The position numbers and the translations under genes are program-made. The notes under the pieces were generated by a model. It was not told where the DNA came from. It was given only the letters and a program-made list of their open reading frames with translations, and searched no databases. A stretch of 64,000 nucleotides of DNA from Arthrobacter sp. ISL-72 (GTDB lineage Bacteria; Actinomycetota; Actinomycetes; Actinomycetales; Micrococcaceae). Location: positions 186,001 through 250,000 of the forward strand of contig NZ_JAGGPP010000001.1 in NCBI RefSeq assembly GCF_018613755.1, given 5' to 3'. How positions within the stretch are numbered: position 1 is the stretch's first letter; every line of letters starts with the position of its first letter. Below are positions 1 through 64,000 of the stretch, piece by piece.

Positions 1-709
1 CCTGACCTCCAGCACCCCGGACGACGCGCGGACCCGCTGGCTGCACGCACGCGGCACGGCCTTCGCTGTTTTCGGCCGGCCCTGGGATTCGGCCGGACAA
101 CCCGTCGCTGCCGACCACCCCTGGGTGGACGTGGACGGCGCCGCCGGAACCGAAGGGTCAGTGAAGATGCTGCTGGCGCAGGGCCACACGAGAATCGGGT
201 TCCTGGGCTGGCACACGGGCAGCCCGGTGGGGAACGACCGCCGGCTGGGCTGGAAGCGCGCCATGAGCGCGGCGGGATACGGCCAGGATCTGGTCACGCT
301 CAACGTGGAGGCGGAAGACACTGTTGCCGGCGGAGCAGCCGGGACGGCCGTGCTGGCATCGAGGGGTGCCACGGCCATGGTCTGCTCCAGCGACTCACTG
401 GCGCTGGGGGCCATGGGGCAGCTCCGGGAATCACGGCCCGGGGCATTCCTCCGCGGCGGAGGCCCTGCCGGGCCGGACGGACAGGCAGCGGTTGTGGGCT
501 TTGACGATACTCCCGTGGCTGCCGCACTGGGGCTTTCCAGTGTCGCCCAGCCCGTGGAGGAGGCCGCGCGCCACGTCATCCGCGTGCTGACGCACGAATT
601 GGACGGCAGCGGAGCCTCGCTGCTGAGCCGTGGAGAGGGCCCGGAAAGGCAGCTCCTCCTTGCGCCGCGCGTCGTGGAACGGATTCCGTTGCCACTCGCT
701 GCACCTTGA
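1..709 (+). CDS. LacI-family transcriptional regulator, C-terminal part (5' end outside window)
   Basis: The frame is open from base 2 and stops at 707-709, so the helix-turn-helix part lies upstream of the window. What remains is the periplasmic-binding-protein-like effector domain of a LacI/GalR repressor. Typical pieces are visible: a beta strand ending FAVFGRPWD, then VDVDGAAGTEGSVKMLLAQG followed by HTRIGFLGW, the dimer-core region AMVCSSDSLALGAMGQL, and VVGFDDTPVAAALGLSSVAQP near the end. Such proteins bind a sugar or sugar phosphate and release an operator. The target gene is not visible because the upstream side is missing. Confidence in the family is high; the ligand is unknown. Confidence 0.88.
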   Translation, partial: LTSSTPDDARTRWLHARGTAFAVFGRPWDSAGQPVAADHPWVDVDGAAGTEGSVKMLLAQGHTRIGFLGWHTGSPVGNDRRLGWKRAMSAAGYGQDLVTLNVEAEDTVAGGAAGTAVLASRGATAMVCSSDSLALGAMGQLRESRPGAFLRGGGPAGPDGQAAVVGFDDTPVAAALGLSSVAQPVEEAARHVIRVLTHELDGSGASLLSRGEGPERQLLLAPRVVERIPLPLAAP

Positions 710-833
710 GCATTCCCGCAGCCGCCGCATTGTCCCGCGGAGGATGGGAGAATCAAAGCCAAGACCATTCGGTGACCCTGCACGGCTGGGCGGCAGCGAC
801 CGAACGGCCACACTGCGCATTGTGGAGCCGATC

Positions 834-1481
834 ATGTCCGAAAAAGCGTCCGTACAAGTTTCACCTGAGGCCCGCCCGGCCCGCCATAGAAGTGCGGCGC
901 CGGTTGCGGCTGGTGTGATCTGCGGGATTGCCTGGGCCGCAGGGTTCCGTGGCTACATGGTGGAGCTCGCCGGTCCCGCGTCCGCTTTCAGCTGGTGGGG
1001 AACCTTCGGCGCGATCCTTGTGCCTGGAGCTGTTGCCGGGGGACTTTTGGGCTGGGCGGAAGCACTGCGGCGCGCAGGCGGGCGGCGGGGCTGGCGGTGG
1101 CTGGCCCTTGCGCCGCTGGCCTTCGCCATTGCCCCTCTGCTTATGCCCGGCGCAGTTGAGGCGCTACTGACTCAAGGGCTGGGTGGGGGCGCCATTGCGG
1201 TCGCGTTGATGGGGCTCGGCGGAGGCTACGCGCTCTCCGGTCGAGGGCCGCTCTGGGCCAGGCTCGTCTGTGGCCTCGTCAGCGCCGCCCTCACCGCACT
1301 ACTTGCCCTGACCGGGCCCGGGATTGCCGGTCCCGCGCTCGCCCTGACCGAACCCCGCGGCGCCTGGGTCGGCGTCCTGGGCGCGTCATTCGTCATTGTG
1401 CTTGCCCTCGCCTCGTCAATTCCGCACCGGCCGACGATCCCCCACGGCCCGCCGAGCCCACACGCCGCCCCCACTGCGTAG
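834..1481 (+). CDS. Hypothetical integral membrane protein
   Basis: A 215-residue protein if it starts at the ATG at 834 (MSEKASVQVSPEARP). The frame is open further upstream, but that part overlaps the end of the LacI gene and looks non-coding. After about 25 polar residues there are roughly five or six hydrophobic segments (AAPVAAGVICGIAWAAGF, FGAILVPGAVAGGLLGW, LALAPLAFAIAPLLM, GGAIAVALMGLGGGYAL, LVCGLVSAALTALLALTG, WVGVLGASFVIVLALAS), then a His/Pro-rich tail (IPHRPTIPHGPPSPH). I do not recognise a family or a catalytic motif. It stands alone on this strand before the riboswitch-controlled SMR pair. The membrane location follows from hydrophobicity; the function is unknown. Confidence 0.6.
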   Translation: MSEKASVQVSPEARPARHRSAAPVAAGVICGIAWAAGFRGYMVELAGPASAFSWWGTFGAILVPGAVAGGLLGWAEALRRAGGRRGWRWLALAPLAFAIAPLLMPGAVEALLTQGLGGGAIAVALMGLGGGYALSGRGPLWARLVCGLVSAALTALLALTGPGIAGPALALTEPRGAWVGVLGASFVIVLALASSIPHRPTIPHGPPSPHAAPTA

Positions 1482-1605
1482 GGAGCCTTTTCCTCGCACG
1501 GTTGCCGGCGGTACCGTCATCCCAGTGATCATCCAATCTTCCCTGTGACCCAGGGTTCTTACAGCGGTTCCTGCCCGCTCTGTCGAGGAGCGCGGATCCC
1601 GCGTG

Positions 1606-1637
1606 CCCGTGGGGGAACCGCCCGGTTCCCCCACGGG
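1606..1637. terminator. Perfect 15-bp hairpin between the membrane protein and the SMR operon
   Basis: CCCGTGGGGGAACCG at 1606-1620 is the exact reverse complement of 1623-1637, with CC between. There is no T-tract on either side. It probably marks the end of the upstream transcript or isolates the riboswitch leader. Confidence 0.5.
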
Positions 1638-1713
1638 TGACCTTAACCACCAACGGTCGCCTCCCGGCGTCGGGCGTTGCTACGCTGGGATCAAGGTTCC
1701 CCCTCCGGAACCT

Positions 1714-1753
1714 CCGGACGACGGTTCAGTACCCGGCACGCGACAAGACTGGC
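1714..1753 (+). promoter_or_regulatory. Guanidine-III riboswitch (ykkC-III)
   Basis: The stretch starts CCGGACGA, contains GTACCCGG (1729-1736) and ends with GACAAGACTGG (1742-1752). These are the conserved blocks of the guanidine-III (ykkC-III) aptamer in order and at normal spacing. The 5' CCGG (1714-1717) can pair with the CCGG at 1733-1736, and CAGT (1727-1730) can pair with ACTG (1748-1751), giving the H-type pseudoknot of the class. The 3' strand is followed at once by the ribosome-binding sequence AAAGGA (1755-1760) of the first SMR gene. That placement fits translational control, with guanidinium binding changing access to the RBS. Known biology: this class controls guanidinium exporters and guanidine-degrading enzymes. 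An Rfam RF01763 covariance search would be decisive. Confidence 0.9.
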
Positions 1754-1766
1754 CAAAGGATCTGTC

Positions 1767-2090
1767 ATGTCGTGGTTAATCCTCATTCTCTCCGGGGCGC
1801 TCGAGGCCGTGTGGGCCGCAGCGCTGCACCGCACTTCCCAGACCAAAGGCCTTCGCCGCGTGCTGCCCACGGTAATCTTCCTGGTTTCCGTCATTGCGAG
1901 CACCGGCGGCCTCGCCATCGCGATGCAGTCCATTCCCACCGGTACCGCCTACGCGGTCTGGGTAGGCGTGGGCGTGGTGATGACCTCCGCGTACGCGATC
2001 GTCACCAAGGCGGAACGCGCGACGACGGCCCGGCTGCTGCTGCTCGCCGGGATCGCCGCGTGCGTTGTGGGCCTGAAGGTGGTGGCGTAA
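1767..2090 (+). CDS. SMR-family transporter, first subunit of a paired guanidinium exporter (Gdx/SugE type)
   Basis: 107 residues with four predicted transmembrane helices, the normal size for small multidrug resistance proteins. I chose the ATG at 1767 (MSWLILILSGALEAVWA) because it sits 6 bases after AAAGGA and matches the SugE N-terminus; the frame runs further upstream through the riboswitch. Glu13 and Trp16 are in the positions of the proton/substrate-coupling residues, and the helix-3 motif GTAYAVWVGVG is the form typical of the Gdx/SugE subtype. Known for the subtype: export of guanidinium coupled to proton entry. The riboswitch supports that substrate. The stop overlaps the next gene's start (TAATG), which suggests coupled translation of two different subunits acting as a heterodimer. 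Confidence 0.92.
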   Translation: MSWLILILSGALEAVWAAALHRTSQTKGLRRVLPTVIFLVSVIASTGGLAIAMQSIPTGTAYAVWVGVGVVMTSAYAIVTKAERATTARLLLLAGIAACVVGLKVVA

Positions 2091-2428
2091 TGACCAAGAA
2101 TACGATTGCCTGGCTGACCCTGCTCGGTTCCGCCGTCCTCGAGGCGGTCTGGGCCACCGCCCTGGGGCTGTCCGATGGCTTCTCCCAGGCCCTGCCCACC
2201 GCCATCTTTGCGGTCACGGCCGCGCTGAGCATGAGTGGCCTTGGGACCGCCGTGAAAACCATCCCGCTCGGGACCGCCTACGCCGTCTGGGTGGGGATCG
2301 GCGCTGCCCTGACCGTGGGCTGGGCCATGGCCACCGGCGTCGAGCCCGCCAGCCCGCTCAAACTGCTGTTCATCGCCGGGATCGTGGGCTGCGCTGCGGG
2401 TCTGAAGCGCCTGCCGCAGGACCGGTAG
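2090..2428 (+). CDS. SMR-family transporter, second subunit of the pair
   Basis: 112 residues, four transmembrane helices, starting at the ATG that shares one base with the stop of the previous gene. Glu18 lies in SAVLEAVWATAL, equivalent to Glu13 of its partner, and helix 3 carries GTAYAVWVGIG. The two proteins are clearly paralogous but not identical, as expected for a paired SMR where the subunits insert in opposite orientations. Expression should depend on the same guanidine-III riboswitch. The last ~59 bases overlap tail-to-tail with the LacI gene on the other strand. Confidence in SMR is high; the guanidinium substrate is inferred from subtype and riboswitch. Confidence 0.91.
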   Translation: MTKNTIAWLTLLGSAVLEAVWATALGLSDGFSQALPTAIFAVTAALSMSGLGTAVKTIPLGTAYAVWVGIGAALTVGWAMATGVEPASPLKLLFIAGIVGCAAGLKRLPQDR

Positions 2429-3455
2429 AGCCGCGCACCACAAGGTCGGACGCCAGGACCACCGGCGAGCGCGTTGACTGTTCGCCGGCAATTTCGGCAG
2501 CGAGTGCATGGACGGCGGCGTGGGCGATCGCGGCGGCAGGCTGACGGAGCGTGGTCAGCGGCGGATTGGTGAGCGCCATCAGCGCGGAATCATCGAAGCC
2601 GACGATGGACACGTCTTCCGGCACGCGCAATCCCCTGGACTGCGCCGCGCGGATGGCGCCCAGCGCCATGACGTCGGAGCCACACACAATCGCGGTGTGG
2701 CCGGAGTCCAGGAGTTCATTGGCCGCGCTCTGACCGCCTTCCACCGTGAACATGCTGGTGGCCGTGTGAGGTTCCGGGTCATCGGTACCCAGGTACTCGG
2801 CGAGGGCGGAGCGGAATCCGGCCAGCTTCTGCCGGCTGGGAATGAAGCGGTGGGGCCCGATTGCCAGCCCCACCTTCCGGTGCCCCAGGCTGGCAAGGTG
2901 CTGTACCGCCGTGCTGATTGCCGCGGCGTCGTCGTTGGATACGGAAGCAGCTGCCAGTTCCGGCCGGGCGCCGTTGACAAGGACGAACGGGACGCCGCGG
3001 CCGCGCAGACGGTGGTAGCGCTCCAGGCTGGCCTGGCCATCGGCGTGTGCACTGCAGATGAAAATGATGCCGGACGCCTCCTGCCCCACGAGCATCTCAA
3101 TGTATTCGTCCTCCGAGCGTCCGCCGCCCGGCAGGGCACAGATGATCGGAATGAAGTCCTCCTGGGAAAGGAGCGAAACCACGGCCTGGGCAATTGCCGG
3201 AAAAATGGGATTGGTCAGGTCCGGGACGATGATCCCCACCTGTCCCCTGGTGGCGCTGCGGGCACGGTCCGGGCGCTCGTAGCCCAGGTCGTCCATCGCG
3301 GCGAGAACTGCCTGCCGCACCTCCCGTGAAACGCCCTTGCGGCCATTGACCACGCGCGACACGGTGGCGATGCTGACACCGACCTTCCGTGCGAGGTCCT
3401 CCAGTTTAGGACGCTCCGCTGCAGCAGGTTCCGTCCCGCCCCCAGTCATGCTCAT
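2370..3455 (-). CDS. LacI-family transcriptional regulator, probable repressor of the divergent pullulanase gene
   Basis: 361 residues. The N-terminal helix-turn-helix is complete: LEDLARKVGVSIATVSRVVNG (about residues 18-38), followed by the hinge region VLAAMDDLGYERP. The effector-binding core follows with standard landmarks: GIIVPDLTNPIFPAIAQAV, FVLVNGARPE, HLASLGHRKVGLAIGP, SDVMALGAIRAAQSRGLRVPEDVSIVGFDDS and LTTLRQP. The start is the ATG ending at 3455. It is divergent from the secreted pullulanase at 3650 with 194 bases between, holding two small palindromes and a good promoter. The simplest reading is repression of pullulanase until a maltodextrin-type sugar is present. The ligand is inference. 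The 3' end overlaps the SMR gene. Confidence 0.9.
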   Translation of the reverse strand: MSMTGGGTEPAAAERPKLEDLARKVGVSIATVSRVVNGRKGVSREVRQAVLAAMDDLGYERPDRARSATRGQVGIIVPDLTNPIFPAIAQAVVSLLSQEDFIPIICALPGGGRSEDEYIEMLVGQEASGIIFICSAHADGQASLERYHRLRGRGVPFVLVNGARPELAAASVSNDDAAAISTAVQHLASLGHRKVGLAIGPHRFIPSRQKLAGFRSALAEYLGTDDPEPHTATSMFTVEGGQSAANELLDSGHTAIVCGSDVMALGAIRAAQSRGLRVPEDVSIVGFDDSALMALTNPPLTTLRQPAAAIAHAAVHALAAEIAGEQSTRSPVVLASDLVVRGSTGPAAGASDPQRSPRSRR

Positions 3456-3524
3456 CAGGCTCCTTCACCGGAACGGCCGTCCGGAAGTCATCGTATTTCC
3501 AGTGTACGGAAGCCGCGTGCTGCG

Positions 3525-3590
3525 TTTCATGAAAACAAAGCGTGAAATTTTCAGTAAATGGTTGACGTGCTGAGAACGGATACCTAGGCT
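3525..3590 (+). promoter_or_regulatory. Pullulanase promoter with candidate LacI operator palindromes
   Basis: A sigma-A-like promoter is present: TTGACG at 3562-3567, 17-base spacer, TAGGCT at 3585-3590. Just upstream lie two AT-rich palindromes, TTTCATGAAA (3525-3534) and TGAAATTTTCA (3543-3553). They stand out from the GC-rich background and flank the -35 side. They are candidate operator half-sites for the divergent LacI regulator; binding is not shown. Confidence 0.55.
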
Positions 3591-3649
3591 CGTCGGTATC
3601 CCCGCTCACCGCTGATGCCGTTCTGGGGCATTGCCAAGGAAGGTCTTCC

Positions 3650-6600
3650 ATGACTCGTCACTCGCGCCCGCCCGGGCCCCCACCCACCCTTAACAGGAAA
3701 TTCGCGGCTGCATTGGCAGCGGCCTGTGTCACTCCCCTGGCGTTGGGAGCCCTTGCCCTCCCAGCGTTTGCAGACCACACAGCCGTGCCGGAGGCCGTGG
3801 CGCTCGTAGGATCGCTGCAGTCCGAAATCGGCTGCCCCGGAGACTGGCAGCCGGAGTGCATCGCCAGCAGGCTACTGCCGGTGGCGGGATCCGCAACCCT
3901 GTACCAAGCCACCTTCGAGATCCCCGCAGGCACCTACGGCATGAAGGTTGCCCTCAACAATTCATGGGACGAGAACTACGGCACAGGCGGAGTGGCCGGA
4001 GGCGGCGACATCGTGCTCACCGCCCCGGGAGGACCCGTGACCTTCACCTACGACCACGCCAGCCACACCCTCAGCAACGACGTCCCGGATGCGCTGGGAG
4101 CCGATGCCGGGGCTCACTGGCTGACGGCGGACACCATCGCATGGCAAGCCCCCGCGGCCGAAGGAACCACGTACCGGCTTTATAGCGCTCCCGACGGCGG
4201 CCTGACCGTTGCTGACGGACAGATCACCGGAGGCACTTTCCTACCGCTCGAGCAGGATGCCGAAGCGCTGGAGGCCGGCCTGGCGGCCAAGTATCCCCAT
4301 CTGGCTGGCCTCGCCTCCCTGCGGCTGGGGGAGGAGGACGCGCTCCGGGCCAAGGACCTGCTCAAAGGCCAGCTGCTCGTGGCCGCCATCGGGACGGACG
4401 GCAAGGTCACAGCCACTACCGGAGTCCAGATCCCCGGAGTCCTGGACATGCTCTACCAAGGAGCGGCGGAGCAGGAACTCGGACTGGCGTGGAAGGGCAA
4501 GCGCCCGGAGCTTTCCCTGTGGGCCCCCACGGCCCGCAGCGTCACCGTCCACACGTACGCCTCCGGATCCGGTGGCAGCCCCGTGTCCAGCAAGGCCATG
4601 AAACCCGCCAGGGACGGCGTCTGGTCCGTCACCGGGGACAAGGATTGGAACGGCACCTACTACCTGTACGAGGTAGAGGTCTTCGTCCCGGAAACCGGCA
4701 AGGTCGAGCGGAACCTCGTCACCGACCCCTACAGCGTTGGCCTTTCCGCCAACTCCGAACGCAGCCTTTTTGTGGACCTGGAGGACAAGTCCCTGGCACC
4801 GGACAACTGGGGCAAACTGAAGAAGCCGGAGCTCGGCAAGCCGGAGGACCTCTCCCTCTATGAGCTGCACGTGCGCGACTTCTCCATCACCGATGCGTCA
4901 GTTCCGGCCGAGCACCGTGGCACGTACAAGGCGTTTACTGACCCCGGCAGCAAAGGCATGAGTCGGATCCGGGAACTGGTGGACGCCGGGATGAATGCGG
5001 TCCACCTGCTGCCCGTCAACGACATCGGCACGATCGAGGAGCGCCGCAGCGAGCAGCGTGAACCGCTCTGTGACCTCGCTGCCCTTCCGTCCGATTCAGA
5101 GGAGCAGCAGGCCTGCGTGGCAGGGACGGCAGCCAAGGACGGCTTCAACTGGGGCTACGATCCCCTGCACTACACAACGCCTGAAGGCTCCTATTCCACC
5201 AACCCGGACGGAGCCACTCGGATCACCGAATTCCGCGGCATGGTGGCCGCACTCAACACCGCGGGGGCGCGGGTGATCCAGGACGTTGTCTACAATCACA
5301 CCTCGAGTGCCGGCCAGTCCGGCAGCAACAACCTTGACCGGATTGTTCCGGGCTACTACCACCGCCTGAATGCCGCCACCGGATCCCTCGAGACGTCCAC
5401 GTGCTGCGCCAACACGGCCACCGAGAACGCCATGATGGGCAAGCTCATGATCGATTCCCTGGTGACCCTGGCCAAGACTTACAAGCTGGACGGCTTCCGC
5501 TTTGACCTCATGGGGCACCACTCCAAGCAGAACATGCTGGACGTCAGGGCAGCCCTCGATAAGCTGACCCTGGCCAGGGACGGAGTGGACGGCAAGAACA
5601 TCACCCTGTACGGCGAGGGCTGGAACTTCGGCGAAGTGGCCAACAACGCCAGGTTCGTCCAGGCCACCCAGGCGAACATGGCCGGAACGGGCATCGGCAC
5701 GTTCAACGACCGCCTGCGCGACGCCGTCCGCGGCGGAAGCCCGTTCGACCCGGATCCGCGGGTTCAGGGATTCGCTTCCGGCCTTTTCACGGATCCCAAC
5801 GGCTCCTCGGCCAACGGCACCCCCGAACAGCAAAAAGCCGCCCTGCTCCTCGCCCAGGACCTTGTGAAGGTGGGCCTGACCGGCAACCTGAAGGACTACT
5901 CCTTCATTGACCGCACGGGCGCGACCGTTACGGGTGCGGCGGTGCCGTACAACGGCGCCCCTGCCGGGTACGCGAGCGACCCGCAGGAGGCCGTCACTTA
6001 CGTGGAAGCCCACGACAACGAGACGTTGTTCGACGCCCTTGCCCTGAAGCTTCCCCAACACACGGCAATGGCCGACCGGACACGGATGCAGACTCTCGCC
6101 CTCAGCACCACAGCCTTCGGCCAGGGCATCTCCTTCTGGCACGCCGGAGGCGAATCGCTGCGCAGCAAGTCCCTGGACCGCAACAGCTACGATTCCGGCG
6201 ACTGGTTCAACGTCCTGGACCACACGGATGCCACCAACGGCTTCGGCCGTGGCTTGCCGCCCAAAACTGACAACGAGGACAAGTACGACTACATGCGCCC
6301 GTTGCTGGCAGACCCGGCGCAGAAGCCGGCTTCAGCGGAGATCGCGGAAGCCCGCGGCCGGGCGGCCGAATTGCTGCAGATCCGCAAGAGCACGCCGCTG
6401 TTCCACCTGGGCGAGGCCGGACTGGTCCAGCAGAAGGTCTCCTTCCCGGCCGGTGGCCCCGAACAGACCCCGGGCGTGGTGGTGATGCGCATTGACGATT
6501 CCGTCGGCACGGACGTGGACAAGAACCTGCGCGGCCTGGTGGTGGTCTTCAACGCCTCGGATGAGGCAGTGAACCAGACAGTTGCCGGGACGGCAGGGTC

Positions 6601-6727
6601 CGCTTACGCCCTCCACCCGATACAGGCAGCGGGCATCGACTCAGTGGTCAAGTCGGCCGTCCACGACCCGGCGACCGGAACCTTCACCGTGCCCGCCCGC
6701 ACTGTGGCGGTGTTTCAGGACAAGTAA
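3650..6727 (+). CDS. pulA: Secreted pullulanase-type alpha-1,6-glucosidase (GH13)
   Basis: 1025 residues. A signal peptide is visible (positively charged start, hydrophobic stretch about residues 17-37, ending [10 protein letters not shown]), so the enzyme is exported. An N-terminal beta-rich region starting near [17 protein letters not shown] resembles the starch-binding/E-set regions of large pullulanases. The central region contains the type-I pullulanase signature FNWGYDP (about 499-505) and the GH13 catalytic set: nucleophile Asp in [11 protein letters not shown] (about 619), acid/base Glu in LYGEGWNFG (about 656) and the third carboxylate in [11 protein letters not shown] (about 789). 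Known reaction: hydrolysis of alpha-1,6 branch links in pullulan and branched starch oligosaccharides. It has its own promoter, and control by the divergent LacI protein is inferred. The gene looks intact. Confidence 0.93.
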
Positions 6728-6803
6728 AATGTTCCAGGATGAGTAGCAGCTGCAGGGCGACGGGAAACCCGCGAGGCCCGGCAGCCGGATTAGGCTGGTG
6801 GCC

Positions 6804-7481
6804 ATGGCAACCTCCCCGGTGGACCCGAACCCTGTGCTGCCCCTGGATGGCGCGGTCCAGCATCCGGCCGTAACGGCGGCTGTGGCGGAGCTGCGCGCCC
6901 GACTCGAATCAGGGCAGCGGATGCTGCTCGGCATCACCGGTTCGCCGGGTTCCGGCAAATCCACGTTCGCGGCCGGCCTGCACCGCCTATTCGGTGCAGG
7001 CGCGGCCGTGGTGGTGCCCATGGACGGATTCCATCTGGGCAACGCGATCATCGACGGCACCCCGCTGCGGCAGCGCAAGGGTGCACTCGACACCTTCGAC
7101 GCCGGCGGTTACCTCTCGCTGCTGCGCCGGCTGGCGCTGCGGGACGAGCCCGTGGTCTACGCCCCTGATTTCCGCCGCCAGATCGACGAACCGGTGGCGG
7201 CTTCCATCGCCGTTCCGGCGTCCGTGCAGCTAGTGATCACCGAAGGGAATTACCTTTTGGTGGATCACCCCGTCTGGCGGCAGATTCGCGCGCAGCTCGA
7301 CGAGGTCTGGTTTATGGACACTCCCGCGGACCTGCGCCTGCGGCGGCTGGTGGACCGGCATATGCACTTTGGCATGGACCGGTTAGCGGCGGAGGCATGG
7401 GCCGCGGGCTCGGATGAAGCCAACGCCCGGCTGGTCGAAACCACCCGCGCTGCCGCGGACCGAGTCATTCCCTGGACGTAA
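6804..7481 (+). CDS. Nucleoside/nucleotide kinase family protein (P-loop; uridine kinase / PanK-like fold)
   Basis: 225 residues from the ATG at 6804; a GTG two codons earlier is an alternative. A -10-like TAGGCT at 6791-6796 lies about 8 bases before the ATG, so the mRNA may be leaderless. The Walker A loop is GITGSPGSGKST (about residues 40-51). The motif VVPMDGFHLGNAIIDGTPLRQRKG is shared by the PanK/uridine-kinase/fructokinase-like group, as are YAPDFRR and VITEGNYLLVDHPVW. The family phosphorylates nucleosides, pantothenate or sugars using ATP, and the substrate cannot be fixed from sequence alone. It precedes an aldo-keto reductase by 18 bases and may be co-transcribed with it. Confidence 0.8.
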   Translation: MATSPVDPNPVLPLDGAVQHPAVTAAVAELRARLESGQRMLLGITGSPGSGKSTFAAGLHRLFGAGAAVVVPMDGFHLGNAIIDGTPLRQRKGALDTFDAGGYLSLLRRLALRDEPVVYAPDFRRQIDEPVAASIAVPASVQLVITEGNYLLVDHPVWRQIRAQLDEVWFMDTPADLRLRRLVDRHMHFGMDRLAAEAWAAGSDEANARLVETTRAAADRVIPWT

Positions 7482-7499
7482 CCAACAAGGAGAACCGTC

Positions 7500-8513
7500 A
7501 TGACAACAGCAACTCCGGTCCACCTCGGCGACGGCCTCAACGTCAGCCCTCTGGGGTTCGGCGGAATGGCCCTCACTCCGGTCTACGGCGACGTCGACCA
7601 GAACGATGCCCTGCGCACCCTCCACCATGCGGTGGATGCCGGCGTCACGTTCATCGACACCGCGGATATTTACGGCGGCGGCAGCAACGAGGAGCTCATC
7701 GCCCGGTTGCTCAAGGAACGCAGGGATGAAGTGCAGCTGGCCACCAAGTTCGGGCTGGTGGGCACGCCCTCGGCGGGGTACACGGACATCCGGGGTGACC
7801 GCATCCACGTCCGGCAGGCGGTGGAGGCCAGCCTCAGGCGCCTGGGGACGGACACGATCGACCTCTACTACATGCACCGCCGCGACCTCCGCGTTCCGAT
7901 TGTGGAAACGGTGGAGGCCATGGCGGAGCTGGTGCAGCAGGGCAAGGTCCGGCACCTCGGCCTGTCGGAAGTGACTGCGGAGGAACTGCGGGAGGCCAGC
8001 AGCATCCACCCCATCGCCGCCGTCCAGAGCGAGTGGTCGATCTGGAGCCGCGACGTGGAACGCAACGTTGTTCCCGCTGCTGCCGGGCTTGGCGTGGGCT
8101 TCGTGCCCTACTCGCCGCTGGGCCGCGGATTCCTGACCGGCACCGTGGACGCGTCGCAGCTGGGCAGCGACGACTTCCGCCGGAAGATTCCGCGCTTTGC
8201 CGAATCCGCCGCGGACGCCAACCAGGTGGTGGTGGCGGCGGTCCAGTCCGTCGCCGCTGAGCACTCCGTGGCAGGTCTCCCTGCGACCCCCGCCCAGGTG
8301 GCGCTTGCCTGGCTGCTCGCCCAGGGCAGGCGGCTCGGCCTGCCGGTGGTCCCCATCCCCGGCACCCGCAAGGCGGAACGGATTGACGAGAACCTCGGCG
8401 CACTGGGGCTCAACTTCACCCAGGCGCAGCTGGAGAAGCTCGACGCCGCCGCGGACGCCGTCGTCGGCTCCCGTTCAGCGGACCCCAACTGGGTGTCGCA
8501 GGGCCGCGAGTAG
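7500..8513 (+). CDS. Aldo/keto reductase
   Basis: 337 residues, start preceded by the ribosome-binding sequence AAGGAGAA. The (alpha/beta)8 NADPH-dependent reductase family is evident from the N-terminal VSPLGFGGMALTPVYG and the catalytic tetrad: Asp and Tyr in FIDTADIYGGG, Lys in LATKFGLVG, His in LYYMHRRD. The C-terminal part has YSPLGRGFLTG and PVVPIPGTRKAERIDEN, the cofactor-binding loop seen in YajO/Tas-type members. It reduces carbonyls of unknown identity in the cytoplasm. The length is normal and all catalytic residues are present. It lies 18 bases after the kinase gene and converges on the ABC permease gene. Confidence 0.92.
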   Translation: MTTATPVHLGDGLNVSPLGFGGMALTPVYGDVDQNDALRTLHHAVDAGVTFIDTADIYGGGSNEELIARLLKERRDEVQLATKFGLVGTPSAGYTDIRGDRIHVRQAVEASLRRLGTDTIDLYYMHRRDLRVPIVETVEAMAELVQQGKVRHLGLSEVTAEELREASSIHPIAAVQSEWSIWSRDVERNVVPAAAGLGVGFVPYSPLGRGFLTGTVDASQLGSDDFRRKIPRFAESAADANQVVVAAVQSVAAEHSVAGLPATPAQVALAWLLAQGRRLGLPVVPIPGTRKAERIDENLGALGLNFTQAQLEKLDAAADAVVGSRSADPNWVSQGRE

Positions 8514-8522
8514 GGAGGGGCT

Positions 8523-9260
8523 TCAGGCTTCGCCGTTTTCGGTGATCCACCAGCCGATGGCCAATGGCAGCGCATACCAAATCGCCAGCGATGTGATCAC
8601 CTCCAGCGCCGACGGCGCCTCGGGGCCACCCACCAGGGCGGCCCCGGCCGTGAGCGTGCTGAAGTAGCCGCTGGCGTCGGGCAGCAGCGTGAGGATGAGG
8701 CCGTTGCCCACCAGCGTGACCAGGATGACGGCGACGATCGCCAGGGCGGTCCGCCGGATGGCCGCAGCCAGGGCGACGCCGAACATGGTGCTCAACAGGC
8801 ACGACACCACTCCCCGCGCGGTGGTCCCTGCGGCGTCGCGGAACACTTCGGGAGCGGCCGCGTTCCCCATCGCAGCCGCGGCGACTGCCGCGAGGAGCAG
8901 CAACACGAAAAGCTGCAAGGCGAGCGCGACGGCCGCGGCTGCCGTCACTTTCGCCCAGAACTGGCCGCTCCTGCCGCCGAGCAAAGGGTAGTACACGTGG
9001 GTGGTGCGGTGGGCGATGTCCGATGTCATTCCGAGGATCCCGATCAGGGGCATCGCCAGCGCCGTGAAGAGCCCGATGCTTCCCGCGAGCCCCGCGAAGG
9101 TCACCGCCGTGCCGTTGCTCTGGCTGAACAGGGCGAAGCCCACCACAAGGGCCGCGGCGACAGCGGTCAGGACGGCCAGGATAGCCAGGGAACTCCGGGT
9201 GTCCAGCAGCTTCCTGATCTCCACCCAGGTCAGCAGGGCGAAACTGATGCGGCGGCTCAT
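8523..9260 (-). CDS. ABC transporter permease (ABC-2 type)
   Basis: 245 residues from the ATG ending at 9260 (MSRRISFALLTWVEIRKLLDTRSS). The frame is open further upstream but only inside the ATPase gene. The N-terminus WVEIRKLLDTRSSL is typical of ABC-2 membrane subunits. About six hydrophobic segments follow (LAILAVLTAVAAALVVGFALF, GLAGSIGLFTALAMPLIGIL, ALALQLFVLLLLAAVAAAAM, VVSCLLSTMFGVALAAAI, LAIVAVILVTLVGNGLIL, YALPLAIGWWITENG). The start overlaps the ATPase stop by 4 bases (ATGA), so the two form an operon and a two-gene exporter. The substrate is unknown; the class often exports peptides, lipids or drugs. Confidence 0.85.
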   Translation of the reverse strand: MSRRISFALLTWVEIRKLLDTRSSLAILAVLTAVAAALVVGFALFSQSNGTAVTFAGLAGSIGLFTALAMPLIGILGMTSDIAHRTTHVYYPLLGGRSGQFWAKVTAAAAVALALQLFVLLLLAAVAAAAMGNAAAPEVFRDAAGTTARGVVSCLLSTMFGVALAAAIRRTALAIVAVILVTLVGNGLILTLLPDASGYFSTLTAGAALVGGPEAPSALEVITSLAIWYALPLAIGWWITENGEA

Positions 9261-10192
9261 GCGGTGGACTCCAAGGAGTTGTTTCGGCTGGCGAATTCGC
9301 CGGAGGTCAGGGCAAGGAATTTCTCTTCCAACGCCGATTCGGTGACGTTGGAGAGGTGAATGAGAGCCACCCGATGCTCCAGGCAGGCCAGGCCGATCTC
9401 TTCCGGCGGCGCTTCCACCAGGAAAGTGTCGCCATCGCGGCGGAACGGCCACTGCTGCTTCGAGCACACCTCCGCGAGCCGCCAAGGTTCCGCTGCTGCC
9501 ACCCTGGTTCCGACGCCTGTGCTGAATTCGGCTACGCCGCCGGCGGCCACGATGCGGCCCCTGTCGATCATCACGATGTGGTCCGCCACAGCCTGCACGT
9601 CCCGGAGCAGATGACTCGACAGGAGCACCGTCCCGCCTTCAGAGGCGAAGTGCGTCAGGAAATTGCGCACCCACACGGCACCGTCCGCATCCAGCCCGTT
9701 GGTGGGTTCGTCCATGACTAGGAACTGCGGTTTTGCCAGGATGGCAAGGCCCAGGACCAGCCGCTGGCGCATGCCGAGGGACAGCGCCGCGACCCGCTTG
9801 CGCCGGACAGCAACCAGTCCGGTCAGGACGAGGACTTCGTCGATGTGGGCAGCGGGGAGCTCAAGGAGCAGGCCACTGAGCTTGAGGGTTTCCTGCACGG
9901 ACCGTCCCGGATGCAGGGCGGTGGGATCCAGCACGAACCCGATGCAGCGTCCGGGGTTTTCCAGGTCACGACGCCGGCGCCCGGCGAAGAGGACTTCGCC
10001 GGCGTCCGCCCTGCTCAGACCGGCGGCGATACGGAGGGTTGTCGATTTTCCCGCACCGTTCGGGCCCAGAAACCCGGTGATGGAACCGGGCGGGCAGATG
10101 AAGCTCACCGAGTCCACCACCACCCGCCGCCCGTAGGACTTTGTGACGCCGATAAAGGCAATACCGGCTCCGGTTTCAGACTGCGACGCCAA
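9257..10192 (-). CDS. ABC transporter ATP-binding protein
   Basis: About 311 residues from a TTG start at 10192. The frame is open to 10255, but the best ribosome-binding sequence (GGGGAGGAA, 10209-10201) lies inside that longer version, so the shorter start is preferred; it puts IAFIGVTKSYGRR at the usual distance from the N-terminus. Nucleotide-binding motifs are complete: Walker A GPNGAGKST, signature region ALSLGMRQRL, Walker B QFLVMDEPTNGLD and the switch His in LLSSHL. The C-terminal ~80 residues after the NBD are as in drug/lantibiotic-type exporters. Its permease partner follows with a 4-base overlap. Confidence 0.87.
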   Translation of the reverse strand: MASQSETGAGIAFIGVTKSYGRRVVVDSVSFICPPGSITGFLGPNGAGKSTTLRIAAGLSRADAGEVLFAGRRRRDLENPGRCIGFVLDPTALHPGRSVQETLKLSGLLLELPAAHIDEVLVLTGLVAVRRKRVAALSLGMRQRLVLGLAILAKPQFLVMDEPTNGLDADGAVWVRNFLTHFASEGGTVLLSSHLLRDVQAVADHIVMIDRGRIVAAGGVAEFSTGVGTRVAAAEPWRLAEVCSKQQWPFRRDGDTFLVEAPPEEIGLACLEHRVALIHLSNVTESALEEKFLALTSGEFASRNNSLESTA

Positions 10193-10471
10193 AATAAGCG
10201 TTCCTCCCCTAGGAATCTTCTTAGCGGAAGCTACCACGGTTGCCCGGTTGCGCATTGCGTCGCTATGACTTGCGCCGCGGGAGGGCTTGGGTCCTGCCGG
10301 GGGTCGGCCCGGCTATGGGGTGGGTCCTGCCGGGGTGGACCGCGGGGTTTGCTGATTAAACGCAGAAACGCCGGCCCTCCGCATTCCGATACTGGAATCC
10401 GCAGAAAGCCGGCGGCCCTGCAAGAGCGTCAGCGCTCAACCTTCGTAGCTCAACTTCGTAGACTGATGCGC
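10193..10471. other. Intergenic region between divergent ABC operon and MBL gene
   Basis: No gene seen. It holds two copies of TGGGTCCTGCCGGGG (10288-10302 and 10321-10335), a small hairpin ATTCC/GGAAT around 10384-10400, and a tandem repeat CTCAACCTTCGTAG (10435-10448) / CTCAACTTCGTAG (10449-10461). The second copy runs into TAGACT (10459-10464), a plausible -10 box 7 bases before the ATG at 10472, suggesting a leaderless MBL mRNA. Confidence 0.4.
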
Positions 10472-11122
10472 ATGGAAACGCTCATTCATTCACTCCGCGA
10501 CGTCACCATCCGCCGAATTTCCGTCAGCGAGATGGACAACAACGTTTACCTGCTCACCGCCAAGGAGTCCGGTGCGCAGTTGCTGATCGATGCCGCGGAT
10601 GACCTGCCCGCCATCCAAACGATGCTCGCGGATGCGGCCGCGGACAGTTCAGCGCCGCCGAAGCTGGCGCTGATTGCCACCACGCACCAGCACTGGGACC
10701 ACGTGCGGGCCCTGCCGGGGCTGGTGGAAGCCACCGGAGCGAAGACCGCCGCCGGAAAGGATGACGCCCCGGAGCTGCCGGTGAAGGTGGACGTGCTGCT
10801 GGACCACGGGGACGTGGGCAACTTCGACGGCTTCGATGTGACCGCCGTACATCTCCGTGGACACACTCCGGGTTCGGTCGCCCTGGTGTACCAGGACCCG
10901 GAAGGCCCTGCGTACATCTTCTCCGGGGACTCCCTTTTTCCGGGCGGCGTGGGCAACACCCAGAAGGATCCCGATCGGTTCAACCAGCTGATGACCGACG
11001 TGAGCGAGCGGCTGTTCGACGTGTACCCGGATGACACCGTGGTGCATCCGGGCCACGGCAAGCCCACCACCTTGGGTGCGGAGCGTCCGCACCTGGCGGA
11101 GTGGCGCGCCCGCGGCTGGTAG
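10472..11122 (+). CDS. Metallo-beta-lactamase-fold hydrolase (glyoxalase II-like)
   Basis: 216 residues from the ATG at 10472; an ATG at 10466 is also possible. The zinc-binding signature HxHxDH is present as THQHWDH (about residues 70-76). Other ligands are the His in HLRGHTPGSVALVY, the Asp in IFSGDSLFPGG and the His in VVHPGHGKPTT. This arrangement is that of glyoxalase II / hydroxyacylglutathione hydrolase-like enzymes, which cleave thioesters or related esters. Actinobacteria use mycothiol rather than glutathione, so the physiological substrate is open. It is monocistronic and converges on the DEAD-box helicase with 15 bases between. Confidence 0.88.
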   Translation: METLIHSLRDVTIRRISVSEMDNNVYLLTAKESGAQLLIDAADDLPAIQTMLADAAADSSAPPKLALIATTHQHWDHVRALPGLVEATGAKTAAGKDDAPELPVKVDVLLDHGDVGNFDGFDVTAVHLRGHTPGSVALVYQDPEGPAYIFSGDSLFPGGVGNTQKDPDRFNQLMTDVSERLFDVYPDDTVVHPGHGKPTTLGAERPHLAEWRARGW

Positions 11123-11137
11123 GCCGGCAGCTGCTAG

Positions 11138-13039
11138 TTAGCGGCCGCGGCGTTCGTTCGACGCCGGAGCCGACGCGCGGCGGGGGCCGCTGCGTGCCGG
11201 ACGGCCTTCGCTGGAGCGGCCGTTGCCGCCGCCGGAGTAGGAACCGCCCGAGGTGCCGCCGGTGTTGGAGGACCAGACTGCAGCGTTGCCGCCTGCTGAG
11301 CCGGACTTGCTGCCGGCAGCGGCGCGCTGGCCCGTTGCCGGACGTCCGCTGCGCTGGCCACCCGTTGCTCCGCCGGTGCGGGGCGCGCCACCGCTGCGGG
11401 GTGCGCCACCGCGGGGTGCACTGGTGCGGGTTGCGCCGCCGCGGGCGTCGCCACGGCCGTCGGTCGCACGTGCGTCAGACCCGCGGCCGGCCGATGCACG
11501 GCCGCCTGCTGCGGGAACATCGTTGTGGTGCGAGTACGCCGTGGAACGGCCACGGCCGCGTGCATTGCGGCGCTCGGCGCGCTCGGCGTCGGCGCGGTCC
11601 TGGTTCTTCTCGGCAACGCGTTCAGCGGCGTTGCGGGCAGCGGCCTGGCCTTCATAGGCGACGGCGCGGCGCTCTGCGCGGGGAAGGTCCGTGCGGGGCG
11701 CCTCAGCCGAAACGCGTCCGCGTCCGCCACGTCCGCCGCGGCCGCCCGCGGTGGGTGCCGCCTGGCGGCGGGCGCGCTTGCGTTCGGCGTTGGCACCGGT
11801 GGAGGTGCCGCCGCCGTGCTGAGCGGCCTTCGCTGCGAGCAGTGCGGCGCGGGTGCGGGGATCGATCTTGTCGGCCATTTCGCCAACGAGTTCCGCAACC
11901 AGCGGGGAGTTGGCGGTGACGCGCTCGAAGTTGACCTCGACGCCGGCAGCCTTCATGAGCTTCTTGACGTCCGACTGCTGCTCGGGCAGGGTCAGCGTGA
12001 CCACGGTGCCGTCCGAACCCGCACGGGCCGTACGGCCGGAGCGGTGCAGGTATGCCTTGTGCTCGGTGGGCGGGTCAACGTGGATGACCAGTTCGACGTC
12101 GTCCACGTGGACGCCGCGGGCTGCGACGTCGGTGGCCACCAGGACGCGGACGTCGCCGGAGGAGAACTCGGCGAGGTTGCGGTCACGGGCGTTCTGCGAG
12201 AGGTTGCCGTGCAGGTCGACGGCGGGAATGCCGGCGTCGGTCAGGGTCTTGGCCAGCTTGCGGGCGTGGTGCTTGGTGCGCATGAAGAGCACGCGGCGGC
12301 CGGAGCCCGAGGCGAGCTCGACGATCAGCTGCTTCTTGACGGTCTGGTCGTTGACCACCAGCACGTGGTGTTCCATGGTGGTCACCGCGGCCTGCGGGTC
12401 ATCCACGGAGTGGGTCAGCGGGTTGGACAGGTAGCGCTGGACGATCTTGTCCACGCCGTTGTCCAGGGTGGCGGAGAACAGCAGGCGCTGGCCCTGGCTC
12501 GGGGTCATGTCCATGAGCTTCTTGACGACCGGCAGGAAGCCGAGGTCGGCCATGTGGTCGGCCTCATCCAGGACGGTGATCTCCACGGCCTCGAGGGTGA
12601 GGATGCGCTGGCGGATCAGGTCCTCCAGGCGGCCCGGGCAGGCGATGATAATGTCGACGCCGGCGCGCAGGGCCTTTTCCTGGCGCGCCTGGGAGATGCC
12701 GCCGTAGATCACGGTGGTGGTCAGGCCAGCGGCCTTGGCCAGCGGCTCGATGGTGGCGTTGATCTGGGTGGCCAGCTCGCGGGTGGGAGCCAGGACAAGG
12801 CCCATGGGACGGCCGGGCTTGCGGAAGTAGGCAGCTTCGCGTTCAGCGAGGCGGGCCACCAGCGGGATGGCGAAGGCGATGGTCTTGCCGGAGCCGGTGC
12901 GGCCGCGGCCCAGGACGTCGCGTCCGGCCAGGGTGTCAGGGAGGGTCTTCACCTGGATGGGGAACGGGGTTTCGATTCCCTGGGCGGTGAGGGTGTCGGC
13001 AAGGGCCTTGGGCGTGCCGAGGGCAGCAAAAGTAGTCAT
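11138..13039 (-). CDS. DEAD-box ATP-dependent RNA helicase with long R/G-rich tail
   Basis: 633 residues. The helicase core has all expected motifs: Q motif region ETPFPIQVKTLP, motif I GRTGSGKT (46-53), Ia APTRELA, II DEAD (158-161), III SAT in LLFSATLD, IV/V region VATDVAARGVHVDDVELVIH and VI HRSGRTARAG. After the two RecA-like domains comes about 230 residues of low-complexity sequence rich in Arg, Gly, Ala and Ser (for example GGRGGRGGRGRVS). Such tails bind RNA and occur in actinobacterial RhlE/CsdA-like helicases. Likely roles are ribosome assembly and RNA remodelling, often in the cold; this is inference. It has an unusually long structured 5' leader (see the separate entry). Confidence 0.95.
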   Translation of the reverse strand: MTTFAALGTPKALADTLTAQGIETPFPIQVKTLPDTLAGRDVLGRGRTGSGKTIAFAIPLVARLAEREAAYFRKPGRPMGLVLAPTRELATQINATIEPLAKAAGLTTTVIYGGISQARQEKALRAGVDIIIACPGRLEDLIRQRILTLEAVEITVLDEADHMADLGFLPVVKKLMDMTPSQGQRLLFSATLDNGVDKIVQRYLSNPLTHSVDDPQAAVTTMEHHVLVVNDQTVKKQLIVELASGSGRRVLFMRTKHHARKLAKTLTDAGIPAVDLHGNLSQNARDRNLAEFSSGDVRVLVATDVAARGVHVDDVELVIHVDPPTEHKAYLHRSGRTARAGSDGTVVTLTLPEQQSDVKKLMKAAGVEVNFERVTANSPLVAELVGEMADKIDPRTRAALLAAKAAQHGGGTSTGANAERKRARRQAAPTAGGRGGRGGRGRVSAEAPRTDLPRAERRAVAYEGQAAARNAAERVAEKNQDRADAERAERRNARGRGRSTAYSHHNDVPAAGGRASAGRGSDARATDGRGDARGGATRTSAPRGGAPRSGGAPRTGGATGGQRSGRPATGQRAAAGSKSGSAGGNAAVWSSNTGGTSGGSYSGGGNGRSSEGRPARSGPRRASAPASNERRGR

Positions 13040-13320
13040 GTAGTCAAAGGTCTTTCAGGCGGTATCCATACGGATATCGGCCCCCGGCGCCGGTTGGGCC
13101 AAGGGTTCGCCGAAGAAAAGTCAGGTGATCAACCAGCCAGCTGCCACTTGCAGGACGGCGGCCGGGACCAAATGGAACGCGTTCATCGACGCAGGATGTG
13201 CCTCTCACATGAAAAAACCCACTCCCGCCGGTCTAAACCTTGGGGGATCCGGTTGACGAACCGAAGCCGGTCAACCGAACGCAAAGTGGGCATCACTGCA
13301 CATCAAGTTTCACCAGTCTA
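13040..13320 (-). promoter_or_regulatory. Long structured 5' leader of the DEAD-box helicase with a terminator-like element
   Basis: On the minus strand a -10-like TAGACT occurs at 13320-13315, giving a leader of about 270 bases. CCCACT (13290-13285) can pair with AGTGGG (13223-13218), which is followed directly by six T (13217-13212). The enclosed part contains a hairpin with arms GGTTGAC / GTCAACC. This looks like an intrinsic terminator or attenuator far upstream of the start codon. Further structured parts follow (GGCCC/GGGCC, TATCC/GGATA) just before the ATG. It could be an autoregulatory or cold-responsive leader. Confidence 0.45.
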
Positions 13321-13455
13321 GCATCCGGCGCGACCGCTCCGCGTTTCCGAGCCCGGGCAGGGCGTGCCGTGCGGACCCTGGCCGGCACCTGCGGCGCTTT
13401 TGAGCCCATACCACCCGGCTCCCCCGGGAGGACCGTGGAGCGCCCAACAACGGAC

Positions 13456-13830
13456 TACACTTGATGCTTTGAGTCTCGACGTTTGTCGAGGGGCAAACGA
13501 CACGGACGGCGCCCGATCCGCCCTTCCGGCAGACGAAGACAGGGAGGGCACGCCCTATACGCCCAGCGCGGCACCACGCCGGAGCACGCCCTTTCCCGGC
13601 CGGAAGCCGGCGGCGCCGCCAGACCCGCCGCCGTCGAAATTGGTCGATGCCACCCGGCCCGAGTAGCAACGGCCCGCGGCGGAAAGGCCGCAACCCGGCA
13701 CCTAGTCTTAATCCACCCCCAACTGTTACCTCCGTCACAGTCGTGACGGCTCCGTGCGGACGGCGATGCACCCTGCCCCCAGGGCAGACCCCTGTAACAC
13801 CGTCCGCCTGAGACAAGGAAAGAAGCACTG
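13456..13830 (+). promoter_or_regulatory. Structured leader upstream of the cycA-like permease gene
   Basis: No gene is seen in 13322-13830. TACACT at 13456-13461 may be a -10 box. Downstream are two mutually exclusive hairpins, CTCGAC/GTCGAG (13475-13490) and CGTTTG/CAAACG (13480-13499). Later come CCGTCAC/GTGACGG (13732-13749) and a nested element with outer stem GCGGACGG (13756-13763) / CCGTCCGC (13800-13807) around CTGCCC/GGGCAG. The nested element ends about 23 bases before the start codon. I could not match it to a riboswitch class that I know. Confidence 0.35.
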
Positions 13831-15336
13831 ATGTCTGAACGCACCACCACGGTTGCCAGGAACACTGCAACGGAACAAACCAGCGGAGGCGGCCACAGCC
13901 AGGAACCGCACCTTGCCCGCGCACTCGGCAACCGCCACATCCAGCTGCTGGCCATTGGCGGCGCCATTGGTACGGGCCTGTTCATGGGTTCCGGCAAGAC
14001 CATCTCCCTCGCCGGCCCGTCCGTCATCTTCGTCTACATGCTCATCGGCTTCATGCTGTTCTTCGTGATGCGGGCCATGGGCGAAATCCTGCTTTCCAAC
14101 CTCAACTACAAGTCCTTCAGCGACTTCGCCGGTGACCTCCTGGGCCCATGGGCCGGGTTCTTCACCGGCTGGTCCTACTGGTTCTTCTGGGTTGTCACCG
14201 GCGTGGCGGACATCGTCGCCATTGCCGGGTACGTCGACAAGCTCGCGCCCGGAACCCCGTTGTGGATCCCCGCACTCATCACCCCCGTTGTGCTGATCCT
14301 GCTGAACCTCCCCACGGTCAAGGCCTTCGGTGAAGCCGAGTTCTGGTTCGCCATCATCAAGGTGGTTGCCATCCTGGCGCTGATCGCCACCGGCGTCGTG
14401 ATGATCGCAACGAACTTCACCTCCCCCAACGGTGCGGTGGCCAGCCTCGCCAACGTGTGGAACGACGGCGGCATGTTCCCGCACGGCATGTTCGGTTTCA
14501 TCCTCGGCTTCCAGATCGCCATCTTCGCCTTCGCCGGCATCGAACTGGTGGGCACCGCGGCCGCTGAAACGAAGGACCCGGAGAAGAACCTGCCGCGCGC
14601 CATCAACTCGATCCCCATCCGCGTCCTGCTCTTCTACGTAGGCGCCCTGGTGGTCATCATGGCGGTCAACCCGTGGCGCAGCATCGACGCCGCCAGCAGC
14701 CCGTTCATCGGCATGTTCACCCTGGCCGGTCTGGGCATCGCCGCTGTGGTGATCAACCTGGTGGTCCTCACCTCCGCGGCTTCCAGCGCCAACTCGGGCA
14801 TCTACTCGACGTCGCGCATGGTTTACGGCCTGGCCCAGGACGGCAACGCACCGAAGGCCTTCGGCAAGCTGAGCGTCCGCAAGGTTCCGCAAAACGCCCT
14901 GCTGTTCTCCTGCATCTTCCTGCTGGCCGGACTGGTGCTGCTGTACTCGGGCGATTCCGTCATCGGCGCCTTCACGGTGGTCACCTCGGTTGCCTCGGTG
15001 CTCACCATGTTCGTCTGGTCCATGATCCTGATCAGCTACATCGTGTTCCGCCGCCGCCGGCCCGAACTGCACGCTGTGTCCGCTTTCAAGATGCCCGGCG
15101 GCGCTTTCATGCCGTACGTGGTGCTCGCCTTCTTCGTCTTTATGCTCGTGGCGCTGGCCCAGGCGGAGGACACCCGCCTTGCCCTGGTGGTTGCTCCCCT
15201 CTGGTTCCTGATTCTGGGCGCAGCCTGGTACTTCAACCGGAAGAGCCCGCTCCAGCAGGCACGGATTGAAGAGTGGAAGGCCGTAACGGCCGCAGGCAAG
15301 GTCACCTCTACCGACAAGACCGCTGCCCTGAGCTAG
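13831..15336 (+). CDS. cycA: AAT-family amino acid permease, D-serine/D-alanine/glycine transporter (CycA-like)
   Basis: 501 residues with about twelve transmembrane segments. The N-terminus has HIQLLAIGGAIGTGLFMGSG, the substrate-binding loop of APC-superfamily permeases. Long stretches match E. coli CycA from memory, for example MRAMGEILLSNLNYKSFSDF, GPWAGFFTGWSYWF, GIELVGTAAAETKDPEK and LTSAASSANSGIYSTSRM. Known role: proton-driven uptake of D-serine, D-alanine and glycine. Closely related permeases carry other amino acids, so specificity is moderately sure. The gene has its own leader with strong secondary structure. Its last 29 bases overlap tail-to-tail with an MFS gene. Confidence 0.9.
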   Translation: MSERTTTVARNTATEQTSGGGHSQEPHLARALGNRHIQLLAIGGAIGTGLFMGSGKTISLAGPSVIFVYMLIGFMLFFVMRAMGEILLSNLNYKSFSDFAGDLLGPWAGFFTGWSYWFFWVVTGVADIVAIAGYVDKLAPGTPLWIPALITPVVLILLNLPTVKAFGEAEFWFAIIKVVAILALIATGVVMIATNFTSPNGAVASLANVWNDGGMFPHGMFGFILGFQIAIFAFAGIELVGTAAAETKDPEKNLPRAINSIPIRVLLFYVGALVVIMAVNPWRSIDAASSPFIGMFTLAGLGIAAVVINLVVLTSAASSANSGIYSTSRMVYGLAQDGNAPKAFGKLSVRKVPQNALLFSCIFLLAGLVLLYSGDSVIGAFTVVTSVASVLTMFVWSMILISYIVFRRRRPELHAVSAFKMPGGAFMPYVVLAFFVFMLVALAQAEDTRLALVVAPLWFLILGAAWYFNRKSPLQQARIEEWKAVTAAGKVTSTDKTAALS

Positions 15337-16807
15337 GATTCCGGTCCGGCCAGGGCTTCCTGCGGGCGGCAACGCGCGGCGCAACAACCACAGCGACGAC
15401 GGCGATGGCGGCCGTGAGGGCGAACACTCCTGCGAAGGAAGCGCCCGAAACCCCGCCCGCCGTCGTCGTTGCCGTTGCCGTTATCGATAAGGAACTGAAC
15501 ACGATCCCGGTGGTGGCCAGGGCCAGCGCGCCGCCGAGGGAGTCCGCAATGGACATGGCCGAGCTGTTGAACCCCTCGGTGTCCGGCGTGGACAGGGCCA
15601 GGGTCATCACGCTGAGGCGCGGGTACATCAGGCCCATGCCGCCGCCGGCCGAAATCCAGCCGGCAATCGCGACGACGGCAGGCCAGCCCAGGACGGTGGT
15701 CACCAGGGCAAGGACGACGGCGGCAAGCACCATCGCCGATCCGATCCGCATGGCGCGGACGTGGCTGAGCTTGGTGCCGAGCCGGCCTTGGACAGCGGAC
15801 GCGCCGGCCCAGGCCAGCGCCCCGAACGTCAGGGTCAGCCCGGCGAAGGTAGGTGAATAGTCGTACCGCTCCACCAGGAGGTACGGCAGGTACACCTCGG
15901 CCCCGAAGAACGCCGCCGAGACCAAACCGCGGGCCAGGATGACGCTCGGCAGCCCGCGTCGGGCCAGCAGGGTGCCGGGCGGCACCAGCGGCCGCACCGC
16001 TATCACGGCGATCACGACGGCGGCCGTGGCCAGCGCGCCGCCGGCCACCGGAACGTGTGAGGAAAGGTTCAGGCCCAGGACGGCGAGCGCCGCGAGGGCA
16101 GCCCACGCCAGCCGGCCGTAGGACCCCCGCTTCTCATTCGCACTGGACTCGGGGCCGTCGGCCTTTGCCGGGGCAGGTCGCAGCCCGCGCAGGGCCGGCA
16201 CGATCATCAGGAGGGCCGGCACCACCAGCCCCACCACGCCCAGGAACACCCAGTGCCAGCTGGCGGCCTGCGCCACGATGCCGGCGGCGAAGGGCCCCAC
16301 AAGCGACGGAATGACCCACGCTGCGGAGAAGGCGGCGAAGATCTTCGGGTGCAGCACGGGAGGGTAGACACGCGCCACCACGACGTACAGGGCCACCGTC
16401 ATGGCGCCGCCGCCCAGGCCCTGCACCAGGCGCCCGGCCACCAGGACCGCCATGCTTCCTGCCGTGCCTGCGATCAGCAGGCCCAGCACGAACATCGCAA
16501 CGGAGGCGTAGAGCGGCCCCACAGGTCCCCGCCGGTCGGACCAGTTGCCGGCAGCCACCATGCCGATCACGCCCGTGGCCAGCGGCCCTGCAAAGGCCAG
16601 GGCGTACAGCCCGGCACCGTTAAGTTCCCGGCTGACCAGCGGCATGATGGTGGTGACCGCCAGGGACTCGAAGGCAGCCAGGAAAACCAAGGCGCACGCG
16701 CCGGACATCACCAGCAGGTAGTGGCGGTGCAGGATTCCTGCGGCCTCGGGGGCGGAGGCGGGGGCGCTTCGTTGCACGGTGGTGGCCTGATCGGTAGTCA
16801 TGGGCAT
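15308..16807 (-). CDS. MFS transporter (drug efflux type)
   Basis: 499 residues starting at the ATG at 16807; a second ATG two codons on is possible. About fourteen hydrophobic segments are visible. The family A-type motif between helices 2 and 3 is NWSDRRGPVGPLYAS. Helix 1 reads ACALVFLAAFESLAVTTIMP, as in multidrug-type (DHA2-like) MFS proteins, and GRLVQGLGGGAMTVALYVVV fits motif C-proximal sequence of that group. It lies downstream of, and on the same strand as, the Lrp regulator, with 117 bases between. A -10-like TACACT occurs around 16833 upstream of its start. The substrate is unknown. Confidence 0.85.
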   Translation of the reverse strand: MPMTTDQATTVQRSAPASAPEAAGILHRHYLLVMSGACALVFLAAFESLAVTTIMPLVSRELNGAGLYALAFAGPLATGVIGMVAAGNWSDRRGPVGPLYASVAMFVLGLLIAGTAGSMAVLVAGRLVQGLGGGAMTVALYVVVARVYPPVLHPKIFAAFSAAWVIPSLVGPFAAGIVAQAASWHWVFLGVVGLVVPALLMIVPALRGLRPAPAKADGPESSANEKRGSYGRLAWAALAALAVLGLNLSSHVPVAGGALATAAVVIAVIAVRPLVPPGTLLARRGLPSVILARGLVSAAFFGAEVYLPYLLVERYDYSPTFAGLTLTFGALAWAGASAVQGRLGTKLSHVRAMRIGSAMVLAAVVLALVTTVLGWPAVVAIAGWISAGGGMGLMYPRLSVMTLALSTPDTEGFNSSAMSIADSLGGALALATTGIVFSSLSITATATTTAGGVSGASFAGVFALTAAIAVVAVVVAPRVAARRKPWPDRNPSSGQRSCR

Positions 16808-16924
16808 CGCCCGGGCTTACCTGCCCGAGTGTAATGCCTGGCCTACCGGGTGGGCGCCTACCGGACGCCTGCCGGACGTCCGCGGACGCCTGCGGCGCGC
16901 AACAGGAGGGACACGGTTAAGCGG

Positions 16925-18025
16925 CTACCCCTCCAGCCCGAGCCCGACCGCCGGAACAACTGCCCCGCTGGCCGTCGAGTCCGGATTGAGCATCCACCCC
17001 ACCCTCTTGGCCGCGCTCAGGACCACGACGCTTTCGGCCAGTTCCAGCCCGGGAATCCGCTGCTGGAGGGCGAGTTCGGCGTTCATCACGTCGGCCAGCG
17101 AATGCAGCCACATCACGATCACGAAGTTGGTTCGGCCGGTGGTCGATGCGGCAAGCCGGACGTTGCGGAAGCTGCGCAGCTCAGCCGCAGCGGCCTCGTG
17201 CCCGCCGGGCGGAACGTTGGCGAACCACTGGCACGTAACCGGGTAGCCCGAATATTGCTGTGCGATCTCGCAGCGGAAGGACAGCAGACCGCTGGACAGC
17301 ACCCGGTTCAGCTGCCGCTGGACGGTGGCCGGGTTGCGGCCCAGGCTCCGGGCGATCTCCGCCGCCGTCGCCCTGCCGTCCTGCGCGAGGAACGGAACCA
17401 GGTCCAGGTGGCTCTGCGGCAGCGGCGCACCCGGCACGGCGGGCGGCGCCGTGCCGGACGCCTCGGGCCCGGCGAATGCTTTGAGGGCGTTCTGCTGGGC
17501 CTTGTCCAGGACATTGAGGCGCCAGGCATAGCCGCCCACATGCAGCCGCGTGCAGAGGGACGTCCGGTATTTGAGGAGGCCGGGGATCTCCTTGAGCTGC
17601 GGCACCACGGCGTCGCTGAAGCGGCCAAGCGTCGGCGTGATGACCGTCAGCATCAGGTCGCGGTTGCTGGCGGCTTCCTCCACCGTGACCACTTCCGGGA
17701 TGGCTGCGAGGGCCGCCGTGACGTCGGCGCGCTGGCGCATCTCGCAGTCCACGTCCACCAGTGCGAGGCACATCTGTTTGGGATCGCCGATCAGGTGAGC
17801 CGTGGTCCAAGCGGCGCCGGATGCCCGCAACCGGTCCCAGCGGGCAGCCAGCGTGGTGGCGTGCACGCCCAGGATGCCGGCTGCATCGGACCAGCTGATC
17901 CGGGGTGCGATCTGCAGCGCGTTGATGAGGTGGAGATCGTCTTCGCTAACGTCCAACTGGCCATCCTTCCTCTCCAATGCGCGAATCCTGCGAAAACCAT
18001 CATACTTTTGAATTTTTCGGGCCAT
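16925..18025 (-). CDS. Double-domain Lrp/AsnC-family transcriptional regulator
   Basis: 366 residues, about twice the usual Lrp length, with two tandem units. Unit 1: helix-turn-helix VSEDDLHLINALQIAPRISW followed by an AsnC effector (RAM) region around LALVDVDCEMRQRADVTAAL. Unit 2: helix-turn-helix SHLDLVPFLAQDGRATAAEIARSLGR NPATVQRQL (split here for length) and a RAM region around NFVIVMWLHSLADVMNAELA. The start is the ATG at 18025 after GGGAAG. It is divergent from the M20 amidohydrolase and MHS transporter, which are its likely targets. Lrp proteins sense amino acids or related metabolites; the effector here could be the amidohydrolase substrate or product. Confidence 0.88.
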   Translation of the reverse strand: MARKIQKYDGFRRIRALERKDGQLDVSEDDLHLINALQIAPRISWSDAAGILGVHATTLAARWDRLRASGAAWTTAHLIGDPKQMCLALVDVDCEMRQRADVTAALAAIPEVVTVEEAASNRDLMLTVITPTLGRFSDAVVPQLKEIPGLLKYRTSLCTRLHVGGYAWRLNVLDKAQQNALKAFAGPEASGTAPPAVPGAPLPQSHLDLVPFLAQDGRATAAEIARSLGRNPATVQRQLNRVLSSGLLSFRCEIAQQYSGYPVTCQWFANVPPGGHEAAAAELRSFRNVRLAASTTGRTNFVIVMWLHSLADVMNAELALQQRIPGLELAESVVVLSAAKRVGWMLNPDSTASGAVVPAVGLGLEG

Positions 18026-18100
18026 TTGCTTCCCTGTGAATCAGCTCACTCCACAATGGATGGCAGGTCACTTACCAATCGTTCGGAAAGTAGGAGTGCA

Positions 18101-19324
18101 ATGTCTATCGCCGCCGATGCCAAGGAACTGCAAGGCGAAATTGCCCGGTTCCGCCATGAGCTTCATCGGGAGCCCGAGATCGGCCTGGACCTTCCCCGCA
18201 CCCAGGAAAAAGTCCTCAAGGAGCTGGACGGACTGCCCTACGAAATCACCCTCGGGGAAAGCACGACGTCGGTCACCGCGGTCCTGCGCGGCGGCGCACC
18301 GCACGCTTCGTCCCGGAAGCCGGCGGTCCTGCTGCGCGCGGACATGGATGGCCTGCCCGTCCAGGAACGCACCGGCGTCGACTACACCTCACGCATTGAC
18401 GGTGCCATGCACGCTTGCGGCCACGACCTCCACACCTCCATGCTTGCCGGCGCCGCCCGCCTCCTGGCCGAACGCCAGGACCAGCTGGCGGGGGACGTTG
18501 TCCTGATGTTCCAGCCCGGCGAGGAAGGCTTCGACGGGGCCTCCCACATGATCCGCGAAGGCGTCCTGGATGCCGCCGGCCGCCGGGTGGACGCCGCCTA
18601 CGCCATGCACGTGTTCTCCGCACTGGAGCCGTACGCCCAGTTCTGCACCAAGCCGGGCGTCATGCTGAGTGCCTCGGACGGACTCTTTGTCACGGTCCTT
18701 GGTGCCGGCGGCCACGGCTCCGCGCCGCACTCGGCCAAGGACCCGGTCACCGCCGTCGCGGAAATGGTGACGGCCCTGCAGGTGATGATCACGCGGCAGT
18801 TCAACATGTTCGATCCCGTGGTCCTCACCGTCGGCCTCCTGCAGGCCGGCACCAAGCGCAACGTCATCCCCGAATCCGCGCGCTTCGAAGCCACCATCCG
18901 AACCTTCTCGGATGAATCCCGGGAACGGATGATGACCGCCATCCCGGTCCTCCTCAAGGGCATTGCCGCAGCGCACGGCCTGGAGGTGGACGTCGACTAC
19001 CGCTCGGAGTATCCGCTCAGCGTCACGGACGAGGACGAGACGCACACAGCCGAGAAGACCATCCGGAACCTGTTTGGGGATTCACGCCTCACCCGCTGGG
19101 CCACCCCGCTCAGCGGCTCGGAGGACTTCTCCCGGGTGATGGCGGAGGTGCCCGGCACCTTCATCGGGCTCAGTGCCGTTGCCCCGGGCGCGGACCACAC
19201 GTCCACCCCGTTCAACCACTCCCCGTACGCCACTTTCGACGACGGCGTCCTCTCCGACGGTGCAGCCCTGTACGCCGAGCTCGCCGTTTCCCGTATCGCA
19301 GCCCTTGCGGCTGCGGGCAACTGA
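18101..19324 (+). CDS. M20 family amidohydrolase / metallopeptidase
   Basis: 407 residues from the ATG at 18101 (MSIAADAKELQGEI), preceded by AAAGTAGGAG. The open frame extends over 1 kb upstream, but that part is antisense to the Lrp gene. Family features: FRHELHREPEIGLDLPRTQ at the N-terminus, metal and catalytic motifs LLRADMDGLPVQE, HACGHDLHTSMLAG (metal His and Asp) and FQPGEEGFDGASHMI (catalytic Glu), with GAGGHGSAPHSAKDP in the lid domain. Members hydrolyse N-acyl or N-carbamoyl amino acids, hippurate or indole-acetyl conjugates. The following MHS transporter probably imports the substrate, and the divergent Lrp-type regulator probably controls both. Confidence 0.9.
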   Translation: MSIAADAKELQGEIARFRHELHREPEIGLDLPRTQEKVLKELDGLPYEITLGESTTSVTAVLRGGAPHASSRKPAVLLRADMDGLPVQERTGVDYTSRIDGAMHACGHDLHTSMLAGAARLLAERQDQLAGDVVLMFQPGEEGFDGASHMIREGVLDAAGRRVDAAYAMHVFSALEPYAQFCTKPGVMLSASDGLFVTVLGAGGHGSAPHSAKDPVTAVAEMVTALQVMITRQFNMFDPVVLTVGLLQAGTKRNVIPESARFEATIRTFSDESRERMMTAIPVLLKGIAAAHGLEVDVDYRSEYPLSVTDEDETHTAEKTIRNLFGDSRLTRWATPLSGSEDFSRVMAEVPGTFIGLSAVAPGADHTSTPFNHSPYATFDDGVLSDGAALYAELAVSRIAALAAAGN

Positions 19325-19350
19325 CCTCCCACCAATCTTTGGAGCATCAC

Positions 19351-20643
19351 ATGACTTCAACCGTAGGCACCCCCGCCAAGGTCCAGGTTCACAAGTCCCA
19401 CCTGCGGACCCTCATCGGCACCGGCATCGGCAACGCCGTGGAATGGTACGACTGGGCCATTTACGCAACCTTCGCCCCGTTCATCGCCAGCCAGCTCTTC
19501 AGCAGCGCCGACCCGACGTCCGCCGTCCTGTCCACACTGGCGATCTTCGCCGTCGGCTTCGTGGCCCGTCCCTTCGGCGGCTTCGTCTTCGGGTGGATCG
19601 GGGACCGGATCGGCCGCAAAACGTCCATGACCTTCGCAGTGGGTCTCGCTGCCCTCGGCAGCCTGCTGATCGGCATCGCCCCGACCTTCGAGGCCGTCGG
19701 CGCATTTGCCTCCCTGCTGCTGCTGGTTGCCCGCCTCATCCAGGGCCTGGCCCACGGCGGCGAGCTCCCGTCGTCGCAGACGTACCTGTCCGAGATGGCC
19801 CCGAAGGAAAAACGCGGCTTCTGGGCGACGCTGATCTACACCTCCGGCACCGCCGGCATCCTGGCAGGCACCCTGCTCGGCGCCATCCTGACGGGTATGC
19901 TCAGCAAGGCGGACATGAACGCCTGGGGTTGGCGCATCCCGTTCCTGATCGGCGGAGCCCTGGGCATCTACGCCCTGGTCATGCGGGCGCGCATGAAGGA
20001 AACCGGGGCCTTCGAAGCCGAGACCCCCAAAGAGAAGCACCAGCCCATGTGGCCGCAGATCTGGCGGCACCGCAAGCAGGCCCTGCAGGTCATCGGCCTG
20101 ACTGTGGGCCTCACAGTGAGCTACTACATCTGGGGCGTGGTAACTCCGAGCTACGCCGCAACAGCGCTCAAGATGGACCGCGGTGAAGCCCTGTGGGCCG
20201 GTGTCATCGCCAACATCGTCTTCATCGCCGCGCTGCCGTTCTGGGGCAAGCTGTCCGATCGCATCGGCCGCAAGCCGGTCCTGATCATGGGCTCCGCCGG
20301 GGCAGCCCTGCTGCACTTCCCGATGACCTGGCTCCTGAAGGACTCCCCCTGGCAGCTGGCCGTCTCGATGTCAGTGATGCTGTTCTTCATTGCAGCCAGC
20401 GCCGCCATCGTTCCTGCTGTTTACGCGGAGCTCTTCCCCACCAAGATCCGCACGGTCGGGGTGGGCGTCCCCTATTCCATCTGCGTCGCAGTCTTCGGCG
20501 GCACGGCCCCCTACCTGCAGACCTGGCTCGGCACGGTCGGACAGGCGAGCCTGTTCAACGTCTACGCGGTCCTCCTGCTGCTGATTGGCATCGCGTTCGT
20601 CTTCACCATCCCGGAGACCAAGGGCAAGGACCTGACCCACTAA
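19351..20643 (+). CDS. MFS transporter, metabolite:H+ symporter (MHS) family
   Basis: 430 residues from the ATG at 19351, 8 bases after GGAG. The MHS subgroup is marked by GTGIGNAVEWYDWAIYATFAP at the start of helix 1 (shown here in part), then GGFVFGWIGDRIGRKTSM between helices 2 and 3, and HGGELPSSQTYLSEMAP. About twelve transmembrane segments. These carriers import organic acids and related metabolites with protons. It sits 26 bases behind the M20 amidohydrolase, so the pair most likely forms an uptake-plus-hydrolysis operon. A strong terminator follows. Confidence 0.9.
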   Translation: MTSTVGTPAKVQVHKSHLRTLIGTGIGNAVEWYDWAIYATFAPFIASQLFSSADPTSAVLSTLAIFAVGFVARPFGGFVFGWIGDRIGRKTSMTFAVGLAALGSLLIGIAPTFEAVGAFASLLLLVARLIQGLAHGGELPSSQTYLSEMAPKEKRGFWATLIYTSGTAGILAGTLLGAILTGMLSKADMNAWGWRIPFLIGGALGIYALVMRARMKETGAFEAETPKEKHQPMWPQIWRHRKQALQVIGLTVGLTVSYYIWGVVTPSYAATALKMDRGEALWAGVIANIVFIAALPFWGKLSDRIGRKPVLIMGSAGAALLHFPMTWLLKDSPWQLAVSMSVMLFFIAASAAIVPAVYAELFPTKIRTVGVGVPYSICVAVFGGTAPYLQTWLGTVGQASLFNVYAVLLLLIGIAFVFTIPETKGKDLTH

Positions 20644-20661
20644 GTCTTTCGAGACAAGGAC

Positions 20662-20694
20662 TAAGGGCCGGGCGGCTTGGCCGCCCGGCCCTTA
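20662..20694 (+). terminator. Terminator hairpin after the amidohydrolase/MHS operon
   Basis: TAAGGGCCGGGCGGC (20662-20676) is the exact reverse complement of 20680-20694, with a three-base TTG loop. Fifteen perfect pairs right behind the stop codon make this a clear transcript end. Short repeats TTAGCTGTTGA occur just after it. Confidence 0.8.
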
Positions 20695-20755
20695 GCTGTT
20701 GAACATTTAGCTGGTGGCGGCCTTTAGCTGTTGACCCGTGTGGGAGAATCAAGCC

Positions 20756-21115
20756 ATGCGCGCACCGTATGTACATGAGGCCGCCGTGCGCATGATTCCC
20801 AACGGCGATCTCGGAGCCCCTGGCGGTGCCGTCACCCTGGAATTATGCGGCGGCTGGGACCACCCGGCGCCCTGCCCCTTGGCCGCCCACCACACCCGGG
20901 CCAGCAGGGACGGCGGAACGGTTCTGCTGAGGGTAGTGTTCGCCACGGAGCCGGAACACGAATCCGAGGTGCGGCGCCGGATAGAACGGGCTCTGCGCAA
21001 GGGGACCGTCACGGCTCCTGACGGCGTGGTCAGTCATTGGAAGTTCCTCGGGACCGCCGCCGGAGAGCTGACGCCGGCCGAGGCCGATCACGCCCTGCGA
21101 ATCGCCTCAACCTAG
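20756..21115 (+). CDS. Hypothetical protein
   Basis: 119 residues from the ATG at 20756, 6 bases after GGGAGAA. There is no signal peptide or membrane segment. The sequence has GGAVTLELCGGWDHPAPCPLA, then HHTRASRDGGTVLLRVVFA and a basic helix VRRRIERALRKGTV, ending with LTPAEADHALRIAST. Two Cys flank a Trp-Asp-His-Pro group, which could bind a metal, but this is a guess. I do not recognise the family. Codon usage is typical of the surrounding genes, so it is probably real. It stands alone between two terminator hairpins together with the next small lipoprotein gene. Confidence 0.6.
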   Translation: MRAPYVHEAAVRMIPNGDLGAPGGAVTLELCGGWDHPAPCPLAAHHTRASRDGGTVLLRVVFATEPEHESEVRRRIERALRKGTVTAPDGVVSHWKFLGTAAGELTPAEADHALRIAST

Positions 21116-21170
21116 GAGTCCCCGGCGGGATCTGCATACAATCGAGCGACAGCAACCTACCAAGGGAACC

Positions 21171-21509
21171 ATGAAGAAACTCACCACGGCCCTGCTCGCC
21201 GCCGGGCTCATCCTCTCCGCGTCCGCCTGCTCCGCACCGGCGCAACTGACCACCGCAGAAACCTGCGACCGGCTCAAGATCGTTGTGTCCGACCCCAGCG
21301 CCAGCGCCGGCAGGACCGGAATGGTCATCCTGGGCAACAAGCTCCGCCCCATCGTGGCCGGTGCTTCCGATGAACTCAAGCCCGCCGTGCAGGCGATCCT
21401 GGATTACGCGGACGAATCCGCGAAGGAATCCCCCGACGCCGCAAAGGTGGCCCAGCTTCAGGCCGATTACCAAAAAGCCGGAGCCACCTTCGGGCAGCTC
21501 TGCAACTAA
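21171..21509 (+). CDS. Small putative lipoprotein
   Basis: 112 residues. The N-terminus MKKLTTALLAAGLILSASACS is a lipoprotein signal with lipobox ASAC (Cys20), so the mature protein is about 93 residues, anchored outside the membrane. The mature part is helical and contains two further Cys (TAETCDRL and the C-terminal FGQLCN), which may form a disulfide. ELKPAVQAILDYADESAKE and AKVAQLQADYQKAG suggest amphipathic helices. No family recognised. A 12-bp hairpin follows the stop. Confidence 0.7.
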   Translation: MKKLTTALLAAGLILSASACSAPAQLTTAETCDRLKIVVSDPSASAGRTGMVILGNKLRPIVAGASDELKPAVQAILDYADESAKESPDAAKVAQLQADYQKAGATFGQLCN

Positions 21510-21525
21510 TCTTCTCCGTTTCTCC

Positions 21526-21556
21526 GTGGCGGGCCGGTGAGACTCCGGCCCGCCAC
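21526..21556 (+). terminator. Terminator hairpin after the small lipoprotein gene
   Basis: GTGGCGGGCCGG (21526-21537) pairs perfectly with CCGGCCCGCCAC (21545-21556) around a 7-base loop. A weak T-run (GTTTAA) follows. Confidence 0.65.
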
Positions 21557-21587
21557 GCGTTTAACCCATGGAACGCTCCCCCCACTG

Positions 21588-21650
21588 GAGTTTTTGTCCA
21601 TTTATCGCGACTTGGAGTGCCTCCAAAGCACGTTATCTGGACAAAAACTC
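21588..21650. repeat. 63-bp palindromic intergenic repeat, copy A
   Basis: Ends are GAGTTTTTGTCCA and TGGACAAAAACTC, a perfect 13-bp inverted repeat. Inside are TTATCG on the left and CGTTATC on the right, in direct orientation, and a core hairpin TTGGAG-TGC-CTCCAA unique to this copy. Three other copies lie at 27855, 30818 and 35833. It stands between the lipoprotein gene and the orphan ABC binding-protein gene. Confidence 0.9.
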
Positions 21651-21912
21651 AAGGGCTTCAGCAGGTTGAGGCGCTGCGGCCGTCGGGTCGAAAAGCGGAT
21701 GGAAAAGTACGACGACGGCCGTTACGTCAGGTGACGCCCGGATACCTGGCAGCCCCGCCAGCCGCCTGATCAGGGGCTCTGGATGACGTCCTGAGTCACT
21801 GCGTGAACGCCAATGAACGCGCGCGTCGAGAACCGTTGATACCGGCGGAAGCCGGACCGTAATCTCAGTCCCACGCACCGCAATCCACGTTCGCAATCGT
21901 GAAGGAATCCCC
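21651..21912. other. Intergenic leader region before the ABC binding-protein gene
   Basis: No convincing gene. It contains AGCCCC/GGGGCT and other short inverted repeats, and ends with GAAGGAA as a ribosome-binding sequence before the ATG at 21913. I found no riboswitch class that I could name. Confidence 0.3.
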
Positions 21913-23085
21913 ATGTCGTCGCATCAGAACCCCGAAGGATCCACCCGCATCGTTGCGGGCCAAGCCCCCAAGGCCAAACGCAAGCGCGCCCTTGGCATCG
22001 GCATCGCCGCAGGCCTCGTCGCCCTGATCGCCGGAGGGGCGGTCGTGGCGTCTTCGCTGGCCGGCAACACCGGATCCCAGCCGGTTGCGGCCGTGACCGG
22101 CACCCCTGCCCCAGAGTTGAAGCTGGGCTATTTCGGCAATGTCACGCACGCCCCGGCCCTCGTGGGAGTCAAGCAGGGCTTCATCGCCAAGAACCTGGGC
22201 GAAACCAAACTCAGCACGCAGGTTTTCAACGCCGGGCCCGCCGCGATCGAGGCGCTGAATGCCGGCGCGATCGACGCGGCATACATCGGTCCGAACCCGG
22301 CCATCAACTCGTTCGTCAAGAGCCAGGGCGAGTCCGTGAGCATCATCGCCGGCGCCGCGGCCGGCGGGGCGCAGCTGGTGGTGAAGCCCGGGATTGCTTC
22401 GGCGGCGGATTTGAAGGGCAAGACCCTGGCCTCGCCGCAGCTGGGCGGCACGCAGGACGTGGCGCTCCGGGCCTGGCTCGCGGGGCAGGGCTACAAGACC
22501 AATACCGATGGCAGCGGCGACGTGGCCATCAACCCGACTGAGAACGCGCAGACCCTGAAGCTGTTCCAGGACGGCAAGCTCGACGGCGCGTGGCTGCCTG
22601 AGCCGTGGGCGTCCCGGCTGGTTTTGCAGGCCGGCGCGAAGGTCCTGGTGGACGAGAAGGACCTGTGGGACGGATCCCTGACGGGCAAGCCGGGCGAGTT
22701 CCCCACCACCATCCTGACCGTGAACAAGAAGTTTGCCGCCGAGCACCCGGACACCGTCAAGGCACTCCTCAAGGGCCACGCCGAAGCCGTGAAATGGCTC
22801 AACGACGCCGCCCCCGGCGAGAAATCGACCGTCATCAACGCGGCCCTGAAGGACGCGTCCGGCGCGGAATTGAAGCCGGACATCGTCGAGCGCTCGCTGA
22901 AGAACATCATCTTCACGGTGGATCCGCTGGCCGGAACCTACAAGAAGCTGCTGCAGGACGGCGTCGACGCCGGCACCACCAAGCAGGCGGACATCAACGG
23001 CATCTTCGACCTCACCGCCCTGAACAGCGTCACCGCTGAGGCCGGCGGCAGCAAGGTCAGTGCTGCCGGCCTCGGCAAGGACTAA
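21913..23085 (+). CDS. ABC transporter substrate-binding protein, nitrate/sulfonate/taurine type (orphan)
   Basis: 390 residues. After about 25 polar and basic residues there is one hydrophobic segment (ALGIGIAAGLVALIAGGAVVASSL, 24 residues at about 26-49) and no lipobox Cys, so it is either secreted or held by an uncleaved anchor. The binding fold is that of SsuA/NrtA/TauA proteins: LKLGYFGNVTHAPALVGVKQ, VFNAGPAAIEALNAGAIDAA, YIGPNPAINSFV, GKTLASPQLGGTQDVALRAWL and DGAWLPEPWASRLV. Such proteins deliver sulfonates, nitrate or similar anions. No permease or ATPase gene follows: a terminator comes next and the neighbours are on the other strand. It may use a transporter encoded elsewhere or be left over from a rearrangement. 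Confidence 0.87.
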   Translation: MSSHQNPEGSTRIVAGQAPKAKRKRALGIGIAAGLVALIAGGAVVASSLAGNTGSQPVAAVTGTPAPELKLGYFGNVTHAPALVGVKQGFIAKNLGETKLSTQVFNAGPAAIEALNAGAIDAAYIGPNPAINSFVKSQGESVSIIAGAAAGGAQLVVKPGIASAADLKGKTLASPQLGGTQDVALRAWLAGQGYKTNTDGSGDVAINPTENAQTLKLFQDGKLDGAWLPEPWASRLVLQAGAKVLVDEKDLWDGSLTGKPGEFPTTILTVNKKFAAEHPDTVKALLKGHAEAVKWLNDAAPGEKSTVINAALKDASGAELKPDIVERSLKNIIFTVDPLAGTYKKLLQDGVDAGTTKQADINGIFDLTALNSVTAEAGGSKVSAAGLGKD

Positions 23086-23092
23086 GCGGCTG

Positions 23093-23136
23093 CGGATGGA
23101 GCACTGAGCGCGGGCGGGTACTCAGTGTTCCATCCG
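23093..23136. terminator. Bidirectional terminator between binding-protein gene and dehydrogenase operon
   Basis: CGGATGGAGCACTGAG (23093-23108) pairs with CTCAGTGTTCCATCCG (23121-23136), 15 of 16 positions, around a 12-base loop. It fills nearly the whole gap between two convergent genes. Confidence 0.75.
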
Positions 23137-23137
23137 C

Positions 23138-24133
23138 TCAGTACTCGATCCGCTCGGTCCGTCCGCTGCGCAGGGAACGGACGGCCGCCTCGGCGATGGC
23201 CTGGGCCTTGAGCCCGTCCTCCAACGAGGGGGTTGGCGCCGCGCCGTTTTCCAACGTGCAAACGAAGTGGGCCAGCGCAGCGGCGTACGTGGGCCGAACC
23301 CGTTCGAACCATCCGGAGTGCAGGCCGTCGTCGACCACCTGCCCCGCCCGGTAGCGGGAAACCGCGCCGGTGCGGCGCCGCTGGGTCTCGGCCATCCCTT
23401 CGGAGCCGAACACCTCGATGCGTTCGTCGTAGCCGTACGTGGTGCGCCGGATGCTGTCGATCTGCACCAGCGCGCCGGTGGGGAGGCGGAGCGTCACGGC
23501 GGAGGTGTCGACGTCGTCGTACTCGGCCAGGCGGGGTTCCGCCAGGGCGGACCCGACGGCGGACACCTCCACCGGGTCAAGCCCGGTCAGCCAGCGGACC
23601 AGGTCGAAGAAGTGCACGGTCTGGTCCCGCATCTGGCCGCCCGACGCGGCGATGTAGGACAGCGGCGGCACTGCCGGTCCACGCGTGGAGAGCTGGAGGA
23701 GTTCGACGTCGCCCACCTCCCCGGCGTCGATGATCCGCTTGAGTTCCAGATAGTCGCGGTCAAAGCGGCGGTTGAAGTCGACCATCACCGGGACGCCGCG
23801 TCCGGCCGCATGTGCGGCGGTCTCCCGGGCGCGGCGCAGGTCGAGGTCAATCGGCTTTTCGCACAGCACCGCCAGGCCCGCGTTGGCGGCACGGACCAGG
23901 TGCTCGGCATGCGTGTCGGTGGAGGAGGCAATGAACACAGCATCGACGTGGTCGGGGTCGAAAACCTCGTCCAGGTCGCTGACAGCCTGGGTTCCGTGGG
24001 TTTCCGCGAGGGCCTTGGCCCGTTCGGTGTCGATGTCGTAGATGCGTGAAAACTGGATGCCCTGATGGGCTGCAAGGTTGGCGGCGTGGACGGAGCCGAT
24101 GAAGCCGGCGCCCAGGAGGGCGAAACGCTGCAT
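23138..24133 (-). CDS. Gfo/Idh/MocA family oxidoreductase (inositol 2-dehydrogenase-like)
   Basis: 331 residues from the ATG at 24133 (MQRFALLGAGFIGSVHAANL); the open frame extends into the upstream gene. The Rossmann NAD-binding motif is LLGAGFIGSVHA. The family signature CEKPIDLDLRRA contains the catalytic Lys-Pro pair. VPVMVDFNRRFDRDYLELK and GGQMRDQTVHFFDLVRWLTG (the catalytic His region) match inositol 2-dehydrogenases closely. Known reaction for that subgroup: oxidation of myo-inositol to scyllo-inosose with NAD+. It starts one base after the upstream gene's stop, so the two dehydrogenases form an operon divergent from a LacI regulator. Confidence 0.85.
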   Translation of the reverse strand: MQRFALLGAGFIGSVHAANLAAHQGIQFSRIYDIDTERAKALAETHGTQAVSDLDEVFDPDHVDAVFIASSTDTHAEHLVRAANAGLAVLCEKPIDLDLRRARETAAHAAGRGVPVMVDFNRRFDRDYLELKRIIDAGEVGDVELLQLSTRGPAVPPLSYIAASGGQMRDQTVHFFDLVRWLTGLDPVEVSAVGSALAEPRLAEYDDVDTSAVTLRLPTGALVQIDSIRRTTYGYDERIEVFGSEGMAETQRRRTGAVSRYRAGQVVDDGLHSGWFERVRPTYAAALAHFVCTLENGAAPTPSLEDGLKAQAIAEAAVRSLRSGRTERIEY

Positions 24134-24134
24134 G

Positions 24135-25343
24135 TCAGACTCCTGCCTTCTGGGTGGACGCCGCCGTGGATGTCGCCAGCGTGGACGCGGGGGCGACCCA
24201 GGCCGAGTCACGGTGGCAGGAGGCCGCCACGGCTTCGACGAACTGGACGCCAATGAGTCCATCTCGTCCGGTGGGGATGGTCAGTTCCCGCTCCGGCGGC
24301 GGAGTGCCGTCGCGGCGGGAACGCAGGATGTCCGCCAGGTCGCGGTAGAAGTTCGCGAAGGCTTCGAGGAACCCTTCCGGGTGGCCCAGGCCGACGCGGG
24401 TGAGGCGGGTGGCGTCTTCGGAGAGGGTGCTCAGGCCGTGGGTGAGCATGGTGGTGGCGCCGTTCAGGTCTTGGACCGTGAGGTGGTGCGGGTCCTCGTG
24501 CTGCCATTCCAGGCTGCCCTTGTCACCGAAAACCCTGATGCGCAGGCCATGGTTGTGTCCGGTGGCGGCCATGCTTGCCCAGAGCCTGGCGGGCACTCCG
24601 CCGGTTAGCTCCAGTTCGGCGGTGGCGTGGTCGAAGACGCTGCGGCCGGGCACCAGCGTGCTGAGCCGGCCGGACACACGGGCCGCGTCCAGTCCCGTGA
24701 TGTAGCGCAGCAGGTGATAGGCGTGGGTCCCCAGGTCCGCCACGACGCTCGGGAACCCGGCAACGTCCGGATCGGTGCGCCAGCGGGCCTGCTTGTGGCC
24801 TTGTTCCTCCAGCGGCGAGGCCGCCCACCCGGAGGCATGCTCGACGTCGACGAAGGTCACCTTGCCGAGGTCGCCGTCGCGGACCATACGCGCCGCGTGC
24901 CGCACCATCGCGTACGCCGAATAGCAGTGCGGGACCGCGAGGAACGCCCCGTTCTCCTCGGCAAGGCGCACCAGTTCCGCGGCGGTGTCCGAGTTCCGGG
25001 TCAGCGGCTTTTCGCACACCACCGAAATTCCGGTCTCCAGGAAGGTGCGGGCAATGTCGAAGTGGCTGTCGTTGGGCGTGGCGACTACCACGACGTCGGC
25101 GCCGTCCGGCCGTGCGGCCTCGGCCGCTGCCATTTCCGCGTAATCGCGGTACGACCGGTCCTCCGCAATGCCCAGCTCGGCGGCGACGGCGAGGGAACGG
25201 TCCCGGTCCCGGCCGAACACCCCCGAGTTCAGCTCGAACTGGTCGTCCAGACGCATTGCGTAGCGGTGGGTTTTGCCGATGTCCGCCCCGGCGCCGCCTC
25301 CGACCATTCCCGCGACCAGCCGGCGTTCATACGGTGCACTCAT
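24135..25343 (-). CDS. Gfo/Idh/MocA family oxidoreductase
   Basis: 402 residues. The N-terminal Rossmann fold has AGMVGGGAGADIGKTHRYA, a glycine-rich variant seen in the longer Gfo/Idh/MocA enzymes. The signature VCEKPLTRN carries the conserved Lys-Pro, and VADLGTHAYHLLRYITGLD holds the catalytic Asp/His. RWRTDPDVAGFPSVVADLG resembles enzymes acting on inositols or modified hexoses. It is the first gene of a two-gene operon with the 331-residue paralogue and is divergent from a LacI-type regulator, so both probably oxidise steps of one sugar or polyol pathway. The exact substrate is unknown. Confidence 0.85.
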   Translation of the reverse strand: MSAPYERRLVAGMVGGGAGADIGKTHRYAMRLDDQFELNSGVFGRDRDRSLAVAAELGIAEDRSYRDYAEMAAAEAARPDGADVVVVATPNDSHFDIARTFLETGISVVCEKPLTRNSDTAAELVRLAEENGAFLAVPHCYSAYAMVRHAARMVRDGDLGKVTFVDVEHASGWAASPLEEQGHKQARWRTDPDVAGFPSVVADLGTHAYHLLRYITGLDAARVSGRLSTLVPGRSVFDHATAELELTGGVPARLWASMAATGHNHGLRIRVFGDKGSLEWQHEDPHHLTVQDLNGATTMLTHGLSTLSEDATRLTRVGLGHPEGFLEAFANFYRDLADILRSRRDGTPPPERELTIPTGRDGLIGVQFVEAVAASCHRDSAWVAPASTLATSTAASTQKAGV

Positions 25344-25372
25344 AACGTTCCCTCAACTCTTGGACAAATTCT

Positions 25373-25384
25373 TGGACCGGTCCA
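25373..25384. promoter_or_regulatory. LacI-type operator palindrome between dehydrogenase operon and regulator
   Basis: TGGACCGGTCCA is a perfect 12-bp palindrome with the central CG typical of LacI-family operators. A further TTGGACAAATT lies just left (25359-25369). It stands in the 108-base gap between two divergent transcription units, where one site could control both. Confidence 0.65.
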
Positions 25385-25451
25385 TAATCGGATGGATAAG
25401 AGCCGTTGGTCAACCCCTTATGCTGAGTTGGGACCTGAGAGGAGACGCAGC

Positions 25452-26483
25452 ATGGACAGTTCACCCGCCATCGGCGAACCGCTGCGCCGCCCCACCATCC
25501 GTGACGTAGCGGACCGCGCCGGCGTCTCCAAGTCCCTGGTGTCCCTGGTGCTGGGCGGCTCCACCAGCGTGAGCCCGAGCCGCCGCCAGGCCGTGCAGGA
25601 CGCCATGGCCGAGCTCAACTACCGCCCCAACCAGCTGGCACGCGGGCTTTCCAGCCCGCGCAGCGGAACCATCGGCGTGCTGCTCAATGACCTGCGCAAT
25701 CCGTGGTTTGTGGAACTTTTGGAGGGGTTGGCCGCCTCGCTGCACTCGGCCGGCGTCTCCCCCGTCCTCGTCGACTCCTACACCGACCACCGGGTGGGCC
25801 GGAACTCGGTGGAAACCCTGCTCGAGCAGCGCATCGACGGCATCGTCGTCGTCGGGACCACCACCGAAACCGCCGCGCTCCAGGCGGCGGCCGCAACGGT
25901 TCCCGTGGTCCTCGCCGGGACCCGCGAGCCCGAACTGGGCCGGACCGACGTCGTGGTTAACGACGATGAAGCGGGCGCGCTCCAGGCAACGGAGCACCTG
26001 ATTTCCCTGGGCCACCAGCGGATCGCGCACCTTCAGGGGCCGGGCCTGATCGCCGCACTCCGGCGCGAAGGGTACGAATCCGCCATGCGGGCGGCCGGCC
26101 TCCAGCCGCTGGTGGTGGCCGGCGGCATGAGCGAGGAAAGCGGGTACGACGCAACGCAGCGGCTTCTGTCCCGCGGCGAGCGCCCCACAGCCATCTTCGC
26201 GTTCAACGACATCGCGTGCATCGGAGCCCTCTCGGCGGCGGCGGACCAGGGTCTTCGTGTCCCGGACGAGCTTTCCCTGGTGGGGTACGACAACACGTAC
26301 CTCGCCAAAATCCGCCACCTGTCCCTGACGTCGGTGGACAACGGCAATATCGCCGTCGGGCTGCAGGCCGGCAAGTTCATCCTGGAGCGCCGGGAGCGTC
26401 CGGAACTGCCGCAGCGGCTGCACCTGGTCGCCACGCAGCTCATGGTCCGGGGATCCACCGGCCACGCACCGGCACCGGGCTGA
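25452..26483 (+). CDS. LacI-family transcriptional regulator
   Basis: 343 residues from the ATG at 25452, after GAGAGGAG; the open frame extends upstream through the dehydrogenase gene, but antisense. The HTH is RPTIRDVADRAGVSKSLVSL, with hinge MAELNYRPNQLARGLSS. The effector domain has IGVLLNDLRNPWFVELLEG, DGIVVVGTT, HLISLGHQRIAHLQGP, IFAFNDIACIGALSAAADQG, LSLVGYDNTYLAKIRHLSLT and a C-terminal QLMVRGST. It is divergent from two Gfo/Idh/MocA dehydrogenases, with the palindrome TGGACCGGTCCA in the shared region. That supports local control of the dehydrogenase operon plus autoregulation. The inducer is likely an inositol or sugar, by inference. Confidence 0.92.
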   Translation: MDSSPAIGEPLRRPTIRDVADRAGVSKSLVSLVLGGSTSVSPSRRQAVQDAMAELNYRPNQLARGLSSPRSGTIGVLLNDLRNPWFVELLEGLAASLHSAGVSPVLVDSYTDHRVGRNSVETLLEQRIDGIVVVGTTTETAALQAAAATVPVVLAGTREPELGRTDVVVNDDEAGALQATEHLISLGHQRIAHLQGPGLIAALRREGYESAMRAAGLQPLVVAGGMSEESGYDATQRLLSRGERPTAIFAFNDIACIGALSAAADQGLRVPDELSLVGYDNTYLAKIRHLSLTSVDNGNIAVGLQAGKFILERRERPELPQRLHLVATQLMVRGSTGHAPAPG

Positions 26484-26497
26484 GGCCCGCCCGCGGG

Positions 26498-27820
26498 TCA
26501 GCCGCCGATGAAGCGGTTGCGGCCAGCGCGGTAGCCGAACCCGGCGGCGAGCGCCCCCACGGCCAGGAACAGCATGCCGGCCGCCGCGAAGGATCCCGTG
26601 GCCTGGTGCAGCTGCCCCACCATGAGTGTGCCGGTGGAGCCGAGGCCGTAGCCCACGCCCTGCATCATGCCTGACAGGTGCGCGGCCGTATGTCCATCCC
26701 GGGTGCGCAGCATGATCATGGTCAGCGCCACCGCCGTCAGGCTCCCCTGGCCCAGGCCCAGCAGCCCGGTCCACACCCAGATGAAGTCCAGCGGCCCGAA
26801 AATGCTCAGTGCGAAGCCGCCGCCGGTCATCAGCGCGACGACGGTGTTGATCATGCGCTGGTCGCGGAACCTGGCGGCCAGCGCCGGCGCGAACAGCGAA
26901 CCGAGCATCTGCAGCACGATGGACGCGGACACGACCAGCCCGGCCGTCCCGCCGTCCACTCCCCGTTCCCGCAGGATGGGCGCGAGCCAGGCGAACACGC
27001 TGAAGGACATCATGGCCTGCAGCACCATAAAGATGGTGACCTGCCAGGCGACCGCCGAGCGCCAGACATTCACGCCGTCGGCAACGGTCTGGTGCCGCGG
27101 GTGCCGCTGCCGGACGGCTAGCGGAAGGAACAGCAAAAGCACGACGGCGGCGGGCAGCGCCCAGGACCACAGCGCCACGGTCCACTCCCCCGAAGCGGCG
27201 AACACGGGGAAGGTGAATCCGGCGCCCAGTGCTGCGGAGGCGCAGATGGCGGTGGTGTACAGGCCGCCCATCAGCCCCAGCCGGTTCGGAAAGTCCCGCT
27301 TCACGAGGCCCGGCAGCAGCACGTTGCAGAGGGCAATGGCGGCGCCGCATGCGGCTGTTCCGGCAAGCAGCGCGGGCACGTGCCCGGCCCCCGGCAGTTC
27401 GACCGGGCGGAGCAGCAGCCCCGCGGTTAGCACGGCCATGGCTCCGAGCAGCACGCGTTCCGCGCCGAAGCGCCTGGCAAGGACCGGAGCCAGCGGGGCG
27501 AAAACTCCCAGCAGGGTGACCGGCACGGTGGTGAGCACCACCACCGCCCAGCCCGGCAGCCCGGCGTCGGACCTTATCTCCGGGAGCACTGCGGCGAAAC
27601 TGGAGAACACGGTGCGCAGGTTCAGCCCGATCAGCACCAGGCACACGCCGAGGTAGATCAGGCCGCGCCGCCCGGTAACCTGCGTGGGCTCGGCGGCGGG
27701 CAGTTCGTCGACCTCGGCGTCCACCAGCGTTCCGGAGGTGTCGGGCCGGCCGCGCACGGAGGCCGCGGTTTTGGAAGCTGCGTTCTGAGTTTTGGACGCT
27801 GCGTTCTGGGCTTCGGTCAC
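26498..27820 (-). CDS. MFS transporter, CynX/NimT (cyanate transporter-like) family
   Basis: 440 residues if it starts at the GTG at 27820 (MTEAQNAASK). A longer version starting at 27868 would begin inside the palindromic repeat and is less likely. The N-terminal cytoplasmic part has a tandem heptad, QNAASKT twice. Twelve transmembrane segments follow: LIYLGVCLVLIGLNLRTVFS is the typical first helix of the CynX/NimT group, and PEIRSDAGLPGWAVVVLTTV and GGLYTTAICASAALGAGFTF also fit. Known members include a cyanate permease and a 2-nitroimidazole transporter; the substrate here is unknown. The gene is tail-to-tail with the LacI gene, 14 bases apart. Confidence 0.85.
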   Translation of the reverse strand: MTEAQNAASKTQNAASKTAASVRGRPDTSGTLVDAEVDELPAAEPTQVTGRRGLIYLGVCLVLIGLNLRTVFSSFAAVLPEIRSDAGLPGWAVVVLTTVPVTLLGVFAPLAPVLARRFGAERVLLGAMAVLTAGLLLRPVELPGAGHVPALLAGTAACGAAIALCNVLLPGLVKRDFPNRLGLMGGLYTTAICASAALGAGFTFPVFAASGEWTVALWSWALPAAVVLLLFLPLAVRQRHPRHQTVADGVNVWRSAVAWQVTIFMVLQAMMSFSVFAWLAPILRERGVDGGTAGLVVSASIVLQMLGSLFAPALAARFRDQRMINTVVALMTGGGFALSIFGPLDFIWVWTGLLGLGQGSLTAVALTMIMLRTRDGHTAAHLSGMMQGVGYGLGSTGTLMVGQLHQATGSFAAAGMLFLAVGALAAGFGYRAGRNRFIGG

Positions 27821-27854
27821 GGGCCCATTCTCGCAGGGCCGCCCCCTTGGGATT

Positions 27855-27917
27855 GAGTTTTTGTCCACTTATCGCGAGTTAAAGCGTCCGCAACGCCCGT
27901 TATCTGGACAAAAACTC
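27855..27917. repeat. 63-bp palindromic intergenic repeat, copy B
   Basis: Same 13-bp terminal arms as copy A (GAGTTTTTGTCCA / TGGACAAAAACTC) and the same TTATCG / CGTTATC blocks, with a different core (AGTTAAAGCGTCCGCAAC). It lies between the start of one minus-strand MFS gene and the stop of the next one upstream. Confidence 0.9.
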
Positions 27918-27939
27918 GACGGCGGTCGCGGGCGGGACG

Positions 27940-29424
27940 TCACGCGCCGGTTGCCTTGCGGGGCAGCGCGAAGGCGAGGACAAGGGCGGCGGCGAAGCAC
28001 AGTCCGGCGTTGGTCCCGACGGCGGGAAGGACGCTGTCCAGGACCTGCCCCGGGGAGGGCGCCCCGGACTGGTGCTGCAGGGTGGCGGCCATGACGGTGC
28101 TCATGACCGGGATGCCGAGGGTGATGCCGATCTGCTGGCTCATGGTGGCCAGGCCGGTGGCAAGGCCCTGTTCGGCGTTGGGCAGCCCGGTGGTGGCCGT
28201 GACCATAAAGCCGACGATGGCAGCGAGGTTGGCGACTCCTCCGATGAAGGTTGCCACCAGTACAACGATGAGTGACACCGGCCCGGTGTTGATGAACAGC
28301 AACGAAGCAGTGGCAGCGGCCTGGATGCTGAGTCCGGTGATGATGGTGTTCTTGGGACCGAATCGGCCGATCAGCTGAGGTGCGAGAATCCCGCCGACGA
28401 CGGTGCCCGCGCCGAGGACAGCGAAGGACAGGCCGGCGCCAAGGGGCGTGTAGCCGAGGACCTGCTGGAGGTACAGGGTGAGGAAGAAGACCAGCGATGT
28501 TTCGGTGGCGAACGCGATGATCCCGGCGATGTTGCCCCAGGCGATGTTCTTTCGGCGCAGGATCGTGACGGGCACCAGCGCGTGGACAGTGTTTTTCTCG
28601 ATGACGTAGAACATGACGAACAGCACCGCAGCGAGGACCAAAGGCCCCCACGCCATCGGATCAGCCCAGCCCCGTTCGCCGGCTGTCGTCAAACCCAGGA
28701 CCAGCAGCAGCAACGCGCCGGTGACGGTGACAGCGCCCGGCATGTCCAGCGTGTTGCTGCCGCCGCGCCGGGATTCGGTCAGGAGCTTCGGGGCGAGGAA
28801 GAGGACGAACAGTGCCACCGGGACGTTGATGAAGAACGCCCACCGCCAGCTCAAAAGATCCGTCAGGAGCCCGCCGAGGATCGCGCCGGCGGTGAACCCT
28901 GCAGCCATCAGGGATCCGTTCAGGCCCAGCGCCTTGGCACGCAGGGGCCCTTCCGGAAAGGACGTGGTGAGCAACGACAGGGCGGCCGGGGTAACGGCGG
29001 CTGTGGCAATGCCCTGGGCCACGCGGGCGGTGAGCAGCAGCCCCGAGTCAGCGGCGAGGCCGCCGAGAAGCGAGCCGAGGCCCAGCAGCGCCATCCCCGT
29101 GATGAAGAGTCGCTTGCGCCCGAACAGGTCGGCGACCCGACCGAAAAACAATGTGAAGCCGGCTGCGCACAGTGCGAACGACGTCGCGATCCATTGCAGA
29201 TGTTCCAGGGAGATGCCGACGTCGGCCCCGATCCTTGGCAGGGTGACGTTCAGGATGGAGAAGTCCACCGCGAGGGTGAAGCTGGCGGTCAGCAGCACGA
29301 CCATGATGAGGCGCTGCCGGCCAGTCATCCGGTTGGGCGCCCGGTTGGATGCTTGGTCGGATGAGTGGTCCGCAACCGGTGGCGCAGTGAATTGAGGGAC
29401 AGCGGGGGTGTCTTGGGCGGTCAT
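27940..29424 (-). CDS. MFS transporter, DHA2 (EmrB/QacA-type, 14-TM) drug exporter
   Basis: 494 residues from the ATG at 29424 (MTAQDTPAVPQFTAPP). About fourteen transmembrane segments. Helix 1 and following: VVLLTASFTLAVDFSILNVT, the DHA2 hallmark with an acidic residue in helix 1; LQWIATSFALCAAGFTLFFG; motif A GRVADLFGRKRLFITG; motif C-like GLNGSLMAAGFTAGAILGGLL. Known members export cationic drugs with protons. It is divergent from a helix-turn-helix regulator, and a perfect 27-bp palindrome lies between, so local repression is likely. The gene looks intact. Confidence 0.9.
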   Translation of the reverse strand: MTAQDTPAVPQFTAPPVADHSSDQASNRAPNRMTGRQRLIMVVLLTASFTLAVDFSILNVTLPRIGADVGISLEHLQWIATSFALCAAGFTLFFGRVADLFGRKRLFITGMALLGLGSLLGGLAADSGLLLTARVAQGIATAAVTPAALSLLTTSFPEGPLRAKALGLNGSLMAAGFTAGAILGGLLTDLLSWRWAFFINVPVALFVLFLAPKLLTESRRGGSNTLDMPGAVTVTGALLLLVLGLTTAGERGWADPMAWGPLVLAAVLFVMFYVIEKNTVHALVPVTILRRKNIAWGNIAGIIAFATETSLVFFLTLYLQQVLGYTPLGAGLSFAVLGAGTVVGGILAPQLIGRFGPKNTIITGLSIQAAATASLLFINTGPVSLIVVLVATFIGGVANLAAIVGFMVTATTGLPNAEQGLATGLATMSQQIGITLGIPVMSTVMAATLQHQSGAPSPGQVLDSVLPAVGTNAGLCFAAALVLAFALPRKATGA

Positions 29425-29506
29425 GGCAATGGTTCCAATCAGACGACGGCGGGCAGGTGTTCCGTTCCACCGTGCCGCCCAGCGCCAGGGACAGCCACGC
29501 CGTGTT

Positions 29507-29533
29507 GTGGGTAGCACTGGCAGTGCTACCCAC
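29507..29533. promoter_or_regulatory. 27-bp perfect operator palindrome between DHA2 pump and its XRE regulator
   Basis: GTGGGTAGCACTG (29507-29519), a central G, then CAGTGCTACCCAC (29521-29533). Thirteen perfect inverted pairs. AATACT at 29551-29556 may be the -10 box of the regulator gene, whose ATG is at 29564, so the palindrome covers the -35 area. It is the obvious binding site for the regulator. Confidence 0.75.
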
Positions 29534-29563
29534 GGTCGGCGAAGTTCGGGAATACTCGGGGTT

Positions 29564-30430
29564 ATGAACCAACCAGCAGCCATGGGCGACTTCCTGCGCA
29601 AGCGCCGCGCCGCCCTGAGTCCGGGCGACGTCGGCCTGATGGATTACGGCACCCGGCGGGTCCCGGGCCTGCGGCGCGAGGAGGTGGCGATGATGGCGGG
29701 CATGAGCGTGACCTACTACGCCCGGCTGGAACAGGGCCAGCACCTCAACGCCTCGGATGCCGTCATCGACTCGCTGAGCCGTGCGCTGTCCCTGACCGAG
29801 GTTGAAAAGAAACACCTCGCCGACCTCTCCGGCATCCGGCGAGGGCGGGGGCAGGCGCGCTCCAAGACTGCCCGGAGCCGGCCCGACCAGGTGCGGCCGG
29901 GGACAAAGCGGCTGATCGAGGCAATGAGCAGCGTGCCCGCTGTGGTGATGGGCAAACGTACCGAAGTGCTGGCCTGGAACCCTGCCGGCCACCGTTTGGT
30001 CGCCTCACAGCTCGATTTTGACGCGCCGGAATCAGTTGTCGGCCGCCCCAACATGACGCGGATGCTGTTCCTCGAGGAGGCCACGCGCAGCCTCTACCCG
30101 CAGTGGCACGCGGAGGCTGGCCGCGCGGTCGCATCCCTGCGCCTGCTTTCCGGGCGGTTCGCGGACGACACCGAATTGGCTGCCCTGGTTGGCGAGCTGA
30201 CACTGAAGAGTCCGGAATTCGGGGCGATGTGGGCGGAACATCCCGTGGAGAACTGCATGTCGGGGCGGAAAACCATGAACCACCCGGATCTGGGAGTGCT
30301 GGAGCTGGGCTTTGAAGTGCTGACCCTGCCCGACGATTCCGGGCACCGCATCCTGACGTACACAGCCGAACCGGGCAGCCGCGCAGCCGCCGCCTTCGCT
30401 CAAATTGCGTCTGATCTGAGGCAGCTATGA
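29564..30430 (+). CDS. XRE-family regulator with C-terminal MmyB-like ligand-binding domain
   Basis: 288 residues. The N-terminal helix-turn-helix contains FLRKRRAALSPGDVGL and the strongly conserved actinobacterial pattern RRVPGLRREEVAMMAGMSVT followed by YYARLEQG. The C-terminal ~170 residues have PAVVMGKRTEVLAWNPAGHRL and the PEFGAMWAEHPV segment, which define the MmyB-like PAS-type domain (it binds fatty-acid-like ligands in the structure known). It is divergent from a DHA2 pump, with a 27-bp palindrome between them, and its stop overlaps the RidA start by 4 bases. Likely role: repressor of the pump, released by a small hydrophobic compound. Confidence 0.9.
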   Translation: MNQPAAMGDFLRKRRAALSPGDVGLMDYGTRRVPGLRREEVAMMAGMSVTYYARLEQGQHLNASDAVIDSLSRALSLTEVEKKHLADLSGIRRGRGQARSKTARSRPDQVRPGTKRLIEAMSSVPAVVMGKRTEVLAWNPAGHRLVASQLDFDAPESVVGRPNMTRMLFLEEATRSLYPQWHAEAGRAVASLRLLSGRFADDTELAALVGELTLKSPEFGAMWAEHPVENCMSGRKTMNHPDLGVLELGFEVLTLPDDSGHRILTYTAEPGSRAAAAFAQIASDLRQL

Positions 30431-30804
30431 CCCGGTTCCACTTCAGCCCGGGCCTGCACCAGTCCAGCGCCCCGTTTTCACATTTCGTCCAGCACGGCCA
30501 GACCGGGTACACCGCCGGCATCATCGGCCAGGACCGCGAAACCGGAGCGCTGGTATCCGACAATGTCGCGGACCAATGCTCGGCAATGATGGACAATCTG
30601 GAGATTCTGCTGGACGAACTGGGGCTGGGCCTGGGCGACATCCTGCGGACCACGGTCTATTTGACGGACTACCAGCACTTCGAAGCCATGAATGTCGTCT
30701 ACGGGCAGCGGCTCGCCAAGCCCTTCCCGGTCCGAACGACTCTTCAGGTGGCCGGCCTGCCGCTCGGGGCAAAAGTACAGATCGACGCGGTGGTCCGGGT
30801 GTAG
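30427..30804 (+). CDS. RidA family protein (reactive intermediate/imine deaminase)
   Basis: 125 residues. The trimeric chorismate-mutase-like fold is recognised from FVQHGQTGYTAGIIGQDRET, the helix region DNLEILLDELGLGLGDILRT and FPVRTTLQVAGLPLGAKVQI. The last includes the Arg that holds the substrate carboxylate in RidA. Known reaction: hydrolysis of reactive enamine/imine intermediates to ketoacids and ammonia. The start overlaps the stop of the XRE regulator (ATGA), so the two are translated together. Why a RidA protein is tied to an efflux regulator is unclear; detoxification of a compound also pumped out is one possibility. Confidence 0.87.
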   Translation: MTRFHFSPGLHQSSAPFSHFVQHGQTGYTAGIIGQDRETGALVSDNVADQCSAMMDNLEILLDELGLGLGDILRTTVYLTDYQHFEAMNVVYGQRLAKPFPVRTTLQVAGLPLGAKVQIDAVVRV

Positions 30805-30817
30805 GCAGCTCCCGCGG

Positions 30818-30881
30818 GAGTTTTTGTCCACTTATCGAGGGTTAAAGCGCTCGCAACTCCCGTTATCTGGACAAAAACCTC
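30818..30881. repeat. 64-bp palindromic intergenic repeat, copy C
   Basis: Same family as copies A, B and D. The right arm has one extra C (TGGACAAAAACCTC). The core differs and can fold as GGGTT...AACTCCC around GCG-CT-CGC. It lies between the ridA-like gene and the PadR operon. Confidence 0.88.
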
Positions 30882-30970
30882 GACGGCGACGCGCCACTCC
30901 CGCGATACGCACCGCCCCGCCGCATTCAGAAGCTGGCGCCTCACTATGAACTCGGTGTATAGATGTACGT

Positions 30971-31498
30971 GTGAACAACTCCCTCACCCTCCTGGGCCTC
31001 CTGAACCGGGAGCCGAGCTACGGCTACGACCTCAAGCACTCCTACGACCGATACTTCGGCACCGGCAAGGCCTTGGCCTTCGGGCAGGTGTATTCCACGC
31101 TGGCCCGCATGGTCCGTGACGAGTTGATCCGGGCCTTGGGAGAGGAAACCGGCGCCGGTCCGGACCGCAAGAAGTACGAGATCACCGGTGCCGGCGAGGA
31201 CAAGGTGCACGAGTGGCTGTTCACCCCCGACGTGCCATCGGAAAACCTGCAAAGCAACCTCTTCGCCAAGACGGTGATCGCCCTGCTGCTCGGCAACGAC
31301 GCCGAGCAGCTGCTGGACCTGCAGCGCAGCGAGCACATGGCCCGGATGCGTGAACTGACGCGCCTGAAGCAGGAGGGCGACCTGCTGCAGATACTGATGT
31401 GCGACCACGGCCTGTTCCATATCGAAGCCGACCTGCGTTGGATTGACCTCACCGGCGCCCGCTTGACCCAACTCAAGAAGGAGCTCCAGAGCGCATGA
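30971..31498 (+). CDS. PadR-family transcriptional regulator
   Basis: 175 residues from a GTG start at 30971. The winged helix is SLTLLGLLNREPSYGYDLKH followed by the PadR pattern YSTLARMVRDELIRA and RKKYEITGAGE. The C-terminal part is the helical dimerisation domain with the pattern EHMARMRELTRLKQEGD. TATAGA at 30958-30963 is a -10-like box about 8 bases before the start, so the mRNA may be leaderless. The stop overlaps the ABC ATPase start by 4 bases (ATGA). PadR proteins usually repress linked transporter genes, so it probably controls its own three-gene operon. Confidence 0.9.
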   Translation: MNNSLTLLGLLNREPSYGYDLKHSYDRYFGTGKALAFGQVYSTLARMVRDELIRALGEETGAGPDRKKYEITGAGEDKVHEWLFTPDVPSENLQSNLFAKTVIALLLGNDAEQLLDLQRSEHMARMRELTRLKQEGDLLQILMCDHGLFHIEADLRWIDLTGARLTQLKKELQSA

Positions 31499-32208
31499 AA
31501 ACCACGTCTACAACTTCACCCATCCTCAGTGCCCGCGGACTGCACCATTCCTTCGGGCCGACCCAGGCATTGCGCGGCATCGACCTCGACGTTCAGGCCG
31601 GGGAGGTGCTCGCGGTCATGGGACCGTCCGGGTCGGGCAAGTCCACATTGCTGCATTGCCTGGCCGGCGTTTTTATCCCCGACGCCGGTGCAGTGACGTA
31701 CCGTCCTCCCGGACGGTCCGGACTGGAGATCAGTGCGTTGCGCGAGTCGAAACGGGCCCGGTTGCGTCTGACCGATTTCGGCTTCGTCTTTCAGTTTGGC
31801 CAGTTGCTGCCGGAGCTCAGTGCGGTGGATAACGTCAGCATCCCGCTGCTCCTGGCGGGAACCAGGCGCCCGGAGGCGATGCGCCGGTCGTCGGAGCTGC
31901 TGGAACGGCTCGAACTGGACGGGCTGGGCGCCAGGCTGCCCGGTGAGCTCTCCGGCGGCCAGGCCCAGCGCGTCGCCGTTGCCCGTGCGCTGGTGACAGC
32001 CCCGGCCGTGCTGTTTGCGGATGAGCCGACCGGCTCCCTGGATTCCCTCGCGTCGGAGAACGTGCTGACCCTCATGCTCGAGTTCGTCCGGGAAACCGGC
32101 ACGACAGTAGTGATGATCACCCACGACGCGCGCACAGCCGCCTATGCCGACCGGGAAGTCATAGTGCGCGACGGCGATATCGCCGCCGGTTACCGGGTGA
32201 CCGCATGA
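31495..32208 (+). CDS. ABC transporter ATP-binding protein (MacB/LolD type)
   Basis: 237 residues. Walker A GPSGSGKSTLLHCLAG (about residues 42-57), Q-loop FVFQFGQLLPELSAVDNV, signature ELSGGQAQRVAVARAL, Walker B VLFADEPTGSLD and switch His ITHDARTAAYAD. This set, especially the FGQLLPELSAVDN segment, is the LolD/MacB/FtsE type that works with FtsX-fold permeases. The permease is encoded directly downstream with a 4-base overlap, and the PadR regulator upstream also overlaps. The complex probably uses ATP to move something across or out of the membrane; the substrate is unknown. Confidence 0.93.
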   Translation: MKTTSTTSPILSARGLHHSFGPTQALRGIDLDVQAGEVLAVMGPSGSGKSTLLHCLAGVFIPDAGAVTYRPPGRSGLEISALRESKRARLRLTDFGFVFQFGQLLPELSAVDNVSIPLLLAGTRRPEAMRRSSELLERLELDGLGARLPGELSGGQAQRVAVARALVTAPAVLFADEPTGSLDSLASENVLTLMLEFVRETGTTVVMITHDARTAAYADREVIVRDGDIAAGYRVTA

Positions 32209-34481
32209 ACCCCGGGCTGCTCAAACTGGCGGTGGTCGGTAGCCGGTCGTCGCTCGGCAGGCTTGCCGGCATCACTGCGGGAGTAGCCGTCGGCGTCTGC
32301 CTGCTGTTGTTGCTGTGGGGCGGCGCCAACGGATTGAGCGCACGCGATAACCGCGGCGCCTGGCTGCGCGAAACCGGCAGCCCCGCCGTGTCCGTTCCGG
32401 CGGCCAGCGACGCATCCGTTCCGGCGGCCAGCAATCCGGCAGCCCCGCCGGCCAGCGACCCGTCCGCTTCACAACAGGCAACACCTCTGCCGTTGACCCC
32501 GGACACGGTGCTTATGCGGGCAAACCCGGTGGAGGTGTTCCGCGGTGAGCTGATCAACCGCCGGGATTTCGCGGCACTGGGCTCAACCAACGTCCGGATC
32601 CCCGGGGTCGGCCGCCCGCCGGCGCCCGGCCGCTACTACGCTTCGCCAGCCCTCCAGCGCCTGATCGAATCAACGCCCAGGGACCAGCTCGGTGACCGCT
32701 TCGGGGAGTTCGCCGGAACGATTGACGATGCGGCCCTGCCCGGACCGGACTCCCTGATCGTCGTCACGGGGGCCACGGAAGCCGAACTCCGTCAGGGCGG
32801 GACTGCCTTCCTGGTATCGGGATTCACCACCAACCCCTACGGCGGCAGCGCGGCGGCTTACGTTACGGTGCTGCTCATCGGCGCCATGGCGGTGTTCTTC
32901 CCCGTGCTGCTGCTGATCAGCATTGTCACCGGCCTTGGTGCAGCCCAGCGCCGGGAACGGTTCGCGACCCTGCGCTTGATTGGCGCCTCGCCGCAGGCAG
33001 TCTCGCGCATCGCCGCCGTCGAAACCGCCGTCCCCAGCCTGCTCGGCGCGGCGCTGGGCGTTGTACTGGCGGCCTTGCTGAGGCCGGTTGCGGCGCAGAT
33101 ACCGGTCAACGGCACCAGGATGTTCGACGCCGACCTGGCCACCGGGTGGGCGGCCGGCACCGCCGTCGTCGGCTTGGTAGTGACGGCTTCAGCCGTGGCG
33201 GCGGGGAACCGCACTACCCGCGAAGGCATCGGTCCGCTGGGGGTGACGCGGGCGGTGCACGAAAAGACTCCTACGCCGTGGCGGATGGTCCCGTTGCTTG
33301 CCGGCCTGGGTGCCATGACGGCGGCAGTCGTCATCATCCGGGTCCTGGAGGTGCGCGTGCCGTGGCTCGAATCACCGCTCCTTATCGGCGGTTTTATGCT
33401 GATCCTCGTGGGCATTGTGGTCATCGGCCCGTGGCTTACCCTGTGCGTAAGCCGGGTCGGGCTGCGCCGGGCGCGGAGCGCGGCGGCCGTCATTGCGGCG
33501 AGCAGGATCCAAAGGACCCCGGTGGCAACGTTCCGTTCCGTCTCGGGGCTGGTGATCGCGGTGTTCGTTGTGTCCGTGTTCGCCGGCGGTTCCAGCATCA
33601 TCCAAACAACGGAAGCGCCCACTGCCCGTCCCGGTTTGCTCCAGCCCGCCAGCCTCCACGCCACTGTGGGCACCGGACAGACTCCGGACCAGGTCACGGC
33701 GGCCGCGAGCAAGGCGGCCGAACTGCCTGGAGTGCGAAGTTCCGTCGTCGGCTATGGCCCGGCCGCCCTCCACGAAAGGGATGCCGGTCCGGAAATCTAC
33801 CTTCGCGCAGCGGATGCTCCCGGCCTGGGGTTCGAGGACATCCCGGGAACGGAGGTCGTTGCCGTTGACTCGGCGTTCCTCCGCTTTTCGACGCAGCCGC
33901 TGGCACTGGCCCCGGCTCCCGCGGGAACCCTGGACGGGTTGGTGCCGGTGGTGATGGTGGTGGGCACCGACGGTACTCCCGAGGCCATGGACCGGGCCCG
34001 GACCACACTGAACCGTTCAGGGGTCACGGCCACGCCGGCCACTTCCCCATCGGACATCCAACTGCAGTCGGCCACCCGGCTAGTCCAGGGACTGGCGGTC
34101 CTCGCCTACCTCGGCATGTTCGTCGCCGTCGCCATCGCCGGGCTGTCCCTGGCCGTGGCCACCGCCTCCGCTGTCCTGGACCGAAGGAGAGTCCTCGGGC
34201 TGATGCGGCTGATGGGGATGCCGGTCTCCGTCCTGCGCCGGCTCATCACCCGCGAGGCAGCCGTTCCGCTGCTGACCGTGCTGTTGCTCTCGATCGGGCT
34301 CGGGTTCCTGGTGGCATGGCTGATGGTCACCGGCATCAACGACGCCTACCGGGTGACGTGGCCGGCGCCCGATTACTTTATAGCCCTGGGCCTGAGCCTG
34401 CTCCTGGCCCTCGGAGCGGTCATTGCAACGTTCGGCCTGATCCGGGGCAATACGGGCATCTCTGCCACCCGCTTTGAGTAA
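32205..34481 (+). CDS. ABC transporter permease with two FtsX domains
   Basis: 758 residues. One N-terminal transmembrane segment (LAGITAGVAVGVCLLLLLWG) is followed by a large extracytoplasmic region, including an Ala/Pro/Ser linker with the repeated unit VPAASDASVPAASN. The first FtsX block has about three helices (AYVTVLLIGAMAVFFPVLLL, then LGAAQRRERFATLRLIGASP). A second set follows a second outer loop (VLAYLGMFVAVAIAGLSLAV, then DRRRVLGLMRLMGMPVSVLR and a last pair of helices). The cytoplasmic Arg-rich loops contact the ATPase. It is the last gene of the PadR / ATPase / permease operon. Members act as mechanotransmitters or exporters of antibiotics and lipids. Confidence 0.9.
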   Translation: MNPGLLKLAVVGSRSSLGRLAGITAGVAVGVCLLLLLWGGANGLSARDNRGAWLRETGSPAVSVPAASDASVPAASNPAAPPASDPSASQQATPLPLTPDTVLMRANPVEVFRGELINRRDFAALGSTNVRIPGVGRPPAPGRYYASPALQRLIESTPRDQLGDRFGEFAGTIDDAALPGPDSLIVVTGATEAELRQGGTAFLVSGFTTNPYGGSAAAYVTVLLIGAMAVFFPVLLLISIVTGLGAAQRRERFATLRLIGASPQAVSRIAAVETAVPSLLGAALGVVLAALLRPVAAQIPVNGTRMFDADLATGWAAGTAVVGLVVTASAVAAGNRTTREGIGPLGVTRAVHEKTPTPWRMVPLLAGLGAMTAAVVIIRVLEVRVPWLESPLLIGGFMLILVGIVVIGPWLTLCVSRVGLRRARSAAAVIAASRIQRTPVATFRSVSGLVIAVFVVSVFAGGSSIIQTTEAPTARPGLLQPASLHATVGTGQTPDQVTAAASKAAELPGVRSSVVGYGPAALHERDAGPEIYLRAADAPGLGFEDIPGTEVVAVDSAFLRFSTQPLALAPAPAGTLDGLVPVVMVVGTDGTPEAMDRARTTLNRSGVTATPATSPSDIQLQSATRLVQGLAVLAYLGMFVAVAIAGLSLAVATASAVLDRRRVLGLMRLMGMPVSVLRRLITREAAVPLLTVLLLSIGLGFLVAWLMVTGINDAYRVTWPAPDYFIALGLSLLLALGAVIATFGLIRGNTGISATRFE

Positions 34482-34516
34482 CCGCCCTTGCGCGGCAACG
34501 GCGCGGGCCGGGGCAT

Positions 34517-35692
34517 TTAGCTCGCCGTCCCCGCACCTGGCGGACCCGCCGCCGGGTTGGGGTAGATGAGCATTAGGGCGGCGGAAACAATCCAGATAAG
34601 TCCGACGGCACCCACCGTCAGCGCCCCTCCCGCGAATCCTGTAGCCGACGCGGCCAACGCTGCCCCGCCCGCGGAGGCACTGGCCCGCAACCCTGCACTG
34701 ACTGTGAAAATCTGGGATCTAAGGTGGGACGGACTGTGCCCGTTGCGGAGAAAGAGCATCGCCGCCGCGGTGGGAGCCGTGAAGAACCCTGACAGTCCAA
34801 TCGCGATGATAGTCCAGGCGATCCCCAAATCCATCGCAGCCGCGATCGTCAGCAGACCGGTGGCAAGGAAACCGGCCATCATGACGAACTGCGGGCGGCG
34901 GCGCGTGGGCCGGGCCGTTTCGAAGAGTGCGCCAAAGAGGCTGCCAATCGCGAAAGACGTCACCACAGCCGCGCCTTCGGTGGGTGATCCCGCCCTTTCA
35001 ATTGAAAGGGCCACCGCCGCAATCGCCAGGCCACCCTGGCCGAGCTGGGTCAGGGTGGACGAGCCGGTGACTACGGCCAAGGGTCGATGGCTAACGATTC
35101 GGTGCAGGCCTGACTTAATGGCCTTCATGGGCGAACCTCCCCTGCGGGAGTGGGGGCGAAGGCCGGCGGCGCGTATGGCCAGCGAGCCAAAGGCGGCGGC
35201 AGCGGCGAGCACCCAGAGGGCGGCCTGGGCCGGCAGAAATGCGGCGATGACGGCCACCAGCGCCGGCCCGGCTACGGCAGAGACGTTGTAGGACAATGCG
35301 TCGTAGGCAAAGGCCCGGCGTACATCGGGAATCGCGCCGGCCGCGAAGCTGGACAACCCGCCCATGTAAAAGGGCGAGACCGCTCCGGCGGCAACCAGCA
35401 ATACGAAGGCCGCAGGCAGTGGCATCTGGCCGATGAACGCGGCCGCCGCGAAGGCCACGGCGGTCACCATTCCCGATGCGGCCACCAGCAGGCCTGGCCG
35501 GCCCGCCCGGTCCAGGGCGACACCAACCAGTGGGGCGGCAAGGACGCTCGGGCCGAGCGATGCAGCTACCAGCAGGCCCCCGACGGCGACATCACCCAGC
35601 CGCTGCACGGCCAGGATGGGAAGCGCTACAGCCGCACCGGCACTCGCCATTCGTGGCGGAACAGAAGCCGCGAGATATCCGAGCGCACCCAT
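34517..35692 (-). CDS. MFS transporter
   Basis: 391 residues from the ATG at 35692 (MGALGYLAASVPPRMASAGAA), 12 bases after GAAGGGG; a TTG eight codons further upstream is possible. About twelve hydrophobic segments. The region between helices 2 and 3 is PLVGVALDRAGRPGLLVAA, a recognisable motif A form, and FVLLVAAGAVSPFYMGGLSS and GFFTAPTAAAMLFLRNGHSP follow. It resembles the small putative exporters often found in actinobacteria, and the substrate cannot be inferred. It converges on the ABC operon with about 35 bases between. Confidence 0.82.
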   Translation of the reverse strand: MGALGYLAASVPPRMASAGAAVALPILAVQRLGDVAVGGLLVAASLGPSVLAAPLVGVALDRAGRPGLLVAASGMVTAVAFAAAAFIGQMPLPAAFVLLVAAGAVSPFYMGGLSSFAAGAIPDVRRAFAYDALSYNVSAVAGPALVAVIAAFLPAQAALWVLAAAAAFGSLAIRAAGLRPHSRRGGSPMKAIKSGLHRIVSHRPLAVVTGSSTLTQLGQGGLAIAAVALSIERAGSPTEGAAVVTSFAIGSLFGALFETARPTRRRPQFVMMAGFLATGLLTIAAAMDLGIAWTIIAIGLSGFFTAPTAAAMLFLRNGHSPSHLRSQIFTVSAGLRASASAGGAALAASATGFAGGALTVGAVGLIWIVSAALMLIYPNPAAGPPGAGTAS

Positions 35693-35832
35693 AGTATTCA
35701 GAACCCCTTCAGGCAAGTGGATTGCTTCCGAAATGGTGTCAGGGGAACTGCGTTCCGGCCTACGTGAAGCACTATCCAGTCTAGAAGGCGCCGGCCCGGG
35801 CGGCCGCTCACCCTCTGCCGCCCCTCCCGGTG

Positions 35833-35895
35833 GAGTTTTTGTCCACTTATCGCGAGTTGGAGTGCGGCAAAGTCACGTTATCTGGACAAAAACTC
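35833..35895. repeat. 63-bp palindromic intergenic repeat, copy D
   Basis: Terminal arms identical to copies A and B; core AGTTGGAGTGCGGCAAAGTC. It stands between the divergent MFS gene and trmB, ending about 16 bases before a -10-like TATTCT (35912-35917) of trmB. Confidence 0.9.
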
Positions 35896-35925
35896 GAGCA
35901 TGCCGGACGGGATATTCTGGAAAGG

Positions 35926-36921
35926 ATGAGTGAAACCCCAGAAAACCCCGAACCGACGCACGCCCGGATGCCGGAGACGGCCCCGGAAGCAACCGAGGAG
36001 CCCGGCCCCGAGGCAGCCGCCGGGAGATCCCAGGCTGCAAGGCCGGTGACCCCCGGCAGCCAGGCCTCGTTCGGAACGTACGGCGGCCGCCCCGTCAGCT
36101 TCGTGCGCCGGGGAACCCGCCTGCAGGGCCGGCGGCAGCAGGCCTGGGAGGAACACTCGGACCGCTGGGCGGTGGACATCCCGCGGCACATCGCCAACAC
36201 TTCGGTGCACCCGGACTACAGGTTCGACGCCGAGGCCGAGTTTGGCCGCAAGGCGCCGCTGATCGTGGAAATCGGTTCCGGCCTTGGCGACGCCGTGTGC
36301 CACGCAGCCGAAGAGAACCCGGGCTGGGACTTCCTGGCCGTCGAGGTCTACACGCCCGGCCTCGCCAACACGATGATCAAGATCAACAGCCGGAAGCTCA
36401 GCAACGTCCGCGTGGTTGAAGCCAACGCGCCGGAGGTCCTCGCCACCATGCTCCCGGCAGGGTCCGTCAGCGAGGTATGGGTCTTCTTTCCCGACCCCTG
36501 GCACAAGTCCCGCCACCACAAGCGCCGCCTGATCCAGCCCGAGTTCGCCGCTCTGGTCGCCACCGCGCTGAAGCCCGGCGGCCTGTTCCGCGTGGCCACC
36601 GACTGGTCCAACTACGCCGTCCACGTCCGCTACGTCATGGCAGGCTCTCCCGACTTCGTGAACCTGCACGACGGCGAGCGCAGGGGCCCCGAAAGCCCGC
36701 TCACCCAGGTGTGGCAGTCCGGCGTCGAGTCCCTGGTGGGCGGCGCGCCCGTCAAGGAGGGCCGCGCCCCGGTGAGCACCGAACACACCGGTCCCAACGA
36801 AGGCGTGGACGAAACCGGCGGCTGGGCGCCGCGGTTCGAAGGCCGCATCCGGACAAGTTTCGAAAACAAGGCCCACGAGGCAGGCCGCTTCATCTTCGAT
36901 CTTTGCTACCGGCGGGTTTAG
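35926..36921 (+). CDS. trmB: tRNA (guanine-N7-)-methyltransferase
   Basis: 331 residues from the ATG at 35926, 2 bases after GGAAAGG. About 50 N-terminal residues are Pro/Glu/Ala-rich and probably disordered, longer than in E. coli TrmB. The Rossmann methyltransferase core follows: motif I LIVEIGSGLGD (about 112-122), then FLAVEVYTPGLANTM. The TrmB hallmark is EVWVFFPDPWHKSRHHKRRL. LFRVATDWSNYA precedes a C-terminal RTSFENKAHEAGR, the tRNA-contacting tail. Known reaction: SAM-dependent N7 methylation of G46 in tRNA, in the cytoplasm. It is a single gene with a palindromic repeat just upstream of its promoter. Confidence 0.95.
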   Translation: MSETPENPEPTHARMPETAPEATEEPGPEAAAGRSQAARPVTPGSQASFGTYGGRPVSFVRRGTRLQGRRQQAWEEHSDRWAVDIPRHIANTSVHPDYRFDAEAEFGRKAPLIVEIGSGLGDAVCHAAEENPGWDFLAVEVYTPGLANTMIKINSRKLSNVRVVEANAPEVLATMLPAGSVSEVWVFFPDPWHKSRHHKRRLIQPEFAALVATALKPGGLFRVATDWSNYAVHVRYVMAGSPDFVNLHDGERRGPESPLTQVWQSGVESLVGGAPVKEGRAPVSTEHTGPNEGVDETGGWAPRFEGRIRTSFENKAHEAGRFIFDLCYRRV

Positions 36922-37105
36922 GCCGGCAGTTGACCGAACCGGACGCTGTTCCGGAGCCTGATCCCGTGGCACTATTGGCCTCTAACACCACAGCGGGACC
37001 AGCCCGCAGCTACGAGAACTGCACGAGGATCCGGACATCAAAAAAGAACTGAGAGAAGTCGCCGGAACGGCTCAGGAAGTCACCAACTCGCGCCCCCTGG
37101 AGCTG

Positions 37106-37855
37106 ATGGCCCGTGCCGGGTTCGCCGTGAGCGGCATCCTGCATTTCCTGGTGGGTGCCATCGCCATCCGGCTGGCCACGGGAGGGCAGGGCCACGCGGA
37201 TGTCAGCGGTGCCGTGCAGGAGCTTGCCGGCCAGCCGGCGGGCCCCATCCTGCTGTGGACCAGCTTCGCCGCCTGCGTCGCCCTGGCCATCTGGCAGACG
37301 AGCGACGCGATTTTCGACTACCGCTACCTGCCGAAGCGCGACAAGGTCCTCAGGAAGCTCAAGGCGGCCGGGCAGGCTGCGGTTTTCGCCGCGTTCGCCG
37401 GCACTCTCGCCTCGTTTGCCGTGGGGACCGGCAAGGACAACAGGCAGTCCACCAGTGATTTCACGTTGGCCATGATGAAGGCCCCGGGCGGCATTGCCCT
37501 GCTGATCGTCATCGGTGCAGCGGTGGCCATCACCGGCGTTGCGTACGGTATCCGCGGCGGCCGGAAGTCGTTCGAAAAGAACCTCAGGCTTCCGGCGCCG
37601 GGCACGCCGGGCACCCTGGTGACAGCCATCGGCGTGGCGGGCTACGTCGCCAAGGGCATTGCGCTCCTGCTAGTGGGCATGCTGATTGTGGTTGCCACCG
37701 TGCGGGCGCATCCGGAGGAATCCACCGGGCTCGACGGCGGGCTGAAGGCCCTGCGGGACCAGCCGTTCGGCCTGTACCTGCTGGCCGCCGTCGGAATCGG
37801 GCTGATCTGCTACGGCGTATTCCAGGTGGTGCGGGCAAAACTGGCCAGGATGTAA
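37106..37855 (+). CDS. DUF1206 domain-containing membrane protein
   Basis: 249 residues from the first in-frame ATG/GTG/TTG (37106). The DUF1206 fold has three copies of a two-helix unit, each opening with an ARxGF/GYxAKG-like motif: LMARAGFAVSGILHFLVG (copy 1), KLKAAGQAAVFAAFAGTLAS (copy 2) and VTAIGVAGYVAKGIALLLVG (copy 3), with six transmembrane segments. The reading frame continues upstream to 36986 and encodes IKKELREVAGTAQEVTNSRP directly before LELMARAGF. That looks like the normal N-terminus of the family, but its only nearby start would be an ATC at 37037 after CGAGGAT. The function of the family is unknown. Confidence 0.82.
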   Translation: MARAGFAVSGILHFLVGAIAIRLATGGQGHADVSGAVQELAGQPAGPILLWTSFAACVALAIWQTSDAIFDYRYLPKRDKVLRKLKAAGQAAVFAAFAGTLASFAVGTGKDNRQSTSDFTLAMMKAPGGIALLIVIGAAVAITGVAYGIRGGRKSFEKNLRLPAPGTPGTLVTAIGVAGYVAKGIALLLVGMLIVVATVRAHPEESTGLDGGLKALRDQPFGLYLLAAVGIGLICYGVFQVVRAKLARM

Positions 37856-37887
37856 GCGGGCTGCCCACGGCCCGCTAGGGTGGGGGC

Positions 37888-38361
37888 ATGCCCCAGGTAC
37901 GCGCCGAACGCTTCATCCGACTCGATCCCGAGACGGCCTTCGCGTTCTCGCAGACCAGCGGGGAGTTCCGGCTCAAGTGGGACCCTTTCATCTCGGCGCA
38001 GGGCTGGCTGGACGGCGCCGAGTCCGCCGGTAAGGGCGTCCGCACCCGGACGGTTTCGAGGATGGGCCTGGTGATGGTCAGCGAATACGTCTCCTTCGCT
38101 CCGCCCCGGAACGTCGGCATGACCATGGTGTCCGGGCCGTGGTTCTTCGCCAACTTTGGTGGCGGGTGGCGGTTCACCCCGCACGACGGCCGCACGCGCG
38201 CGGTCTGGAAGTACACTTTCTCCTGCCGGCCGGCCTGGCTGCGGCCCGTGGCGGAGAGGATCGGCAGCTGGCTGCTGGGCCGCGAGATCGAAAAGCGCAT
38301 CGAAGCGTTCGCCCGGGCATGCGAGGACCCGCAGCTCGTGGCGGAGTTCCGGGACCGCTGA
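37888..38361 (+). CDS. SRPBCC (START-like) family protein
   Basis: 157 residues. TAGGGT at 37876-37881 is a -10-like box 6 bases before the ATG, so the transcript is probably leaderless. The START-like (polyketide cyclase / Bet v 1) fold is suggested by VRAERFIRLDPETAFAFSQT, EFRLKWDPF, the antiparallel strand pairs GVRTRTVSRMGLVMVSEYVS and NFGGGWRFTPHDGRTRAVWK, and the long C-terminal helix REIEKRIEAFARACEDPQLV. These proteins bind hydrophobic ligands in a deep pocket. No catalytic motif is seen and the ligand is unknown. Its neighbours give no functional hint. Confidence 0.75.
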   Translation: MPQVRAERFIRLDPETAFAFSQTSGEFRLKWDPFISAQGWLDGAESAGKGVRTRTVSRMGLVMVSEYVSFAPPRNVGMTMVSGPWFFANFGGGWRFTPHDGRTRAVWKYTFSCRPAWLRPVAERIGSWLLGREIEKRIEAFARACEDPQLVAEFRDR

Positions 38362-38389
38362 CCCCCGGATGAACACGGGTGCCGAAACC

Positions 38390-39547
38390 CTAGAGCGAGC
38401 TCCGGACGCGCGCGCCGACCCCCGTCAGCCGCTCCAGGGGTTCGGTCGCGTAGACCAGCCGCACGTAGCGCGGTGCGATGTCCTGGCCCCACGCCGTCAT
38501 GGGGGTCGCCGCGATCCTGCCGGCAGCCAGGAGCCGCCGGGATAGCTCCGGTGCGCGCATCCCCAGCGCCTCGGCATCCAGCAGCAGTGACCAGCCACCC
38601 TCGGGCACCACAATGGGAAGCCCGGCCAGCTCGGCGGTGACCAGGTCCCGGCGTAGCTGCCACTCATGGACCGCCCCGGCGATGCCGTCGTCGTGGGAGG
38701 TCAGGGCAGCCAGGACACCGGCCTGGCCGAAGCCGCTGGCAACGGCGGTGTTGTAGATCGAGGCCAGCGCCACGTCGCCCATGACCTCGGCAGGCCCGGC
38801 CACCCAGCCCACCCGCCAGCCGATCATGCGGTAGTTCTTGGAGACGCCGCCCAAGGTGATGGTCCGGGGCGCCAGTTCGGGGAACGATGCTGGATGGCGG
38901 TATGGCAGGCCATCGAAAAGGATCCGGTCCATGGCGGCGTCGTACAGCAGCCAGCAGTCGGCATGCTGGCAGGCGTCGCGGACGGCGCCCCATTCGGCGT
39001 CGTTGAACACGTGCCCGGACGGCATGGACGGGCTCATCAGCAGGATGGCGCGTGTGCGGGCGGAAACCGCTGCCGCCAGCCGTGCCGGGTCCAGGCGCCA
39101 GCGCCCGCCGGAAACCATCAGCGGGACGAACACCGGCACCGCCCCCGCAAGCCGGACCCTGTTGATCATGCCCGCATAGGTGGGGTCCGTAAGGATCACT
39201 TCGTCGCCGTGGTCCACGGTTGCCAGCAGCACGCTGAGCATCCCGGCGAGGGCGCCGCCGGTGATCACCACCTCGGAGCGCGGATCGTAGGCAAGCCCTG
39301 TCTGCTGCCGGAGCCGGTGGGCCACAGCCTGGCGGAGTGCCAGCGCCCCGGTGAACGGGAGCCAGCTGTTGGCGGCTCTGCTGCCCACGGCATCGCGGGT
39401 GGCGGTGATGGCCGACGGCGGCGGCGCGACGTCCGTGTCCAGGTTCTCCATGCGAAGCACGTCGGGATCACCACCGACGGCGGCTGCCACCCTGTCGATG
39501 CCGAAGGGCTGAATCCGGGCAAAGCGCCCGGTCCTGCCGCGGACCAT
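38390..39547 (-). CDS. Pyridoxal-phosphate-dependent aminotransferase, class I/II
   Basis: 385 residues. Fold-type I PLP enzyme. The N-terminal part has FGIDRVAAAVGGDPDVLRME; the cofactor region includes VVITGGALAGMLSVLLATVD and GDEVILTDPTYAGMINRVRL; LYDAAMDRILFDG holds the PLP-pyridine Asp; GGVSKNYRMIGWRVGWVAGP contains the Schiff-base Lys and the phosphate-binding Arg. The substrate carboxylate Arg is near the C-terminus (PRYVRLVYATEPLERL). It transfers amino groups between an amino acid and a keto acid; the specificity cannot be fixed. It is followed by nothing on its strand and sits downstream of the anti-sigma/sigma pair. Confidence 0.88.
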   Translation of the reverse strand: MVRGRTGRFARIQPFGIDRVAAAVGGDPDVLRMENLDTDVAPPPSAITATRDAVGSRAANSWLPFTGALALRQAVAHRLRQQTGLAYDPRSEVVITGGALAGMLSVLLATVDHGDEVILTDPTYAGMINRVRLAGAVPVFVPLMVSGGRWRLDPARLAAAVSARTRAILLMSPSMPSGHVFNDAEWGAVRDACQHADCWLLYDAAMDRILFDGLPYRHPASFPELAPRTITLGGVSKNYRMIGWRVGWVAGPAEVMGDVALASIYNTAVASGFGQAGVLAALTSHDDGIAGAVHEWQLRRDLVTAELAGLPIVVPEGGWSLLLDAEALGMRAPELSRRLLAAGRIAATPMTAWGQDIAPRYVRLVYATEPLERLTGVGARVRSSL

Positions 39548-39578
39548 GTGCCCAGCGTCCCACCGGGTCCGGACCGCG

Positions 39579-40346
39579 TCAATGGGCGCCGGATGTACCG
39601 TCCACCATGGAAATGACCGCCACTGTCTGCTGCCCCTCGTTGCGCAGTTCCACCCTGCTGATGCCGCTCATCTGCGTGGGCGTTGCACCGGTGATCCTTG
39701 ACCGTCCCCCGGGGGTCGCGGACCAGCTGCAGGCCCGGTCCTCCGTGCCGTCCTGGCCCAGGACCCACAGGGACAAGGTGCCCTTGGTGGGCAGGCTGGT
39801 CCCGGAAAACGACACCTCAGTGCCCCATTGCTTCTTCATGAGGGCGAGCTGGACCTGCAGCCCGCCGGGAGCCTCCACCGAATAGCTCGCGTCCGGCCGG
39901 GGCGGCTGGTTGAGCATCGGAGCGGCCAGCACGCCCAGTGCCAGGCACGCGGCGGCCACCGCGCCGACGATCGCCGTCCACCGCCGTCGTGATTTCCGCC
40001 GCCGGACGGCCAGTTCGTCGAGCAGCGCGGCCGGGCTCCCCGCGGAAGCTGCCCCCAACGACGCAGCTTCCACGGGGACGTTGTCGGTCCCGTCGGCACG
40101 GGAACCGGCGGCTGGCGGCGCGGGGTCGTCCGGAACGGCCGCGGGCGGGGAGGCTGCGCCGGTCAGGGCGAGGGCGTCGGCGACCGGCAGCGCATCGAGC
40201 AGTGCCGGCAGGCTGGCGAGAACGTCCAGCTCCCGGCGGCAATCGGCGCACCCGGCCAGATGCTGCTCGAACTTGAGCGCGTCGGCGGGTTCCAGTCCGC
40301 CCAGCAGGTAGGCGCCCAGGAAGTGATGGAGTTCAGCACTGCTCAC
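39579..40346 (-). CDS. Anti-sigma factor with N-terminal zinc finger (RskA/ZAS type)
   Basis: 255 residues. The N-terminal ~40 residues form a zinc-associated anti-sigma domain: HHFLGAYLLGGLEPADALKF followed by EQHLAGCADCRRELDVL, with the HxxxCxxC pattern (His28, Cys32, Cys35). A Pro/Ala-rich linker leads to one transmembrane segment (WTAIVGAVAAACLALGVLAA), and the outer part has an RskA-like beta domain (VEAPGGLQVQLALMKKQWGT, then VSFSGTSLPTKGTLSLWVLG). It binds and inhibits the ECF sigma factor encoded directly upstream, with which it overlaps by 4 bases. Release would need proteolysis or an outside signal, as known for RskA. Confidence 0.9.
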   Translation of the reverse strand: MSSAELHHFLGAYLLGGLEPADALKFEQHLAGCADCRRELDVLASLPALLDALPVADALALTGAASPPAAVPDDPAPPAAGSRADGTDNVPVEAASLGAASAGSPAALLDELAVRRRKSRRRWTAIVGAVAAACLALGVLAAPMLNQPPRPDASYSVEAPGGLQVQLALMKKQWGTEVSFSGTSLPTKGTLSLWVLGQDGTEDRACSWSATPGGRSRITGATPTQMSGISRVELRNEGQQTVAVISMVDGTSGAH

Positions 40347-40843
40347 CGCTGCACCCCCATTTCGTCAAGGATGGCCCGCAGCGCCCGCACCGCGTAGAAG
40401 GCGCGCGACTTCACGGTCCCCGCGGGGATGTTCAGTTCCACGGCCGTTTCTGTGACAGTGCAGCGGCGGTAGTGCAGCGCCACCAGGACGTCCCGGTGTT
40501 CCATGCTCAGCCGCAGCAAGGCTTCCTCCATCAGCACGCGGTTCAGCAGCTCGTCAACCCGTTCGCTGGCCTCCGCCGTGTCCGGGACGTCCCGTTCGGT
40601 CGCTTCAACCGGGCGGCGCTGGGCCCTGCGGTAGTTGTCGATCATGATGTTCCGGGCAGTGCGGAAAAGGTAGCTCCGCAGGCTGCCCGTAATCTCCGGT
40701 GCCTGCTGCCAGACGCGGAGCACGGTTTCCTGGACCACATCGTCGGCCATATGCGGGTCCCGTGAGGCGCTCAGCACAAAGCGCCGCAGCGCCGCGCCGT
40801 GCTCGCGGTAGATCGCCGCCACCACGTCTTCATCGAGCGGCAT
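40343..40843 (-). CDS. ECF RNA polymerase sigma factor
   Basis: 166 residues from the ATG at 40843 (MPLDEDVVAAIYREHG), which has an excellent ribosome-binding sequence (GGGAGGGG) 7 bases before it; a longer frame upstream lacks one. Region 2: YREHGAALRRFVLSASRDPH, then ADDVVQETVLRVWQQ and SLRSYLFRTARNIMIDNYRR (the -10 binding helix). Region 4: LLRLSMEHRDVLVALHYRRC with the HTH TVTETAVELNIPAGTVKSRA, the SigK-like pattern. The anti-sigma gene follows with a 4-base overlap. The pair is divergent from a YxFxxD lipoprotein gene, which may be one of its targets. Confidence 0.93.
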   Translation of the reverse strand: MPLDEDVVAAIYREHGAALRRFVLSASRDPHMADDVVQETVLRVWQQAPEITGSLRSYLFRTARNIMIDNYRRAQRRPVEATERDVPDTAEASERVDELLNRVLMEEALLRLSMEHRDVLVALHYRRCTVTETAVELNIPAGTVKSRAFYAVRALRAILDEMGVQR

Positions 40844-40963
40844 CCGCGCCCCTCCCGCTGTGCTGATGGTGTCCTGCATTATGTGTACTGCCTCGTGCCG
40901 CTGCGGCAGGCCGGACGCCCGCCGTACCCCCGTTACGACGCCGCGGCGGACCAAACGGTTCAG

Positions 40964-41025
40964 TGCGGCGCCGATTCGCTGCGGCGCTGATTCAGTGCAT
41001 GGCCAATTCACTGAGGCGCCGATCC
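40964..41025. repeat. Three spaced direct repeats in the sigma / lipoprotein intergenic region
   Basis: TGCGGCGCCGATTC (40964-40977), TGCGGCGCTGATTC (40980-40993) and TGAGGCGCCGATCC (41012-41025) start 16 and 32 bases apart, a regular spacing. They lie in the 277-base gap between the ECF sigma gene and the divergent lipoprotein gene. Possibly protein-binding sites; no gene is seen in this gap. Confidence 0.6.
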
Positions 41026-41120
41026 AGTACTCCGCCGCTTTGAACCATTCTCCGCCCAGGCGCGTCGTACCGGTTAGCCGGGCCGCACCGTTTGGCCGGC
41101 ACTCATCCAAGGAGCTGGAC

Positions 41121-41645
41121 ATGAAAAAGCAATTGGGCCTGGGACTGTCCGCTGTGGCGCTGGCAACGGTTCTCACCGGCTGTGGCGGCGGCACCGGAAC
41201 CACCACACCCACCACAGCGGAAAGTCCGACGTCGGCGTCCGCACCTGCGTCTTCCCCGGTCCCTGCCGGCACTGCCGAAGTCAAGACGGCGGAATCGGCC
41301 GCGGGCCGGATCGTGGTGGACGCCAAGGGCATGAGCGTCTATTTCTTCACAAAGGACGCAAAGGACTCCGGCACCAGTGCATGCACCGGCCAGTGCATCG
41401 CCGCGTGGCCGCCCGTCCTCACGGAATCGGACTCGCCGGAAGTTGACGGGGTGACCGGCACCGTGGGCACGATCCCGACGCCTGAGGGCAAAAAACAGGT
41501 GACCGTCAACGGGCTGCCAGTGTACTACTACGTCAAGGACAAGGCCGCCGGGGACATCACCGGCCAGGGCGTCAACGACGTCTGGTACCTCGTGAGTCCC
41601 GAAGGCGAGATGGTCAAGACCGCGGCCACCGGTGGCGGCTACTGA
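41121..41645 (+). CDS. Lipoprotein with YxFxxD-type secreted repeats (Lipoprotein_15-like)
   Basis: 174 residues from the ATG at 41121, 6 bases after AAGGAGCT. Signal MKKQLGLGLSAVALATVLTG, then lipobox Cys21, and a Thr/Ser/Pro/Ala linker. The folded part carries two copies of the motif that defines the family of secreted repeats of unknown function: VVDAKGMSVYFFTKDAKDSG (YxFxxD) and VNGLPVYYYVKDKAAGDITG (YxYxxD). The conserved CTGQCIAAWPPV between them has two Cys. The function is unknown; homologues are often near ECF sigma/anti-sigma genes. It is divergent from such a pair here, with three spaced repeats between them, so it is a candidate target. Confidence 0.88.
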   Translation: MKKQLGLGLSAVALATVLTGCGGGTGTTTPTTAESPTSASAPASSPVPAGTAEVKTAESAAGRIVVDAKGMSVYFFTKDAKDSGTSACTGQCIAAWPPVLTESDSPEVDGVTGTVGTIPTPEGKKQVTVNGLPVYYYVKDKAAGDITGQGVNDVWYLVSPEGEMVKTAATGGGY

Positions 41646-41708
41646 CTGTCCGGATATTGGCCCTCTGGCTACTCAAGCATTTGAGGCGCGACCTGATCGG
41701 GCGAGGGA

Positions 41709-42482
41709 TTAGCGGTTCGGGGAAGGGCTCGGCACTTCCGGCCCCGGCAGCTCCACGGGCGGGGTGCCGATCAGCCCGGACGGATCCGGGCTTGCCGGGG
41801 CAGTCGGAAGCGGCTTCCCGGCAGGCGCCTGGCCGGTTCCCGGAACAGTTCCCGGGTTCCGGGGATCAGCCTTCGCCGGCAGGTTAAGCGCGGGCGTGCG
41901 GGGCGTTCCCGGTGAAGGCGTGCCGGAGCCGTGCGTCGCTCCCTGGTCACCTTGGCTGCCGGTTGCGGATCCGCCGTCTGCAGGAGCGGGCGCCGGTGTG
42001 GCGGGTGTCGGAGTGGGCGAACCGGGCACCGGGGTGCCCGGTTCCTGCGCAGGTTGACCGGCAGTCTTTCCACCGTGGCCCGGGGTCATGGTCCCGACGA
42101 AGAGGGTCACCGCATGTCCGACGTTTCCCATCGTCTGGCGGAAATTGCCGTCCGAAGCTGCGGCGGCGGCACCGCCGGCGGCCAGGGCTGCCGCCACGGA
42201 AAGGGCGGTGAGCGGCATGCGGCGTTTGCGCCGACGTCGGGCAGCCAGTTCATCGACGGCGGGTGCCGCGGCGGCCGCGGGGACTCGCGAAAGTGCAGCG
42301 GATGATGCCATCAGGGCTTCCACCTCGGCGGACGGCCGCGGGCTGTCGGCTGCCAGGGAACGCAGTTCCAGTAGGACGGGGCCAAGCACTGCGGCGTCGG
42401 CCATGCCGGCGTTGTCCATGCCGGCGTCGGCCAGCAGTTCGTCGATGATCCGCTGGTTCCGCGATGAGGAGGTGTCACTCAT
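41709..42482 (-). CDS. Putative membrane protein, possible sigma-factor partner without a zinc finger
   Basis: 257 residues. The first ~90 residues are acidic and helical (RIIDELLADAGMDNAGMADA, LLELRSLAADSPRPSAEVEA) and end in a basic stop sequence ARRRRKRRM. One hydrophobic segment follows (LTALSVAAALAAGGAAAAAS), then about 140 residues of Pro/Gly/Thr-rich, low-complexity sequence with TPTPATPAPAPADGG and PGTGQAPAGKPLPTAP. There is no HxxxCxxC motif. Its start overlaps the ECF sigma gene by 8 bases, which is the place normally taken by an anti-sigma gene. It may be an atypical membrane anti-sigma factor; this is inference. Confidence 0.65.
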   Translation of the reverse strand: MSDTSSSRNQRIIDELLADAGMDNAGMADAAVLGPVLLELRSLAADSPRPSAEVEALMASSAALSRVPAAAAAPAVDELAARRRRKRRMPLTALSVAAALAAGGAAAAASDGNFRQTMGNVGHAVTLFVGTMTPGHGGKTAGQPAQEPGTPVPGSPTPTPATPAPAPADGGSATGSQGDQGATHGSGTPSPGTPRTPALNLPAKADPRNPGTVPGTGQAPAGKPLPTAPASPDPSGLIGTPPVELPGPEVPSPSPNR

Positions 42483-43026
42483 GATGTGCCTGGCTTCCTA
42501 TTGAGGCGCGATCCCTGAGGGCGCTGAGCGCCCGTCGATACAACTGTTTAACGGCTCCCGGGGTTCTCCCCATGACCTCCGCGGCCTGTTCCACTGACAG
42601 ATCCGCAACCACCCTGAGTGCCAGGACTTCCTGGTGGTCCGGGCTTAGTCCGTCGAGGAGGGCCCCGGCGCCGTCCACGTTTGCGAGCGCGAGTTCCTCG
42701 GCGGATGCTGTGCTGCGTCCGTCAAGGTCGGACTTGTAGGGGCTCAGCGTCGGAGTGCGCTCGTTGCGGCGGTAGTGGTCCACCATCCGCGCGTGGGCAA
42801 TGGAGAAGATGAGCGACTTGGCACCCTGCAGCCCGCCGCTCAGGCCGTCCAGCTTCGGATAGAAGGCCAGGAAGACGTCCTGGGTGACCGCTTCCGGGTC
42901 ATCCACTCCCCGGGCCCGCAGGTAACCGAGCACGGCGCCGGAGAACTTGCGGTAGAGAAGGGTGAACAGCACGGCGGGGTCGGTCCCGTCCGTGTGTACA
43001 TATTCGTCTACCAAAGTGTCGAGCAC
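42475..43026 (-). CDS. ECF RNA polymerase sigma factor
   Basis: 183 residues from a GTG start at 43026, 9 bases after GGAGG. Region 2 has LLYRKFSGAVLGYLRARGVD, then EAVTQDVFLAFYPKL and GAKSLIFSIAHARMVDHYRR, the -10 recognition helix. Region 4 has LDGLSPDHQEVLALRVVADL and the helix-turn-helix SVEQAAEVMGRTPGAVKQLY. It is distinct from the other ECF factor 2 kb away. The gene downstream overlaps by 8 bases and encodes a one-helix membrane protein. Upstream lies a conserved-looking exported protein gene, giving a three-gene cluster on one strand. Confidence 0.9.
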   Translation of the reverse strand: MLDTLVDEYVHTDGTDPAVLFTLLYRKFSGAVLGYLRARGVDDPEAVTQDVFLAFYPKLDGLSGGLQGAKSLIFSIAHARMVDHYRRNERTPTLSPYKSDLDGRSTASAEELALANVDGAGALLDGLSPDHQEVLALRVVADLSVEQAAEVMGRTPGAVKQLYRRALSALRDRASIGSQAHHE

Positions 43027-43103
43027 CGTCAGGCTCCTCCATTCCGCGCAGCATGGTCACATCCTCCGGGGTCCGGAAGGGTGCGGACTGGCGCCTGTTG
43101 CAC

Positions 43104-43137
43104 CGCGGGACTCCTGCCGAAGCGAAGGAGTCCCGCG
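43104..43137 (-). terminator. Hairpin after the exported-protein gene, before the sigma gene
   Basis: CGCGGGACTCCT (43104-43115) pairs with AGGAGTCCCGCG (43126-43137), twelve perfect pairs around a 10-base loop, about 20 bases past the stop of the upstream minus-strand gene. There is no clear T-tract, so termination may be partial. Confidence 0.6.
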
Positions 43138-43157
43138 ATCAACCATAGGCGGCTGTG

Positions 43158-43787
43158 TTACTGACGGCCAACTGACGTGGGGAGCTCGGTGGGGACCTCG
43201 GCGGGGAGTTCCGGTGCGGCGGGAACGGCAGCCTGGGTGGGCAGTTCCGGTGTTTCCGGGACCTTCGGGGCCTCGACGTCGGCAGAGACAGCACCTTCAA
43301 CCTTGTGGTCCTCGGACTTGCCGGCTGACTTGCCTGCGGCAGTTACGTCCGCGCAGTAGCTTTCGATGTTGGCTTCGCCTTCGGCCGCGACGGCCAGCGA
43401 CTTGAAAGCGGTCGAGGAGGCTTCGAGGCCGCCGTTGATGAACGCGGTGCACAGGCCGTAAGCGGCCGGACCGGCGGCGTCCGGGCCAACAGGGGTTGCC
43501 GAAGCTTTGGCGTCGGCCTTCTGGCCGTCAGCGTCAGCAGCGGCTTCGGCGGAAGCGGACGGGGTGGCGGATGCGGAAGCTTCTGCGGTGGCACCGGCCT
43601 TGGCGGTCTCGGAAACGCCGCCTACCTTCGGGGCGGGAGCGCCGAGCAGTTCGTGAGCGCTCTGCTGGACATCAGCGGGAAGAGCTCCGGCGTAGGCGGC
43701 TGCGCCGGTGCCGCCGATCGCCAGCGTGCCTGCTGCCAATGCGCCGGCAGCAACTTTACTGGTGGCCAAAACAGTGAAAAAGGACAT
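43158..43787 (-). CDS. Exported low-complexity protein associated with ECF sigma locus
   Basis: 209 residues from the ATG at 43787, 5 bases after GGAGGG. The N-terminus MSFFTVLATSKVAAGALAAG continues with TLAIGGTGAAAYAGALPADV, a signal or anchor segment. A short ordered part QQSAHELLGAPAPKVGG is followed by an Ala/Ser/Asp-rich linker. Then comes a conserved-looking block with two Cys, AAYGLCTAFINGGLEASSTA and GEANIESYCADVTAAGK, and a Pro/Glu-rich tail ending PTELPTSVGRQ. Proteins of this layout often sit beside ECF sigma genes in Micrococcaceae and relatives; from memory they are unnamed or misnamed. Probably cell-envelope located; the function is unknown. Confidence 0.75.
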   Translation of the reverse strand: MSFFTVLATSKVAAGALAAGTLAIGGTGAAAYAGALPADVQQSAHELLGAPAPKVGGVSETAKAGATAEASASATPSASAEAAADADGQKADAKASATPVGPDAAGPAAYGLCTAFINGGLEASSTAFKSLAVAAEGEANIESYCADVTAAGKSAGKSEDHKVEGAVSADVEAPKVPETPELPTQAAVPAAPELPAEVPTELPTSVGRQ

Positions 43788-43847
43788 GGAACCCTCCGAA
43801 AACGTATACAACAGTGTCAGTAACGGCCAGGTACGATCCGGCCTTCA

Positions 43848-43868
43848 AGTGCGGACGCGGTCCGCACT
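43848..43868. promoter_or_regulatory. 9-bp hairpin upstream of the exported-protein gene
   Basis: AGTGCGGAC (43848-43856), GCG, GTCCGCACT (43860-43868), a perfect palindrome with a 3-base centre. It lies about 60 bases before the exported-protein start on the minus strand. Two GGTTCC (GGAACC on the minus strand, the ECF -35 type) occur further upstream (43887-43892 and 43904-43909), but no matching -10 was seen. Confidence 0.4.
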
Positions 43869-43959
43869 CCCCTTACATCGCTGAGGGTTCCGGAAAAGTT
43901 ACGCGGTTCCCGAAATTCTTTTCCGGGGACCTCCCGGCGGGCAGCATTAGGATCAGGGC

Positions 43960-44228
43960 ATGGGCACACCGACCGATCTGAAGAACGCCGCGAAGACCTG
44001 GCAGAGCATGGTGGACAACAACCGGGCGCTGCTGATGCACAAGTCCGGCCACGACGTCGACTGGTGGACGTCACGCTTCGGCTGGACGCCCTGGCCGAGG
44101 GGCGGCTGAGCGCCGTCAAAGCGCGCGAAGGCGACTTCTTCGACCGCAAGGTGCGGCTGGGCTCAGTGGAGGAAGTGGACGACGAAGTCCTGGGCCTCCT
44201 GGCGAAAGCGCTCCACCAGAACAGCTGA
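43960..44228 (+). pseudogene. Small gene split by a frameshift
   Basis: TAGGAT (43948-43953) is a -10-like box 6 bases before the ATG at 43960. The frame gives MGTPTDLKNAAKTWQSMVDN followed by NRALLMHKSGHDVDWW and then an unlikely tail (TSRFGWTPWPRGG) ending at 44107-44109. From about 44076 the -1 frame reads LRLDALAEGRLSAVKAREGD, then FFDRKVRLGSVEEVDDEVLG and LLAKALHQNS, stopping at 44226-44228, with typical high-GC codon use. The two halves together give an ~89-residue helical protein. I do not recognise the family. It is a frameshift mutation, a sequencing error or, less likely, programmed -1 frameshifting. Confidence 0.6.
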
Positions 44229-44256
44229 GCACGCGGGCGCTGTGAAAAGATCAAGC

Positions 44257-45501
44257 ATGCGTCCGATGCAGCACTCCAGCAAACTCCAAAATGTCCGTTA
44301 CGAACTCCGCGGCCCTATCCTCCAGGCGGCAAAGGAGATGGAAGCCGAAGGCCACCGGATCCTCAAGATGAACCTTGGCGACACCGCACCCTTCGGGCTG
44401 GAGGCGCCCGAGTCCGTGGTGGTGGACATGATCCACCACTTGCGCGGCGCGCAGGGCTACAGCGATTCCAAAGGCATCTTCTCGGCCCGCACAGCCATTT
44501 CGCAGTACTACCAGACCCGGGGCCTGATGCAGATCGGCGTCGAGGACATCTTCATCGGCAACGGCGTGAGTGAGCTCATTTCCATGTGCCTGCAGGCGTT
44601 TATGGAAAATGGCGACGAAGTCCTCATTCCGGCCCCCGACTACCCGCTCTGGACGGCCGCCGTGACGCTGACGGGCGGCAAGCCCGTGCACTACTTGTGC
44701 GACGAGGATGAGCAGTGGTGGCCGGACATGGCCGACGTCGAAGCAAAGATCACCAAGCGCACCAAGGCAATCGTGATCATCAACCCGAACAATCCCACGG
44801 GGGCCGTCTACCCCCGCCACATCCTGGAGCAGTTTGCCGAGCTGGCGCGCAAGCACCGCCTGGTGCTGTTCTCAGATGAAATCTACGAAAAGATCCGGTA
44901 CGAGGACGCCGAGCACATCCATACGGCGTCGGTGGCCGAAGACGTTTGCTGCCTCACCTTCAGCGGGCTGTCCAAGGCCTACCGGATGCCGGGCTACCGT
45001 GCGGGCTGGGTGGCCGTCACCGGCCCGCGCGCCGCGACGCAGGCATACCGGGAAGGGCTCGAGCTGCTGGCCTCCCTCCGCCTGTGCCCCAACGTGCCGG
45101 CACAGCATGCGATCCAGACCTGCCTTGGCGGTTACCAAAGCATTGAGGCGCTGATCCGGCCTGGCGGCAGGCTGCGCGAGCAGCGCGACCGCGCGTTCGA
45201 GCTGCTGACTGCCATTCCCGGCGTCACGTGCGTCCCGGCGGCCGGCGCCATGTACCTGTTCCCGCGCCTTGACCCGGAGCTTTACCCGTTCAGAAGCGAC
45301 GAACAGTTCGTCCTGGACCTGTTGAAGGAACAGAAGATCCTGGTGTCACACGGCTCGGCGTTCAACTGGCCCCGGCCGGACCACTTCCGCTTTGTCATCC
45401 TTCCGGCCGTCGAGGACATTGAGGAAGCCGTGCGCAGGATCGCCACGTTCCTCGGCTCGTACCGGATCGGCGCGACCGACCAAGGGTACGTGCAGGACTG
45501 A
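44257..45501 (+). CDS. alaA: Alanine transaminase-type aminotransferase (AlaA-like)
   Basis: 414 residues from the ATG at 44257 (MRPMQHSSKLQNVRYELRGP); a GTG five codons upstream is possible. It matches E. coli AlaA along its length from memory: RILKMNLGDTAPFGLEAPES, IFIGNGVSELISMCLQAF, LIPAPDYPLWTAAVTLTGGK, IVIINPNNPTGAVYPRHILE and LFSDEIYEKIRYED. The Schiff-base Lys is in FSGLSKAYRMPGYRAGW, and LRLCPNVPAQHAIQTCLGGY and FNWPRPDHFRFVILPAVEDI follow. Known reaction: pyruvate + glutamate to alanine + 2-oxoglutarate, PLP-dependent, cytoplasmic. It is a single gene, separate from the fructan genes that follow. Confidence 0.9.
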   Translation: MRPMQHSSKLQNVRYELRGPILQAAKEMEAEGHRILKMNLGDTAPFGLEAPESVVVDMIHHLRGAQGYSDSKGIFSARTAISQYYQTRGLMQIGVEDIFIGNGVSELISMCLQAFMENGDEVLIPAPDYPLWTAAVTLTGGKPVHYLCDEDEQWWPDMADVEAKITKRTKAIVIINPNNPTGAVYPRHILEQFAELARKHRLVLFSDEIYEKIRYEDAEHIHTASVAEDVCCLTFSGLSKAYRMPGYRAGWVAVTGPRAATQAYREGLELLASLRLCPNVPAQHAIQTCLGGYQSIEALIRPGGRLREQRDRAFELLTAIPGVTCVPAAGAMYLFPRLDPELYPFRSDEQFVLDLLKEQKILVSHGSAFNWPRPDHFRFVILPAVEDIEEAVRRIATFLGSYRIGATDQGYVQD

Positions 45502-45557
45502 GGCCATCCAAGGGCAAGCCCCCCGTAGGATGAGGCGGCCAATCCCGTCCCGCACCG

Positions 45558-45609
45558 TTGACTTGTCTCGTGGACTTAATTTAGCGTTCCGTGCACTGAC
45601 AACGTTGTC
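45558..45609 (+). promoter_or_regulatory. Levanase promoter with LacI operator
   Basis: TTGACT (45558-45563), a 17-base spacer and TTAGCG (45581-45586) form a plausible promoter. GACAACGTTGTC (45598-45609) is a perfect 12-bp palindrome with central CG, just after the expected transcription start. The same core, as GACATCGTTGTC, occurs twice in the promoter region of the fructose ABC operon, so the LacI regulator at 49656-50696 is the likely binder. Confidence 0.75.
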
Positions 45610-45631
45610 TTTTTCAGGAAAGGCACGCGCG

Positions 45632-45688
45632 ATGAAGGGCGAGCTCGCACTATGCACAAATCACGAACCATTAGCCTGCGGACGGTGA
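45632..45688 (+). other. Short upstream ORF overlapping the levanase start
   Basis: ATG at 45632 with a strong ribosome-binding sequence (CAGGAAAGG, 8 bases before) opens an 18-codon frame, MKGELALCTNHEPLACGR, that overlaps the first 37 bases of the levanase frame. The levanase ATG itself has only a weak site. It could couple or limit levanase translation; this is speculative. Confidence 0.3.
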
Positions 45689-48261
45689 CAGCCGTGGCAT
45701 TGGCCGGGCTGGCCCTCGGCAGTGCCCTGGCCGGGGCCATCCCCGCCGGAGCCGACACCACGCAGGGGGAAGAACAGTATCGGCCGGCGTTCCACTTCTC
45801 GCCGGAGAAGAACTGGATGAACGATCCCAACGGAATGGTCTTCTACAAGGGCGTCTACCACCTGTATTACCAGCACAACCCGTCCGGAAACACCTGGGGC
45901 AACATGTCCTGGGGCCACGCGACATCCACGGACCTGGTCCACTGGAAGGAGCAGCCGCTGGCCATCCCCACTGATGACCAGCAGGACATCTTCTCCGGAA
46001 GCGTCGTGGTGGACAAGAACAATTCCTCCGGCTTCGGCACCACCGAAAATCCTCCCCTGGTGGCCATTTTCACCAGCGCCTACAAGGCATCGTCCCCCTA
46101 CCACGGCCTGCAGGCGCAGTCCCTGGCCTACAGCCTGGACCAGGGCCAGACCTGGACCAAGTACGCCCGGAATCCCGTCCTGAACCGCAACTCAGCAGAC
46201 TTCCGAGACCCCAAAGTCTTCTGGTACGACACCCCCGGCGGGGGCTACTGGGTGATGACCGCGGTGGAGGCCACTGAGCACAAGGTGGTCCTGTACAAAT
46301 CAGGCAACCTCAAGGACTGGACCCAGCTCAGTGAATTCGGGCCGGCCAACGCAACAGGAGGCCTCTGGGAATGCCCCGACCTCTTCCCCCTGGCAGTCGA
46401 CGGCAACCCGGACGTCAAGTGGGTCATGGTTGTCAACATCAACCCCGGCGGCGTGGCGGGGGGCTCGGCGGGCCAGTACTTCGTCGGCGACTTCGACGGC
46501 ACCACGTTCACCTCGGACACCACGGACCCGGTGGACTCCCTCCCGGCCGGAACCCCGCTGGCGGGCTTCAACGACGGCAGCTACGGCGGCTGGACGGTCA
46601 ACAACGAACCCGGCAACTGGAAGAACGGCCCGTTCGGTGACGCACCGGCGTCGGGAACGCTCCCCGGGCAGAACCAGGTCGTCGGCCATGCCGGCGCCGG
46701 CCTGGTCAATTCGTTCAACGACGGCGATTGGCCGCTGGGCTCCGCGAGCTCACCGGACTTCACGGTCAGCAGCGATTACCTCAACTTCCTCGTCGGCGGC
46801 GGACAGCACCCGCGGGTCTCGGACAAGCTGGACAATACGCCCCCGGCGGGAGAGCTGCTGTTCAATGGCTTCGAGGTTCCCGACGGGAGCACCCTGTCCG
46901 ACGCCGGCTGGACCGGGACAGCCGACCTGGCACCCGTGTTCCAGCCTGCCACGGCAGGCGGCGACTACTTCATCGGGGCCAAGCGGATCAACACCTTCGA
47001 AACAGGCGGAGCTCCCTCCGATGAGCGGCAGGGAACTTTGACATCCCCTGAGTTCACTCTCACGCGGGGATTCATGAGCATGCTCGTGGGCGGCGGGCAA
47101 CGCGACGCCGGCTCAAAGGAAGTCCTTGAAGTCCAGCTCCTGGTGGACGGCAACGTTGTCAGGACCCTCGCCGGAGACAACGCCGGAGCCCTCAACTGGA
47201 AGGGCTGGGATGTCGCTGAGTTCGCCGGACAGAATGCCCAGCTGAGGATCGTGGACCAGGCAGCCGGCGGCTGAGGACACCTCACGCTGGACCACGTCAT
47301 GCTGACGGACCAGGCCGCCGTTCCCCGGTCCGACGAAACCACCGTCAACCTGTTGGTGGACGGGCAAGTGGTCCGCTCCGCTACGGGCGCCAACAGCGAG
47401 GTCCTGGACTGGGCCTCCTGGAACGTCTCGGAGTTCAGGGGGCGGCAGGCCAGCATCCGGATCGTTGATAACAACCGCTTCGGCTGGGGGCACATCCTCG
47501 CCGACGAATTCGTAGCCTCGGCGGCACCGGCCAAGCCCCCGCTGCAGGGCTACGACTGGCTGGACTACGGCCGCGACTACTACGCCTCGGTGTCCTTCGG
47601 CAACATGCCCCAGGACAAGCGCGTCATGCTGGGATGGATGAACAACTGGGACTACGCCAACCTCATCCCCACCTCCCCCTGGCGCAGTGCCATGTCGCTG
47701 CCGCGGGAAGTCGGCCTGACGCAAACAGCGGACGGCCCCAGACTCACCCAGATTGCCGCAGCCCAGGTGGACAAGCTGGCCGCCAAGGCTTCCTACAGCG
47801 AGAAGAAAGCCCGCAGCATTGCGCCCGGCGTCCACCCGCTTCCGGCCCCAGCATGGGGCGATGTCCAGCGGATCGATGTGACGTTTGCGCCGGGGACAGC
47901 GGCGAAGTCGGGCATCACGGTCCTCGGCGACGGGACAGCGTCCACCACGATCGGCTACAACGCAGCGACAGGGGAGGTCTACGTGGACCGGAGCAACTCC
48001 GGAAACACCGGATTCCACCCGTTATTCACCTCTGTGGACTCGGCCCCGGTAAACGTGGACGCCAACGGGAACGTGACTCTGCGGGTGTATGTTGACCGCG
48101 CGTCCGTGGAGGTCTTCGCCCAAAACGGGCTGCGCACCATCACGGACCAGGTCTTCCCGGCTGCCGGCGCGCGCCAAGTGGCCTTGTTTGCCGAAGGCGG
48201 CACGGCCAGCATCAAGTCGCTGACGGTCACGCCGCTGGGCAAGGCAATGTTCACCGGGTAA
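45652..48261 (+). pseudogene. Secreted GH32 levanase / fructan beta-fructosidase, interrupted by an in-frame TGA
   Basis: One frame of 870 codons from 45652 to 48261 broken by a single TGA at 47272-47274 (codon 541). A signal peptide covers residues 1-35. Catalytic motifs are intact: WMNDPNG with nucleophile Asp58, RDP with Asp186 and ECP with acid/base Glu240. The blade sequence is then interrupted by inserted repeat modules (each with LLVDGxVVR and VGGGQ pieces) before the last blade WMNNWDYANLIPTSPWRSAM and the C-terminal beta-sandwich. The TGA falls in VDQAAGG-stop-GHLTLDHV; the next module reads VDNNRFGWGHILADEF, so a conserved Trp (TGG) has become TGA. The 540-residue product would lack the last propeller blade. 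Possible readings: nonsense mutation, read-through or sequencing error. Confidence 0.85.
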
Positions 48262-48274
48262 GGACGGGTCAGTG

Positions 48275-48313
48275 GGGCCTGTCGAAAACCGCGCAGCGGA
48301 TTTCGACAGGCCC
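48275..48313. terminator. Long hairpin after the levanase gene
   Basis: GGGCCTGTCGAAA (48275-48287) pairs with TTTCGACAGGCCC (48301-48313), and inside it CCGC pairs with GCGG around GCA. Seventeen pairs in total. It lies 14 bases after the stop and separates two convergent genes. Confidence 0.75.
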
Positions 48314-48354
48314 GCCCCCAACCGTCAGGCCCGCCCACCGTTAAGCCCGATCAG

Positions 48355-48389
48355 CCGGATCAGCTTGACGGCCCGGATCAGCTTGACGG
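48355..48389. repeat. 18-bp tandem duplication at the 3' end of the VOC gene
   Basis: CCGGATCAGCTTGACGG occurs at 48355-48371 and again at 48373-48389. The second copy covers the stop codon (48378-48380) of the minus-strand VOC gene. A recent small tandem duplication is the simplest explanation. Confidence 0.6.
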
Positions 48390-49223
48390 CGGCGTGAACT
48401 GGCTGGCTGTGAACTCTGCTCCCCCGGGGTCGCGGACCAGGGCAGCGCGTGTCCACCCGGTTTCGTATTGCCGAAGGACCGTGGCGCCGAGGCGCACCGC
48501 CAGGTCCACCACCTGGTCCCGGTCAGTCACCGTGAACGAGACATGCCAGTGCACCGGTTCCCCGGGATCCGCCGGCATGACCCAGCCGACCGCATCCTCA
48601 AAGCCGGCGGGAGTGAAATCGCCGGCCTGCCGGACCCTGATATCAGGGTCCACGGTGGCCTCCAAGTGGTCGCCGTAGCCCGGCCTGCGGATCATCGTCC
48701 CGTAATCCAGGTCATCGAACTGCCAATCGAATGCCGCAGCGTAAAAACCGGTAGCCGCGGAGATGTCCGCCGTGTGCAGGTCACTGAAATTCCAGCTGCC
48801 CGGAATGTTGACCGTCTGGGAACCCGGTCGCGCCCCTGCCTGCCAAAGGCGGAAACCGGCACCCCCGGGATCGGTCAGGGACGCCCGCACGCCGCCGGCG
48901 CCGCTGTCGGCCTGCACCGATTGGAGGGCCGCGCCGAGCGAGATGAGATGCCGAACAGCGGCATCGGCGTCATCGACCGCCGCATAGGTATTCCAGGCGG
49001 CAGGCCCGGTGCCTGGACTGCCGATCGCACCCACCTCGTTGCCGTCGAGTTTGGCCACGGCGTACCGGCCGCCGGAACCGGGGGCAAGCGCTTCTTCGAA
49101 TTCCCAGCCGAAGAGCCCGCCATAGAAATGGATGGCAGCGTCCACATCGGGCTGCTCGGTGTCGACCCAGGACGGGACGCCCGCCGGATAGGTCCGGCCG
49201 GACATCGCCGGAAATCGTGCCAT
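48378..49223 (-). CDS. VOC family protein with two glyoxalase-like domains
   Basis: 281 residues from the ATG at 49223 (MARFPAMSGRTYPAGVPSWV); the frame is open slightly further. TAGCGT, a -10-like box, lies about 8 bases before it, suggesting a leaderless mRNA. Two vicinal-oxygen-chelate domains are visible: WVDTEQPDVDAAIHFYGGLF with WEFEEA, then SWNFSDLHTADISAATGFYA with WQFDDL. Each continues with a beta-rich half ending LTDPGGAGFRLWQ or VRDPGGAEFTASQF. Two-domain VOC proteins of this kind are common in actinobacteria, often annotated as hydroxylases or glyoxalases; the substrate is unknown. Convergent with the levanase gene. Confidence 0.85.
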   Translation of the reverse strand: MARFPAMSGRTYPAGVPSWVDTEQPDVDAAIHFYGGLFGWEFEEALAPGSGGRYAVAKLDGNEVGAIGSPGTGPAAWNTYAAVDDADAAVRHLISLGAALQSVQADSGAGGVRASLTDPGGAGFRLWQAGARPGSQTVNIPGSWNFSDLHTADISAATGFYAAAFDWQFDDLDYGTMIRRPGYGDHLEATVDPDIRVRQAGDFTPAGFEDAVGWVMPADPGEPVHWHVSFTVTDRDQVVDLAVRLGATVLRQYETGWTRAALVRDPGGAEFTASQFTPPSS

Positions 49224-49291
49224 GGATACGACGCTAGGCAGTCCGGCCGTTTCCGGCAATGCGTCCCGTCCGTTGCCGGTCGGGCAGCCTG

Positions 49292-49585
49292 TCAGCCGAC
49301 GGGCCGGAGCCAGGTCAGGACCGAGCCGTCCTCCTCGATGTGACCGGCCAGTTCGCCGTTAAACCGTGCCCCGTAATCCGCGCTGATGTGCTCCTGGAAG
49401 GCGGCGTCGTCGTCGTAAACCTCGAAGACAAAGTACTCACGCGGGTTGCTTTCCCGGGCGTACGGGAGGAACAGCTGGTTCCCCGGCTCACGGCGCACGT
49501 GCTCGGTGAGCTCGCGCATCATTTCCGCAACCCGGGCTTCGCTGCCGGGCTTGACGGTGAATTCTGCGTACAGGGTTTTGGTCAT
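49292..49585 (-). CDS. Antibiotic biosynthesis monooxygenase (ABM) domain / YgiN-like quinol monooxygenase
   Basis: 97 residues from the ATG at 49585, 5 bases after GAAAGGGA. The dimeric alpha-beta-barrel ABM fold is indicated by LYAEFTVKPGSEARVAEMMR, EPGNQLFLPYARESNPREYF, VFEVYDDDAAFQEHISADYG and the C-terminal VLTWLRP. Known members include YgiN, a cofactor-free quinol monooxygenase, and LsrG-type enzymes. The exact reaction cannot be named. It lies downstream of the fructose LacI gene on the same strand with about 70 bases between, so it may be read through from the regulator transcript, but a functional link to fructans is not evident. Confidence 0.8.
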   Translation of the reverse strand: MTKTLYAEFTVKPGSEARVAEMMRELTEHVRREPGNQLFLPYARESNPREYFVFEVYDDDAAFQEHISADYGARFNGELAGHIEEDGSVLTWLRPVG

Positions 49586-49655
49586 GGTGTTCCCTTTCCA
49601 GGATGTGTTTTGCGGAGGGATGGTCGGGCAGGGGTCTTTGAAGCTTTGCTGGCTG

Positions 49656-50696
49656 TCACGCCGGCGGCAGCTCCCCGGACCCCCGCTGGATGAGTTCCGA
49701 GGGCACCACGTATGTTGCAGGGGCTGTCCTGTCGCCGTCGATGCGGGCCAGCAGCCGCTCTGCCGCGCGCTTGCCGATCCGCTCGGGATGCTGGGCAATG
49801 ACTGTGATTCCGGGCTCCATCATGTCCGCCAGGGTGAAGTCATCGAACCCGACGAGGGCCACGTGTTTGCTGGCGTTCAGCTCCTTGAGCGCCCGCATCA
49901 CCCCGAAGGTGACCAGGTTCTGGCTGGAAAAGATGGCCGTGGGCGGGTCGTCGGAGGTCAGCAGCTCCAGGGCAGCCAGCCTCGCCGAGTCCTCGTCGTG
50001 CAGCCCTTCACGGACGGGAACGGCCGACGTCGCGACCCCCGCCGCTGCCAGTTCCTCCAGGAACCCCCGCCGCCGCTCCCTGGCGGTCTGGATTTCGACG
50101 CGGTCGCCCAGGTAGGCAAGCTTCCGGTGGCCGTGTGCCAGCAGATGGGCCGCCGCCTTCGCGCCGCCGACGGCGTTGTCCGTCACCACGGCGTCCGCGT
50201 CGATCCCCACGGGTTCGCGGTCAATGAAGACCATGGGGAGCTCGCGCGAGTGCTCGGGGATAACGTACGCCTGACTTTTGGCAATCGGCGTCAGCACCAG
50301 GCCATCCACCCTGCGGCCCAGGAAGGCCGCCACCAGCGCCTTCTCCCGCTGGGGATCGTCATCAAGGCTCGCAGCGAACACCGCGATTCCCCGTACGGCC
50401 AGGGCGTCTTCCAGCGCGCGGTGGATTTCGCCGCTGAACGGGTTGGACACGCTCGGCAGGAGCAATCCGATGCTCTGCGTCTGCCGGCCCGTCCGCCGCA
50501 GGCTGCCCGCGGCCATGTCCAGCTGGTAGTTCAGCTGCTGCGAGGCGCCGAGGACCCGGAGCCGGGTGGCCTCGGATACGCCCGGTTCGTCGTTCATGAC
50601 CCGCGACACCGTCTTGATGCCCACGCCGGCGAGCGCCGCCACGTGGCGCATGGTGGGCCTCCCCGCGGCGACCTCGGATTGGTAACGATTAGACAT
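49656..50696 (-). CDS. LacI-family transcriptional regulator of the fructan/fructose locus
   Basis: 346 residues from the ATG at 50696 (MSNRYQSEVAAGRPTMRHVA); a TTG three codons upstream lies too close to the ribosome-binding sequence. HTH: RHVAALAGVGIKTVSRVMND, with hinge ASQQLNYQLDMAAGSLRR. The effector domain has SIGLLLPSVSNPFSGEIHRA, DGLVLTPIAKSQAYVI, PMVFIDREPVGIDADAVVTD, HLLAHGHRKLAYLGDR and HVALVGFDDFTLADMMEPGI. The operator core GACATCGTTGTC overlaps its own start codon (50692-50703) and recurs before the divergent ABC operon (50770-50781); a close variant precedes the levanase gene 5 kb away. Likely a repressor relieved by fructose or a fructose phosphate. Confidence 0.93.
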   Translation of the reverse strand: MSNRYQSEVAAGRPTMRHVAALAGVGIKTVSRVMNDEPGVSEATRLRVLGASQQLNYQLDMAAGSLRRTGRQTQSIGLLLPSVSNPFSGEIHRALEDALAVRGIAVFAASLDDDPQREKALVAAFLGRRVDGLVLTPIAKSQAYVIPEHSRELPMVFIDREPVGIDADAVVTDNAVGGAKAAAHLLAHGHRKLAYLGDRVEIQTARERRRGFLEELAAAGVATSAVPVREGLHDEDSARLAALELLTSDDPPTAIFSSQNLVTFGVMRALKELNASKHVALVGFDDFTLADMMEPGITVIAQHPERIGKRAAERLLARIDGDRTAPATYVVPSELIQRGSGELPPA

Positions 50697-50781
50697 CGTT
50701 GTCAAACCTCGTCCTTCATTATCGATATTTCCCTTGACTCTACCCTGTGACGTTGGTTACATGATGGATGACATCGTTGTC
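50692..50781. promoter_or_regulatory. Two LacI operators and the promoter of the fructose ABC operon
   Basis: GACATCGTTGTC occurs at 50692-50703 (over the regulator's start codon) and at 50770-50781, centres 78 bases apart. Between them TTGACT (50734-50739), a 17-base spacer and TTACAT (50757-50762) form the operon promoter, with the expected start just before the second operator. Binding at both sites, perhaps with looping, would repress both directions. Confidence 0.8.
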
Positions 50782-50817
50782 AGGCGCAACTAGCGCCTCA
50801 CGGATACAGGAGATTCA

Positions 50818-51936
50818 ATGTTGAGTTCCACAGCCCCACGGACCCTCGCAACCCGCGTGCTCGCCCTCGGCGCCGTCCTGACGCTCGGCAGTCTCAGCCT
50901 GACGGCCTGCGGCGGGAATAACTCCACTTCCGCTGGCTCCACCGGCGCGTCAGATGAGAAGATCGGCGTCTCGCTCATCGTCAAGACGACGTCCAACCCG
51001 TTCTTCGTATCCATGCAGGACGGCGCCAAGAAGGCCGCCGAGGCCGACGGCGTGGACCTCAAGCTGGCTGCCGGAAAGGCCGACGGCGACGAGGACACCC
51101 AGATCCAGGCGATCGAAAACGCCATCTCCAAGGGCGACAAAGGCATCCTGATCACGCCCAACGGCCCCTCCGTCGTCGACGCCCTCAAGAAGGCCCGCGA
51201 CGCCGGCCTCTTTGTCATCGCGCTGGACACCCCGCCGGACCCCGCCGACGCCGTGGACATCACCTTCGCCACGGACAACTTCGAGGCCGGCAAGCTCATC
51301 GGCCAGTGGACCGCGGCGCAGCTGGAAGGCAAGAAAGCCACCATTGCGCTGCTGGATCTGTTCGACGACAAGGTCGTTTCGGTGGATTACAACCGGGACC
51401 AGGGCTTCCTCACCGGACTCGGCATCGACACCGCGGACAAGAAGAAGAACGGCGACGAGGCCAAGACCGGAAAGTACACGGGCGGCAAGGGCGGCGACTA
51501 CGAAATCGTCGGCAGCCAGGCGTCACAGGGCGCCGAAGACGGCGGCCGTACCGGGATGGAGACGCTGCTGTCCAAGAACCCGAACATCAATGTCGTCTAC
51601 ACCATCAACGAGCCCGCAGCGGCCGGCGCCTATGAAGCCCTGAAGTCCGCCGGCAAGGAAAAGGACGTGCTGGTGGTTTCGGTCGACGGCGGCTGCACGG
51701 GCGTCAACAACGTCAAGTCCGGTATCATCGGCGCCACTGCCCAGCAGTACCCGGTCAAGATGGCCGAACTAGGCGTGAAGGCCATCGTGGACCTGGCCAA
51801 GACCGGCAACAAGCCGTCCAACTCCGAAGGCCTGGACTTCTTCAACACCGGCGTCGAACTGGTGACCGACAAGGCCGCCTCCGGCGTCAAGAGCATCTCG
51901 ACGGCGGATGCTTCCCAGATCTGCTGGGGCAAGTAG
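50818..51936 (+). CDS. Sugar ABC transporter substrate-binding protein (CUT2, fructose/ribose type)
   Basis: 372 residues, ATG 6 bases after ACAGGAG. It is a lipoprotein: the signal ends SLSLTACGG, with Cys31 as lipid site. The type I periplasmic-binding fold is seen in KIGVSLIVKTTSNPFFVSMQ, DLKLAAGKADGDEDTQIQAI, GDKGILITPNGPSVVDALKK, GLFVIALDTPPDPADAVDIT and VVYTINEPAAAGAYEALKSA. Members of this group (FrcB/RbsB-like) bind monosaccharides. The nearby levanases and fructokinase point to fructose. It is the first gene of the operon behind the two LacI operators. Confidence 0.92.
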   Translation: MLSSTAPRTLATRVLALGAVLTLGSLSLTACGGNNSTSAGSTGASDEKIGVSLIVKTTSNPFFVSMQDGAKKAAEADGVDLKLAAGKADGDEDTQIQAIENAISKGDKGILITPNGPSVVDALKKARDAGLFVIALDTPPDPADAVDITFATDNFEAGKLIGQWTAAQLEGKKATIALLDLFDDKVVSVDYNRDQGFLTGLGIDTADKKKNGDEAKTGKYTGGKGGDYEIVGSQASQGAEDGGRTGMETLLSKNPNINVVYTINEPAAAGAYEALKSAGKEKDVLVVSVDGGCTGVNNVKSGIIGATAQQYPVKMAELGVKAIVDLAKTGNKPSNSEGLDFFNTGVELVTDKAASGVKSISTADASQICWGK

Positions 51937-51960
51937 GCCGGGACCATGACAGGAGCAACC

Positions 51961-53004
51961 GTGACGCAGCAGCAAACCGCGGGACCGCCCGCCGCCGGGC
52001 ATGACCTGGCCGAGGAGTTCCTGGACCGCCGGACACCCCTGAGCCGGATCCGCAACGTCCTGCACCGCTACCCTGCCCTCAGCCCGGCCATCGTCCTGCT
52101 CGTGGCCGTGATCGTCTTCGGGCTTCTCAACGACCGCTTCCTGCGCGTGGAGAACCTGTCGCTGATCACCCAGCAGGTGGCCGTCGTCGGCACCCTCGCC
52201 ATTGCGCAGACGCTGATCATCCTCACCGCCGGCATCGACCTCTCGGTGGGCGCCGTGATGATCCTTGCCTCCATGGTGGTGGCCCAGATTGCCGTCGGCA
52301 ACGGGTTCCCCGGGCCGCTGGCCCTGCTGGCCGGGCTCGTCATCGGCCTGGCCGCGGGAGCCTTCAACGGCTTCCTGGTGACAAGGTTCAGGCTCCCCCC
52401 GTTCATCGTGACGCTGGGAACCCTGAACATCTTCATCGCCCTGACCCTGCTGTATTCCGGCGGGTCCACCGTCCGCGGCTCCAGCATGCCGGACCTGCTG
52501 ACCTGGACCGGAAGCACCTTCCCGGTGGGCCCGGTGCGGATTTCCACCGGCGTGGTGATGATGCTGCTGCTCTACGTGGCGATGGCGTTCATCCTGGGCA
52601 AGACAGCCTGGGGACGGCACGTCTACGCAGTGGGCGATGACAAGGAAGCCGCCCGGCTCGCCGGCATCCCCGTCAACCGCGTCCTCATGAGCGTCTACCT
52701 CGCCGCCGGTGCCGTCCTGGCCATCGGCGCCTGGATCCAGATCGGCCGGACCAACGCCGCCAGCCCGAACGCCGGAGTCGACCTGAACCTGGACTCCATC
52801 ACCGCCGTCGTGATCGGCGGCACCAGCCTGTTCGGCGGCCGCGGTTCCGTCTGGGGATCCCTCCTCGGAGCGCTCATCGTGGGCGTGTTCCGCAACGGCC
52901 TCTCCCTGGCAGGCCTGGACGTGCTGTACCAGACGCTCGCCGTGGGCATCCTGATCATCATCGCTGTGTCGGTTGACCAGTGGATCCGAAAGGTCAAGTC
53001 ATGA
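51961..53004 (+). CDS. Sugar ABC transporter permease (CUT2, FrcC/RbsC type)
   Basis: 347 residues from the GTG at 51961, which has AGGAG 5 bases before it; an ATG at 51946 is the alternative with a weaker site. About ten transmembrane segments. RbsC-family motifs: VVGTLAIAQTLIILTAGIDL followed by SVGAVMILASMVVA, GAFNGFLVTRFRLPPFIVTL, GWGRHVYAVG-like sequence (AWGRHVYAVGDDKEAARLAG) and ITAVVIGGTSLFGGRGSVWG, the coupling region. It probably forms a homodimer in the membrane. The stop overlaps the ATPase start by 4 bases. It is the middle gene of the fructose import operon. Confidence 0.92.
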   Translation: MTQQQTAGPPAAGHDLAEEFLDRRTPLSRIRNVLHRYPALSPAIVLLVAVIVFGLLNDRFLRVENLSLITQQVAVVGTLAIAQTLIILTAGIDLSVGAVMILASMVVAQIAVGNGFPGPLALLAGLVIGLAAGAFNGFLVTRFRLPPFIVTLGTLNIFIALTLLYSGGSTVRGSSMPDLLTWTGSTFPVGPVRISTGVVMMLLLYVAMAFILGKTAWGRHVYAVGDDKEAARLAGIPVNRVLMSVYLAAGAVLAIGAWIQIGRTNAASPNAGVDLNLDSITAVVIGGTSLFGGRGSVWGSLLGALIVGVFRNGLSLAGLDVLYQTLAVGILIIIAVSVDQWIRKVKS

Positions 53005-53795
53005 CCGCAACAGACGTACAGTCCGCCAAACCGGAAACCCGCCAGCCGATCCTCCAGGCCCGTAACCTCGTCAAGACCTTCGGCCGGGTGGTTGGCCTCG
53101 ACGGGGTCAGCCTGGACCTCTACCCCGGCGAGGTCCTCGCCATCATCGGCGACAACGGCGCCGGCAAGTCCACCCTGATCAAATGCCTGACCGGCGCGGA
53201 GATTCCCGATTCCGGGGAGCTGACGGTGTCCGGCCAGCAGGTGCACTTCAAGCGGCCGCAGGATGCCCGGGCGCACGGCATCGAAACCGTGTACCAGAAC
53301 CTGGCGGTCTCGCCGGCCCTGGACGTGGCCTCCAACCTGTTCCTGGGCCGGGAGGAACGCCTGCCCGGGCCGCTGGGGAAGATCTTCCGCGTCCTGGACA
53401 CGAAAGGAATGCGCCGCAAGGCCAAGGAGGAGCTGACGCGGCTGGGTATTTCGACGCTGCAGGACGTGACGGTGCCAGTGGAGAACCTTTCCGGCGGCCA
53501 GCGCCAGGCAGTGGCGGTGGCGCGGGCCGCGGCGTTCGGTTCCAAGGTGGTGGTCCTGGACGAGCCGACGGCGGCACTCGGTGTCCGCGAATCCAACCAG
53601 GTCCTGCAGCTTGTGCGGGACCTGCGGGACCGGGGACTGCCCGTCATCCTGATCAGCCACAATATGCCGCACGTGTTCGACGTCGCCGACCGCATCCACA
53701 TCCAGCGCCTCGGCAAGTGCGCGGCCACGATCACCCCGGAGTCGCACAGCATGACTGACGCCGTGGCCATCATGACCGGCGCGGCCACCGCCTGA
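53001..53795 (+). CDS. Sugar ABC transporter ATP-binding protein, single NBD (FrcA type)
   Basis: 264 residues from the ATG at 53001, which overlaps the permease stop. A single nucleotide-binding domain: Walker A IIGDNGAGKSTLIKCLTG, Q-loop region ETVYQNLAVSPALDVASNLF, signature ENLSGGQRQAVAVARA, Walker B VVVLDEPTAALGVRESNQVL and switch His LISHNMPHVF. Most CUT2 ATPases have two fused domains; the one-domain form of about 260 residues is the FrcA type known from fructose importers. That agrees with the fructokinase gene downstream. The mRNA then passes repeats and a strong hairpin before the kinase gene. Confidence 0.92.
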   Translation: MTATDVQSAKPETRQPILQARNLVKTFGRVVGLDGVSLDLYPGEVLAIIGDNGAGKSTLIKCLTGAEIPDSGELTVSGQQVHFKRPQDARAHGIETVYQNLAVSPALDVASNLFLGREERLPGPLGKIFRVLDTKGMRRKAKEELTRLGISTLQDVTVPVENLSGGQRQAVAVARAAAFGSKVVVLDEPTAALGVRESNQVLQLVRDLRDRGLPVILISHNMPHVFDVADRIHIQRLGKCAATITPESHSMTDAVAIMTGAATA

Positions 53796-53800
53796 AAGGC

Positions 53801-53851
53801 GCAATTACACCGCGCAGTTACACCCGGCAGTTACACCGCGCAGTCTTCACC
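53801..53851. repeat. Degenerate 13-bp tandem repeats between the ABC operon and the kinase gene
   Basis: Units read GCAATTACACC, GCGCAGTTACACC (53812), CGGCAGTTACACC (53825) and GCGCAGTCTTCACC (53838); weaker copies continue to about 53884. The non-coding gap is 146 bases. Likely slippage-type expansion; no function is visible. Confidence 0.65.
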
Positions 53852-53889
53852 AGAAGCAGCAGTTCCACCCCCTCCAGCTACACCAGGCT

Positions 53890-53923
53890 CCGTCCGCGGA
53901 CCGGATCACCGGTCCGCGGACGG
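53890..53923 (+). terminator. Strong intra-operon hairpin before the fructokinase gene
   Basis: CCGTCCGCGGACCGG (53890-53904), ATCA, CCGGTCCGCGGACGG (53909-53923): fifteen perfect pairs. There is no T-tract. It could attenuate read-through from the ABC genes or protect their mRNA 3' end; the kinase gene starts 18 bases later. Confidence 0.6.
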
Positions 53924-53941
53924 CTTCACGAAAGAGATGCC

Positions 53942-54901
53942 ATGTCCAACCCCGGTTCCCTGTCCGCCCCCGCCCGCAGCCTCGATGTGGTTGTGGTCGG
54001 CGAGGCGCTGATCGACGTCGTCAGCCGTCCCGACGGCGACGTGGAGCACCCCGGCGGTTCGCCGGCGAACGTCGCGTACGGGCTCGGGAGGCTGGGCGTC
54101 AGCACCGGGCTGCTCACGGCAATCGGCGACGACGCCCGCGGGGCGGCGATTGAGGACCACCTCGCCGGCGCGGGTGTCGAGCTGCTGCCGGCCGCCAGGT
54201 CACTGGCACGCACCGCCTCGGCAACGGCCACTATCGCCGCGGACGGTTCGGCCAGCTACGTCTTTGACATTGAGTGGCGGCTGGAGCCGGTAGTGCCGGC
54301 CTACTTTCCCAAAGTCCTGCACACCGGCTCAATCGCCACGTTCCTGGCGCCCGGTGCGGGCACCGTCCGGTCACTGCTGGAGCAGGCCCACCGGGATTGC
54401 ATGATCACCTACGACCCCAACATCAGGCCGGCACTGCTCGGCAGCCACGGCGAGGCAAAGTCCCTTTTCGAGGAACTCGTCCCGTTGACCGACGTCGTCA
54501 AGCTCAGCGACGAAGACGCCCGCTGGCTGTACCCGGGGCAGGATCTGGAACAGACGGCGGAGCGGATCCTGCAGCTCGGCACCGGACTTGCCGTGATTAC
54601 CGCCGGAGCCGAAGGGTCCCTCCTTGCCACCAGCGGAACCCAGCTCACCATCCCGTCGGTGGCCACCACCGTGGCGGACACCATCGGCGCCGGGGATTCC
54701 TACATGGCCGCGCTGATCCTGGGCCTGCTGACCCGGGGCGCCGACGGCTTGGCCCCCGCGGTGCTCGAAGCCATCGGCCGGACGGCATCGGCAGCTGCCG
54801 CCATCACGGTCAGCCGTCCGGGCGCCAACCCGCCGACGCTCGACGAACTCCGGGCAGCCCAGGAGCCGGCAGCTCAGGACGTGGCAGCCATCGGGGTGTA
54901 G
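53942..54901 (+). CDS. PfkB-family carbohydrate kinase, probable fructokinase
   Basis: 319 residues. The ribokinase/PfkB family is shown by signature 1, GGSPANVAYGLGRLGVSTGL (about residues 38-57), and signature 2, VADTIGAGDSYMAALILGLL (about 243-262), which holds the catalytic Asp and the anion hole GAGD. The start SLDVVVVGEALIDVVSRPDG is typical of fructokinases, as is YDPNIRPALLG. Known reaction: ATP-dependent phosphorylation of fructose, usually to fructose 6-phosphate. It follows the fructose ABC importer after a 146-base gap with repeats and a hairpin. The 3' end overlaps the second GH32 gene by 28 bases on the other strand. Confidence 0.92.
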   Translation: MSNPGSLSAPARSLDVVVVGEALIDVVSRPDGDVEHPGGSPANVAYGLGRLGVSTGLLTAIGDDARGAAIEDHLAGAGVELLPAARSLARTASATATIAADGSASYVFDIEWRLEPVVPAYFPKVLHTGSIATFLAPGAGTVRSLLEQAHRDCMITYDPNIRPALLGSHGEAKSLFEELVPLTDVVKLSDEDARWLYPGQDLEQTAERILQLGTGLAVITAGAEGSLLATSGTQLTIPSVATTVADTIGAGDSYMAALILGLLTRGADGLAPAVLEAIGRTASAAAAITVSRPGANPPTLDELRAAQEPAAQDVAAIGV

Positions 54902-56832
54902 CTGAACGACTTGAGCGTCAGCGTTCCGTCCTTGCTCAATGCCTGCAGCCCCTTTGGATCACCGGCAGAAAAGACCAGCGACGACAGGGTCTTTTCCCCG
55001 CCGTTGGCGAAGACCTCAACGGAGCTGTGGTCCACGAAGACCGTCAGCTGGACCTTGCCGTCCCGGGGAGGGGTTTCCGCCCGCCGGACTGTGCCGTATT
55101 CGGGGGCGAGTCCGGCGGTTTCCCTGGCGGCTCCGTCCCGTGACACGAACGCTGTTTCTGATTCGAAGTCATAGCCCACCGTGGCGAAAACCCCGTTCCC
55201 GGCCAGCAGTTCCACCTTGGCTTCGGAGCCTTCATCACCGGCAGCGCGTTCGAGCGTCAGGTCGAGCCGGTACGCACCGCCCGCGGGCTGAGGCAGCCCC
55301 TCGGCGCCGGCGGGGGTAAGCTTGCGGTCCTCCACGGTAGTGGTGTCACCTTCGAGTGACTTCAGCGCATCCGTGGGGGTGGATACCAGGGTGCGCTTTC
55401 CGGCGATTGTCTTCAGCCGGATGTCCCTGACCACGGTGTCCATGCCGCCGTGCCAGTCCTTCGTGGGCAGCTTGCGGGCGTAGCTCCAGTTGTTCAGCCA
55501 GGCGATCGCATGGCGCGAGCCCATCCGCTGGCTCTCCGTGAGCCGGGGATCGTCCCAGGTCACGGCGGCGTAAAAGTCCGGGCCGTCGTCCAGCCACTGG
55601 TGCTCCGCATGCGCAGGCTCAAAGCGGGTCCCGTCCCAGGTCCCCGTCCAGTAAGCCACCCCGGTGGTCTTGCCTTCCTCTGCCCCGTTGGCGCTGGCGG
55701 CCAGCACCCACGTTCGTTTGGACGGGTCGCCGTCGACGTCGAGCTGGAAGAGTTCCGGGCACTCGAGGATTCCGAGGCCCTTGCCTTCAAAACCCGAAAG
55801 GTAGCGCCATTCCTTCAGGTTGGAAGAAGCGTACAGGCCGATCTTCTCCCCCTCTGCCAAAGCCATGACCCACTGGTTGTTGGCTTCATCGCGGATGATT
55901 TTCGGATCACGCCAATGCTGTTCCCCGGGGTTGTCCATCACGGGGTTGCCGTCGTAGGCCTTGAACGAATACCCCTTGTCCGTCGAATAGAACAGCGACT
56001 GCCGCTGCACGCCCTCGTCCTGCTGCGTCATCACGGCGATGACGGCGCCCTCGCCGAACCCGGCGGTGTTCCCGTAATCCACCACGGCACTGCCCGTCTC
56101 GATGTCGCCGAGGCCGTTCTTGTACTTCTCGATGGCCACGCCTTCGTCCCTCCAGTGCACCAGGTCGGTGCTGGTGACGTGGTACCACTCAGTGCCGTTT
56201 TCCTCCGGGTAACCCGAGTTGTAGAGGTAGTAGTAGTGCCACTGACCGTCCAGCCAGAAGGGCCGCTGGGGATCGTTCATCCAGTTTTCCCGCGGCGTGA
56301 GGTGGTAGCCGGGACGGTAGGCCGAGGCTCCGTCCGGACGCTCGAACGCTGACTCTGCCGGCGCCGGCAGCTCCGGTCCGGCGCCAAGGTCGGCCAGCAT
56401 GGCGGTCACCGCTTCGGGGGTGACGCAGTCGGGCCGCGGAATGTCAGCCGAGCCTGCCAGCACCACCTGGTCCCCCGCGCTGGACCGCGCATAGACTTCC
56501 TGCCCCACCCGTGCCGCGGCCACCCAGCCGTCGGCGCATTCGATCGTGCGGAGGTCTGCGACCCCCTCCGTCCGCAGCGGATGCGCCAGGGCCTCCAGGC
56601 TGCGGTCCCCGCCGGCCAGCCAGAATGAGCCGTAGCGGCCCTTCGCCTTTTTGGCCTCCGACTGTGCCTTGGCGATGTCAGCCAGCGCTTCCTCGGCCGG
56701 GCCGGGCGGAGCGGGCCGCGACCCGACGCCCGCCACGATGGCCACGGCCACCAGCACCAGGGCTGCGGCAGCGGCCACCGCGGCCCACAGGGCCCGCGGA
56801 GTGATTTTGTTGGGAAAAAACCTGAGTGACAT
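54874..56832 (-). CDS. Membrane-anchored GH32 enzyme, endo-levanase / levan fructotransferase-like
   Basis: 652 residues from the ATG at 56832; a GTG two codons upstream is possible, and neither has a clear ribosome-binding site. A basic N-terminus and one long hydrophobic helix (about 14-38) have no lipobox. About 120 residues follow that are unusual for GH32: DIAKAQSEAKKAKGRYGSFW, ECADGWVAAARVGQEVYARS, two Cys, resembling a pilin-like extracellular domain. The catalytic domain starts near YHLTPRENWMNDPQRPFWLD; this NDPQRP form occurs in B. subtilis LevB-type endo-levanases and Arthrobacter levan fructotransferases rather than exo-fructosidases. Catalytic residues: Asp187, Asp309 in WRDPK, Glu357 in LECPELF. 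The gene converges on the fructokinase and looks intact. Confidence 0.88.
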   Translation of the reverse strand: MSLRFFPNKITPRALWAAVAAAAALVLVAVAIVAGVGSRPAPPGPAEEALADIAKAQSEAKKAKGRYGSFWLAGGDRSLEALAHPLRTEGVADLRTIECADGWVAAARVGQEVYARSSAGDQVVLAGSADIPRPDCVTPEAVTAMLADLGAGPELPAPAESAFERPDGASAYRPGYHLTPRENWMNDPQRPFWLDGQWHYYYLYNSGYPEENGTEWYHVTSTDLVHWRDEGVAIEKYKNGLGDIETGSAVVDYGNTAGFGEGAVIAVMTQQDEGVQRQSLFYSTDKGYSFKAYDGNPVMDNPGEQHWRDPKIIRDEANNQWVMALAEGEKIGLYASSNLKEWRYLSGFEGKGLGILECPELFQLDVDGDPSKRTWVLAASANGAEEGKTTGVAYWTGTWDGTRFEPAHAEHQWLDDGPDFYAAVTWDDPRLTESQRMGSRHAIAWLNNWSYARKLPTKDWHGGMDTVVRDIRLKTIAGKRTLVSTPTDALKSLEGDTTTVEDRKLTPAGAEGLPQPAGGAYRLDLTLERAAGDEGSEAKVELLAGNGVFATVGYDFESETAFVSRDGAARETAGLAPEYGTVRRAETPPRDGKVQLTVFVDHSSVEVFANGGEKTLSSLVFSAGDPKGLQALSKDGTLTLKSFSYTPMAATS

Positions 56833-56851
56833 AGACACCGATCATCGTGAT

Positions 56852-56893
56852 GCAAAAAACGCCGGCGCCGGGATTAAAGCCGGCGCCGGCGTT
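56852..56893 (-). terminator. Intrinsic terminator just upstream of the anchored GH32 gene
   Basis: On the minus strand AACGCCGGCGCCGG (56893-56880) pairs with CCGGCGCCGGCGTT (56871-56858), and the run of T continues through 56853. It is a textbook rho-independent terminator. It can end the transcript of the gene at 56981-57859. Because the GH32 start codon lies only 20 bases further, it may also act as an attenuator for the GH32 gene. Confidence 0.8.
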
Positions 56894-56980
56894 CTGCATT
56901 CTGGTCTGAGTTCACTCAATTTTACAGGGGACGGCGTCCATGTGCCCCGTTGGCATCAGCCCGGGGCCGGACGGGGGTCC

Positions 56981-57859
56981 TCAGGCGTCGGCCTCTTCGA
57001 ACTCCACTGCGGCAATGACCTCGTTGGTCGAGGGGCTGATCATGTAGGCCTCGTCGTCTTCCTCCACCATGACGAAATCGCCCTGGTCGGTGGTGAAGTG
57101 CCAGCCGAGGATGGTCTCCCCGTTGTGCTGGTAGTTGGGATCGCCCATGGTGATTTTCTGCAGCTCATGGCCCGCGACGTCGCACAGCTCGTGGATGATC
57201 AGTTCGAACTCCGGAGCATTCTCGAGGGACTCTTCCGCGGCCTCGGCCCGGCGTTCCGCGAGGTTGGGGATCTGGGACACCCGCTCGGCGATGTGCAGCT
57301 CCAGCTGCTCCTCGCTCAGCAGCAGCAGGCCTTCCTGGCCGCGCAGCCACGCGGCGTTGAGGGCGACGATATCCTCCGTTTCCAGCAGCGACTCGAATTC
57401 GTCGTCGAGCTCTTCAAGGTCCCGGACCGCAGCCCGGGACCGTGCCTCCTCCGCAACGTCACCCTCGCCGTCGTCAAATCCCTCCGGGTCCCCGTCCAAA
57501 TAGGCGTCCGCGTCGTCTTCGGACAGCGCATCAAAGGCTGCGGCGGTGCGGTTGAACAGCGCCAGGTGGGCAGTGGCGCCCATGCCTTCAAGGCCTTCCC
57601 GGACGTAGGCGTCGATCTCTTCGCGTTGGGGCACCGTGAAGACGTACTGCGCGAAACCGCCAGCGAGCGCCTGGGTGAGGTAGAAGTCGACGTAGTAGCT
57701 GCGCAGGGCGTTGGGCGCGATTTCCGGAGCGTCCAGCAGCTCGGCGTACATGGCGTTGACCACCGTCACGTTGGAATCAACAACATCCTCATTGGCCGCC
57801 TCGGCGCTTTCGACGGTCAGGACGACGGTGTGCTTGCTGACGGGGTGGCCGGTGTTCAT
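56981..57859 (-). CDS. Acidic hypothetical protein (DUF4375/DMP19-like)
   Basis: 292 residues, very acidic. An N-terminal region with NVTVVNAMYAELLDAPEIAP and LRSYYVDFYLTQALAGGFAQ YVF resembles the DMP19/DUF4375 fold, which mimics DNA charge in some proteins; this assignment is from memory and moderate. The middle is rich in Asp and Glu (DGDPEGFDDGEGDVAEEARS). The C-terminal part, ETILGWHFTTDQGDFVMVEE and EAYMISPSTNEVIAAVEFEE, looks like a separate small beta domain. No signal peptide or membrane helix. A terminator follows the gene. It is divergent from the SNF2 helicase gene with 176 bases between. The function is unknown. Confidence 0.7.
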   Translation of the reverse strand: MNTGHPVSKHTVVLTVESAEAANEDVVDSNVTVVNAMYAELLDAPEIAPNALRSYYVDFYLTQALAGGFAQYVFTVPQREEIDAYVREGLEGMGATAHLALFNRTAAAFDALSEDDADAYLDGDPEGFDDGEGDVAEEARSRAAVRDLEELDDEFESLLETEDIVALNAAWLRGQEGLLLLSEEQLELHIAERVSQIPNLAERRAEAAEESLENAPEFELIIHELCDVAGHELQKITMGDPNYQHNGETILGWHFTTDQGDFVMVEEDDEAYMISPSTNEVIAAVEFEEADA

Positions 57860-58035
57860 GGGGAATCCTCACTGCTGAAGCGGTTCATGCTCAGGACCCT
57901 TTCACGCTAGGCGCCGGAGCAGTCCTTGGGCTGAGGGGGAGTTGAACGTTGGGCGAAGTTTCAGGGCGTCTTCCGGCTCGATAAGATGGATCAGATAACC
58001 TGCAGATTTTTGACCTGCTGAAAGTAGCGCGCACC

Positions 58036-61000
58036 ATGCCATCCCAACCGGACGAGAGTGCGGCACTGGCAATACAGACCCCCGCGATCAACGACCGCTC
58101 CCTGGCGGCCGGGCTCGCCTACGCCATGGGCAGCCGGGTCTCGGCGATTTCCTTTGACGCGGCCACCGGACTGATGCTCGGCAAGGTCCGCGGCGGAGCG
58201 GACGCGCCTTATTCGACCACCGCGAAGCTGGTCCGCAGGGCCGGCGGCTGGAGCTGCACGGTCGGAGTGTGCAGCTGCCCGGTGCGGAAGGACTGCAAGC
58301 ACGTGGCCGCGCTGCTGTTCGCGGCCGAGGACAACCCGGCCACCCGCGTCCAGCTCCTGGCCCCGGCCGAAGGGGCCCGGCTGTCCCGTGAGCCGCTCGC
58401 ACAGGAGATGCCGGACTGGGAACAGGCGCTTGGCCCTCTCATTGCCCGGCCGGGTATCACGCCGTCCACCAACGGCATTCCACTGGCCCTGCAGTTCGAC
58501 ATTGAAGAGCCCGCTCCGCATTTCTCCTACACCGGCCGGCGGGATCCGCTCCGCAGCGTCCGCCAGCTGAAGGCGCGTCCGGTGATCATGGGTGCCAAGG
58601 GCAAATGGATCCGCGGCGACGTCTCCTGGAACACCCTGAGCTACCTCAACTACCGGCGTGAATGCAACGAGGCGCATGTGGAGTGGATGCAGGAATTCCT
58701 GGCCTCCCACACCGCCCTCGCGAACCGCCAGCACAATTCCACGGCACCCTGGCTGGGGCTGAACACCTATGCCGGGAAGAATTTCTGGAGCCTGCTCGCC
58801 CAGGCCCGGAAGATCGGCGTCGCACTGGTCCATGCCGGCAGCCAGGAACCCGTGCGGTTCGTGGAGGAACCGGCCGCCGTCGGCCTTAACCTGACCCGCT
58901 CCGGCGCTTCCGGCGATAAGACGGCCGGTGACGAAACGGCCGGGGATGAAACGGCCGGCACCGCCGCCCAAAACGGGAAAGCGCCCGACGACGGCGGGCT
59001 GACGCTCGCGCCCACTATCACCGTTGTGGGGGAAGTGGTTGATCCGGCGTCCGTGGGGACCATCGGCCGGCCGGCCCACGGCATCTTCCTGACGTCCGGA
59101 AGCGATGCCCTGCCCGGCGTGGGTGCCGGATCGGTCATCACGCTGGCTCCCCTGGAGGGCGGCCTCAGCGAGGAACTTTTGACGTTCGTCACGGCCGGCA
59201 GCACCCTGCATATTCCGGCCCGGGACGAAACACGCTTCCTGACCGGCTTCTACCCGAAGCTCAAGCAGACCGCCCGGGTCACCGCCTCGGACGAGTCGGT
59301 GGAGCTTCCCACCCTTGCCGTTCCCACTTTGTCCCTCCTGGCCAACTACGGCACGGACCACAAAGTGCGGCTGCACTGGGAGTGGCACTACACCTCCGGG
59401 AACCTGGTCACGGCGCAGCCGTTGTGGCGGCACCCGGGCGACCACGGCTACCGCGACGACGCCACGGAAGCCCGCATCCTCGAAGCCGTGGGCCAGCCCT
59501 GGGAAATCGTCCCCAAGCTGGGCGAATCGGCCACCGCCGGCTGGGGCACGCCGCGGCTGGCGGCGTCGGCCGAGCTGAGCGGGCTGGACACCCTGGCGTT
59601 CACGGAGGAAGTCCTCCCCCGGCTCCGCAACACCCCGGACGTGATCGTGGATACCTCGGGCGACATCGCGGACTACCGTGAGGCAGAAGAAGCCCCGGTG
59701 GTCTCCATTTCGACCAAGGCCACGGACCAGCGCGACTGGTTCGATCTCGGCATCCAGATTTCCCTCGAGGGCCAGCCGGTGTCCTTTGCTGCGTTGTTCT
59801 CCGCGCTCGCGGCAGGCCAGACGAAGATGCTCCTGCCCAGTGGCGCCTATTTCTCCCTGGACCTGCCCGAGCTGCATCAGCTGCGGGCGCTCATCGAGGA
59901 GGCCCGTTCGCTCCAGGACAACAAGGACGCGCCGCTGCAGATCAGCCGCTTCCAGGCCGGGCTCTGGGATGAGCTGGCGCACCTGGGCATCGTGGACCAT
60001 CAGGCCGCGGCCTGGCGCGAGGCGGTGGGCGGGCTCCTGGAGGGCGGCATCAACGGGCTGCCGCTGCCGGCCACGCTGAACGCCGAGCTGCGTCCGTACC
60101 AGCTGGAGGGTTTCAACTGGCTGAGCTTCCTCTACCGGCACGGGCTGGGCGGGGTGCTGGCTGACGACATGGGCCTGGGCAAGACCGTCCAGGCCCTGGC
60201 ACTCGCGTGCGCCGCGAAGGAGCACGCCCGTGCGGACGGCCCAGCAACGGCAGCGGACACGGCGGCCGACGGCGGCGCACCCTTTTTGGTGGTGGCCCCC
60301 ACCAGCGTGGTGGGCAACTGGGAGGCGGAGACGGCGCGCTTCGCGCCCGGGCTCACCGTCCGCGCGATCGGCGAGACGTTTGCGAAGAGCGGCGCGGACC
60401 CGGCCGAGGCCATGGCCGGCGCTGACATCGTGATCACCTCCTACGCCCTGTTCCGTATCGACTACGAGGCGTATGCGTCACGGGAATGGTCGGCCCTGGT
60501 GCTGGACGAGGCCCAGTTCGTGAAGAACCACCAGTCCAAGGCCTACCAGTGCGCCCGCAAGCTGCCCGCCGCGTTCAAACTGGCCATCACCGGCACCCCG
60601 CTGGAAAACAACCTGATGGAGTTCTGGGCGCTCACCTCGATCGTGGCTCCTGGCCTGTTCGCGAGCCCCGGCCGGTTCGCTGAGTATTACCAGAAGCCGG
60701 TGGAAAAGAACGGTGACAAGGGGCAGCTGGAAAAGCTCCGCCGTCGGGTCCGTCCGCTGATGATGCGGCGGACGAAGGACCAGGTCATCAAGGACCTGCC
60801 GCCCAAGCAGGAGCAGGTCCTCGAGGTGGTGCTCAACCCGCGGCACCAGAAGGTGTACCAGACCCACCTGCAGCGCGAGCGGCAGAAGATCCTGGGCCTG
60901 ATCGACGACGTCAACAAGAACCGCTTCACCATCTTCCAGTCGCTCACCCTGCTGCGCCAGCTCAGCCTGGACGCGTCCCTGGTGGACCCGGCACTGACCG

Positions 61001-61515
61001 GCGTCCGGTCCAGCAAGCTGGACGTGCTGTTCGAGCAGCTGGAGGATCTCGTGGCGGAGGGCCACCGGGCGCTGATCTTCAGCCAGTTCACCGGCTTCCT
61101 GGGCAAGGTCCGGGAACGGCTCGTCGAAGAGAAGATCGAGTTCTGCTACCTCGACGGCAGCACCCGCAACCGGTCCGACGTGGTGAACGAGTTCAAGAAC
61201 GGTTCCGCGCCCGTGTTCCTGATCAGCCTCAAGGCCGGCGGCTTCGGCCTGAACCTGACCGAGGCGGACTACGTGTTCCTGCTGGACCCGTGGTGGAACC
61301 CTGCCTCGGAGGCGCAGGCCGTGGACCGCACCCACCGGATCGGCCAGGCGCGCAACGTGATGGTCTACCGGCTGGTGGCCAAGGACACCATCGAGGAAAA
61401 GGTCATGGCGCTGAAGGCGAAGAAATCGCAGCTGTTCGCGGACGTGATGGAGGGCGATGCGCTCTCCGGCGGTTCCCTGACCGCGGAGGACCTGGCCGGC
61501 CTCTTCAACGACTGA
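58036..61515 (+). CDS. SNF2/SWI2-family DEAD/DEAH-type helicase with SWIM zinc finger
   Basis: 1159 residues. A SWIM zinc finger lies near the N-terminus: CSCPVRKDCKH (Cys79, Cys81, Cys87, His89). A long middle region of about 450 residues includes a low-complexity insertion with repeats of AGDETAG (near 290-310), matching the helicase-associated domain of bacterial SNF2 proteins. The motor follows: motif I DDMGLGKT (710-717), Ia region VVAPTSVVGNWEAET, II DEAQ (824-827), III ITGTPLENN, then the second RecA domain with LIFSQFTGFLGKVRERL and motif VI VDRTHRIGQARNVMVYRLVA. Known for the family: ATP-driven translocation on double-stranded DNA, transcription or repair related (HepA/RapA-like relatives). 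It is monocistronic. Confidence 0.94.
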   Translation: MPSQPDESAALAIQTPAINDRSLAAGLAYAMGSRVSAISFDAATGLMLGKVRGGADAPYSTTAKLVRRAGGWSCTVGVCSCPVRKDCKHVAALLFAAEDNPATRVQLLAPAEGARLSREPLAQEMPDWEQALGPLIARPGITPSTNGIPLALQFDIEEPAPHFSYTGRRDPLRSVRQLKARPVIMGAKGKWIRGDVSWNTLSYLNYRRECNEAHVEWMQEFLASHTALANRQHNSTAPWLGLNTYAGKNFWSLLAQARKIGVALVHAGSQEPVRFVEEPAAVGLNLTRSGASGDKTAGDETAGDETAGTAAQNGKAPDDGGLTLAPTITVVGEVVDPASVGTIGRPAHGIFLTSGSDALPGVGAGSVITLAPLEGGLSEELLTFVTAGSTLHIPARDETRFLTGFYPKLKQTARVTASDESVELPTLAVPTLSLLANYGTDHKVRLHWEWHYTSGNLVTAQPLWRHPGDHGYRDDATEARILEAVGQPWEIVPKLGESATAGWGTPRLAASAELSGLDTLAFTEEVLPRLRNTPDVIVDTSGDIADYREAEEAPVVSISTKATDQRDWFDLGIQISLEGQPVSFAALFSALAAGQTKMLLPSGAYFSLDLPELHQLRALIEEARSLQDNKDAPLQISRFQAGLWDELAHLGIVDHQAAAWREAVGGLLEGGINGLPLPATLNAELRPYQLEGFNWLSFLYRHGLGGVLADDMGLGKTVQALALACAAKEHARADGPATAADTAADGGAPFLVVAPTSVVGNWEAETARFAPGLTVRAIGETFAKSGADPAEAMAGADIVITSYALFRIDYEAYASREWSALVLDEAQFVKNHQSKAYQCARKLPAAFKLAITGTPLENNLMEFWALTSIVAPGLFASPGRFAEYYQKPVEKNGDKGQLEKLRRRVRPLMMRRTKDQVIKDLPPKQEQVLEVVLNPRHQKVYQTHLQRERQKILGLIDDVNKNRFTIFQSLTLLRQLSLDASLVDPALTGVRSSKLDVLFEQLEDLVAEGHRALIFSQFTGFLGKVRERLVEEKIEFCYLDGSTRNRSDVVNEFKNGSAPVFLISLKAGGFGLNLTEADYVFLLDPWWNPASEAQAVDRTHRIGQARNVMVYRLVAKDTIEEKVMALKAKKSQLFADVMEGDALSGGSLTAEDLAGLFND

Positions 61516-61532
61516 CAGTTTGGTGAGTGGCG

Positions 61533-61931
61533 TCAGCCCATTGCAGGTGCCAGGGACCGTCCGGATGACAGCTGCTTCCGGGCCCAGCGGGCGAATTTCT
61601 TGCCCTTGCCCTTCCACCAATTGTCCTCGTCCTTGTCGTGGTGCAGGCGGAAGATGATCATCACCATTACAAAGACACCCATGACGACGTCCATCCAGGA
61701 CCAGAACACGGCGTCCATCAGCACGCTAATGCCCATGACCAGGACCGACGGCACTGCGAGCGTCCGGAAAATGGTGCTGGCCACGTAGCGCCGGTGGGAT
61801 CTGGGCACCGACAGGGCGCGGACCATGTCGAAGCAGACGCACACCACCACCATCGCCTGGCCCAGGGACAGCAGGACCTGCCCGGCCATGGATCCGGCGA
61901 ACATGGCAACCGATTCCATCCCCGGGCTCAT
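61533..61931 (-). CDS. Small hypothetical membrane protein
   Basis: 132 residues with about four hydrophobic segments: ESVAMFAGSMAGQVLLSLGQ and AMVVVCVCFDMVRALS, then IFRTLAVPSVLVMGISVLMD and WMDVVMGVFVMVMIIFRLHH. The C-terminal tail is strongly basic (KGKGKKFARWARKQ) and cytoplasmic by the positive-inside rule. No family recognised. It converges on the SNF2 gene with about 17 bases between. The start is the ATG at 61931; no strong ribosome-binding sequence is visible. Codon usage is compatible with a real gene. Confidence 0.6.
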   Translation of the reverse strand: MSPGMESVAMFAGSMAGQVLLSLGQAMVVVCVCFDMVRALSVPRSHRRYVASTIFRTLAVPSVLVMGISVLMDAVFWSWMDVVMGVFVMVMIIFRLHHDKDEDNWWKGKGKKFARWARKQLSSGRSLAPAMG

Positions 61932-62165
61932 CGGACGCCGCCCATCGTTTCAGGGCGCGGACAGGACACGACGGGACTGCAGAAAACACACATAAGGAAT
62001 ACCCCCAGAGACCAGAGACAAGCTGTGAGACCAAGCTGTGCTCCATTGAAGCCGCTGCCGCTCCGGTCCGTCACGAGTAGTCTGTACTCTATTCTTCCGG
62101 GGCGGAGTGCAGAGCGCTCTTCCGGGTACTCAGTCCGGACGGGGGTGTCCTGCCGCGGCGTGCTG
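61932..62165. other. Intergenic region before the small membrane protein
   Basis: No gene seen. It contains GAGTA/TACTC (a small hairpin near 62077-62091) and the palindrome AGAGCGCTCT (62111-62120). The urtE stop is at its right edge. A promoter for the minus-strand membrane-protein gene is presumably here but no clear boxes were seen. Confidence 0.35.
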
Positions 62166-62858
62166 TTAGATGAGCATCGCCTCGCGTACTTCTGCCGCGG
62201 ATTCCGCGCCGCCCGTGCCCCGGGAACTGACCCGGCCGGCGGCGAGCAGGTAGTAGCTGTCGGCGGCGTTCAGCGCAAAGCCGATGTGCTGTTCCACCAG
62301 CAGGACACGCATGCCACTGCGCTGGGACAGCTTGATGATGGTCTCCTGGATTTCGGCCACTACATTGGGCTGTATTCCCTCCGTGGGCTCGTCCAGGACG
62401 AGCAGCGTGGGTTCCGTGACCAGGGCGCGGGCGATGGCCAGCTGCTGCCGCTGCCCGCCGGACAGGAGGCCGGCAGGCCGGGCCAGCAGCGGGTTGAGCG
62501 CCGGAAACATGTCCAGCGCTTCAGCCACGCGTTCCTTGCCGTTCCGGCGGCCGTCGGCCACCAGCCGGAGATTCTCGAGGGCGGTCAGTTGCCCGAACGA
62601 CTGCTGCCCCTGCGGAACGTAGGCCATGCCCCGCGCCACCCGTTGGTGCGGCCGGAGGGCGGACACATCCTCCCCGTCAAGCTTGATGGTCCCGCGGGTG
62701 GGCTTGAGCAGTCCGACGACGGCGCGCAGTAGCGTGGTCTTTCCGGCTCCGTTGTGGCCTAGGACAGAGACGAGTGAGCAGTCCGGGACGGTGAGATCCA
62801 CTCCGGAAATAACCTGTGTGCGCCCGTAACCGGTTTGCAGGTCCAAGATTTCCAGCAT
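62166..62858 (-). CDS. urtE: Urea ABC transporter ATP-binding subunit UrtE
   Basis: 230 residues. A LivF-type nucleotide-binding protein: Walker A VLGHNGAGKTTLLRAVVG, signature GLLSGGQRQQLAIARALVTE, Walker B LLVLDEPTEGIQPNVVAEIQ, and the UrtE-typical region VPQGQQSFGQLTALENLRLV. The sequence GIQPNVVAEIQETI is characteristic of UrtE among LivF-like proteins. Known role: energises uptake of urea together with UrtD, UrtB and UrtC. Its ATG overlaps the last base of the urtD stop (TGATG). It is the last gene of the operon in this direction. Confidence 0.9.
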   Translation of the reverse strand: MLEILDLQTGYGRTQVISGVDLTVPDCSLVSVLGHNGAGKTTLLRAVVGLLKPTRGTIKLDGEDVSALRPHQRVARGMAYVPQGQQSFGQLTALENLRLVADGRRNGKERVAEALDMFPALNPLLARPAGLLSGGQRQQLAIARALVTEPTLLVLDEPTEGIQPNVVAEIQETIIKLSQRSGMRVLLVEQHIGFALNAADSYYLLAAGRVSSRGTGGAESAAEVREAMLI

Positions 62859-63661
62859 CAGTGCCCTTCCAATCCGGCAGTTCCCAGATACACGTCCTGC
62901 ACTTTCTTGTCAGCCTGCACCTGTGCCACGCTTCCCTCGCTCAGGACCTTTCCGGCCGCGAGGACGGTCACCGACGTGGCGAACTCCCGGACGAAATTCA
63001 TATCATGTTCGATCACCAGTGTGATGCGGCTCGCAGCGATCCGGCGCAGGAGGAGCCCTGTTTCGTCACGCTCGTCCTGGCTCATTCCGGCGATGGGTTC
63101 GTCTAGCAGCAGCACCTCCGCGTTCTGGACAAGCAGCATGCCGATCTCCAGCCACTGCTTTTGCCCGTGCGCCAGCGTTCCGGCCTGCTTGTCCGCTGCC
63201 TTTTCGAGCCCAATGATCTCCAAGGCTTCCTGCACTGCGGGGTCCACCCTCGTCCGGCGCCGCAGCAACTCCGCGGCCTTCCGGCCGGGGCCGGCGGCTA
63301 TGTCCAGGTTCTGAAGCACTGAGAGGTTCTCGAAGACGCTCGCCGTTTGGAACGTCCGGCCGACGCCCAGTCGCGCGATCTTGTGCACCTTCCGGCCCAG
63401 GATCTCGGTGCCGGTGTGGTTCACTGACCCAGCGGCCGGAACCAAGCCGGTGATCGCGTCAATGATGGTTGTCTTGCCGGCCCCGTTGGGTCCGATCAGG
63501 AACCGCAAATCCCCCTGGATGACGTCGAGGGTCACCCTGTCGACGGCAACGAACCCGTCGAAGGCCACGGTGAGGTCGCGTACCTCCAAGTACTTGGGTC
63601 GGCCGTGGCGGAGTCCGCCGGCGCGTGGCTCGCCGTCGGGCAGCAGCGCGGGGGTGGTCAT
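62858..63661 (-). CDS. urtD: Urea ABC transporter ATP-binding subunit UrtD
   Basis: 267 residues. A LivG-type nucleotide-binding protein: KYLEVRDLTVAFDGFVAVDR, Walker A LIGPNGAGKTTIIDAITG, the segment VGRTFQTASVFENLSVLQNL, signature TLAHGQKQWLEIGMLLVQNA (the HGQKQWLEIGM form is a UrtD hallmark), Walker B VLLLDEPIAGMSQDERDETG and switch VIEHDMNFVREFATSVTVLA. The ATG overlaps the urtC stop by 4 bases and the stop overlaps urtE by one base, so the three are co-translated. Urea uptake is usually nitrogen-regulated; no regulatory site is inside the window. Confidence 0.92.
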   Translation of the reverse strand: MTTPALLPDGEPRAGGLRHGRPKYLEVRDLTVAFDGFVAVDRVTLDVIQGDLRFLIGPNGAGKTTIIDAITGLVPAAGSVNHTGTEILGRKVHKIARLGVGRTFQTASVFENLSVLQNLDIAAGPGRKAAELLRRRTRVDPAVQEALEIIGLEKAADKQAGTLAHGQKQWLEIGMLLVQNAEVLLLDEPIAGMSQDERDETGLLLRRIAASRITLVIEHDMNFVREFATSVTVLAAGKVLSEGSVAQVQADKKVQDVYLGTAGLEGH

Positions 63662-64000
63662 CTGCTTGCCTCTTCCGGGACATTCGCTGCGGTGGCTGGT
63701 GCTGGGTGGGCAGGTTCCGGCGCGTGCGTGGCCGGCGCGGTGGCCGACCCCTTGCCGCCGCGTTCGATCCGCCGCCGCTTCAGCCGGGAAACGAGTTGCG
63801 GCAGCGACGCGAGGCCGCCCGGCATGAACCCGATGACCAGTACGAAAAGCAGGCCCTGGAAATAGACCCAGAAGGACGGAAACGTGGAGGCCAGGCTGGT
63901 CTGGGCAACGGCCACGCCAAGCGCGCCAAGGACCGGCCCCAGCAGAGTGGCCCTGCCGCCGATCGCCACACCGATCAGGAAGGCGATGGACGGAATGACG
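63658..64000 (-). CDS. urtC: Urea ABC transporter permease UrtC, C-terminal part (5' end outside window)
   Basis: The frame is open to the window edge on the minus strand. The visible 113 residues read from VIPSIAFLIGVAIGGRATLL through GPVLGALGVAVAQTSLASTF, with PSFWVYFQGLLFVLVIGFMP then GGLASL. This matches the end of UrtC/LivM-type permeases (the VAIGGRGTL and FPxxWLYxxGxLF patterns). A Pro/Ala-rich tail follows (GKGSATAPATHAPEPAHPAP). It forms the channel with UrtB. The stop overlaps the urtD start. The rest of the urt operon should lie beyond base 64000. Confidence 0.88.
   Translation of the reverse strand, partial: VIPSIAFLIGVAIGGRATLLGPVLGALGVAVAQTSLASTFPSFWVYFQGLLFVLVIGFMPGGLASLPQLVSRLKRRRIERGGKGSATAPATHAPEPAHPAPATAANVPEEASR

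What the first reader, a model, noticed from the sequence alone, without database searches (positions are those of the whole stretch)
47272..47274. In-frame TGA replaces a conserved Trp in the secreted levanase
The 870-codon GH32 frame continues on both sides of one TGA. The following repeat module in the same protein has FGWGH where this module has GG-stop-GH, so a single TGG to TGA change is the simplest history. The truncated product lacks the last propeller blade, so the strain may have lost exo-levanase activity, may rely on read-through (stop followed by G), or the base may be a sequencing error. No selenocysteine context is suggested because the site matches Trp.
Basis: partly seen in the sequence, partly recalled or inferred. 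Interest (0 to 1): 0.62.

Follow-up and report, generated by a model that had tools for sequence, protein, structure and literature searches.

The report
Recent nonsense mutation in secreted fructanase
One soil Arthrobacter-like strain carries a stop signal in the middle of its secreted fructan-digesting enzyme, at a tryptophan that its relatives keep; this looks like an ordinary, very young gene-breaking mutation or, less likely, a base-call error, not a new genetic mechanism.

Summary
ORF 45652-48261 is a GH32 fructanase frame of 870 codons (end stop included), interrupted once by TGA at 47272-47274 (codon 541). Codon 541 is TGG in all 89 distinct homologous proteins compared (51-89% identical), none with a stop in its aligned stretch. 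The TGA is thus private to this genome among those compared. The codons after it evolve as slowly as those before it (dN/dS 0.08-0.10 against 0.116), so the stop is very recent, read through, or an error. Nothing found would decode it: one ordinary tRNA-Trp(CCA), as in 12 of 12 congeners, no UCA anticodon among 51 tRNAs, release factor 2 present. The product would end inside a nested carbohydrate-binding-like insert and lose about the last propeller blade and the C-terminal beta-sandwich. GH32 endo-levanase BT1760 without its C-terminal module lost about 4,000-fold activity, so loss of function is likely. Seven other GH32 loci show no stop in their matched domains. Best reading: a young nonsense (null) allele. 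A base error remains possible because no reads or sister strains could be examined. Low interest.

The parts
45652..48261 (+). GH32 fructanase gene (870 codons with its end stop), interrupted by one in-frame TGA; secretion signal at the N-terminus judged by eye
   Evidence: ORF list and read-through translation; Pfam GH32N 48-292 and GH32C 736-860
47272..47274 (+). in-frame TGA at codon 541, TGG (Trp) in all homologues compared
45652..47271 (+). part that would be translated: 540 residues with the catalytic motifs WMNDPNG, FRDP and WECPD, then 2 incomplete insert domains
   Evidence: catalytic roles of the motifs recalled from GH32 knowledge
46549..47553 (+). insert in the propeller (residues 300-634): jelly-roll domain A, apparently split by an inner jelly-roll domain B; the stop falls just before the strand 545-552, read as the last strand of B
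   Evidence: models (pLDDT 91.8 for the insert alone); carbohydrate-binding-module-like matches that span 1 or 2 to about 326 (46 of 50 rows) or about 97-102 to 262 (4 of 50 rows); half-module alignments
47275..48261 (+). part not translated without read-through: last strand of B, second half of A, the last part of GH32N (about the last blade), the C-terminal beta-sandwich
   Evidence: GH32N positions 238-298 match at window 47518-47724; GH32C at residues 736-860; low dN/dS
45597..45610 (+). LacI-operator-like palindrome TGACAACGTTGTCT upstream of the gene
   Evidence: present at the same place in Y81 and SPG23; the search pattern was drawn from this site
50691..50782 (+). 2 similar palindromes (50691-50704, at the start of the LacI-type gene, and 50769-50782, between it and the importer genes)
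49659..50705 (-). LacI-family regulator, frame open against both relatives
50818..54889 (+). sugar importer genes (binding protein, permease, ATPase) and a PfkB-type sugar kinase, frames open against both relatives
54877..56838 (-). second GH32 gene in the same locus, frame open against both relatives

Best explanation
A very recent point mutation turned a Trp codon, kept in every homologue compared, into TGA in the one GH32 gene found in this genome that carries the nested insert. Translation most likely stops after 540 residues. The product keeps the catalytic motifs but lacks the last part of the five-bladed propeller and the whole C-terminal beta-sandwich, so it should not fold into an active enzyme. 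The strain is therefore probably null for this secreted fructanase but keeps 7 other GH32 loci, the importer and the regulator. Shown: the stop, its absence from the homologues compared, the conservation of the codon, the lack of decay after it, and the absence of an evident suppressor. Inferred: inactivity of the product, and that the base is real.
For: Codon 541 is TGG in 89 of 89 distinct homologous proteins, none with a stop in its aligned stretch. It is a one-base difference from the Y81 and SPG23 codon. dN/dS to Y81 is 0.116 before and 0.083 after the stop; to SPG23 0.116 and 0.098. For changes private to the window it is 0.100 and 0.073, and a crude Poisson bound puts drift after the stop at no more than about 0.5 to 10.5% of the branch, depending on the constraint assumed. 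Single tRNA-Trp(CCA) with a 5-bp anticodon stem and G24, matching over 77 of 77 queried bases in 11 and 76 of 77 in 1 of 12 congeners; no UCA anticodon among 51 tRNAs; one prfB match above cut-off, without a stop. Truncated GH32: both N-terminal-module variants of endo-levanase BT1760 lost about 4,000-fold activity although only the C-terminal module was removed (PMC6560043, section read).
Against: No other decay is visible in the gene, in the compared neighbours or in two large families of the genome, which also fits a single base error. No reads, coverage or second strain of the species could be examined. Activity of the truncated product was not tested.
Confidence: 0.76

Rival explanations
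1. Sequencing or assembly error: the strain has an intact gene and the TGA is a false base.
For: The stop is the only lesion seen; the rest of the frame is under normal constraint and no other gene in the compared neighbourhood is broken deep inside. The assembly is a 56-contig draft.
Against: 0 of 114 ABC_tran matches hold a stop; of 116 MFS matches 3 do, and in each the match runs past the end of an open ORF. So consensus errors that break genes are not common here, as far as matched domains show. A lone substitution in a consensus is less frequent than real young nonsense alleles (general knowledge, not measured here).
Confidence: 0.16
2. Leaky or regulated read-through: TGA is read as Trp by the normal tRNA-Trp at some rate, giving little full-length enzyme and much truncated protein.
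For: Purifying selection after the stop. Belinky et al. 2021 (PMC7918605; abstract and passages seen) report that in-frame stops in bacterial genes often keep dN/dS significantly below 1, and that TGA is leaky, with Trp inserted at very low frequency.
Against: None of 89 distinct homologues has the stop, so the low dN/dS can have been built up while the codon was TGG. tRNA-Trp has neither a short anticodon stem nor A24, features reported to raise UGA reading (PMC13092985, abstract and passages), and matches that of congeners. Belinky et al. [quoted passage not shown]
Confidence: 0.06
3. The gene now works as two polypeptides: a secreted 540-residue part and a re-initiated 320-residue part from ATG 47299.
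For: An ATG-started 320-residue ORF begins 8 codons after the stop.
Against: By eye there is no ribosome-binding site and no secretion signal before it; the break falls inside a beta-sandwich domain. Separated modules of BT1760 neither bound nor hydrolysed levan.
Confidence: 0.02

Closest known systems
Young nonsense alleles / recent pseudogenes of bacteria
   Same: One private premature stop in an otherwise constrained gene
   Different: No further decay; a base error is not excluded
GH32 exo-inulinase InuAMN8 (PDB 8i12)
   Same: Best sequence and fold match of the core (phmmer E 4e-181; Foldseek TM 0.93 on the target)
   Different: The solved chain has about 490-520 residues, so it has no room for the 335-residue insert; it is not interrupted
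Intact GH32 genes of Arthrobacter sp. Y81 and SPG23 in the same neighbourhood
   Same: 89 and 88% identical, same neighbours, same operator-like site
   Different: TGG at codon 541
Bacterial genes with in-frame stops that keep low dN/dS (Belinky et al. 2021, PMC7918605; abstract and passages seen)
   Same: In-frame stop with purifying selection on both sides
   Different: Here no homologue compared shares the stop, so the selection signal says nothing about read-through

Membership tests
Glycoside hydrolase family 32 | GH32 N- and C-terminal domains | tested here: met
   PF00251 E 1.1e-94 and PF08244 E 1.8e-32 on the read-through frame
Glycoside hydrolase family 32 | Catalytic motifs WMNDPNG, RDP and EC (roles recalled) | tested here: met
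   D58, R185-D186-P187 and E240-C241 invariant in 39 of 39 rows, the read-through window protein included
Exo-levanase (substrate levan, exo mode) | Activity on levan from the chain end | not testable with these tools
   Nearest solved structure is an exo-inulinase; substrate unknown
Nonsense allele / young pseudogene | Premature stop where intact relatives have a sense codon | tested here: met
   89 of 89 distinct proteins have TGG
Nonsense allele / young pseudogene | Relaxed selection after the lesion (expected only of older pseudogenes) | tested here: not met
   dN/dS 0.083 and 0.098 after the stop, 0.116 before; so not an old pseudogene
Nonsense allele / young pseudogene | Loss of the product's function | not testable with these tools
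   Inferred from the missing domains and from BT1760
Recoded or read-through gene (TGA = Trp) | Suppressor or altered tRNA-Trp | tested here: not met
   One tRNA-Trp CCA with normal stem, matching congeners; no UCA anticodon among 51
Recoded or read-through gene (TGA = Trp) | Stop conserved among relatives | tested here: not met
   0 of 89 distinct homologues
Recoded or read-through gene (TGA = Trp) | Full-length protein is made | not testable with these tools
   Needs proteomics
Selenoprotein | TGA at a Cys/Sec position and a tRNA-Sec | tested here: not met
   Site is Trp in all 89 homologues; no tRNA-Sec among the 51 tRNAs read, which the general tRNA model could miss
Carbohydrate-binding-module-like beta-sandwich (insert) | Jelly-roll fold | tested here: met
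   Best rows 8xmz Z 12.2 (rmsd 2.6, 126 aligned), CBM61 2xom Z 11.0 (3.2, 136), CBM16 3oeb Z 10.7 (2.9, 125); unrelated sandwich proteins (meprin MAM, reelin) score 10-11 too, so a fold class, not a family
Carbohydrate-binding-module-like beta-sandwich (insert) | Binds a sugar | not testable with these tools
   A shared fold shows no function

The most novel reading that the evidence does not exclude
The TGA is tolerated because normal tRNA-Trp reads it often enough. Secreted fructanase is then made at a low, tunable level, and an abundant truncated protein with half of a carbohydrate-binding-like insert is made beside it.
Probability: 0.05. Interest if true: 0.45.

Novelty: new member of a known kind. 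Interest (0 to 1): 0.14.

Why it matters
It matters mainly for annotation: this strain should not be credited with the secreted insert-bearing fructanase unless reads show otherwise. It also warns that low dN/dS across a stop does not show read-through when the stop is private. If read-through were shown, it would be a small natural example of a leaky TGA controlling a public-goods enzyme.

Tried and rejected
Altered tRNA-Trp or suppressor tRNA: rejected for lack of any candidate. Selenocysteine: rejected, the site is Trp and no tRNA-Sec was seen. Old pseudogene: rejected by dN/dS. Natural end of the protein at this point: rejected, no homologue compared ends there.

Other broken genes nearby: I compared 342 ORFs from stretches of Y81 and SPG23 with the window and its two 20-kb flanks; 106 passed a third-position filter. 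The confirmed stretches lie between about window 21.9 kb and 13 kb past its end, with gaps; the first 21.9 kb of the window were not compared. Rows with stops were sorted by eye: most are antisense shadows of open genes, or lie upstream of a start or at a C-terminal end. Two needed a closer look. At 61536-62093 (-) a TGA stands opposite Cys in both relatives, but a start codon follows it and the rest is open, so I took it as upstream of the real start. At 62907-63701 (+) a TGA stands opposite Cys, but an open 267-residue ABC-type ATPase-like ORF covers the place on the other strand (named by eye). Only the fructanase has a stop deep inside its sense frame.

The PDB sequence search with the first insert piece gave only polyubiquitin-type rows over some 30-70 residues (best E 1e-12, with no stretch passing on its own), taken as a repeat artefact. 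Pfam on the two insert pieces gave nothing but one chance-level row (E 0.2). The promoter and terminator scan of 45480-48400 found nothing. Seven paper searches listed no paper that by title or abstract start deals with this gene or with a GH32 with such an insert; only open-licence papers are held, and I opened 3. The codon-540 tally printed was spoiled by alignment gaps and is not used.

Full report
What is there. The ORF from ATG 45652 runs 540 codons to TGA 47272-47274 and, in the same frame, on to TAA 48259-48261. Read through, it is an 869-residue GH32 protein: PF00251 at 48-292 and PF08244 at 736-860, with an N-terminus that looks like a secretion signal (by eye). The rest of the GH32 N-terminal profile (positions 238-298) matches at window 47518-47724. 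The propeller is therefore interrupted by an insert of about 335 residues, and the stop lies inside that insert.

The insert. AlphaFold models of the whole protein (pLDDT 85.4) and of the insert alone (pLDDT 91.8) show mostly strands. In the structural second look, 46 of the 50 rows listed run from residue 1 or 2 to about 326 while aligning mostly 114-149 residues, and 4 of 50 cover about 97-102 to 262: best 8xmz Z 12.2 (rmsd 2.6, 126 aligned), CBM61 2xom Z 11.0, CBM16 3oeb Z 10.7. Such ranges give only first and last residues, so the nesting is inferred from them together with the half-module alignments: the second halves are 46% identical over 63 residues, the first halves 40% over 43. The simplest reading is that domain B sits inside domain A, which sits inside the propeller. 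Pfam does not recognise the two pieces tested (one chance-level row). The stop comes just before the strand 545-552, read as the last one of B.

Is the stop shared? Loci came from relatives (41 of the 59 genomes searched, own included, had some match) and from one scan of GTDB genomes (the best 80 of at least 578 kept). Of 98 alignment rows across codon 541 that are not the window's own, 89 are distinct proteins, 51-89% identical; a few are paralogues. All 89 have TGG and none has a stop in its aligned stretch. One (L075, a Paenarthrobacter MAG) has a frame break elsewhere. The window's own two rows have TGA. The two nearest relatives, Y81 and SPG23, read GGG TGG GGA and GGC TGG GGA; the window reads GGC TGA GGA: one G-to-A change in the codon.

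How old? Pairwise dN/dS to Y81 is 0.116 over 540 codons before the stop and 0.083 over 327 after it; to SPG23 it is 0.116 and 0.098. For changes private to the window it is 0.100 before and 0.073 after; a Poisson bound limits drift after the stop to about 0.5% (constraint as before the stop) up to 10.5% (no tolerated changes at all) of the branch. The method is crude (Nei-Gojobori counts, only codons at which Y81 and SPG23 agree). It excludes an old pseudogene; it cannot tell a young mutation from an error or from efficient read-through.

Can the cell read it? The genome has 51 tRNA matches; ARAGORN read the anticodons in 30 loci and 19 stretches that cover them all: one tRNA-Trp, CCA, and no UCA. 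It has a 5-bp anticodon stem and G24 and matches over 77 of 77 queried bases in 11 and over 76 of 77 in 1 of 12 congeners. A 4-bp stem or A24 would raise UGA reading (PMC13092985, abstract and passages). prfB is present above cut-off over 351 of 353 positions with no stop. So nothing special favours read-through; ordinary low leakage is always possible.

Is the assembly full of such lesions? In the same genome 0 of 114 ABC_tran matches contain a stop. Of 116 MFS matches 3 do, and in all 3 the match runs past the end of an open ORF. This control sees only stops inside matched domains. Around the gene, the comparison with Y81 and SPG23 shows only this gene with a stop deep in its sense frame; it covers the window from about 21.9 kb on, with gaps, and rows were sorted partly by eye.

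What it does to the enzyme. GH32 enzymes have a five-bladed propeller joined to a C-terminal beta-sandwich (PMC6560043, passages and one section). In BT1760 the isolated N-terminal modules lost about 4,000-fold activity and did not bind levan. The 540-residue product here lacks more than that: the last part of the propeller as well as the sandwich. Loss of activity is thus likely, though inferred across a distant relative.

Setting. A LacI-type regulator, importer genes, a sugar kinase and a second GH32 gene follow, with open frames against both relatives. A palindrome, TGACAACGTTGTCT, lies upstream of the fructanase, and two like it lie at the start of the regulator gene and between it and the importer; like sites at the same places are in Y81 and SPG23. 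The pattern was drawn from the first site, so only the others are independent; the 8 matches in the window, against a mean of 1.3 in shuffles, include one inside the fructanase gene and four with 3 mismatches. The gene thus still looks wired as part of a fructan locus. Seven other GH32 loci have no stop within the matched domain. The two nearest paralogues (C2, C16) lack the insert and show no evident signal peptide (by eye); a 1,264-residue GH32 on C33 appears secreted (by eye). Fructan use may therefore be reduced rather than lost.

Verdict. A young private nonsense allele is most likely (0.76), an error next (0.16), functional read-through unlikely (0.06), a split enzyme very unlikely (0.02). 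Ordinary in kind.

Noticed in passing
46549-47553: The GH32 propeller carries a jelly-roll domain that itself seems to hold a second jelly-roll domain: a double nesting present in all 38 homologues aligned (Arthrobacter, Microbacterium, Agromyces and others). Pfam does not recognise the two pieces tested; its sugar, if any, is unknown.
   Followed up: partly
L189:108-184 (-), G000:C54:51550-51850: A low-scoring tRNA-like gene that ARAGORN reads with a four-base anticodon (cccc); of the 18 other genomes searched 3 gave only short partial matches and 15 none. Could be a degenerate tRNA or a frameshift-type tRNA.
   Followed up: partly
L075:6990-7060: The homologue in a Paenarthrobacter MAG has a frame break near residue 673: another lesion in this gene family, or an assembly error.
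   Followed up: no
45597-45610, 50691-50704, 50769-50782: LacI-operator-like palindromes upstream of the fructanase and around the start of the LacI-type gene, with like sites at the same places in Y81 and SPG23.
   Followed up: partly
G000:C33:102489-106283: A 1,264-residue GH32 protein with an apparent signal peptide (by eye), close to another GH32 match and to ABC transporter ATPase matches: perhaps a second fructan locus in the same genome.
   Followed up: no
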